This document shows positions 1 to 23,649 of a DNA stretch of 23,649 bases, one piece after another. How positions within the stretch are numbered: the stretch's first letter is position 1; each line of letters begins with the position of its first letter. The notes under the pieces are model-generated. The model saw nothing but the letters and a program-made list of their open reading frames with translations, did not search any database and was not told the DNA's origin. The translations under genes were made by a program, and so were the position numbers. This DNA comes from a virus, in IMG/VR virus record IMGVR_UViG_3300025824_000005, positions 1 to 23,649 of that record; one strand, given 5' to 3'.

Positions 1-313
1 CTTCTAAATTCAAAGCCTCTATTATTCTTAAATCAAAAGCGCCTGACTTTATTGTCTCTGCAATATTATTTGCTAAATCTAAATATTGCACCTTTACATC
101 TCCACTGTCCACGGCTACCGCAATTCCGTATACCGGAGGCTCAATAACCATTGAAACATCATAATTCTTAGGCATGAGAAAGCTTAAAACCGCTGTTATA
201 ATTACAGAGGCAAAAACTAGAGATAGAATAAATTTCTTCCTTTTTACAACCACATTGATGCAATCCCTTAAATCAATTTCACCTTCGGCCAAATGCTCCT
301 GTTTGTTTTCCAT
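1..313 (-). CDS. Wzz/GumC-type polysaccharide chain-length protein, N-terminal part
   Basis: The reading frame is open from an ATG at 311-313 to the window edge (104 residues; the rest lies outside). A good Shine-Dalgarno (GGAGG) sits 6 bases before the ATG. Residues 12-26 contain an IDLRDCINVVVKRKK stretch, followed by one membrane segment (about 27-46) that ends in a proline, then a periplasmic-like domain. This is the layout of the Wzz family, inner-membrane proteins that set O-antigen or exopolysaccharide chain length. Base composition is clearly AT-richer than the phage genes, so this is probably host DNA flanking the prophage. A tyrosine-kinase fusion C-terminus cannot be judged from this fragment. 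Confidence 0.75.
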   Translation of the reverse strand, partial: MENKQEHLAEGEIDLRDCINVVVKRKKFILSLVFASVIITAVLSFLMPKNYDVSMVIEPPVYGIAVAVDSGDVKVQYLDLANNIAETIKSGAFDLRIIEALNLE

Positions 314-409
314 ACTTTTCCTCCATTTTTTTGTACGCTAAAACCCTGCAATTTTAGGCCCCGTATCTCCGTATCTTTCAAATCATTTTCTTTAAGTCCT
401 TGCTTCATC

Positions 410-493
410 TCAGTAGCAATTTACTACACGCGCACGATCAAGCGTCTGCTTGAGCTCTTCCCATTGTTTCTCGTCAAATTTAAGCCAGGGCAT
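410..493 (-). CDS. possible 27-aa leader peptide ahead of the wzz-like gene
   Basis: A short frame begins at an ATG with GAGGAGG immediately upstream (spacing of only 3 bases) and ends with TGA at 410-412. The product would be a charged helix-like peptide starting MPWLKFDEKQWEELKQ. It lies in the roughly 220-base leader between a putative promoter at 543-571 and the wzz-like gene. I do not recognise it. It could be a leader peptide, a gene remnant or chance. The rest of 314-609 shows no convincing gene. Confidence 0.25.
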   Translation of the reverse strand: MPWLKFDEKQWEELKQTLDRARVVNCY

Positions 494-542
494 AAGCCTC
501 CTCTTCTAAATTCATCCATTTATAGTTAATGAGTCGCCTGAA

Positions 543-571
543 ATTAAACCGAGTCTCAGTAAATGTCGCAA
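543..571 (-). promoter_or_regulatory. putative sigma-70 promoter for the wzz-like gene
   Basis: On the minus strand TTGCGA (566-571) and TTTAAT (543-548) are separated by 17 bases, matching the -35 and -10 consensus at 4/6 and 5/6 positions. Transcription would start near 536 and give a leader of about 220 bases before the wzz-like ATG. The assignment rests only on consensus matching in AT-rich DNA. Confidence 0.35.
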
Positions 572-609
572 AATAATTTAATATTTCCTTCGCAGATTTT
601 TCATACTAA

Positions 610-822
610 TTATTTACCCTTCGTTCTTCCCTGAAGTTTCCCTTTTGCAAACGGATATGATTTCGACCATTGGTCAATATCGTCTTTCCGAAATCGCCAT
701 TGGCCACCAGCGCGGAAAGCTGAAATTTTCTTTTCTCTAGCCAATCTGCGGATAGTATATGGATGTAGACGTAAATATTCCGCTATCTCTTCTACGTTAA
801 ATGCTTTAACAAGTTCTTTCAT
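610..822 (-). CDS. excisionase-family helix-turn-helix DNA-binding protein
   Basis: A 70-residue protein with a MerR/AlpA/excisionase-type winged HTH: residues about 9-54 hold VEEIAEYLRLHPYTIRRLAR, a wing with GGQWRFRKDDIDQW, and a basic tail. Proteins of this type act as excisionases (recombination directionality factors) or small transcription regulators. AGGGAGA sits about 8 bases before the ATG. The gene has its own promoter (854-881) and lies outside the phage late-operon terminator, in AT-rich DNA like the neighbouring host gene. It may therefore be the excision/control gene at the prophage edge, or simply a host regulator. No integrase is visible in the window. Confidence 0.8.
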   Translation of the reverse strand: MKELVKAFNVEEIAEYLRLHPYTIRRLAREKKISAFRAGGQWRFRKDDIDQWSKSYPFAKGKLQGRTKGK

Positions 823-853
823 TGAAAGTTCTCCCTGTTACATTTTGACTCAT

Positions 854-881
854 ATTTTACCATAACAAATTTATTTCTCAA
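854..881 (-). promoter_or_regulatory. putative sigma-70 promoter of the HTH gene
   Basis: The minus strand has TTGAGA (876-881) and TAAAAT (854-859), each matching consensus at 5/6 positions, with a 16-base spacer. Transcription would start around 847, about 25 bases before the HTH gene start. It lies directly downstream of the late-operon terminator, consistent with a separate transcript. Confidence 0.55.
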
Positions 882-900
882 TGAAAAACTTACTTTCAAA

Positions 901-941
901 AACAAAAAACCTCCGCCAGCCATAATGACCAGCGAAGGTTT
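901..941 (-). terminator. rho-independent terminator of the phage late operon
   Basis: Read on the minus strand, 13-base arms (929-941 and 907-919) pair fully if G-U pairs are allowed, around a 9-base loop, and the 3' arm is followed by a T tract (TTTTTTGTTTTT). On the plus strand the three wobble pairs become A-C mismatches, so the hairpin is better formed in minus-strand RNA. It lies about 20 bases after the last small phage gene and marks the probable end of the late transcript and of phage-like composition. Confidence 0.85.
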
Positions 942-961
942 CTTTTTTATACTTATATTAA

Positions 962-1273
962 TCAGCAGGCTTTAAGATAGACATTGACCAGCTCCGCAAC
1001 GAACTTCTGTTTGCCTCCGATATGCCAGTCGGTGTTTCGCTCCGGATCCAGCTTCGACTTGTAATCGTAGATCGTGAACACAAGGCCATTGATCCTGCCG
1101 ACCCACTCGGCCTTGATCTTGCCATCCGGCGAAGTGCCAAGCTGGGGCCCGCCAAAGACCCGAACGACATCCTCGTATCGCGTGCCTTCCGGCAAATACC
1201 CCTGACAGCCGGTGCCGTCATGCGACACACCGCCCATTGCAACCTTTAGATCAAGTTCAGCTTTGACTTTCAT
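962..1273 (-). CDS. conserved-type phage protein of unknown function (WHIGG protein)
   Basis: A 103-residue protein. The start chosen is the ATG at 1271-1273, which overlaps the end of the upstream gene and has GGAG about 11 bases upstream; a longer frame to 1354 would bury the upstream gene. The core reads FGGPQLGTSPDGKIKAEWVG, then GLVFTIYDYKS and TDWHIGG near residue 87. From memory, a similar EW...YDYK...WHIGG pattern occurs in small uncharacterised proteins of tailed phages. No catalytic motif is evident and I do not assign a role. It is the last gene of the late operon, directly before the terminator. Confidence 0.75.
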   Translation of the reverse strand: MKVKAELDLKVAMGGVSHDGTGCQGYLPEGTRYEDVVRVFGGPQLGTSPDGKIKAEWVGRINGLVFTIYDYKSKLDPERNTDWHIGGKQKFVAELVNVYLKAC

Positions 1274-1532
1274 TCTTAGCCTTCTCCTTTCCCCAACCGG
1301 ACTTCCATCTTGCCACCGCATCGGCCACGATCGCATCAACGACCTTCTGATCACCGATATTCTTCAACACGTCCGCCAGCTCCTGCTTATTGAGAACGCG
1401 AAAGTTTTTAACCCCGCGCTCCTTGGCCGCGATCATAAGCTCATTGCGCGAAGCTCCGGCATGCAAAATGATCCCTTCCTTTGGTGACGCTGAACCCTCC
1501 GCGCCTTTCTGTTTCTTGGCTTTCTTAACCAT
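1257..1532 (-). CDS. small basic phage protein with SAP/Rho-N-like helical motif
   Basis: A 91-residue, lysine-rich protein. The ATG at 1530-1532 follows a GGAGG; a GTG one codon earlier is possible but leaves a shorter spacing. Residues about 30-57 (RNELMIAAKERGVKNFRVLN, then KQELADVL) resemble the two-helix LEM/SAP/Rho-N-like motif often found in small phage proteins that bind nucleic acid. Both ends are basic and low in complexity. It overlaps the next gene by 17 bases. Nucleic-acid binding is inference from this motif. Confidence 0.7.
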   Translation of the reverse strand: MVKKAKKQKGAEGSASPKEGIILHAGASRNELMIAAKERGVKNFRVLNKQELADVLKNIGDQKVVDAIVADAVARWKSGWGKEKAKNESQS

Positions 1533-1544
1533 CACAAGTCCTCC

Positions 1545-1724
1545 TTAAGTTTGCAATACAGGGTTTTTGATCGTCTTGAGCGCCTGCTTCTTGGCATCCG
1601 AATACAGTCCGGTAATAAACACAACCTTGCCGTCATCACCCTTGAACGCCCAAGCGCCTTTCCCTGACGGCCGCTTGCCGTGCGCAAAGACATACTGATT
1701 GACTCCGCCGATTTCCTTTTTCAT
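1545..1724 (-). CDS. 59-aa phage protein of unknown function
   Basis: The frame begins at an ATG whose first bases overlap the stop of the upstream gene (ATGA) and has AGGAG 8 bases upstream. It encodes MKKEIGGVNQYVFAHGKRPS, then GAWAFKGDDGKVVFITGLYS and DAKKQALKTIKN. The aromatic start of the strand (WAF), the GLYSDAKKQA turn-helix and the small size look like a compact beta-beta-alpha protein. Similar W.F...G.Y..AK..A proteins are, from memory, common in metagenomic phages. Its function is unknown. Confidence 0.75.
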   Translation of the reverse strand: MKKEIGGVNQYVFAHGKRPSGKGAWAFKGDDGKVVFITGLYSDAKKQALKTIKNPVLQT

Positions 1725-1987
1725 AGCACCGACTCCTGCAATTTACCGGTCACGACATCCAACATCTGAAAGTGCGTAACGCACGCATCCTTCCATTGCT
1801 GTTCAATCGTGATCGACCACTTGCCCAAAGGCATGACTCGCTCGATCTCCCGCAGACGCAACTTGGTGGCCGGAAGATGATCGCGCATCCGGCCCGAAAC
1901 CGAAATGTTTTCGACGTACGTTTCTTCGCCGCCGTTTCTGACGCTGATATACCGCGTCTTTTTTGCCGTCATGTTTTCTTTAACCAT
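1721..1987 (-). CDS. 88-aa phage protein of unknown function
   Basis: I chose the ATG at 1985-1987 because AAGGAGGGGG lies just upstream; an earlier in-frame ATG (2020) lacks this signal. The product begins MVKENMTAKKTRYISVRNGG and is predicted to be mostly beta strand, with a charged middle (KLRLREIERVMPLG). There is no membrane segment and no recognised motif. It is coupled to the downstream 59-aa gene by an ATGA overlap. Confidence 0.7.
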   Translation of the reverse strand: MVKENMTAKKTRYISVRNGGEETYVENISVSGRMRDHLPATKLRLREIERVMPLGKWSITIEQQWKDACVTHFQMLDVVTGKLQESVL

Positions 1988-2048
1988 AGAAACCCCCTCC
2001 TTTCGAGGGTATATGGCCATAGGGTTTAATAGTTGGCAAGGCCTTTGT

Positions 2049-2381
2049 TCAGAAATCTACCCGCACCCCGGCCTTGGCACCGACGCCTTTGCGCTCGTCG
2101 GATTCCGCGAAACCATACCCCTCGACAAATGGATGAATTTCAAGTCCGGATTTTTTCTCTTCACGCTTCTGATCAATAGTGACCTGCGCGCCCGGCTGAG
2201 CGATAATATGCGTCTCCTGTCTCGTTGTCTGGGTCGGCATAAAGAATGCCTTATAGATCGTCAATCCGATGAGCCCGATCGCCGCAATGCCGATCGCGTA
2301 GCGCGCGGTCTTAACCCACGGCAACCATTGACCGAAACTACCCAGAAACTTAAAAAGATTAAACTTTTCCTGATCCGCCAT
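2049..2381 (-). CDS. small single-span membrane protein, phage accessory or lysis region
   Basis: A 110-residue protein with one hydrophobic segment (about 28-46, YAIGIAAIGLIGLTIYKAFF) after a short aromatic N-terminus, then a 65-residue polar tail with a beta pattern ending GVGAKAGVRVDF. It overlaps the preceding 39-aa membrane ORF by 23 bases and belongs to a run of three small membrane genes. That clustering and the late position suggest a holin, spanin or anchor role, but no lysozyme gene is recognisable nearby to support a lysis cassette. The function is therefore not assigned. Confidence 0.65.
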   Translation of the reverse strand: MADQEKFNLFKFLGSFGQWLPWVKTARYAIGIAAIGLIGLTIYKAFFMPTQTTRQETHIIAQPGAQVTIDQKREEKKSGLEIHPFVEGYGFAESDERKGVGAKAGVRVDF

Positions 2382-2478
2382 TCTTCACCATCCCTTTAAT
2401 TGAAAGATAAAAAAACATCCCCAGCCCGCCGACTGCCACGCCGAGCGCAAAAGCAATAAGCAACTTAATCGTAATCAT
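2359..2478 (-). CDS. 39-aa small membrane protein
   Basis: The ATG at 2476-2478 overlaps the upstream stop (ATGA), and the frame runs to TAA at 2359-2361. The peptide has one hydrophobic segment, MITIKLLIAFALGVAVGGLG, with small-residue spacing, followed by a short positive tail. Both ends overlap neighbouring genes, which implies translational coupling. Size and context fit a small phage membrane protein (possible holin-type). Chance is less likely because the frame fills an otherwise empty gap exactly. Confidence 0.6.
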   Translation of the reverse strand: MITIKLLIAFALGVAVGGLGMFFYLSIKGMVKNGGSGKV

Positions 2479-2747
2479 TTCAACACCTCCCTTTTTAAAT
2501 CTTTCCTCAAATCATCAATCGCCCTGATAATCCGATCATTCTCTTTTTCGATAAACCTGCTCTGAATATCAAACTCCGCCTTGGACACATACAGGCTTCT
2601 CGGCATATGAATTTCGTCATTCGCCAAATGATGAAACAACTTCTCATCAATGCGGTTGACCTGCGTAATGATCGTACCGAGCATGAAAATAACGATCGTC
2701 ACCAAGACCGGCGTAATAAATTTTGTCCAGTTCCCGTCATCTCGCAT
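2475..2747 (-). CDS. membrane-anchored coiled-coil phage protein
   Basis: A 90-residue protein. The start chosen is MRDDGNWTKF at 2745-2747, four bases after the stop of the upstream gene; an ATG at 2777 would overlap that gene and has no clear ribosome site. Residues about 11-31 form a transmembrane segment, followed by a conserved-looking HHLANDEIHMPRS stretch and a charged helix (about 53-90) likely to be coiled. A TM anchor with a helical tail is seen in phage haemolysin/holin-associated proteins and inner-membrane spanins. The specific role is uncertain. Confidence 0.65.
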   Translation of the reverse strand: MRDDGNWTKFITPVLVTIVIFMLGTIITQVNRIDEKLFHHLANDEIHMPRSLYVSKAEFDIQSRFIEKENDRIIRAIDDLRKDLKREVLK

Positions 2748-2751
2748 GAAC

Positions 2752-2931
2752 CTATCCGATCTTTTTAATATCATCATCGATTAAAGCGATCTGCTCATCG
2801 ATCTTGTCCCTGCGCCGCACAAACATTTCTTTTGCGCCGGTCAAACTCTTTTTCGTGTGCTCCCTTTTTTCGCCTGAGGGATACGTTACAACCTTCTTCC
2901 CATCTTTATATTCAACTGTAACCTTTGCCAT
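2752..2931 (-). CDS. 59-aa charged phage protein of unknown function
   Basis: The ATG at 2929-2931 has AGGAGG 8 bases upstream, which rules out the longer frame to 3006 that overlaps the DUF1566 gene. The product starts MAKVTVEYKDGKKVVTYPSG, a short beta hairpin, and continues as a highly charged helix to its end (MFVRRRDKIDEQIALIDDDI). It has no membrane segment or cysteine. It is probably a small structural or accessory protein; nothing more can be said. Confidence 0.65.
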   Translation of the reverse strand: MAKVTVEYKDGKKVVTYPSGEKREHTKKSLTGAKEMFVRRRDKIDEQIALIDDDIKKIG

Positions 2932-2948
2932 TTTTAATCCTCCTGTTT

Positions 2949-3500
2949 TTAAGATTGCCCGCCACGAACCGGACGCACATAACACATATCCCAAGGTCTG
3001 CCCCATGTCGTTTTATAACCGTCATAGGGATACATACACCACGCTCCGTCCGGCCAAGGCGCGCAGATTGTTGACGACCAGAACGGCGTCCATTGATCCG
3101 GTGGGTACGCAAAAAACATTGTGTCCCATGCCGGATCGTATCTCGAATGATCAACCATGGACATAAGCTCGTTTATATTCGGCATACGCCAGTCATCATG
3201 CCCGGCAAAAACAAAGTTCTCACAGGCATTAATAGCGTCATACCAATACATGGTCATCCCCAGCCCGACCGCCTGCGGATCCTTGATCCACATAAGACCG
3301 GTTACCGTATCGACCACAGTGCCGTCGCCGTTATCAATAAACCTCTGTCCGCCGCCAAGCGGATAGCCCATCTGATAATATCCATCATCACCCATCTGAT
3401 AAATCATCGTCTGTCCGGTCTTGGGCAGGCCGCCTTCCGTGGTTATTTCATTAACCCGGGTTATGATCCTGTTCTTTTTCTGATGCTTAATATGCTCCAT
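2949..3500 (-). CDS. DUF1566 (Lcl C-terminal-like, C-type-lectin-fold) adhesin-like protein
   Basis: A 183-residue protein with a strong SD (AGGAGG) before its ATG. After about 45 variable residues comes an essentially complete DUF1566 domain: RFIDNGDGTVVDTVTGLMW near 53-71, FAGHDDWRMPNINELMSMVD near 97-117, WTPFWSSTICA near 137-147 and YVRPVRGGQ at the C-terminus. DUF1566 is related to the C-type-lectin/FGE fold and is common in surface and tail-fibre proteins as a ligand-binding unit. Placement next to the virion-like gene and the radical SAM genes suggests a receptor-binding or fibre-tip role. The domain end rich in W, Y and D is where lectin-fold proteins vary, but no reverse transcriptase or template repeat is in the window. 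Confidence 0.85.
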   Translation of the reverse strand: MEHIKHQKKNRIITRVNEITTEGGLPKTGQTMIYQMGDDGYYQMGYPLGGGQRFIDNGDGTVVDTVTGLMWIKDPQAVGLGMTMYWYDAINACENFVFAGHDDWRMPNINELMSMVDHSRYDPAWDTMFFAYPPDQWTPFWSSTICAPWPDGAWCMYPYDGYKTTWGRPWDMCYVRPVRGGQS

Positions 3501-3515
3501 TTGAATTCCTCCTTT

Positions 3516-3806
3516 TTAGCTTTCGTAGGTCACAACGAGCTTGCCCGCGTCATCACCAGCCTTTATCACCCTGAAATCCTTTATGTGATAAATAGACGGA
3601 AGCTCGATTATATCGCCTTCCTCAAGCAACACGCCCGATGACACGCTCGGGTTCTGCCCATTAACGAAATACCGCATCGCCCCGCCTTCTGAACAAACCA
3701 TAGCGAATGACGCAGACTGACCGCCTGCCGGATTGTAAACAGCCTGGCTCAACGCCTTAGCGACATTCTCAACAACTATCTCCTCGTGACTCATCACTTT
3801 TCCCAT
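3516..3806 (-). CDS. small phage virion-like beta protein (head fibre or decoration type)
   Basis: A 96-residue protein with AGGAGG before the ATG. The pattern AKALSQAV, SFAMVCSEGGAMRYFVNGQN, then PSVSSGVLLEEGDIIELPS and IKDFRVIKAGDDAGKLVVTY looks like small beta-sandwich proteins often encoded near phage structural genes. Those typically carry an IRyr.DG..PT...G.ll..Gd.i.L motif. Family assignment is from memory and not verified. It lies directly after the third radical SAM gene, 13 bases downstream, so it is also a possible substrate of those enzymes, although it has only one cysteine. Confidence 0.65.
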   Translation of the reverse strand: MGKVMSHEEIVVENVAKALSQAVYNPAGGQSASFAMVCSEGGAMRYFVNGQNPSVSSGVLLEEGDIIELPSIYHIKDFRVIKAGDDAGKLVVTYES

Positions 3807-3819
3807 TGCCGTACCTCCT

Positions 3820-4977
3820 TTATTTAGTTTTGAACGCCTCTAATATTTCCTCATTCTGCTTGGCAACATCCACCAAAACCTGCCCGACTTTGTAAAGCAT
3901 CCGCTCCCTGCGGTCGCCTAACTCCACCGTCAAATACCTCGCCGCCTCGTCGTGCTCGAGCCTACACAACTTGCAGTATTTCTCGATTGGCTGGGCAAGA
4001 TCGCTATTGACCTTGTGATGCGTGATCACGCAACTATGGCAAGACGAAGCCGCCGGGCAATTCTTCCAGCAACCGGTGTATTCTTTATTGATGCTCAAAA
4101 ATACACCCCGGATAAACGGCCTCTCCTCAAAGATGTTGCCCAGCTTGAACACCCGGGCACTGGCCGCGCGGTGACATGGATACACATCGCCGTCCGACAA
4201 TATCGCCAGATAGGATTTCCCTGCTTCACAGAAATTCGACTCCGGCGGCACCTCGTCGTTAACAATCTTGAGCGGTTTATCGATGAACGCGATCTGAAGC
4301 GGGATCCCCTGCCGCTGACAATACCTGCGGTAGTGATACAGCTGATTGAGCTGATAGGCATATTTTTGAACCGCCTCATCCGTCCAGTCCGCTTCCATGA
4401 CCGCATGGTGCATGATCTTCTGCGCCCCCACATCCTGATGCAGAAACTGCACATTGATCGACAACCGGCCGACCGTCTTGGGCGTATACGTCATCCGCAC
4501 GCCTAAGTCCGGAAACACCGCGAGCATCTTCTTTGTGTTCTCAATGACCTTTGCCCAGTTGCCTTTTCGATGCTCCATGGTCGTGATCTCATCGCCGTCA
4601 CAACTGACCTGAATTGAAAACTGAAGCTCTTTGAATTGCTGAAAGACCTCCTCATCAAAGAACGTGCCATTCGTAGACACGCTGAAGACCGCCATGTGCC
4701 TGCCATCGATATCCGGCCAGAGTTCCCGGGCATACCGCGCCAAGTCCAAAACCGTCTGCGGAAATAACAGCGGCTCGCCGCCAAAGAATGTAATTTGAAG
4801 CCCATCCGGACTGATTACCTTCATTCGATCTAAAATCTTTTTGCCCTGATCCACTAAAAGCACGCCGTCACTTTTCGGATGAAAGCAATACTCACAATCC
4901 ATGTTGCACCGCTCTGTCACAAACAGATCGATGCTCCGGATTTCATTCTTATTCTTGCCACCCACTAAATCCCGCAT
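3820..4977 (-). CDS. radical SAM/SPASM protein, third of tandem cassette
   Basis: The ATG at 4975-4977 was chosen because AGGGG lies 7 bases upstream; it overlaps the preceding gene by 13 bases. The product is 385 residues. The radical SAM cluster motif is C24-NMD-C28-EY-C31, followed by GGEP at 66-69 and STNGTF near 101. The C-terminal SPASM region has C250, C268, C303, C307, C313, C316, C335 and C338, able to hold auxiliary iron-sulfur clusters. SPASM enzymes modify peptides or proteins (for example sulfatase maturases and RiPP-modifying enzymes) using SAM and an electron donor. The substrate is unknown. It differs from the other two copies in the linker and tail, so it is not a recent duplicate. 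Confidence 0.92.
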   Translation of the reverse strand: MRDLVGGKNKNEIRSIDLFVTERCNMDCEYCFHPKSDGVLLVDQGKKILDRMKVISPDGLQITFFGGEPLLFPQTVLDLARYARELWPDIDGRHMAVFSVSTNGTFFDEEVFQQFKELQFSIQVSCDGDEITTMEHRKGNWAKVIENTKKMLAVFPDLGVRMTYTPKTVGRLSINVQFLHQDVGAQKIMHHAVMEADWTDEAVQKYAYQLNQLYHYRRYCQRQGIPLQIAFIDKPLKIVNDEVPPESNFCEAGKSYLAILSDGDVYPCHRAASARVFKLGNIFEERPFIRGVFLSINKEYTGCWKNCPAASSCHSCVITHHKVNSDLAQPIEKYCKLCRLEHDEAARYLTVELGDRRERMLYKVGQVLVDVAKQNEEILEAFKTK

Positions 4978-6047
4978 AAACGTACCCCTTTCTCGATCTC
5001 GATATACCGCTTGGTTATTTTGAAAAGCACCCGGCACATCTTGCAAAACGACGGCTCAGGCTTAAACATATCTCCCATCCATTCAAGGTTCAGCCCAAGA
5101 CACTTGTTGCGCGGACATAAACCGTAAAGCTCGCACCCTTGGCAATGCTGACCCAAATACTTCTCCCGATCCGCATCGATCGCCCAAGCCAAGTCCAGCC
5201 GCGAATAATCAATGCCTGAATCGATATCTCCTAGCTTGTTATGCTGACAAATGTACATGTTGTCGCACTGCCAAATGCCGCCAGCGGTATCGATAAACAA
5301 CCTCTCCAGTCCTGACCGGCAATAATGAAACGGCCGCACCTGCGACTTAAGCCCAAATTCCATGAAATATAGATTGCTGTGTAATGCCGGGTTCATTGAC
5401 CGATACAAAGCCTCATCGTGGCGGTATTTCTCAAGCAGACGAAAATACTCATCCGCGAACCTCTCCAAATCTTCCTCTTTATGCTCAACCCGGGTTGCCA
5501 AGTCGATCGTGATATTGCGTGTCACGTTCTCAACCAAATAATCAAAGTCCTCAATAAACCGGTCATATTGCGTGACCATGAAGTTCACCGTATTGGCAGG
5601 GTTATCCTTAACCAGCCGAAATGCCCACGGCTCTGCCGCGACCTTCTGACGCAACCCGCCGTATTTCTCATAGCCATTGCCAAGCGACCACGTGATCCCC
5701 ATATTCCTGTGCGCCATGAACCAGCTGAACATCTCCTCTGTCACGGGCTTGCCGCTTGTGTTCGTATGAAACAAAAACTGGGGATACCTCTCCACAACTG
5801 CCTTGATGACCTTCATATTCAAGAGCGGTTCGCCTCCCCAAAAGAAGATCGAAAATTTAGCATCCAGTTCTAGCTTGGAAAAGGCAAAATCGAAAATACG
5901 AAACGCCATCTCCCCGCTCATGAAGGCAGGGCCCAACGCTTCCCGCTTGTTCCGCTCAAACAGCCCTCTCCGGTAACAGAAACTGCACCCTGCGTTGCAC
6001 GCATGCGTGAGATACAGATAAATAGATTTGTAAACCGGCGTTTTCAT
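4965..6047 (-). CDS. radical SAM/SPASM protein, second of tandem cassette
   Basis: A 360-residue protein whose ATG overlaps the stop of the first radical SAM gene (ATGA). The cluster motif is C17-NAG-C21-SF-C24, with GGEP at 71-74. The SPASM-like C-terminus carries C243, C261, C267, C302, C305, C311, C316, C335 and C338, including CQGCELYGLCPRNKC. Around GGEP and the following YPQFLFHTNTSG it resembles the first gene more than the third. It lacks an N-terminal extension. Tight overlap on both sides suggests the three enzymes are made together and may act in one pathway or complex. The reaction and substrate cannot be deduced. Confidence 0.92.
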   Translation of the reverse strand: MKTPVYKSIYLYLTHACNAGCSFCYRRGLFERNKREALGPAFMSGEMAFRIFDFAFSKLELDAKFSIFFWGGEPLLNMKVIKAVVERYPQFLFHTNTSGKPVTEEMFSWFMAHRNMGITWSLGNGYEKYGGLRQKVAAEPWAFRLVKDNPANTVNFMVTQYDRFIEDFDYLVENVTRNITIDLATRVEHKEEDLERFADEYFRLLEKYRHDEALYRSMNPALHSNLYFMEFGLKSQVRPFHYCRSGLERLFIDTAGGIWQCDNMYICQHNKLGDIDSGIDYSRLDLAWAIDADREKYLGQHCQGCELYGLCPRNKCLGLNLEWMGDMFKPEPSFCKMCRVLFKITKRYIEIEKGVRLCGI

Positions 6048-7237
6048 TTAATCCCCAGTTCGATCGCACGTCGCGCGATGTAATCAAACACGAAATACTC
6101 CACTCTGTTCGCCCAGCAATGATTGGCCGCTGGCTTCAACGGATTACCAGTCTTGATATAATTCTCTGCAAGGCACATTGCCCGAGGGCAAAGTCTTATA
6201 TCTTTAGCCTCACAAACCTCACAGTCCCGGCAATCCTCGTAAAGCCCTTCGATCCACTCACCCATCTTCTTAAAGAACAAAGCCGTTTCATTAAAACCGT
6301 TAAACACGTCGCCGATCTTGAACTCTGGAAAGTTAGCGAAGAAGTCACACGGATAAATCTCGCCCTTGTTATTGATCGCCAAGTACATATACCCACACCC
6401 GCAGAACGTAGGCGGCACATCCTTGATCGGCAACCCCTTGAGCCTGCGGTAGATGTTGTGGTGAAAAACTGAATCCCACTGACACCTGCCAAACTTAGGC
6501 AAACCTTCAAAGTAAACGTAATCGGCGACGCGTTTGAATAACGCCTTGAACGCCTCGTTCTTATCCCTGATGCGATCCCAATGCCGCGCGGTCGAAATCC
6601 TCACCACCGGCACCGGATACTCAAAAAGATATTTGATATCCTCAAAAATTCCCTGCTCGTCTGGATCATCAATAACGAAATGCACATCACCGCCGTTATG
6701 CCGAACCACATCAATCGCGGGCTTTGCCGCTTCCAAATATCCTTTGCCGAACTTCTGCTTCAATGCCCCGATACTGACACTCACCCGAAGCGTTCCTTTT
6801 CTTGACTTGACCCACTCCCGCGCTTCGGCGTTCTCTACCAGCACAAGGCCGTTCGTTGTGACCACATAAGGAAACATCGGATAGGTGTCGACCAAATACC
6901 GCACCATATCGAAATTCACAAACGGCTCGCCGCCAAAAATGCTGAATTTAACCTTGGCCTCATCAAACGTCCGCACCACAAAACCCATGGCGCAATCGAT
7001 AATCTCCCGCGAGATCCCGCTGTCCTTCTGCCTAAACTCCCGAGGCTGATAACAATAAGGACAATGAAGGTTGCAGTCCTGCGTCATCAGAAAATAAATC
7101 GTCGTGTAATCCGGCTTATTTGCGGTTACGGCATCAACGTCAAACTTGCCGTTTTCTTTGTAGCCTTTAATCACCTCTCGGCACAATGACGGCAGATCGC
7201 CTGTTGATTTGCTTTCTTCCAAAGTAAAAACGCTCAT
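6044..7237 (-). CDS. radical SAM/SPASM protein, first of tandem cassette
   Basis: The start is taken at 7237, where the ATG overlaps the stop of the 126-aa gene (ATGA); an ATG two codons earlier (7243) is possible. The product has 397 residues. It begins with about 45 residues of extension, then C55-NLH-C59-PY-C62 and GGEP at 102-105. The C-terminal auxiliary-cluster region has C279, C281, C297, C336, C339, C342, C350, C355 and C374, with GEIYPCDFF and LCPRAMC as SPASM hallmarks. The extension could bind a substrate, but no PqqD-like RRE fold is evident. It is the first gene of an unusual three-enzyme set inside a phage tail region. Confidence 0.92.
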   Translation of the reverse strand: MSVFTLEESKSTGDLPSLCREVIKGYKENGKFDVDAVTANKPDYTTIYFLMTQDCNLHCPYCYQPREFRQKDSGISREIIDCAMGFVVRTFDEAKVKFSIFGGEPFVNFDMVRYLVDTYPMFPYVVTTNGLVLVENAEAREWVKSRKGTLRVSVSIGALKQKFGKGYLEAAKPAIDVVRHNGGDVHFVIDDPDEQGIFEDIKYLFEYPVPVVRISTARHWDRIRDKNEAFKALFKRVADYVYFEGLPKFGRCQWDSVFHHNIYRRLKGLPIKDVPPTFCGCGYMYLAINNKGEIYPCDFFANFPEFKIGDVFNGFNETALFFKKMGEWIEGLYEDCRDCEVCEAKDIRLCPRAMCLAENYIKTGNPLKPAANHCWANRVEYFVFDYIARRAIELGIK

Positions 7238-7614
7238 TTCCATTCCAAGTGATAAAGATTCGTATCAACCTCAACCGTCTCGAATCCAAGACGGTCTTTG
7301 ATATTTTTCTTCTGCTCATCGGTCAGAGGCATAATGCCCGCGAGATACAACTCGCCTTTTTTCTCGCCAGATATAAAGAAACTGAAATTTGCAATCTTGC
7401 CGCGTTCATCGATGATCCCCAAACCTTGAATGGTCAGCTTTAACGCATTGCTGAAATCCTCTGGCTTATCAAACCGCCCCTTCGTGAACCCATTAACCCG
7501 CTGATCATCAAGATTCATCCGCACCCAATAAATGAGTTCGGTCACAGGATTGTCCTTCGTGTCTTTTGCGACCTTCAATGTCTTTGGCTTACTTGCCTCA
7601 AAACTCGGAAACAT
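7234..7614 (-). CDS. 126-aa protein of unknown function upstream of radical SAM genes
   Basis: The start codon at 7612-7614 has GAGG 5 bases upstream. The product looks mixed alpha/beta: TELIYWVRMNLDDQRVNGFT, then an EDFSNALKLTIQGLGIID helix-strand, FSFFISGEKKGELYLAGIM, and a C-terminal FETVEVDTNLYHLEWK. There are no cysteines, membrane segment or signal peptide. It is coupled to the first radical SAM gene by a 4-base overlap, so it may be a partner protein, a substrate or a virion component. I do not recognise the family, and it does not look like the PqqD/RRE domain of RiPP systems. Confidence 0.7.
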   Translation of the reverse strand: MFPSFEASKPKTLKVAKDTKDNPVTELIYWVRMNLDDQRVNGFTKGRFDKPEDFSNALKLTIQGLGIIDERGKIANFSFFISGEKKGELYLAGIMPLTDEQKKNIKDRLGFETVEVDTNLYHLEWK

Positions 7615-7620
7615 ATATCC

Positions 7621-8343
7621 TCACCATGTGTACGGATTGCATTTGCAATTCCAGTCCGAATGCACCGCGCCCCAGTTATACCCGGGTGGCGTATAGTTAC
7701 ACTGCGGCGACCACGGCACATATCCATCCCAAGGTGTCGTGTTTAACGGCTCACCGGAAGCCGTTTTATACGGATGCGTCGTCCCCCCGGGCAGGTTGTA
7801 ACTCGCGCAAATCCTGTGATCTACCATGCTGTGATGACACTCGCTGTATTTGTGGTCATCGCAAGCAACCCCCGCGTGCGAACACGTCTGATAGTAATAC
7901 CCGCAATCCGCGCAATACTGACACTGTTCTGCCTCACAAATACAGCCGGTCATTAACGCCTGCAGTTTCGACCGCAATTCGGAAACGTGATCATTCCTCG
8001 CCTTAATGGTGTTCGCCGTAAGCGTCGGATCCGTAAAATCCATACACCCGGACGAATCTTGCACGCAATACCCCGACTCGCCCCTGCCGGTCTTAACGTT
8101 CTGCAACTCCACCCGCAATTCAGCAACATGATCGTTGCGGATTTTAATAAGATCAGCTGTAAGCGTTACGTCTGTAAACGTCGCTGTCGACAAACCCCGG
8201 CGCGTGAACTCCAGATTGACCTTTGTCCGCAGTTCCTCGACATGGTCATTCCTTACCTTAATCGTATTGGCGGTCAAAGCCGGATCCGTCCACGTCGGCG
8301 TATTTACCGGACACTGTTTTGGCGGTAATTTATGCTCTGGCAT
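7621..8343 (-). CDS. Cys-rich phage protein with three TDPTLTANTIK..RNDHV.ELR repeats
   Basis: A 240-residue protein with AAAGGA before its ATG, 7 bases after the fibre gene. Residues 18-42, 56-81 and 103-128 are three diverged copies of FTDPTLTANTIKxRNDHVxEL. From memory, similar TDP.lta...ikavH..ELR modules occur in bacterial secreted or surface proteins. The C-terminal 107 residues hold 12 cysteines (134, 136, 141, 144, 147, 154, 161, 169, 179, 215, 233, 235) plus many His, Tyr, Trp and Pro. This part could bind metal, form disulfides, or be a substrate for the radical SAM enzymes encoded just downstream. Most likely it is a fibre or appendage protein; the function is not established. Confidence 0.8.
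   Translation of the reverse strand: MPEHKLPPKQCPVNTPTWTDPALTANTIKVRNDHVEELRTKVNLEFTRRGLSTATFTDVTLTADLIKIRNDHVAELRVELQNVKTGRGESGYCVQDSSGCMDFTDPTLTANTIKARNDHVSELRSKLQALMTGCICEAEQCQYCADCGYYYQTCSHAGVACDDHKYSECHHSMVDHRICASYNLPGGTTHPYKTASGEPLNTTPWDGYVPWSPQCNYTPPGYNWGAVHSDWNCKCNPYTW
7960..8292 (-). repeat. three diverged tandem protein repeats within the Cys-rich gene
   Basis: The units span 8218-8292, 8101-8178 and 7960-8037. Each encodes about 25 residues with TADP/TDPTLTA, NTIK.RNDHV and ELR in the same order. Nucleotide identity is only partial, so the copies are old and kept by selection on the protein. The first and third copies share GGATCCG within the repeat. Confidence 0.85.
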
Positions 8344-8350
8344 CTATCCT

Positions 8351-9391
8351 TTACTCCGCATACGTCGCGTTCGGGAACGCGAACTCTAAACCTGTTTCAT
8401 CAGCCTTCACCCTGACAGACTTTCCTGCCTGCCCGGTATAGTTGGACGGACAATCCGTCAAGGCAACGAAAGACGACATCCCCAGTAAAAACAAAGGCCG
8501 GACATCCTTATATATGTAGGCGTCGTTAGGATTAGCGTCCTTGCTCTCATAATCCACGACCTTGGTCATTGTCGGCTTGCAATACACAAGGCATATCGGA
8601 AACTTCCCCGATGGAAACGCTGGCTCTGCCGGGTTAGACGCCTCCGCGCCGGTCGTCCATTCCAATACGCCTGCCGAGTTGATCGTCAGCAAATCGATCC
8701 TTGGATTAGCACCCGGCGCTGTTATAAGCGATGATGCCCCGCCTGCGTAAGTTAACCTTGTTGATCCGATATAAATGTTCTGATAAAACCCGCCGACCAA
8801 AGCCGAAGCAACCGCCACATTCATTCCGCACACTGCCGTAATGGTGTCGAATAGAAAAGTCTGGGAAGCTGGCAATTGATAAAACCCAAAATCGGTGATA
8901 TTTGACAACACTGCCGCTGTGCCGTTGTTTCCATCAGGCGTCGCCAAGGTTAGAGTGTCTTTTTTCCAAGTCCCCGCCGTCCCATGAGAAGTCAAATTCC
9001 AATAGCTCACATGCCCAAGGTTATCTTCAAGGAAGAACCTAAAAGCCTGACTCGCGCCTGAGCACCTCTCCCATAGCGTAATCTGTTTAAAACTGGACAA
9101 ATTAACGCCCTTAATAAGCGTGACCTGCCGGTTAGGCGTCGCGTCAATCACACACTGCAAGGCATAATTACCTTCCTGCTTCGTAGTTGAACGCGTAACC
9201 GTCACGCCAGTTCCCGACCATTTGGCTTGAGCCACTGCATCCGTTGAATACTCAAGGTCATCCAATACCATTGATGACCGAGGCCGTAACGCAAACAAAT
9301 CTCCTTGAAATAAAGCCCGCAAAACATTGCGAACATTTTCCAGCGACATAGAACCTGTCGGCTGGTTTGGATCGAAAATATGTCTTTCCAT
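8351..9391 (-). CDS. tail fibre / receptor-binding-type protein
   Basis: A 346-residue protein. The ATG at 9389-9391 has AAAGG 6 bases upstream; a TTG two codons earlier is less likely. The middle (about 45-180) begins VLDDLEYSTDAVAQAKW and includes ITLWERCSG and FRFFLEDNLGHVSYW, a jelly-roll layout like carbohydrate-binding or discoidin-type domains. The C-terminus has FVALTDCPSNYTGQAGKSVR followed by VKADETGLEF, close to a motif common at the ends of phage tail-fibre proteins. It follows the tail hub and a mini zinc ribbon. It probably sits at the tail tip and binds cell-surface sugar. Assignment rests on domain style and gene order. Confidence 0.75.
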   Translation of the reverse strand: MERHIFDPNQPTGSMSLENVRNVLRALFQGDLFALRPRSSMVLDDLEYSTDAVAQAKWSGTGVTVTRSTTKQEGNYALQCVIDATPNRQVTLIKGVNLSSFKQITLWERCSGASQAFRFFLEDNLGHVSYWNLTSHGTAGTWKKDTLTLATPDGNNGTAAVLSNITDFGFYQLPASQTFLFDTITAVCGMNVAVASALVGGFYQNIYIGSTRLTYAGGASSLITAPGANPRIDLLTINSAGVLEWTTGAEASNPAEPAFPSGKFPICLVYCKPTMTKVVDYESKDANPNDAYIYKDVRPLFLLGMSSFVALTDCPSNYTGQAGKSVRVKADETGLEFAFPNATYAE

Positions 9392-9393
9392 GA

Positions 9394-9531
9394 TCAACCT
9401 TTCTTCTTAATAATTTCCGTATCGCATGCCGGACACTTGCCGGTGTACGCTTTGGTTCCGTTTTTCAGCGTGCTTTCTTTTAACTCCGCAATCTCAACCA
9501 ACACCTTGCATGTCGCGCAATAGCCCTTCAT
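9394..9531 (-). CDS. 45-aa zinc-ribbon protein (DUF5679-like)
   Basis: The ATG at 9529-9531 has AAAGGA about 7 bases upstream, just after the tail-hub stop. The peptide begins MKGYCATCKVLVEIAELKES and later has KCPACDTEIIKKKG, so two CxxC knuckles are about 28 residues apart. This matches the tiny DUF5679-type zinc ribbon frequent in phages and prophages. It probably binds one zinc ion; its role in tail or late expression is unknown. Confidence 0.8.
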   Translation of the reverse strand: MKGYCATCKVLVEIAELKESTLKNGTKAYTGKCPACDTEIIKKKG

Positions 9532-9532
9532 A

Positions 9533-12500
9533 TCAATATCCTTTCACGTCGATATCAACCTCAGCGGTGCCAATGGCCGCGCCGTTACGGTCATAAACCT
9601 TGATATCGCACTGTGTCGTTGTTTTATTGGAAACGATCGGCATGCCGACAATGCCGTTGACGATCGTCACCGTAATCCTCGGCGGGTAATTAAAACCAGT
9701 ACCGAATAAAATCGTCTTTCCCTGCACCGGAATTGCCACATCTCTAAACCACGAAAGTTTTGTCACCGGCGCGTTGATATAAAGCCGACAACTATAAAAA
9801 TAAAAATGATGACTCGGATCAGTTGTCGAAATCACGAATTTGAACTTAATATAGCGGCCGGTGTAAGTCGTGAATGCATCAATAGGCGCAAATTCCGTAT
9901 AACTTACCCCGTCCGATGAAACACTTATCTGCACCTCAAGCGAACCGCCCGAAACATTCTTAAAATCCGCGTCGATAATCACCTTGAACTCAAACACCGT
10001 AAGTAAATCAATCGGTGAGAGCATCTCAAAAAAACCGGTCGTCTTAGTCTGGCCATTTAAATTCAAGCCGCCGCCAGTCTCTTGCGCCTCCCACGTCAAC
10101 CCTTGCGCCTGTCGATCCTCCCAAAACATATCCGTCTTTAAACACAACGCTGGCCGGACATACCCTGAATCGAAATCGTTCGTGTAAACCAACTCAACGT
10201 TGCTCAATCGATACTGCAGATCCTGACTCCACAAATCGAAGTCATTGATAAAATTCATCTCTGGCGGCGGGGTAATGACTATCGAATCCATCCCGGGTGA
10301 TGGGCTTTCATTACCGGACGTATCAACCGCCTTGATCATGAACGTCACATTACCGATCTCACCTACCGGATACATAAACTCCGTTGTATCCGTCCTCTCT
10401 GCGATCACTTGACCGGCATTCCACTCCGAACCTTTCCTGATCACATACCGGGCAAGATCCGCATCCGCGATCGCATCCCAGCTGAACCTTAAAAAATTAC
10501 CCTCCTGTGAAACCTCGAATCCGGTAACATCCGATGGCGGGTTGAGTTTTCCCAAGACTGTCAAATCAGAAGATTCCAAACCGTCTGATACGATCCCATT
10601 AATCGATACAGTCCTGACCTTAATCCGATACGTCTGCTCATCTTCAACGCCAAAGACCGTGAAATATGTATCTGTCGTTGTCCCGACAACCTTATAATCC
10701 TCCGCGCCTTTTTTGAGTTCAATCTGATAATGGCTCAAGAAAATCTTTGAATCATCCGTCGGCCCGTCAAAGCTGACCAGAATATCTGAGCCAACCGTTC
10801 CGTCGCGATGCAGATAGTAAAGACTTTCTGAAATCTGAATGCTGGAAACCTCTCCCACCGGCGCGTAAGGATTCGGCGGCGTGCCATAATCAAACGACTG
10901 AATTGTCGCGCCGTAACGGTCGTTATAAATCGTAGGGTTATATTCCTGCGCCGTTATTTTGAATAGATCCCGCTCATCTTCCTCAATGCGCTGAATGATA
11001 AACTGCTTATTCGTCCAACCCATCAATGAGTGCGTAACTTCAATAACGTCACCGATCTCCTGACCTATGGCGTTAAGCGAAGTTGTAAACTCCACACAGA
11101 TCGGGCAAAGTTTAAGCTCGTAAAAATATTGATTGCTCAACCGAGAAGCCTGCGTCTTGCGGTTAATGGACGGAATCGTTAATGTCTGCTCGACAAGCCC
11201 GCGTTCGTCCTGATCAACCTTGTCCTCCGCGCCCCACGCAAGGATCCTTGCGTCATCCTGCGTCGGATCGAAATACTCGATACCGAAACGGTTAATCTTC
11301 TGATCCAACCCCTTCTGAATCACCTTTAAATCCGTGATGTCATCCTCGTCGAATGATGCAACCGCGCTCTGGGTCTTGGCCACCAGCAATTTGAGCTTTG
11401 AACCGCTACGTATAAGCGCGCCCGCGAACCCCACCAACATCTCGGTGAGGTTATCTGAAGCCGTTCGTTTCTGATCAATCACAAACGAAACGGTATACCT
11501 TGACTCCTGCCCTCCCTGACCGTTTGATACCAGATCCACACAGTAGTCATAGACCTCACCAAACGACATATCGTCGATATCCGCTGTAAGATACCCGCAC
11601 CCGCCGACCTGCATCTTCATCAAAAGATAATCACGGATACATGCCGACGGATTATCCGAATACGAATGTCCGGCCGACCACGCCGAACCGTTCCATGTCG
11701 AAACTTTCCGGCCACGGCATATACACGTTACGTTCGGCCTGCCGCCTTTTAACTTATCCGAGGTTTCCAGATGAACATGAAGCATGGCGGTATTGTGATA
11801 TTGAATACCGTCTAAATCCAGCCCCGTATCCGTCTGCACATTTTGTGCAGGCGTTCCCAAGAATGCACGATACGAACACCCGGGAAAGTTGCCAATCACC
11901 TCACCGTTTAACCTGACATCCGTAATGCTTTCAATTTCGCCCGCGCAAAGAACGATAAGCAAGTCTATCTGCTCGCCGCCCATCACCGGATTTTGATAAA
12001 CGATATTGCCGCCCAATCGCGCCTCGCCGTAAAGCACCGGCACCGGATATTGATTGCTGGATGTAGTCTGCAACTCTCCAAATTGATATCGGGGTGAAGA
12101 CGACGACCCGCCGCTTTTTGACGTCTGCCGTGCCTGAATAGCCAATCCAATCGAATACCCGATTAAAGCCGTACCAATCAAATAGCCAATCGTAGTAAGC
12201 GACAAAGCGATCAAACCACCGGCAATGAAAGACGCCACGGCGTAATCCGCAATCACCAGCGCAATTGCAATAGCCACTGGGGGCCCCGCTGGCGGGATAT
12301 AAATCTTGCCGTCCTTCTCTCTGATAGCAAAAAGGAAGTATTTTTCCCAAGACGACGTGAGCCGCGAAATACGGGATTTACCGTCCTTCTTAGCATGAAG
12401 CATGCGGCCATAACCGAGATACAACCCGACATGCAATTCGTCGTTGATCTTAAAAACCAGAACGTCTTCGGGCTGAATGCCCTCAAGTAGAACAATCGTG

Positions 12501-12703
12501 TTGATCTCGATGATTCTTTTAACGATTTCGTCCTGTGTTTCAGACGTAAACTCACTGATCTTAGGCGCGACACCTTCCACGCCCTTGGCAGTAAAATACA
12601 ACTGCATAAGCCCAACACAGTCCGTTCCGGAATAATCACGGCCGTCCTGAAGCCATTTGATCCCGACCAATTTGTTAAGCAGTTCCGTATCGAGCTTCTT
12701 CAT
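9533..12703 (-). CDS. tail tip hub: NlpC/P60 peptidase fused to lambda J-like protein
   Basis: A 1056-residue protein whose ATG overlaps the DUF2163 stop (ATGA). Residues about 15-125 form a C40 (NlpC/P60) peptidase: Cys29 in GTDCVGLMQ, His91 in ELHVGLYLGYG and His103 as probable third polar residue. A hydrophobic glycine-rich stretch (about 143-190) resembles lambda gpI, then the J-like hub starts near YQFGELQTTSSNQYPVPVLY. Fibronectin type III-like parts lie around 640-830, and a beta-rich C-terminus closes the protein. It probably forms the tail tip, digests peptidoglycan on entry and carries the fibres. In lambda, K, I and J are separate genes, so the fusion is notable, although similar fusions exist in other phages. 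Confidence 0.9.
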   Translation of the reverse strand: MKKLDTELLNKLVGIKWLQDGRDYSGTDCVGLMQLYFTAKGVEGVAPKISEFTSETQDEIVKRIIEINTIVLLEGIQPEDVLVFKINDELHVGLYLGYGRMLHAKKDGKSRISRLTSSWEKYFLFAIREKDGKIYIPPAGPPVAIAIALVIADYAVASFIAGGLIALSLTTIGYLIGTALIGYSIGLAIQARQTSKSGGSSSSPRYQFGELQTTSSNQYPVPVLYGEARLGGNIVYQNPVMGGEQIDLLIVLCAGEIESITDVRLNGEVIGNFPGCSYRAFLGTPAQNVQTDTGLDLDGIQYHNTAMLHVHLETSDKLKGGRPNVTCICRGRKVSTWNGSAWSAGHSYSDNPSACIRDYLLMKMQVGGCGYLTADIDDMSFGEVYDYCVDLVSNGQGGQESRYTVSFVIDQKRTASDNLTEMLVGFAGALIRSGSKLKLLVAKTQSAVASFDEDDITDLKVIQKGLDQKINRFGIEYFDPTQDDARILAWGAEDKVDQDERGLVEQTLTIPSINRKTQASRLSNQYFYELKLCPICVEFTTSLNAIGQEIGDVIEVTHSLMGWTNKQFIIQRIEEDERDLFKITAQEYNPTIYNDRYGATIQSFDYGTPPNPYAPVGEVSSIQISESLYYLHRDGTVGSDILVSFDGPTDDSKIFLSHYQIELKKGAEDYKVVGTTTDTYFTVFGVEDEQTYRIKVRTVSINGIVSDGLESSDLTVLGKLNPPSDVTGFEVSQEGNFLRFSWDAIADADLARYVIRKGSEWNAGQVIAERTDTTEFMYPVGEIGNVTFMIKAVDTSGNESPSPGMDSIVITPPPEMNFINDFDLWSQDLQYRLSNVELVYTNDFDSGYVRPALCLKTDMFWEDRQAQGLTWEAQETGGGLNLNGQTKTTGFFEMLSPIDLLTVFEFKVIIDADFKNVSGGSLEVQISVSSDGVSYTEFAPIDAFTTYTGRYIKFKFVISTTDPSHHFYFYSCRLYINAPVTKLSWFRDVAIPVQGKTILFGTGFNYPPRITVTIVNGIVGMPIVSNKTTTQCDIKVYDRNGAAIGTAEVDIDVKGY

Positions 12704-13578
12704 TCTTCCCTCTTAATGGGATTGATTAACTGCGGGATATGTTTAAACCCGCCGAAGTTCGCCTGATTGTTAAACCTGTTCCTGCATATATCGAACGACT
12801 TGTCGCACCCGCGCTCAATCGTGTAGAGATCCCCTGCCGCCGATACTTGCGGTAATGCGTAATCAATAATCAGCTTGTGCTCTGCCGCTATGAAATCAAC
12901 CACCTTGCGTTTGAGTCCATTATTCACGCCGGAAGAAAACTGAATAATTCCGTCATTCCACCAGTCGTCTGCCTCTGCCCTTGCCACATCGATGACCGCA
13001 ACCGTAGTTGATCCCGCATCCACGGTCTGACCGTTAATACGCGTCGTTGAAACGTCCAACTGGCAAAACTCATCGCCAAAGATGTAATTGCAATAGAGCT
13101 GTTGCATCCGGCCGGTTTCCACCGCCAAAGATTTGAGCTTCGACTTACACTCGATCTTGACGCTGACTTCGGTCAATTCGGAAACGGCGTTAATGATCCC
13201 GTCAAACATAACCTTGGCATGCGTCTGGTCGTTTAAGAGATCAAGAAAGACTTTACGAATAACCACACGCTTGCCTCTTAAATCAACCGAGTTAAGCCAA
13301 TTGCTCCAAAGCCTGTCCACGTTATCAAACTCGCCCGAAACCGCCTCGATCTCCAGCTGGTTGCTGGCCGGAATTGCCGACCGCTTGATCCCGAGCGGCT
13401 GGTAATATTGCAAGACGCCGTCTAAATTCCAAAAGTAAATGCGCTTATTATCCGTGCAGAAATAAAACGTCTGGGTGTCGCACGAATTCTGCGAACCCAA
13501 ATAAAAGTCATAGAGTTCAACCGGCCGGTTTGCCTCTTTGATTGCCTCGTCTTTATATTGAACTGTTAAATCCTGCAT
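12700..13578 (-). CDS. DUF2163/BR0599-family tail tip protein
   Basis: A 292-residue protein with AAGGAAG before the ATG. The C-terminus RGCDKSFDICRNRFNNQANF followed by GGFKHIP (about 257-283) is the signature of the DUF2163/phage_BR0599 family. Members, such as the GTA gp13 homologue, lie at the distal tail next to the peptidase and bind an iron-sulfur cluster in the GTA; here C152, C161, C258 and C265 could act similarly, but that is inference. It sits between the DUF2460 and hub genes exactly as in gene transfer agents. Confidence 0.9.
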   Translation of the reverse strand: MQDLTVQYKDEAIKEANRPVELYDFYLGSQNSCDTQTFYFCTDNKRIYFWNLDGVLQYYQPLGIKRSAIPASNQLEIEAVSGEFDNVDRLWSNWLNSVDLRGKRVVIRKVFLDLLNDQTHAKVMFDGIINAVSELTEVSVKIECKSKLKSLAVETGRMQQLYCNYIFGDEFCQLDVSTTRINGQTVDAGSTTVAVIDVARAEADDWWNDGIIQFSSGVNNGLKRKVVDFIAAEHKLIIDYALPQVSAAGDLYTIERGCDKSFDICRNRFNNQANFGGFKHIPQLINPIKREE

Positions 13579-13587
13579 GCTTCTTCC

Positions 13588-14169
13588 TTACGGCGCGGTG
13601 TAAATATTCCACAACGCCTCTTTGAACTTCACTGAAGTGTTATAAAGTTTAAATTGCACCAACTCCTTCGATAACTTGTCATCGTCGAAACGCACCTGAA
13701 TGTAATACTCATAGTCAGCCGTAATGACTGCGCCGTTTGCTGGCGCGGGCGAAAAAGTAATTTTCGCCAACTCATTCGTTAAATCGTTGATAATACTGAC
13801 ACCGCTTGTCCGCAAAATTCCGTTCACATAAACTTTGACTGAAGCGGTATCAACCGGAAAGTAATCGAGATTGAACACCGTCTGCAAACCGTTGCCGGTG
13901 CCGACCGCTTCCGCCGTTACTTTATAACTCGTCGGAAACTTCACCCAAAACGTATCGTACTTGCCTTGTCTGGCTTTAAAGAAATCCCATATAAGCCCAA
14001 CCCCCGTTTCGCTTTGGTTACCAAGAGAACAATTAAGCGTACGAATAGGCCGTGACCATTTAGCCCTGCGTTTTTCTTTTCCGCTGTCCGCCTGAAAAAT
14101 GAGTGTCGAGAACTCAACGTCCTCTTGAAGGCCGAACTCCGGCGTGAAAATCAAAACTGCGGTACTCAT
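13588..14169 (-). CDS. DUF2460-family distal tail protein
   Basis: A 193-residue protein whose start overlaps the tape-measure stop (ATGA). It begins MSTAVLIFTPEFGLQEDVEF and carries KWSRPIRTLNCSLG, GLIWDFFKARQGKYDTFWVK and a C-terminal VQFKLYNTSVKFKEALW, matching the DUF2460 layout (GTA gp12-like distal tail ring). It probably forms the hexameric collar between the tail tube and the hub. An Ig-like strand set (about 88-150, with VKVYVNGILRTSG) seems to be inserted into the usual domain. Confidence 0.85.
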   Translation of the reverse strand: MSTAVLIFTPEFGLQEDVEFSTLIFQADSGKEKRRAKWSRPIRTLNCSLGNQSETGVGLIWDFFKARQGKYDTFWVKFPTSYKVTAEAVGTGNGLQTVFNLDYFPVDTASVKVYVNGILRTSGVSIINDLTNELAKITFSPAPANGAVITADYEYYIQVRFDDDKLSKELVQFKLYNTSVKFKEALWNIYTAP

Positions 14170-15716
14170 AGCCTATTCCTCATGGCGTTACGAATCGGCT
14201 TGTTCTTATTAAGCGCGTCGATAATCGCATTCTCAAAAACATCCGGGTGCTGAACAAGCAAATCCCTGAATGATTTCGCGTCATTGGCGTTAATGTAGAC
14301 ATTAAACATCTGGCTTGTTTCGCCGATTCCATCTCCGCGATTTAACCGTTTCAAATTACCTGATCCCAAAGCCGACATGCCCCGCCGCGACACCACTCCC
14401 TCGCCGGACTGCGCGATAATCGGAATCTCATCCGGAGCAAGGCCCGAGTGCGCGCGGATAGGTTGCACAACCCCGCCCGCGTGATAAACCATCCCGCCTT
14501 CATGAAAGAAAGGAATCATGCCCGGGAACATTGCCCCTACCGTCTTAATCAAAATCATCTTGGCAAAAACCTCGGCTAAAACGTCCAGCATCATATTCCC
14601 GAACTCTGCAAAATAATCTTTTGCGTCATCCAGCTGACCGCGAAACGCATCACTAAAGAAATGTTTAAACGCGCTTCCCAGCGAACGCGCAGTTCCCTCC
14701 GCTACGGACTGAAGCGCGTCAAACTTCTGCGCTACCTCCTTAATATCAATTTCATTGCCAAGACCTTTGAGTGAATCGACAAAACCTTTGATTGCCGCTC
14801 TGGCTTTGTCGTATCCTTGAGCTAAACTACCCTCTCCGGTCGAAAGCGTATTTGAAATCTTTTCGCCTACGCGCGACATCTCTACGTCGGACGCCCTAAT
14901 AAGCTGTTGCAGATTTTCCCGAAACTTCTCGAGATTCTGTGCCGCCTCGCGGTAAGGCTCGCCTAACCGTCCAGGCAACTTGCCCAGAATTTCATAAAAC
15001 TTTATAAGACCAATCGTGACATTATCGAAACCTACCAAAAGGTATTTGATGAGTTTGACGAACCCGATGTAAACCATCTGCGCACCGATCTCAATCGCAT
15101 TCAAGACCGGCACAGCAACGTCTCTGAATTTAAGAAAGACGACAATAAGCCCGGCAACAACAACCGCGATCCCCACAAGCCATGGATTCGCCAAGGCAAA
15201 CAACGCGAACTTAGCCACCAAATCGATAATAATTCCCCCAAGCCTCGTGAACCTACCGACCAAAGACAGTACGATCCCTCCGAACATTAAAAATATTCCG
15301 GTCATTGCGATCGATTGAACAATCAACCCCTGAGTCGCAGGCGACAAACTGTTCCAAATATTGAGCAAATTACCGAAAACATTGGCCACCTGATGCACAA
15401 CCGGCACCAATGCCTCGGCGATGCTCACTCTTAAACCGATGAACGCGTTATCAAGACGCTTTAGTTCGTTGGAAACGGATATCGAATACTTCTCTGCGGA
15501 TTTGAATGCGAGTGCCAAGGGGCCCGTTAACGCGCCGCCCATGAAGATAAGATTCTGGCCGACCTGCGATATTTCACGGCCGACCTGACGCATAGTTCCG
15601 CCAAGCTGTTTGCAGGAATTGGCGAACTTCTGAATATTGCCCTCTATTCCCTGCAGACGCTTGGTGATTTCGTCTTTTAACTTCATCACAATCTCAAGCT
15701 CACGATTGGTCGGCAT
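14166..15716 (-). CDS. tape measure protein
   Basis: A 516-residue protein with GAGGAG just before its ATG. The N-terminus is helical (EIVMKLKDEITKRLQGIEGN), hydrophobic segments lie at about 130-160 and 165-195, a long helical region follows, and the tail has the glycine motif HEGGMVYHAGGVV with IIAQSGEGVVSRRGMSALG. These are hallmarks of phage tape measure proteins, which set tail length and later leave with the DNA. Using the rule of about 0.15 nm per residue, the tail would be short, near 75-80 nm. Its position after the frameshifted chaperone pair supports the call. Confidence 0.92.
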   Translation of the reverse strand: MPTNRELEIVMKLKDEITKRLQGIEGNIQKFANSCKQLGGTMRQVGREISQVGQNLIFMGGALTGPLALAFKSAEKYSISVSNELKRLDNAFIGLRVSIAEALVPVVHQVANVFGNLLNIWNSLSPATQGLIVQSIAMTGIFLMFGGIVLSLVGRFTRLGGIIIDLVAKFALFALANPWLVGIAVVVAGLIVVFLKFRDVAVPVLNAIEIGAQMVYIGFVKLIKYLLVGFDNVTIGLIKFYEILGKLPGRLGEPYREAAQNLEKFRENLQQLIRASDVEMSRVGEKISNTLSTGEGSLAQGYDKARAAIKGFVDSLKGLGNEIDIKEVAQKFDALQSVAEGTARSLGSAFKHFFSDAFRGQLDDAKDYFAEFGNMMLDVLAEVFAKMILIKTVGAMFPGMIPFFHEGGMVYHAGGVVQPIRAHSGLAPDEIPIIAQSGEGVVSRRGMSALGSGNLKRLNRGDGIGETSQMFNVYINANDAKSFRDLLVQHPDVFENAIIDALNKNKPIRNAMRNRL

Positions 15717-16010
15717 CTACTCCTCGCTCTCTTTCATACGCGCGATCTCCCGCTCGATTAAAATAACCGATTCAACAAACTTCGCGGGTTGATCCAGCCA
15801 ACCGCCGGGATTGGGAAGATAGCCTTTGATGAAGAAAAAATACGCACTTAGATATTCAACGCTTTTTCTTTCGACAAGTATTCTTGGACATCGCGTAAAC
15901 TCCCAATCGTTTAATTTCCACATGCCGGGGATCGGCGAATCAGTCTCACAACCCCGCTCGTTCTTTTGAGCGCCTGAACACTTGTGGCAGTCCAGCTTAA
16001 ATTTATGCAA
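15717..16010 (-). CDS. tail assembly chaperone extension (T-like), reached by -1 frameshift
   Basis: The frame is open from the -1 slip site at 16028-16034 through CTG ACA CTG GCG GTC TGG into the TTG at 16010, and encodes HKFKLDCHKCSGAQKNERGC and further sequence to 15717. Cysteines at C8, C11, C21 and C41 could bind zinc. No good SD precedes the TTG, so translation probably occurs only as the extension of the upstream gene, giving a fusion of about 244 residues. This is the lambda GT arrangement: the fused form helps load the tape measure protein encoded next. Confidence 0.85.
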   Translation of the reverse strand: MHKFKLDCHKCSGAQKNERGCETDSPIPGMWKLNDWEFTRCPRILVERKSVEYLSAYFFFIKGYLPNPGGWLDQPAKFVESVILIEREIARMKESEE

Positions 16011-16034
16011 CCAGACCGCCAGTGTCAGTTTTTT
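15985..16034 (-). promoter_or_regulatory. programmed -1 ribosomal frameshift site
   Basis: The heptamer A AAA AAC is in the correct phase (ATA AAA AAC TGA) at 16028-16034, directly before the upstream stop. Six bases later an 8-bp stem can form between 16014-16021 (TGGCGGTC) and 15985-15992 (GACTGCCA), with one G-U pair and a 21-base loop. Slippery site, spacer and stem fit the textbook -1 signal. Confidence 0.85.
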
Positions 16035-16450
16035 ATTTCGTTCTCGCTCAATGTATTTTCAGCCAAGATCACCTCGGACAACTCATCGATCAACGCCTTT
16101 GGAAACATTGAAATAATCTCGTCGGATAAGACGTTGTAATTCTTGCCGTTCACCGGCATAGACACGGTGTCAAACTTAACCGGCTTCTTATCCCGCGGAT
16201 CGAGAAAATTCTCCAACCCTTTAAGCCCGAACTTCACCACCATGAGATTGCGCTTTGAGGCATTGATGTTCGCCTTGGCCGGTTCCTTCGGATTTTTTGA
16301 ACTGAATTCGAAACTGGTCGTTTGATCCTCGATAAATGCCCTTAAATGAGAATCAAGAAGACCGAGATTAAACACAGTAGGATTGCCCGCGTCGGAATCC
16401 AGTTTTGATTTGTAAGGTTTGCTTTCATAAATATTTATCCCTGTAAGCAT
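16025..16450 (-). CDS. tail assembly chaperone (G-like)
   Basis: A 141-residue protein with GAGGAGG before its ATG. It contains TSFEFSSKNPKEPAKANINA and a helical C-terminal half that ends in SENEIKN at the frameshift heptamer. Sequence identity to known chaperones is not obvious to me, but the position between the major tail protein and the tape measure, and the -1 frameshift into the next frame, are the defining traits of G-type chaperones. A minority of ribosomes should produce the extended form. Confidence 0.8.
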   Translation of the reverse strand: MLTGINIYESKPYKSKLDSDAGNPTVFNLGLLDSHLRAFIEDQTTSFEFSSKNPKEPAKANINASKRNLMVVKFGLKGLENFLDPRDKKPVKFDTVSMPVNGKNYNVLSDEIISMFPKALIDELSEVILAENTLSENEIKN

Positions 16451-16464
16451 GTTTTTCCTCCTCG

Positions 16465-17607
16465 TTAAAGTGCCAAGATTGTTATTTCATCGTCACCCGG
16501 CGTGACTGAACCATTAAGGCAAAACGCGCTCTTTGCCAGTTGAAGCCCGTCCCTGTCTTCGTCATCGACTTTCGTGTATTGCGCCTTTGGAATGTAAATC
16601 CTGAATTTATTACCGGCAACCGACCCGATAGTGCAGTCGACAACCATCTCCGCGCCCGAGAACCACTTGGTATGAAAGTCATAGGCCGCAACCGTTACCA
16701 TCTCCGGATTGAACGAACCCGTGACATTACGCCCCGTGATCGCAAACGCGAGAACTCCGCGAACATCATTGACATCATCACGCACGGCTAAAACGTTGCC
16801 GATATCAATGTCCATTTCTCCGATCTTGGCCGAATACGCGTCCACCGAGAAAAGCGCGCTTAAGAAAACTGGCGGCTTTGTTGTCTCGTAAGTCACATTT
16901 GCCAAGAACGCCGTATCCGTGACCCCCGCCTCAACGCCCTGAAAATCAAGATCCAGCATGACCGGCTCACCCGACCTAAAACCAATCTTCACCTTGCCGC
17001 GTGATCCCTTGATAAGCTTGCGGATGCCGTCTTCATAATTTCCCTGCGTCAAACAGGGAATATTATCGGAAACGAGCTTGAATTCGTTGCCCACAGTCGT
17101 CGGAACAGATGATGTGACAGCGGTCGCCGCAGATGTGCCGCCGGTGATCGTTTCACCAGTCGAAAACGTGCCTGATACAGTCACGAAGTAAATAAACGTC
17201 GCTCCGGTCGCGGTATTAATAACCACCCTGCCCTTTGCCGCTGACGTGCCGCCTGTAATAGTTTCACCGTGCTGAAATGGCCCGTTAGTAACTGCGCCGA
17301 TGTTCATAGACTTAAGCGCGTTTGCCCCGAACCCGCACGCTTGAAGTAATTTTCCCCATTCCGGCGCCGTAACAGCCGTGCCGGATCCTCTTAATTCCAA
17401 ACGATAAGAAATACCCGCTGTGCGCTTACCCGGTGTTTTACCGATATTCGAGAATGACGGACGAGCGGGATTGCGGTCAAACATCACCACATCAAAACTA
17501 ACCTTCGGGTTATAAACCAATAGCTTCGCATCCGCGGCCACGAGCGTTTCGGCAACACCCTCCACCGCCTCTATCTTTGCGGCCAGCTGTCTTTTACGCG
17601 TTAACAT
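16465..17607 (-). CDS. major tail (tube) protein
   Basis: A 380-residue protein with a strong SD (GGAGGAG). It starts MLTRKRQLAAKIEAVEGVAE, with the VEG.AETL pattern of phage tail tube proteins, and has IGKTPGKRTAGISYRLELRG, SRGKVKIGFRSGEPVMLDLD and a regular beta pattern. Residues about 103-172 look like an inserted domain with two FxxGETITGGTSAA units (111-124 and 148-161), possibly displayed on the outside of the tube. Gene order before the chaperones supports the call, and only one tail tube/sheath-size gene is present, so the tail is probably non-contractile. Confidence 0.82.
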   Translation of the reverse strand: MLTRKRQLAAKIEAVEGVAETLVAADAKLLVYNPKVSFDVVMFDRNPARPSFSNIGKTPGKRTAGISYRLELRGSGTAVTAPEWGKLLQACGFGANALKSMNIGAVTNGPFQHGETITGGTSAAKGRVVINTATGATFIYFVTVSGTFSTGETITGGTSAATAVTSSVPTTVGNEFKLVSDNIPCLTQGNYEDGIRKLIKGSRGKVKIGFRSGEPVMLDLDFQGVEAGVTDTAFLANVTYETTKPPVFLSALFSVDAYSAKIGEMDIDIGNVLAVRDDVNDVRGVLAFAITGRNVTGSFNPEMVTVAAYDFHTKWFSGAEMVVDCTIGSVAGNKFRIYIPKAQYTKVDDEDRDGLQLAKSAFCLNGSVTPGDDEITILAL

Positions 17608-17619
17608 GACTCTCCTCCT

Positions 17620-18078
17620 CTATCCGGAAACTTCCGGATCATTCTGTTTGTGCTGATAAATGATTTCCAACTCAATGACAATCCCAGCGTGCGGCTGGCC
17701 TTCCACCGTTTCAAAAAGAACATTTGATTTGATATTCGTATCCTTGGCATTCCCGCCGCGGGTGACATCACCTATGATTGCCTTTTCGATGTCGCCTAAA
17801 AGACTATTTAAAATCGAATCCGTTGACTGCGGATCATCCTCGTCCTGCCTTACCCACACATCCAAATAAACAGTAAACCGGCACGTCATGAACGGATTGG
17901 GCGTCGGATCCTTTTCTTCCGCGCCCGCGTTAATAACAACGCACGGCACCGATAAAAGAGAATTACCCGCCTGCCGCCAACGCTGGACGCTTTGAATATC
18001 GTTGTGATAACCGTTAGCGATCGTCACGCCCAAAAGCGTCATCCTTAAATCCTCTAAAATACTTTCCCGGATCGTCAT
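17620..18078 (-). CDS. tail terminator-like protein
   Basis: A 152-residue protein coupled to the upstream gene by ATGA overlap. It has an N-terminal helix (TIRESILEDLRMTLL), a central VPCVVINAGAEEKDPTPNPF and CRFTVYLDVWV, and ends with GIVIELEIIYQHKQNDP. The layout matches small head-tail or tail-terminator proteins (lambda gpU-like) that cap the tail tube. It lies between the tail-completion gene and the tube gene, as expected. Sequence evidence alone is moderate. Confidence 0.7.
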   Translation of the reverse strand: MTIRESILEDLRMTLLGVTIANGYHNDIQSVQRWRQAGNSLLSVPCVVINAGAEEKDPTPNPFMTCRFTVYLDVWVRQDEDDPQSTDSILNSLLGDIEKAIIGDVTRGGNAKDTNIKSNVLFETVEGQPHAGIVIELEIIYQHKQNDPEVSG

Positions 18079-18680
18079 ACTTTGCTCAATGCTTTTTCGA
18101 CGGATTTATTGAGAATAATTATCCGTTCATTTTGCAGGTCATCCCACGTTTGGTAAAACATCAGCCTCGGCCTTATGCGGACGCTGTTCTTTAAAACAAA
18201 AAGCGGCAAAATCTGCCTCGCTTTCTTTATTACCTTCGCCAAGAACGTCTTGCCTCTCAATTGAATGGGAATCACGTTCTTGATTAGCCGTGGCTGTCGG
18301 TATTGCTTTTTGAGACGTCCGTTAGAGGTAAACAACTCACGCCTCGCCGAAAGCGGCACCGCGAGCTTTCCTCCGCCCGGGTTCTTAACCGTTGCCCCTT
18401 CCTCATGCATACGCGCGATTTTCGAGTCCGAGAAAATCACCATGCCCATGCCTTCAATATCCTGCGATACCAAACTTGCGCGGCTAAAATGCGTGAATAT
18501 CCCATGCGGGCGCCCTTTTATCCCCGGAGGGCCCTGAAGCCGCGTCTGCTTGAACACTTTCAAAAACTTCCGGCTGATATGATCCATGCCGTCGGCGATT
18601 TCATACTTAAGATCCTTCGGGAACAACCTGATCGCCCGTTCAAGATTCCGCGTGTTTATCTCAACAGTTAATTCGCTCAT
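18075..18680 (-). CDS. tail completion / neck protein (HK97 gp10 or gpZ-like)
   Basis: The ATG at 18678-18680 overlaps the preceding stop (ATGA) and gives 201 residues; a longer frame to 18740 would run inside the upstream gene. It begins MSELTVEINTRNLERAIRLF, then YEIADGMDHISRKFLKVFKQ and ARMHEEGATV. The MHEEG motif is common in phage minor tail or completion proteins of this position. The rest is basic. The product probably joins head and tail. The family name is inferred from position and these motifs. Confidence 0.7.
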   Translation of the reverse strand: MSELTVEINTRNLERAIRLFPKDLKYEIADGMDHISRKFLKVFKQTRLQGPPGIKGRPHGIFTHFSRASLVSQDIEGMGMVIFSDSKIARMHEEGATVKNPGGGKLAVPLSARRELFTSNGRLKKQYRQPRLIKNVIPIQLRGKTFLAKVIKKARQILPLFVLKNSVRIRPRLMFYQTWDDLQNERIIILNKSVEKALSKV

Positions 18681-19024
18681 TTCTGCACCAGTAAATGCCA
18701 AATACCTTCGTCTTGCCCTAAAATATCCGCTACGATCCAATTAATAGCTGACCCGCTGATATTCTCAGAGAACGACACCATATCCCCGCCCTTGTTGATG
18801 GACGCAACGCCTGTCGCCGCATCATTGGCAATAAAGATTTCACATTGATTGATAAGAACACGGCCGATATCCTCAGACGCAGGATCTAATCGTTTACGGT
18901 TAACAACAGCCGTGATAGTCTTCGGAACGCCTGCCTTGGGCGTGTATACGATGCTTTCCGCGAATTCATTGGCGTTTAAAAAACCCTTAGCCGCATCCTG
19001 CTTAACTTGAGTCTTAAAACTCAT
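18677..19024 (-). CDS. head-tail joining protein, lambda gpFII-like
   Basis: The ATG at 19022-19024 has GGAGG 4 bases upstream; the frame upstream of it crosses a hairpin region and is rejected. The 115-residue product contains NANEFAESIVYTPKAGVPKT, ITAVVNRKRLDP and a C-terminal SGSAINWIVADILGQDEGIW. This matches the beta-barrel gpFII group, which fits on the head connector. It overlaps the next gene by 4 bases. Confidence 0.7.
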   Translation of the reverse strand: MSFKTQVKQDAAKGFLNANEFAESIVYTPKAGVPKTITAVVNRKRLDPASEDIGRVLINQCEIFIANDAATGVASINKGGDMVSFSENISGSAINWIVADILGQDEGIWHLLVQK

Positions 19025-19042
19025 CTCTCCTCCAAAGGTTGC

Positions 19043-19069
19043 GGGGGATCCCCGCAAAGAGGATCCCCC
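19043..19069. repeat. inverted repeat after the major capsid gene
   Basis: GGGGGATCC (19043-19051) and GGATCCCCC (19061-19069) are perfect reverse complements around a 9-base gap. A second, overlapping palindrome TTGCGGGG...CCCCGCAA covers 19039-19057, so two alternative hairpins compete. There is no T tract on the minus strand, so this looks like an mRNA-stabilising or processing hairpin after the capsid gene rather than a simple terminator. Confidence 0.6.
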
Positions 19070-19083
19070 TTGCCTTAATTTCC

Positions 19084-20040
19084 TTAAGCAACCTTCATGA
19101 GGTGCGCGAAGTACGGATCAATGACGATCTCGTCCACATGCTGGCGCACGCGGAAGATATCGCTTCGTGACGCGTCATCACGATACTGCTCGACCGTCGC
19201 ATTCTCCGGACTGTCAGACGACCAAAGGAATGTCCTTCCAACACTCGGATCAGAAAGACGATTCGCATCGCCAATCACCGCGACCATGGCGTAAGAGGCA
19301 TTCCAAATATCGCCATTGATGAACGTCTTGCCTTCCTTGGCGGTGTTATAAATTCCCCTGCCGACAAGGATGTTCTTTACACCCAAAACGTCCGCAAGAG
19401 CGTTTAATATCTCCGCCTCGGTTAACCGCGCCACGTACTTAATACAATCTTTGATGACGCTGTTATTCAACAGCCGGTCAAGATTCGCCTTGCTGAAGAT
19501 GAGCGTGCTGGGGTCGATGCCGCTATTGGCACGCACCTTCTCGCGGATTGCGCGCACCTGCGCGATCACATCAGTCGATGCGCTCGTCCAAGGCGTTGCC
19601 GAGTTATCGGTGTAAAGCTGAGCACCGGTAAACATGGTCGTATTAAACATAAGTCCAGCGACACGCCGCTCCTGCGCCTGCAAGACCCTGCGGGTAACGA
19701 TTTGAACTGTCGTCAGCTCAGCGTCGAAGTCGGTGGAGTAAAGCGTTCTTTCGCCGTCGTCCAATACGCCTTCAAGACCGAACTCCTCGCAGTTGTACTG
19801 CTTGTCCTTGGCCGAGAAACCGTCGCGGTTGTAGTTTCCGCGCGGGGCGCGTTTGGTATCAGCCTCGCGGGTGATACTTTCACGCGTGATCGCCGGAAAG
19901 ATACTCGATTTCTTTTTGGTTTGAAAAATCGGCAGAACTTGAGTGCCGATAAACTCGTTTTGCTGTTGCGTAAACTCCAAAGTCGCCTCTCCCAGATCCA
20001 ACCTAGGCACTGCTCTTGAACCTGAATAATCAACTCCCAT
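19084..20040 (-). CDS. major capsid protein (phage capsid E family)
   Basis: A 318-residue protein with GAGGAGG before its ATG. LDLGEATLEFTQQQNEFIGT, QVLPIFQTKKKSSIFPAI, YNCEEFGLEGVLDD and the central TLIFSKANLDRLLNN with ILNALADVLGVKNILVGRG form the typical capsid-E (lambda gpE-type, HK97 fold) pattern. The C-terminus has the DIFRVRQHVDEIVIDPYF beta strands of the P domain. It follows the protease/scaffold and decoration genes. Copies of this protein form the procapsid shell. Confidence 0.92.
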   Translation of the reverse strand: MGVDYSGSRAVPRLDLGEATLEFTQQQNEFIGTQVLPIFQTKKKSSIFPAITRESITREADTKRAPRGNYNRDGFSAKDKQYNCEEFGLEGVLDDGERTLYSTDFDAELTTVQIVTRRVLQAQERRVAGLMFNTTMFTGAQLYTDNSATPWTSASTDVIAQVRAIREKVRANSGIDPSTLIFSKANLDRLLNNSVIKDCIKYVARLTEAEILNALADVLGVKNILVGRGIYNTAKEGKTFINGDIWNASYAMVAVIGDANRLSDPSVGRTFLWSSDSPENATVEQYRDDASRSDIFRVRQHVDEIVIDPYFAHLMKVA

Positions 20041-20070
20041 GGTATTCCTCCTCGTTTTATAAAACTTTAT

Positions 20071-20427
20071 TTACAATAGAATGCACTCGACGATTTCACC
20101 GTCTGCCGCCGTCGCTTCCAAATTACGACCCTGAATCGAACCGCTCACCGTTGCGCTGATCTTGCCGTCCAGCGCGCCGTAAAAACTTCCGCCGATAGCG
20201 ATCGCGCCGTTGGCTTCCATTTTGAACGACCTGCCGGTATGCTTAAGATCGATTGAAACCATCTCGCCAGTAAGCGCCCTTGCCGCACTGACACCGATGA
20301 ACGCATCTCCCGCGTCCGCGTATTCGACCAGCGTCCCGCTACCTGTAGTTAACTTCACTCTGCGATACGGCTCGATTACCGCCTCATTCGCAACAAATGC
20401 CTTTGAACCTAAATTAAACTGTGACAT
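20071..20427 (-). CDS. capsid decoration protein, DUF2190-like
   Basis: A 118-residue protein with GGAGGAG before the ATG. The motif SKAFVANEAVIEPYRRVKLT, AGDAFIGVSAARALTGEMVS and a late GGSFYGALDGKIS correspond to the DUF2190 small beta-barrel, often the head decoration or capsid cement protein next to capsid E. It sits between protease/scaffold and capsid, the position of lambda gpD. Confidence 0.85.
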   Translation of the reverse strand: MSQFNLGSKAFVANEAVIEPYRRVKLTTGSGTLVEYADAGDAFIGVSAARALTGEMVSIDLKHTGRSFKMEANGAIAIGGSFYGALDGKISATVSGSIQGRNLEATAADGEIVECILL

Positions 20428-20444
20428 CTTTCTCCTCCTTCGTT

Positions 20445-20837
20445 TTACTTTTGACGTTTATCCGCCGTTATTTTCAAAGCCTCGGTCATACTGCAACTGT
20501 GTTCCAGTTTGTAAGCCCTCGCCTTTTCAAGATGCGTGGCCGGTTTCTTGGACAGATCCTCTCCCGTATCAGGCCCGACCGGAGGCACCGATGCCTTCTG
20601 CAGTCCCTCAAGCTGTTTTTCCTGAAACTTGATCGTGGCCTGTTCAATCGAAGCGCCGTTATCGATCGACTCGAGAGCAAGATCATTCATGTCTTTAAAC
20701 CCTTTTGACTTCTTAAGGATCGAACCTGCCCGCTCGCGCTCTTTCTTCGTTCCTTCTTCAACCCCAAGCGCGTGAATGGAGTTGTAAAGGTCGGATCGCT
20801 CCGCCTTGAGTTTCTCTAACGTGATTTCTTCAAACAT
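20445..20837 (-). CDS. nested in-frame scaffold gene (Nu3-like)
   Basis: Inside the protease gene, GAGGAGG lies 6 bases before an in-frame ATG at 20835-20837. It would give a 130-residue acidic/basic helical protein beginning MFEEITLEKLKAERSDLYNS, which is the scaffold-like region. Lambda C and Nu3 use the same arrangement. Part of the SD codes for a run of glutamates, so chance is possible. Confidence 0.65.
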   Translation of the reverse strand: MFEEITLEKLKAERSDLYNSIHALGVEEGTKKERERAGSILKKSKGFKDMNDLALESIDNGASIEQATIKFQEKQLEGLQKASVPPVGPDTGEDLSKKPATHLEKARAYKLEHSCSMTEALKITADKRQK

Positions 20838-21518
20838 TTCTTCCTCCTCTTTGTTGGTATCTCTGTTAAAACCGTATCTCTGCAAAAACGAGATCACCTT
20901 CTCAACCGCTTCCGGCTGATTGAGAAATTTATCTAAAAACGCCGTTATCTCTGCGGACGGTTTCACGCTTTCCGAGAAGAACGGCATTCCGAAAAGACCG
21001 TCGTTCGCCGCTGGATCATCAACCACATCCACCGACATAAGTTTTTTGACGCGGATATACGGCGGCAATGCTTTGCCGTCTTTACCCGTTTCCTTCTTAA
21101 ACTCTTCTTCCCAATGAATTACCATGGAAGACCCGAATGCATCCGGATCGCTCTGCGCAAGGTTCATGACATAACCAGCCAAATCACCGTCCGGCGTTTT
21201 GTGAGCGGTCGGGTCGATATGCAAATCCGCCCGGACGATATCCCCATCGCGCCTGAAGTTTTTCGCCCGACCCAAGAACGTTCCCAAAGCTGTACCACTC
21301 ATATTTGGATGACCAAACCGAGATTTGATGCCTGCCTTCGCCTGATTGCCAAATTCCACCACCGAATTCAACGCTACCTCATCAAACTCCCCCCTTTCAT
21401 CGTGCGTGACGCCCTTGGTGACAACCGCGAAACCGGCGATCACTTCTTTCTCCCGATTAACCTGAACACCGCCGCCGCGAGCGATATCCGAACGAAAATA
21501 AATATCTTTATTTGCCAT
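20445..21518 (-). CDS. prohead protease with C-terminal scaffold
   Basis: A 357-residue protein with AAAGGAG before its ATG. Residues about 1-190 form the protease: FGHP near residue 68 offers the catalytic His, FGSSMVIHW near residue 148 the Ser, and VKKLMSVDVVDDPAANDGLF the conserved end strand with an acidic residue, as in the S78-like prohead protease group. Residues about 228-357 are charged and helical, as in scaffolds, starting after an internal SD and Met. The architecture is like lambda C/Nu3: protease and scaffold share one frame. The protein would be cleaved during head maturation. Confidence 0.85.
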   Translation of the reverse strand: MANKDIYFRSDIARGGGVQVNREKEVIAGFAVVTKGVTHDERGEFDEVALNSVVEFGNQAKAGIKSRFGHPNMSGTALGTFLGRAKNFRRDGDIVRADLHIDPTAHKTPDGDLAGYVMNLAQSDPDAFGSSMVIHWEEEFKKETGKDGKALPPYIRVKKLMSVDVVDDPAANDGLFGMPFFSESVKPSAEITAFLDKFLNQPEAVEKVISFLQRYGFNRDTNKEEEEMFEEITLEKLKAERSDLYNSIHALGVEEGTKKERERAGSILKKSKGFKDMNDLALESIDNGASIEQATIKFQEKQLEGLQKASVPPVGPDTGEDLSKKPATHLEKARAYKLEHSCSMTEALKITADKRQK

Positions 21519-21580
21519 CAGTCGCTCCTTTTAGCCGCTCAACACAAACATCGATCACGCACGGCATAGCCATCTGGCTT

Positions 21581-23176
21581 TTATTTCCCAGCACCAGCTT
21601 GTTGATCGTCTTGGTTTGGATCCGCGATCGTTTTGTTTTGATTCGTTTGATTCCCATTGAATGCTTGCTCCAGCCCCAATTCTTTAATTTTGGTTTCTTC
21701 GCGTTTACGTTGCTCGAAACTCTCCTCCCAATCTTTGCCTTCCTGCGCGTAAATATCCGAGAACGTGACGATGCCGTTCTTTAACCCGACCTCTGCGGCC
21801 TGCGCTTCTTTTAACGGATCCACCCATTCCCAGCCCGGGGCGATCCAAGACGCGCCAGTCCAATAACGCTTGTTTTCGTAAAATGTGTCCGCGCTGATTT
21901 CACCGCGAAGATACGCCTCCTCTAAAACCATCTCCCAAATCGGCTGACAGAGTTTTCGAGCAAGCCATTCCTGCCGCATTTTGAAATAACGCCTCGCCTC
22001 AAGTAATGCCGCTCGCGCGCTCGAATAATTTGTTTTACTGAAATCTTTAGCCACCAGTTCATACGGCAAACCTAACGCCGCCGAAATTGCTTTTAAGATG
22101 CGATCTACGAACGGCTCAAAACTCGCCCCCGGCCTCTGCGGATTAAACGATGTGATACTCTCACCCGGCATTAAGTGCTTAATCATTCCCGGCTCTAGGC
22201 TCTCGAGAAGCTGACCTGACGGATTTCTGTCATATGCGCCGCCAGCTGATACGTCCATCGATGCTTCGGATGTGATAAAAAGAGAGAAACACGCCGCGAT
22301 CCGCGCGGCCACCAGCTCAGCTTCCGCGTATTCTCCAAGGTCTTTGAAATAAGTCAAAACCGGAGCGAAGAACGGAACTCCCCGCGTCTGCCCGGAACGC
22401 TGGACGTAATAAAGATGAAAAACATTTCTGCGGCCGTATTCGTTCTTGGCCGGTATCTCGGTAAATACTCTTTCGGCTTGCTTGGTATAGCGAATATCAC
22501 CGGGATGCGTCTTTTGAATGAAATACGAAACCGGTTCGCCCTTTTCGCCGATCTTCACGCCTGAACGTATCGACCGGTCACCCTGCATGCCGGTCGGCGT
22601 ATCCAACCGGTCTGATTCGATAATTTGCAAAGCCAACGAATACGGACGGTCTGGATCCTGAAGCATCATCGGGATGATAATTGCCTCGCCGTTTTCTAAA
22701 ATCTGTCTATCAACGAGTTCTTGAATCTCGTAAAAATCCATGCGGTTGCCAGCGTCCGCATACGACGTCCATTTCTTCCAAACACGCTCCGCGTCTTTCT
22801 GAAACGTACTTGCCGTACTCTCATCCATTCCAAGTGACTCTTTATCAATCCGCGACTGCGGACGAATGCCTGATCCGACCACATTGGTGGTCATAGTAGA
22901 GGTGATGCCTGACGCATGCGCGTCGTTGCGATTTAAGTCGCGGCTACGCTCCCTGATGTCTTTTAATTCAGGCAATAAGTCCGAGTCCGCAGAACCGCCG
23001 CCCGGGATCCACGATGAACGAAGCCGATCGCGGGAAGCACCTTTATAAGAACCGAACGAATCCGATAACTTGATCGCTTGCCGGAACATGCTTCTTTTGA
23101 AACCGGCCCGGGGAGAAAAAAACGAAATGAGACCGTCTAAACCACCCGACAACCTGTCAGAAAAAGTTTTTTTCAT
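21581..23176 (-). CDS. portal protein (lambda gpB-like, phage_portal_2)
   Basis: A 531-residue protein whose ATG overlaps the gpW-like stop (ATGA). Near residues 50-106 it has RLRSSWIPGGGSADSDLLPE and RERSRDLNRNDAHASGITST, then NVVGSGIRPQS, the hallmarks of the lambda-type portal. Later come IIESDRLDTP, FHLYYVQRSGQTRGVPFFAP and ISAALGLPYELVAKDFSKTN, then a YSSARAALLEARR helix near 385. Portals form the 12-fold DNA gate and bind the terminase, which should be encoded just beyond the window. The C-terminal tail is Gln/Asn-rich. Confidence 0.95.
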   Translation of the reverse strand: MKKTFSDRLSGGLDGLISFFSPRAGFKRSMFRQAIKLSDSFGSYKGASRDRLRSSWIPGGGSADSDLLPELKDIRERSRDLNRNDAHASGITSTMTTNVVGSGIRPQSRIDKESLGMDESTASTFQKDAERVWKKWTSYADAGNRMDFYEIQELVDRQILENGEAIIIPMMLQDPDRPYSLALQIIESDRLDTPTGMQGDRSIRSGVKIGEKGEPVSYFIQKTHPGDIRYTKQAERVFTEIPAKNEYGRRNVFHLYYVQRSGQTRGVPFFAPVLTYFKDLGEYAEAELVAARIAACFSLFITSEASMDVSAGGAYDRNPSGQLLESLEPGMIKHLMPGESITSFNPQRPGASFEPFVDRILKAISAALGLPYELVAKDFSKTNYSSARAALLEARRYFKMRQEWLARKLCQPIWEMVLEEAYLRGEISADTFYENKRYWTGASWIAPGWEWVDPLKEAQAAEVGLKNGIVTFSDIYAQEGKDWEESFEQRKREETKIKELGLEQAFNGNQTNQNKTIADPNQDDQQAGAGK

Positions 23177-23388
23177 GACGGACTCCCGAACGAAGCATAG
23201 GTTGTATTTTCACCGGAACCCGCTATCTCGCGGCGCAACTGATCCCGCAAGTTTCGCAACTCGTCTAAAGTGATGTATTGAAGATTTCTCCCGCCAATCG
23301 CATACGAATGCACCGCGCCGCCGGTAATTCGCGCGTTGATCGCGGTCTCAACGTTATCGAGCATTTCCTGCCTTGTTGGTGCGCTCAA
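23173..23388 (-). CDS. gpW-like head-tail joining protein, TTG start
   Basis: A 71-residue protein with a TTG start (23386-23388) supported by AGGAGG 6 bases upstream. It begins with APTRQEMLDNVETAINARIT, then SYAIGGRNLQYITLDELRNL and RDQLRREIAG, the helix-hairpin-helix layout of lambda gpW. gpW stabilises DNA in the head at the head-tail joint. It precedes the portal with a 4-base overlap, as in lambda. Confidence 0.85.
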   Translation of the reverse strand: MSAPTRQEMLDNVETAINARITGGAVHSYAIGGRNLQYITLDELRNLRDQLRREIAGSGENTTYASFGSPS

Positions 23389-23411
23389 ACCTGCCTCCTA
23401 TTTTTCCCAAT

Positions 23412-23447
23412 AAAAAGCCACCTCCCGCCAGTCGACTGGAGATGGCT
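23412..23447 (-). terminator. possible intrinsic terminator or attenuator before the head genes
   Basis: On the minus strand 23438-23447 (AGCCATCTCC) pairs over 10 bp with 23416-23425 (GGAGGTGGCT), with one G-U pair and a 12-base loop that itself holds the palindrome AGTCGACT. TTTTTA follows. The plus-strand version has an A-C mismatch. The gpW-like gene starts only 24 bases further on, with no promoter between. Bases 23448-23565 hold no convincing gene, although a 27-codon frame without a standard start crosses the hairpin and ends at 23398. Confidence 0.5.
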
Positions 23448-23565
23448 CTTTACAGCTATTGGGCGCGGCAACAGTGATCAGCTGTCCCGCTATAAATGTT
23501 CTACTTCAATATTACCTTAACCACATTTTTTGACAATGGGGTCGTTACTACGCAGTAGCAATAAG

Positions 23566-23649
23566 TCATTTATCCTCATCAACCTCAACTGATTTAAAAT
23601 TATGCCCGCATTTATAACAACTGTGATAACGAATCGGCGGGTGCGTCGA
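23566..23649 (-). CDS. zinc-ribbon protein, C-terminal end
   Basis: The minus-strand frame is open from the window edge to TGA at 23566-23568 and encodes THPPIRYHSCYKCGHNFKSV then EVDEDK. CYKCG is one CxxC knuckle followed by F.SVE, similar to the C-terminal knuckle of zinc-ribbon proteins. The start lies outside the window. An ATG overlaps the stop (AAATGA) but leads to only 22 codons. Confidence 0.6.
   Translation of the reverse strand, partial: STHPPIRYHSCYKCGHNFKSVEVDEDK

Follow-up and report, generated by a model that had tools for sequence, protein, structure and literature searches.

Why would a phage carry three radical SAM/SPASM enzyme genes, one directly after another, inside its tail module? 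In natural-product pathways, radical SAM/SPASM enzymes are known as peptide maturases. The locus studied here lies in a viral sequence of 23,649 nt (hereafter, the window), and a first-pass annotation had proposed that the phage encodes its own set of enzymes for modifying a virion protein; it did not name a substrate, and the protein encoded at 7621-8343 makes that model specific. In our analysis, the gene cassette is probably devoted to modifying a single phage protein after translation; it would cross-link, most likely through thioethers, the Cys-rich part of a tail-tip or adhesin protein.

The three enzyme genes (A, B and C) sit in a siphovirus-like late operon, as originally placed, in which portal, major capsid, tail terminator, tape measure and J-like proteins were found (Table 1). 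The genes at 8.4-7.6 kb had been described as fibre-type; the tail setting holds, but the description does not fit the gene at 7621-8343, whose 15-Cys product is the likely substrate.

Table 1. Features of the late operon discussed in the text, with positions in the window.
Feature	Position	Strand	Basis or remark
183-aa Lcl_C (DUF1566-type) protein	2949..3500	-	PF07603, 94.5 bits
96-aa conserved gene, downstream of rSAM-C	3516..3806	-	45-78% identical in relatives
rSAM-C, radical SAM/SPASM enzyme, 385 aa	3820..4977	-	PF04055, PF13186, PapB model, 5wgg
rSAM-B, radical SAM/SPASM-type enzyme, 360 aa	4965..6047	-	PapB model, conserved Cys, 5wgg and 8vpo
rSAM-A, radical SAM/SPASM enzyme, 399 aa	6044..7243	-	PF04055, TIGR04085, NF047865, 5wgg
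126-aa accessory gene, possible adaptor	7234..7614	-	overlaps rSAM-A start
Cys-rich candidate substrate, 240 aa, 15 Cys	7621..8343	-	constant neighbour of rSAM genes
348-aa tail-type protein, upstream	8351..9397	-	phrog_11660 tail protein at C-terminus, E 2.5e-6
J-like central tail fibre protein	9533..12703	-	phrog_31, E 2e-78
Tape measure protein	14166..15716	-	phrog_1533, E 6e-17
Major capsid protein	19084..20040	-	phrog_1005; 76% identical to Ca. V. archaeovorus prophage
Portal protein	21581..23176	-	phrog_21, E 4e-129; 79% identical to Ca. V. archaeovorus prophage

Open reading frames, motifs and profiles confirmed three adjacent radical SAM/SPASM genes with overlapping ends. The consecutive minus-strand frames overlap by 4 and 13 nt (the mechanical call for rSAM-C begins at 5046, within rSAM-B), and CxxxCxxC and GGEP are present in each protein. 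The Pfam Radical_SAM model (PF04055, cut-off 29.5 bits) scored 59.5 for C, 31.9 for A and 22.1, below the cut-off, for B. SPASM was recognized in C by PF13186 (29.6 bits, cut-off 21.5) and in A by TIGR04085 (34.7 bits, cut-off 27); B reached 23.8 bits with TIGR04085, slightly under its cut-off, with the Cys set kept. The radical-SAM and SPASM cysteines of all three enzymes are invariant across relatives, including the cluster cysteines of rSAM-A in 12 relatives, and the CxxxCxxC and seven SPASM-type Cys of rSAM-B are kept out to L045, the most distant relative. Pairwise comparison agreed with the initial impression that A and B resemble each other more than either resembles C (A/B, 28% identity and 106 bits; A/C, 76.6 bits; B/C, 43 bits), and the tree placed A and B as sisters (93/96). 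Moreover, A, B and C each form one clade with L045 inside it, and the trio therefore predates the split.

The family affinity of the enzymes points to peptide maturation. CteB/ScfB SCIFF maturases are a thioether-forming family, and among solved structures, profile comparison put 5wgg, from this group, nearest to each of the three enzymes (C, E 5e-22; A, E 8e-19; B, E 2e-13); rSAM-B also matches 8vpo (E 7e-13). Unlike CteB/ScfB, however, the phage enzymes scored 92, 74 and 49 bits with the SCIFF/CteB model TIGR03974, under its cut-off of 425, no six-Cys SCIFF peptide was seen among the cassette ORFs, and Pfam and NCBIfam gave no match to an RRE (leader-binding) domain, at the N-terminus or elsewhere in A, B or C. 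The top NCBIfam model for all three is NF047865, PapB (C, 169 bits; A, 103.7; B, 91.8). Judged by these profiles, A, B and C are PapB-like and not PapB proper, because their scores fall far under the cut-off of 340. Like PapB-type ranthipeptide maturases, they combine radical SAM and SPASM domains, and acidic residues lie close to conserved Cys in their Cys-rich partner; PapB-type systems, however, consist of one enzyme and a short precursor peptide, whereas the phage has three paralogues and a 240-aa late-operon protein. PapB tolerates varied spacing in Cys-Xn-Asp, n ranging from 0 to 6 (PMC9413430).

The protein at 7621-8343 begins with three helical repeats (TDP.LTA...R..H..ELR) and continues into a Cys-rich C-terminal region (CICEAEQCQYCADCGY...). 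Ten of its Cys are invariant across 17 relatives; beside conserved Cys, E137, E139 and D146 are conserved and D162 is nearly invariant. The predicted structure (pLDDT 48.7) models only three helices, at 30-48, 66-85 and 113-132, and leaves the C-terminal half disordered with pLDDT <50. Its gene adjoins the radical SAM genes in all homologous contigs that extend far enough, and a dedicated Cys-rich precursor gene beside the maturase, a RiPP trait, is present for 7621-8343 and all its homologues. We infer that this protein is the likely substrate of A, B and C, and the enzyme-substrate pairing is well supported. The N-terminal repeat also occurs in predicted secreted surface proteins of Omnitrophota. 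Phages L086/L088 share it as well, in Cys proteins that have a wholly different CTCTCT tail (E 3-4e-6, top-ranking among 294 proteins). The same repeat comparison did not find it in the Cys proteins of jumbo phages. Candidate repeats in L097/L111 (E 0.08-0.14) were near background and are not claimed. Searching the phage collection with Cys-rich proteins from L086, L095, L111 and the window returned no match.

Every related contig long enough to show the cassette has the same order, the Cys-rich gene followed by A, B and C. Candidatus Velamenicoccus archaeovorus, a member of the Omnitrophota, carries a prophage in which the Cys-rich gene likewise heads the A-B-C cassette. The window virus is a virus of the little-known Omnitrophota, and this prophage provides the tie between the phage cassette and that phylum. 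Ca. V. archaeovorus is a predatory ultramicrobacterium grown in enrichment culture, and public proteomic data exist for the enrichment that it dominates (PXD025008, named in PMC12583861). Matches in genomes were prophage copies or phage-like contigs with the same cassette and phage neighbours, rather than host loci away from phage genes.

Cassette order has survived in three lineages of phages whose tail genes differ. In lineage 2, an unrelated 165-179 aa gene replaces the 348-aa gene (L021, L023-L028), and J is merely 25-31% identical. L045 has a different tail module, and its enzymes are 37-50% identical. The 126-aa gene is absent there; its counterparts in lineages 1 and 2 share 29-57% identity, and the one in the nearest phage 96%. 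Neither the 126-aa nor the 96-aa protein matched a Pfam, NCBIfam or PHROG family. The 126-aa protein was considered as an RRE and rejected: its AlphaFold model (pLDDT 71) had no PDB fold match at E<=0.001, the best being no better than E 0.15, and a divergent RRE is conceivable at that pLDDT.

This variation bears on the leading alternative: the Cys-rich product would be a tail protein that binds metal or is knotted by disulfides, and A, B and C would have a different target among the phage or host proteins, such as the 348-aa, J-like or 96-aa protein. Metals or disulfides can stabilize Cys-rich adhesins, and the 96-aa and Lcl_C genes too are often kept in the cassette. However, the Cys-rich gene always stays when lineage 2 exchanges the 348-aa gene and J diverges strongly, it is kept in L045, which lacks the 96-aa and Lcl_C genes directly downstream of C, and the pairing of SPASM enzymes with Cys clusters recurs in unrelated phages. 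We therefore regard this alternative as unlikely, though it is the strongest competitor.

Under the preferred reading, a modification system for the 240-aa protein, the substrate would be made from the late operon. The helical repeats at its N-terminus would serve first to bind A, B and C and, at a later stage, to attach to the tail or to the surface of the host. These PapB/CteB-like enzymes would act on its Cys-rich C-terminal half and most likely connect cysteine sulfurs with carbon atoms of neighbouring residues as thioethers, possibly at E137, E139, D146 and D162. The product would be a rigid tail tip or adhesin, resistant to protease and redox, whose N-terminal repeats resemble those of Omnitrophota surface proteins.

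Comparable pairs were found in unrelated phages. Across 31 survey loci, which were selected for carrying radical SAM genes and, within one phage group, are not fully independent, 27/212 ORFs within 2 kb of a radical SAM gene had Cys clusters vs 4/264 farther away (p=5e-7). Outside the loci that raised the idea, the counts were 12/123 near, one of the 12 being an antisense ORF, vs 2/116 far (p=0.007). In the jumbo phage SPN3US, just two of 272 ORFs have Cys clusters, and both lie 1.2-1.6 kb from its only two radical SAM genes. SPN3US, CR5 and ChrisDB resemble the window in that two radical SAM genes stand beside two or three Cys-repeat genes with a structural protein adjoining, whereas their Cys part is a CSGSC repeat and their enzymes are distant (about 25-32% identity). 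The records omit some of the jumbo-phage Cys genes or call a gene on the opposite strand. In some other phages, a different Cys-repeat protein directly adjoins a SPASM enzyme, and beside SPASM-type enzymes of JWF and L101 the Cys cluster is fused to a recognized tail protein (the gp028 fibre with Hint and a J-like hub, respectively). By the survey criterion, the phage SPASM-type genes of L066, L104, L106 and L113 have no Cys-cluster neighbour. The CTCTCT and CNCNFCPC repeats have few or no Asp/Glu nearby; therefore, a single PapB chemistry cannot cover all cases. Human-gut "phage" records such as MT835472 were rejected as support, the locus resembling a bacterial SCIFF locus.

The recurring pairs suggest chemical cross-linking of tail parts by the phages themselves. 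We lean, by a modest margin of confidence, toward a widespread, undescribed class in which phage SPASM enzymes put radical-made cross-links into Cys-rich tail-protein segments, a solution that would have arisen in many unrelated phages with differing Cys repeats, the segment sometimes being fused to a fibre or hub. In the open-access literature, with preprints outside the scope, we found no earlier description that brings radical SAM enzymes and Cys-rich proteins together with the tails of phages.

Recurrence also weighs on a second alternative, in which the cassette serves the lysogen and not the virion, making a secreted RiPP-like product such as a lysogenic-conversion factor or a toxin of the bacteriocin type. 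RiPP pathways typically pair SPASM enzymes with Cys-rich precursors, a lysogen carrying the cassette exists, and the N-terminal repeats are like those of predicted secreted Omnitrophota proteins. However, Pfam, NCBIfam and PHROG searches of the cassette genes revealed no peptidase or transporter for leader cleavage or export, the candidate precursor is 240 aa long, has no obvious signal peptide and is encoded between tail genes of the late operon, the Cys cluster belongs to tail proteins in other phages, and the pair is also present in jumbo phages, SPN3US among them. We consider this product improbable, slightly more so than the metal or disulfide protein.

Many radical SAM genes per genome have been reported for Campylobacter phages CP220/CPt10 and T4-like marine phages (PMC2853527, PMC5332604); unlike the window, the CPt10 enzyme examined (L066) has no Cys-cluster partner within 2 kb. 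It is very improbable that the phage acquired A, B and C for a metabolic or cofactor function that helps the host at low oxygen, the role proposed for the 11-12 radical SAM proteins of CP220 and CPt10 (PMC2853527), since PapB and 5wgg outrank QueE or NrdG among their matches, the best PHROG is phrog_1802 with QueE/NrdG-type families far weaker (phrog_2076, E 5e-4 to 5e-3; phrog_626, E 0.003), and three coupled SPASM enzymes adjoin a conserved Cys-rich gene with metabolic genes absent. The proposal of a phage-borne set for modifying a virion protein, by comparison, gains from synteny in three lineages, from peptide-thioether maturase matches and from recurrence elsewhere.

If virion proteins are indeed cross-linked by these enzymes, phages would offer a large, still untapped supply of radical SAM/SPASM maturases whose substrates are big and modified at several sites. 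Many unexplained phage radical SAM genes would acquire a function, including those of well-studied jumbo phages with a partly unannotated partner gene, and the survival of tail parts in harsh, anoxic settings would have a chemical explanation. Phage nd12 encodes a relative of the L096 Ig-repeat protein, and at the corresponding site it has a reverse-transcriptase-like gene and no radical SAM gene.

The first-pass annotation described three tandem radical SAM (rSAM)/SPASM genes with overlapping ends, and ORF calls, Pfam, NCBIfam and motif content bore this out for the genes called here rSAM-A, -B and -C. Pairwise comparison and a tree likewise confirmed that A and B resemble each other more than either resembles C, and the portal, scaffold, MCP, tail terminator, tape measure and J-like genes of this 23.6-kb virus contig share their strand, in agreement with the proposed late tail operon. 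rSAM-B is the most diverged of the three; it scores slightly below two cut-offs and retains the cluster cysteines. The top NCBIfam model for all three was PapB (C, 169 bits; B, 92 bits; A, 104 bits; model cut-off, 340 bits), and none reached the cut-offs of PapB, SCIFF or other equivalogs in the NCBIfam search. Profile comparison gave 5wgg, the SCIFF maturase CteB, as the best-matching solved structure for each.

The candidate substrate is a Cys-rich protein whose N-terminal part carries a helical repeat of ~33 residues (TDPxLTA...R..H..ELR) three times and whose C-terminal half holds CICEAEQCQYCADCGY. Ten cysteines and the adjoining E137, E139 and D146 are invariant among 17 homologues. PapB links Cys to Asp/Glu across 0-6 residues (PMC9413430), and Cys and Asp/Glu pairs of PapB-type spacing are present in the Cys-rich protein. 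In the AlphaFold model the three repeats form helices and the Cys half is unstructured, as would be expected if folding needs bonds invisible to AlphaFold. The neighboring 126-aa gene may encode an adaptor; no RRE fold was seen in its product, and the gene is dispensable in the most distant related phage, L045.

Coordinates and composition of the features compared
Feature	Sequence	Position	Strand	Description
Lcl_C gene	window	2949-3500
Lcl_C gene	L024	10560-11111
rSAM-C	window	3820-4977	minus	radical SAM + SPASM-type C-terminus
rSAM-B	window	4965-6047	minus	radical SAM + SPASM-type C-terminus
rSAM-A	window	6044-7243	minus	radical SAM + SPASM-type C-terminus
126-aa gene	window	7234-7614		directly upstream of rSAM genes
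Cys-rich 240-aa gene	window	7621-8343	minus	15 cysteines; directly upstream of rSAM genes
45-aa ORF	window	9394-9531	minus	two CxxC pairs, zinc-ribbon-like
rSAM-A, two frames	L048	8776-10004
SCIFF-like peptide	L068	7492-7635		47 aa
gp028 fibre	JWF (L072)	3691-5142
Unannotated ORF	Phass-1 (L137)	~7147-7670
Reverse-transcriptase-like gene and Ig-repeat protein	nd12 (L149)	6097-8876
Cys-repeat proteins beside SPASM-type enzyme	L086-L089, L091-L093, L105			CTCTCT tails
	L095			two proteins, 31-35 Cys
	L097, L111			CNCNFCPC
	L098			81 Cys
	L100, L069, L063
	SPN3US, CR5, ChrisDB			CSGSC; jumbo phages

Scans of 2.9 million viral contigs recovered about 20 related contigs, falling into three lineages. 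The entire tail is conserved in lineage 1. In lineage 2 (L021, L023-L028), the J-like protein is just 25-31% identical, the tail-type 348-aa gene is swapped for another and the 126-aa gene, where found, is 29-37% identical; the order Cys-rich gene, A, B, C is unchanged at 57-71% identity. The tail module of lineage 3 (L045, a 92-kb contig) differs and lacks the 126-aa gene, and the Cys-rich, A, B and C genes are still adjacent, with identities of 50, 37, 40 and 50%, respectively. Because the A, B and C clades all include L045, the trio is older than the split of these lineages and moves as a unit. Wherever a related contig continued past the Cys-rich gene, rSAM genes were present. Synteny, catalytic-residue conservation, family affinity and recurrence are direct observations.

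The identity of the substrate, the type of bond, the place of the protein in the virion and the benefit are inferred. In the most likely mechanism, the three enzymes are offered the Cys region by the N-terminal repeats and would form carbon-sulfur cross-links in it, perhaps with separate sites for each enzyme; the completed protein would then join the tail tip.

In unrelated phages with distant SPASM-type enzymes, Cys-repeat proteins also adjoin the enzyme genes. Cys-cluster ORFs (at least 6 Cys in 30 residues) numbered 27/212 within 2 kb of an rSAM gene versus 4/264 farther away (p=5e-7; 31 loci), and 12/123 versus 2/116 (p=0.007) after removal of the loci that raised the idea; these counts measure local clustering rather than prevalence, because loci were picked by their rSAM genes and compared with their own flanks as controls. 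A piecewise scan of SPN3US gave only 2 qualifying ORFs among 272, both 1.2-1.6 kb from its only two rSAM genes. Some rSAM-adjoining Cys-repeat ORFs of SPN3US, CR5 and ChrisDB (L070, L071 and L065) are unannotated or lie under an opposite-strand gene call. Earlier papers noted many rSAM genes in phages and described them as highly unusual or as metabolic (PMC2853527, PMC5332604). The enzyme type is already known; what appears to be new is its application to a large protein encoded in a phage tail region, together with its occurrence across unrelated phages, and in the published open-access papers searched we found none joining SPASM enzymes with Cys-rich phage proteins.

Some Cys clusters are joined to recognised tail proteins. 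A tail fibre of Achromobacter phage JWF carries CNCDCNCNCSC right before a Hint domain, with an rSAM gene one gene away; this self-processing domain could release the Cys-rich end. In L101, a J-like hub (Phage-tail_3, phrog_31) with a long Cys-rich C-terminal part adjoins a SPASM-type enzyme. In both L096 and L103, the gene directly after the rSAM gene encodes a fusion of an N-terminal Cys repeat with Ig-like repeats, which match a PHROG with the label 'Hoc-like head decoration'. In gut phage Phass-1, the rSAM gene is directly followed by an unannotated ORF with a Cys cluster at either end. L086/L088 share the N-terminal repeat of the window protein and have a wholly different Cys tail: the anchor part is retained and the Cys part swapped.

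Matches in the genome scan were three contigs with the label Omnitrophota and one MAG contig with the label Ruminococcaceae, the latter label probably reflecting mis-binning. Ca. Velamenicoccus archaeovorus, whose genome is complete, harbors a prophage; its portal and MCP share 79% and 76% identity with those of the window, and its Cys-rich, A, B and C proteins share 93-96% with their counterparts in phage L026. The cassette protein occurred in 3 of 285 sampled Omnitrophota genomes, and six further genomes share the repeat region only. In several of these genomes, the repeats lie within large predicted secreted proteins with at least 50 cysteines; the phage repeat is therefore of a type used by Omnitrophota in proteins predicted to be exported, and an adhesin or surface-binding role of the Cys-rich protein would be consistent with this sharing. 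Such proteins, with the same repeats at their N-terminus, were seen in L141, L143, L144 and L146.

Several further features were observed. In the MAG contig labelled Ruminococcaceae (L048), rSAM-A lies in two overlapping frames, by frameshift or assembly error, and the rSAM gene of Phass-1, a phage of the code-15 clade, is split in the record. Four tandem rSAM-like genes occur in phage tail regions of L094, L106 and L107, with a small Cys-cluster protein inside the cluster of L094 and a 68-aa ACDCNCDCNC protein upstream of that of L107. L068, deposited as bacteriophage, has a SCIFF-like peptide beside an rSAM gene and is thus probably bacterial DNA. In phage nd12, a reverse-transcriptase-like gene lies beside one for an Ig-repeat protein, a domain of which may be variable, and the arrangement resembles a diversity-generating element. 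Compared between the window and the lineage-2 phage L024, the Lcl_C gene shows 93% identity, versus 63-69% for the rSAM proteins, pointing to its recent exchange. Finally, the 45-aa ORF between the J-like and 348-aa genes is also found in L016, L017, L019 and L020.

Follow-up and report, generated by a model that had tools for sequence, protein, structure and literature searches.

The 240-aa Cys-rich protein encoded in the window (the whole 23.6-kb virus contig analysed here, 23,649 nt of IMG/VR record IMGVR_UViG_3300025824_000005) is, at a probability that we put at roughly three in four, a dedicated substrate that is cross-linked by its three SPASM radical SAM enzymes and built into the tail or fibre tip. 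That rsA, rsB and rsC act on this protein as a substrate-enzyme pairing is very likely, judging from the genes and their arrangement. Its presence in the virion, at the tail tip, is likely from the position of the gene, which comes after the J and fibre genes. In the proposed mechanism the N-terminal repeats would be the fixed part, for enzyme recognition and/or anchoring beside the tail fibre, and the Cys-rich protein would be the dedicated substrate of the three co-encoded enzymes, which would act in the reducing cytoplasm of the anaerobic host. There the C-terminal domain would be cross-linked, most likely by thioethers from Cys to nearby Asp/Glu (Thr/Asn in other types), and the finished protein would join the tail or fibre, where it would form a rigid, host-contacting tip that withstands oxygen and proteases. 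It is very probable that phages cross-link a protein chemically by a route that has not been described before. The features are listed in Table 1.

Table 1. Features of the Cys-rich protein module, its borders and two related Cys-rich proteins (window positions unless a locus is named).
Feature	Position	Strand	Remarks
Cys-rich repeat protein, 240 aa	7621..8343	-	ATG start; ORF and translation; proposed radical SAM substrate
N-terminal domain, residues 1-130, three helical repeats of ~25 aa	7954..8343	-	Proposed anchoring/recognition part
C-terminal Cys-rich domain, residues 131-240, 12 Cys	7624..7953	-	Proposed modified region
p126, accessory protein, 126 aa	7234..7614	-	Missing in L018 and L020
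rsA, radical SAM/SPASM enzyme, 399 aa	6044..7243	-	Radical_SAM 1.8e-7, SPASM 6.6e-4
rsB, radical SAM/SPASM enzyme, 360 aa	4965..6047	-	Radical_SAM 1.9e-4, below Pfam cut-off; PapB family 91.8 bits
rsC, radical SAM/SPASM enzyme, 385 aa	3820..4977	-	Radical_SAM 5.8e-16, SPASM 8.7e-7
Fibre-type tail protein, directly upstream of the Cys-rich protein gene	8351..9397	-	Weak PHROG tail match 2.5e-6; not in every relative
p96, first gene past the block, outside the module	3516..3806	-	Marks the right end of the swap; sister phages with the other block have it at 66-82% identity
Type-B Cys-rich protein (CCECECTCTCTCTC...EQCCSECDCGD)	L047:7427-8029, L048:5965-6540, L049:7380-7943, L050:7359-7934; also L052-L054, L066		
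Repeat/Cys/Asp protein, 481 aa, overlapping a SPASM enzyme gene	L128:6001-7446 and 7403-8800		Enzyme PapB 225 bits

The minus-strand genes of the window lie in head-to-tail order, the names of the head genes being our reading of their ORFs, and at the end of this order a J-type tip protein is followed by a fibre-type protein and then by the gene for the Cys-rich protein. The repeats of the latter start at residues 18, 56 and 103 (WTDPALTANTIKVRNDHVEELRTKV, FTDVTLTADLIKIRNDHVAELRVEL and FTDPTLTANTIKARNDHVSELRSKL) and are pairwise identical at 15-19 of 25 positions. Twelve of its 15 Cys fall within residues 131-240, together with 7 His, 11 Tyr and 5 Trp; against a window background of 0.99% Cys (47 in the 4762 aa of the 18 other proteins) the binomial chance of at least 12 Cys per 110 aa is about 1e-9. 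The original prediction had described three repeats followed by 12 Cys amid many His, Tyr and Trp, which the ORF confirms, and had placed the gene two before the enzymes, the first of which is indeed the second gene downstream with the 126-aa gene p126 between. Sequence searches with the protein found no match among INPHARED phages and PLSDB plasmids, nothing credible in the PDB (with the protein or its profile) and no convincing match in PHROG; weak, sub-cut-off hits to Pfam FlgM and DUF7337 and to the NCBIfam fluorothreonine transaldolase were taken as chance. An AlphaFold model (12-row alignment) reached a pLDDT of 35, with helices in the N-terminal part only.

Relatives of the Cys-rich protein were found in IMG/VR (18 by sequence search, 19 by profile search) and in four GTDB genomes, with identities from 100% to 47%. 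In all 17 of the 19 viral contigs that extend past the gene it is followed by rsA, with rsB and rsC next where the sequence reaches, and radical SAM genes follow it in 4/4 genome loci; some contigs are near copies of one virus, so these counts are not independent events, and the scans used short peptide patterns that may miss distant relatives. In the reverse direction, the 17 viral contigs with rsA at no less than 35% identity and the 13 with rsC at no less than 50% are all on the list of those with the Cys-rich protein. Of 384 Omnitrophota genomes, three have the full-length protein, and these are also the three with rsA (E<1e-40). A query restricted to the repeat domain, and so carrying no information on the enzymes, returned 21 contigs, and the two additions (L128 and L129) both have SPASM enzymes directly downstream; L129 has two enzymes only, one rsC-like (38%) and one nearest to rsA (27%). 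Homologues that regularly lack radical SAM genes, the pattern that would speak against a substrate of the radical SAM cassette, were not seen in these contigs and genome loci, and the proposed role is supported by this co-conservation, by the block exchange described below and by the divergent homologues of L128 and L129.

The core appears smaller than the full set of genes. No gene equivalent to p126 lies between the Cys-rich protein and rsA in L018 and L020, and p96 and the Lcl_C gene are absent in L023 and L024; by gene content the minimal module is the Cys-rich protein plus SPASM enzymes, with p126, p96 and lcl apparently dispensable. We read L018 as a contractile-tail type, with the module among T4-type baseplate genes, and L129 as placed among podovirus-like genes, contexts which suggest that this core moves between virion types.

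Cys is the best conserved residue type in the protein, and the positions are kept, as the substrate proposal had led one to look for: 13 of 15 Cys are invariant in the whole protein and 11 of 12 in the C-terminal domain (12 aligned sequences), where the sole varying one is C154, a Tyr in the distant relative L018 only. Residues 131-179 are more conserved than the repeats in every relative but L018. E137, E139, D146 and D162 are invariant and each stands 0-6 residues after an invariant Cys, such that an invariant Asp/Glu lies within 0-6 residues for C134, C136, C141, C144 and C161 but not for C147, C154 and C179.

Three tandem radical SAM genes (rsA, rsB and rsC), overlapping one another by a few bases, follow p126, which itself begins 6 nt past the Cys-rich protein gene. 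From 8351 down to 3820 the genes are separated by gaps of 6-7 nt or overlap by 4-13 nt, which suggests one transcription and translation unit. A consensus scan of the minus strand over the module stretch found no sigma-70-like promoter, and the terminator-like stems of that strand are weak and lie inside genes. All three enzymes belong to the radical SAM/SPASM superfamily by a conserved CX3CX2C motif and SPASM-type Cys cluster, the motif being formed by C57/C61/C64 in rsA, C17/C21/C24 in rsB (which also has GGEP) and C24/C28/C31 in rsC (start taken as the ATG at 4977; the ORF list has TTG 5046). Only rsC passes the Pfam SPASM cut-off, rsA falling just under it and passing TIGR04085 (34.7 vs 27), and rsB is assigned by motif only. 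A defence role of the kind known from prokaryotic viperins was rejected, since the match (30-59 bits) is confined to the radical SAM core and does not span the whole enzyme. The accessory protein p126 has no match in Pfam, PHROG or NCBIfam, and its model is alpha/beta (pLDDT 78); p126 was considered as a candidate RRE, and a fold search of the predicted model against the PDB gave no match at E<=0.001. Pfam and NCBIfam likewise gave no match to an RRE (PqqD-like) in or near the enzymes.

For rsA and rsC the nearest solved structure is 5wgg (best PDB matches, 1.4e-27 and 2.5e-26, respectively), which we take to be CteB, the SCIFF maturase that forms a Cys-Thr thioether. The best family for all three enzymes is PapB (NF047865), yet their scores (103.7, 91.8 and 169 bits) stay below its cut-off of 340. 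The spacing of Cys and Asp/Glu in the window protein, 0-6 residues, agrees with the in vitro tolerance of PapB (PMC9413430). Non-alpha thioethers are known to form with Asp, Glu, Thr and Asn as acceptors (PMC8326336); several of the Cys-rich types described below are dominated by these residues, though the Ser/Gly-rich ones are not. Because CteB is the nearest structure, PapB the best family and known acceptor residues dominate several types, thioether bonds are our best guess for the chemistry and, by analogy with these enzymes, a moderately probable one. Scores of 92-169 bits against the PapB cut-off of 340 mean that the enzymes could do other chemistry, such as C-alpha thioethers, C-C/C-O bonds or epimerisation, or, in the B12 type, methylation. 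The retention of three divergent SPASM enzymes suggests that more than one reaction takes place, the tail part also has conserved Trp and Tyr (W211, W224, W231, W240, Y192 and Y217), and a B12-binding radical SAM enzyme belongs to the type-B block; even so, a C-alpha thioether, a C-C/C-O cyclophane on the conserved Trp/Tyr or a methylation as the modification placed on the Cys-rich protein is rather unlikely, as it is Cys that is the best conserved residue type and Cys density that is the one feature common to all types.

Thioether cross-linking by SPASM enzymes invites comparison with known systems. The ranthipeptides PapA/PapB (freyrasin) and SCIFF (CteA/CteB) share with the window a Cys-rich substrate adjoining its SPASM enzymes, the best HMM and PDB matches, and Cys followed by Asp/Glu/Thr within a few residues; they differ in that the window has a 240-aa repeat-domain protein instead of a short leader, three tandem enzymes, a phage tail module and scores far under the cut-offs (73.7, 48.9 and 92.3 bits vs 425 for the SCIFF maturase, TIGR03974). 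In the QHNDH gamma subunit, as proposed here, a radical SAM enzyme (QhpD) cross-links Cys within a working protein and not a small peptide product, but the window module is virus-encoded, has no dehydrogenase genes and scores 57, 68.5 and 77.3 bits against the 453 of TIGR03906. The CXXX-repeat systems (TIGR04114 target; TIGR04115 and TIGR04119 enzymes) also join a Cys-repeat protein to a SPASM enzyme, and L095, a phage relative in the wider class, lies just over the TIGR04114 cut-off (21.3 vs 20 bits), whereas the window protein lacks a CXXX array and a match to TIGR04114, and its enzymes reach 63.7, 33.7 and 81.8 bits vs 350. By these cut-offs the window system is outside the PapB, SCIFF, CXXX and QhpD families and works like them on a larger, phage-encoded protein. 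The general RiPP pattern of a short precursor with leader and cleavage site is not that of the Cys-rich protein, in whose 240 aa no leader peptide or cleavage site was recognised, the repeats beginning at residue 18; the reservation that it is too long and leaderless thus holds against an ordinary RiPP and not against a substrate role.

The window enzymes match phrog_1802 (radical SAM), and other Cys-rich proteins match phrog_6085 (Erwinia phage) and phrog_26958, both families of unknown function, but PHROG draws no connection between an enzyme and its substrate. In viruses of anoxic systems, tail spikes have been noted to be among the proteins richest in Cys, and one huge virus has 15 radical SAM enzymes (PMC9723712), although in those passages of that paper the two are not proposed as a pair. 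The literature on phage radical SAM genes that we searched, which did not extend to bioRxiv and most subscription papers, held no account of radical SAM maturases that form a pair with a Cys-rich protein of a phage.

The strongest evidence for a substrate-enzyme pairing comes from an exchange among sister phages in which Cys type and enzyme type switch together. Eight contigs (L047-L050, L052-L054 and L066) keep the genes downstream of the module (p96 66-82%, lcl 62-86% and p110 78-95% identical, where the contig reaches), and in them the module is replaced by a protein of 187-200 aa containing a CTCTCTCTC array and by one SPASM enzyme, to which the type-B block of the contig examined, L049, adds one B12-binding radical SAM enzyme. 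On the other side, L011, L017 and L021 have J (73-76%) and fibre (74-79%) proteins in common with the type-B phages, yet carry the window-type module; the window, L002 and L010 have the same module, but a J protein of only 31-33% identity and a fibre without a match to the type-B phages. The exchanged unit is therefore the Cys-rich protein with p126 and rsA/B/C, flanked by shared genes that are mostly 62-95% identical, and in these contigs the joint switch is independent of both flanks. As candidate substrates p96 and the Lcl_C protein were rejected, since both stay when the block is swapped and both are absent in L023/L024. The Lcl_C (DUF1566) domain protein (2949-3500) is well conserved across several sister phages and is possibly another host-binding protein.

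Relatives in genomes point to Omnitrophota hosts. L021 lies in the closed chromosome of the predatory Omnitrophota bacterium Ca. Velamenicoccus archaeovorus LiM, in which ~1.855-1.887 Mb (L098-L100) holds the portal (79%), the capsid (76%), the module and, at one end, a recombinase-like ORF (YVIYTRCSTDDQAQGD), which together mark the locus as a prophage. Two further genome loci of the family are Omnitrophota MAGs. L023 (DCTF01000062.1) is filed as Ruminococcaceae UBA1447 with a phage of Omnitrophota type, and the bin or the name may be wrong. Long host proteins with the same repeats also exist in Omnitrophota (L101-L106); they are Cys-rich in five of the six loci examined (30-124 Cys), most have a signal-peptide-like start, and the flanks read held no radical SAM neighbour. 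Repeats and Cys alone therefore do not demand such enzymes, and because these proteins exist the phage repeat domain may have been taken from host surface proteins.

The same secreted-looking, Cys-rich host proteins lend something to the view that the Cys of the phage protein form extracellular disulfides or bind metal, while the enzymes have some other target, a virion protein or a small molecule, and the Cys-rich gene is a mere neighbour. A metal site is compatible with the low-confidence fold; no confident metal fold using all Cys, the other result that would have told against the prediction, was seen, and a model of pLDDT 35 is too poor to exclude one. We nevertheless regard this reading as improbable, as the Cys-rich gene and the enzymes are swapped jointly while fibre/J on one side and p96/lcl on the other stay, p126, p96 and lcl are dispensable, other Cys-rich types bring their own SPASM enzymes, and runs such as CTCTCTC and CPCNCDFC seem to have little in common with the folds of zinc or disulfide proteins. 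Phage tail regions often contain accessory genes, and the nearest enzymes are of ranthipeptide and sactipeptide type, but a product that is released by lysis or secretion as a modified toxin or signal peptide, like bacterial RiPPs, is more doubtful still, given that the ORFs next to the Cys-rich protein include none recognisable as a protease, transporter or immunity gene (Pfam, PHROG and NCBIfam), that no leader or cleavage site was seen, and that siphovirus-, myovirus- and podovirus-like contigs all have the gene next to fibre-like ones. L018, L020, L049 and L050, too, have immediately upstream a fibre-like ORF with TYxA or VYA at its end.

A cross-linked tip protein made by co-encoded SPASM enzymes may have counterparts in other phages. 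Within 3 kb of the radical SAM gene, 12 of 24 further viral or phage loci found via rsC or rsA have an ORF with at least 10 Cys per 60 aa; the remaining half or so of these distant loci have no Cys-rich neighbour. Such ORFs number 16 of 197 within 3 kb of radical SAM genes vs none of 161 further off (Fisher 9e-5, the ORFs and loci being not fully independent). The Cys-rich parts vary by type (CTCTCTC, CNARCSCDCNYACTC, CNCNFCPCNCDFC, CDSDPCACDAADNC and CSGCSGC), and the N-terminal profile of the window protein matches type B at 90.8%, the L058 type at 90.3% and the L059/L061/L095 type at 78.4%, vs a probability of 0.1% for an unrelated control. The design recurs in unrelated phages, in which SPASM enzymes follow a protein that joins a related repeat domain to another kind of Cys-rich domain. 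The L128 protein, encoded immediately ahead of a SPASM enzyme, has similar repeats and then 366 residues with 87 Cys and 79 Asp, which makes it an attractive test substrate. We suggest tentatively, at somewhat short of even odds, that phages of anaerobes have widespread, modular, cross-linked virion adhesins in which a repeat anchor carries an exchangeable Cys tip that moves with its own maturases (SPASM, sometimes B12-dependent), the tip chemistry being the diversifying part of host recognition.

Radical SAM genes of phages tend to be labelled as orphans or as auxiliary metabolic genes; some of them would thereby gain concrete substrates. Structural proteins cross-linked by radical chemistry are predicted in viruses, and could account for Cys-rich orphan families such as phrog_6085 and phrog_26958. 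If true, phages of anaerobes have a new way to build a stable tip, and enzymes that cross-link peptides gain a supply of large, modular substrates. The idea is directly testable in the prophage relative of the closed Ca. Velamenicoccus archaeovorus genome, a bacterium for which public proteomes exist.

No Cys-rich neighbour was found for the radical SAM gene of Campylobacter phage CP220. The isolated Erwinia phage ChrisDB (L092:4154-4942) has gp187 (phrog_6085) and an unannotated short Cys-rich ORF near two radical SAM genes. Very Cys-rich proteins, with up to 81 Cys per 364 aa and at times in tandem copies, stand amid two to four radical SAM genes in L056:5656-6878, L058:5892-6485 and L059:136-2040 and 9222-10316. 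A 989-aa protein with 44 Cys in total, Cys-rich near residue 770, overlaps a radical SAM gene in L062:4829-7798 and is possibly the same idea within a large tail protein.
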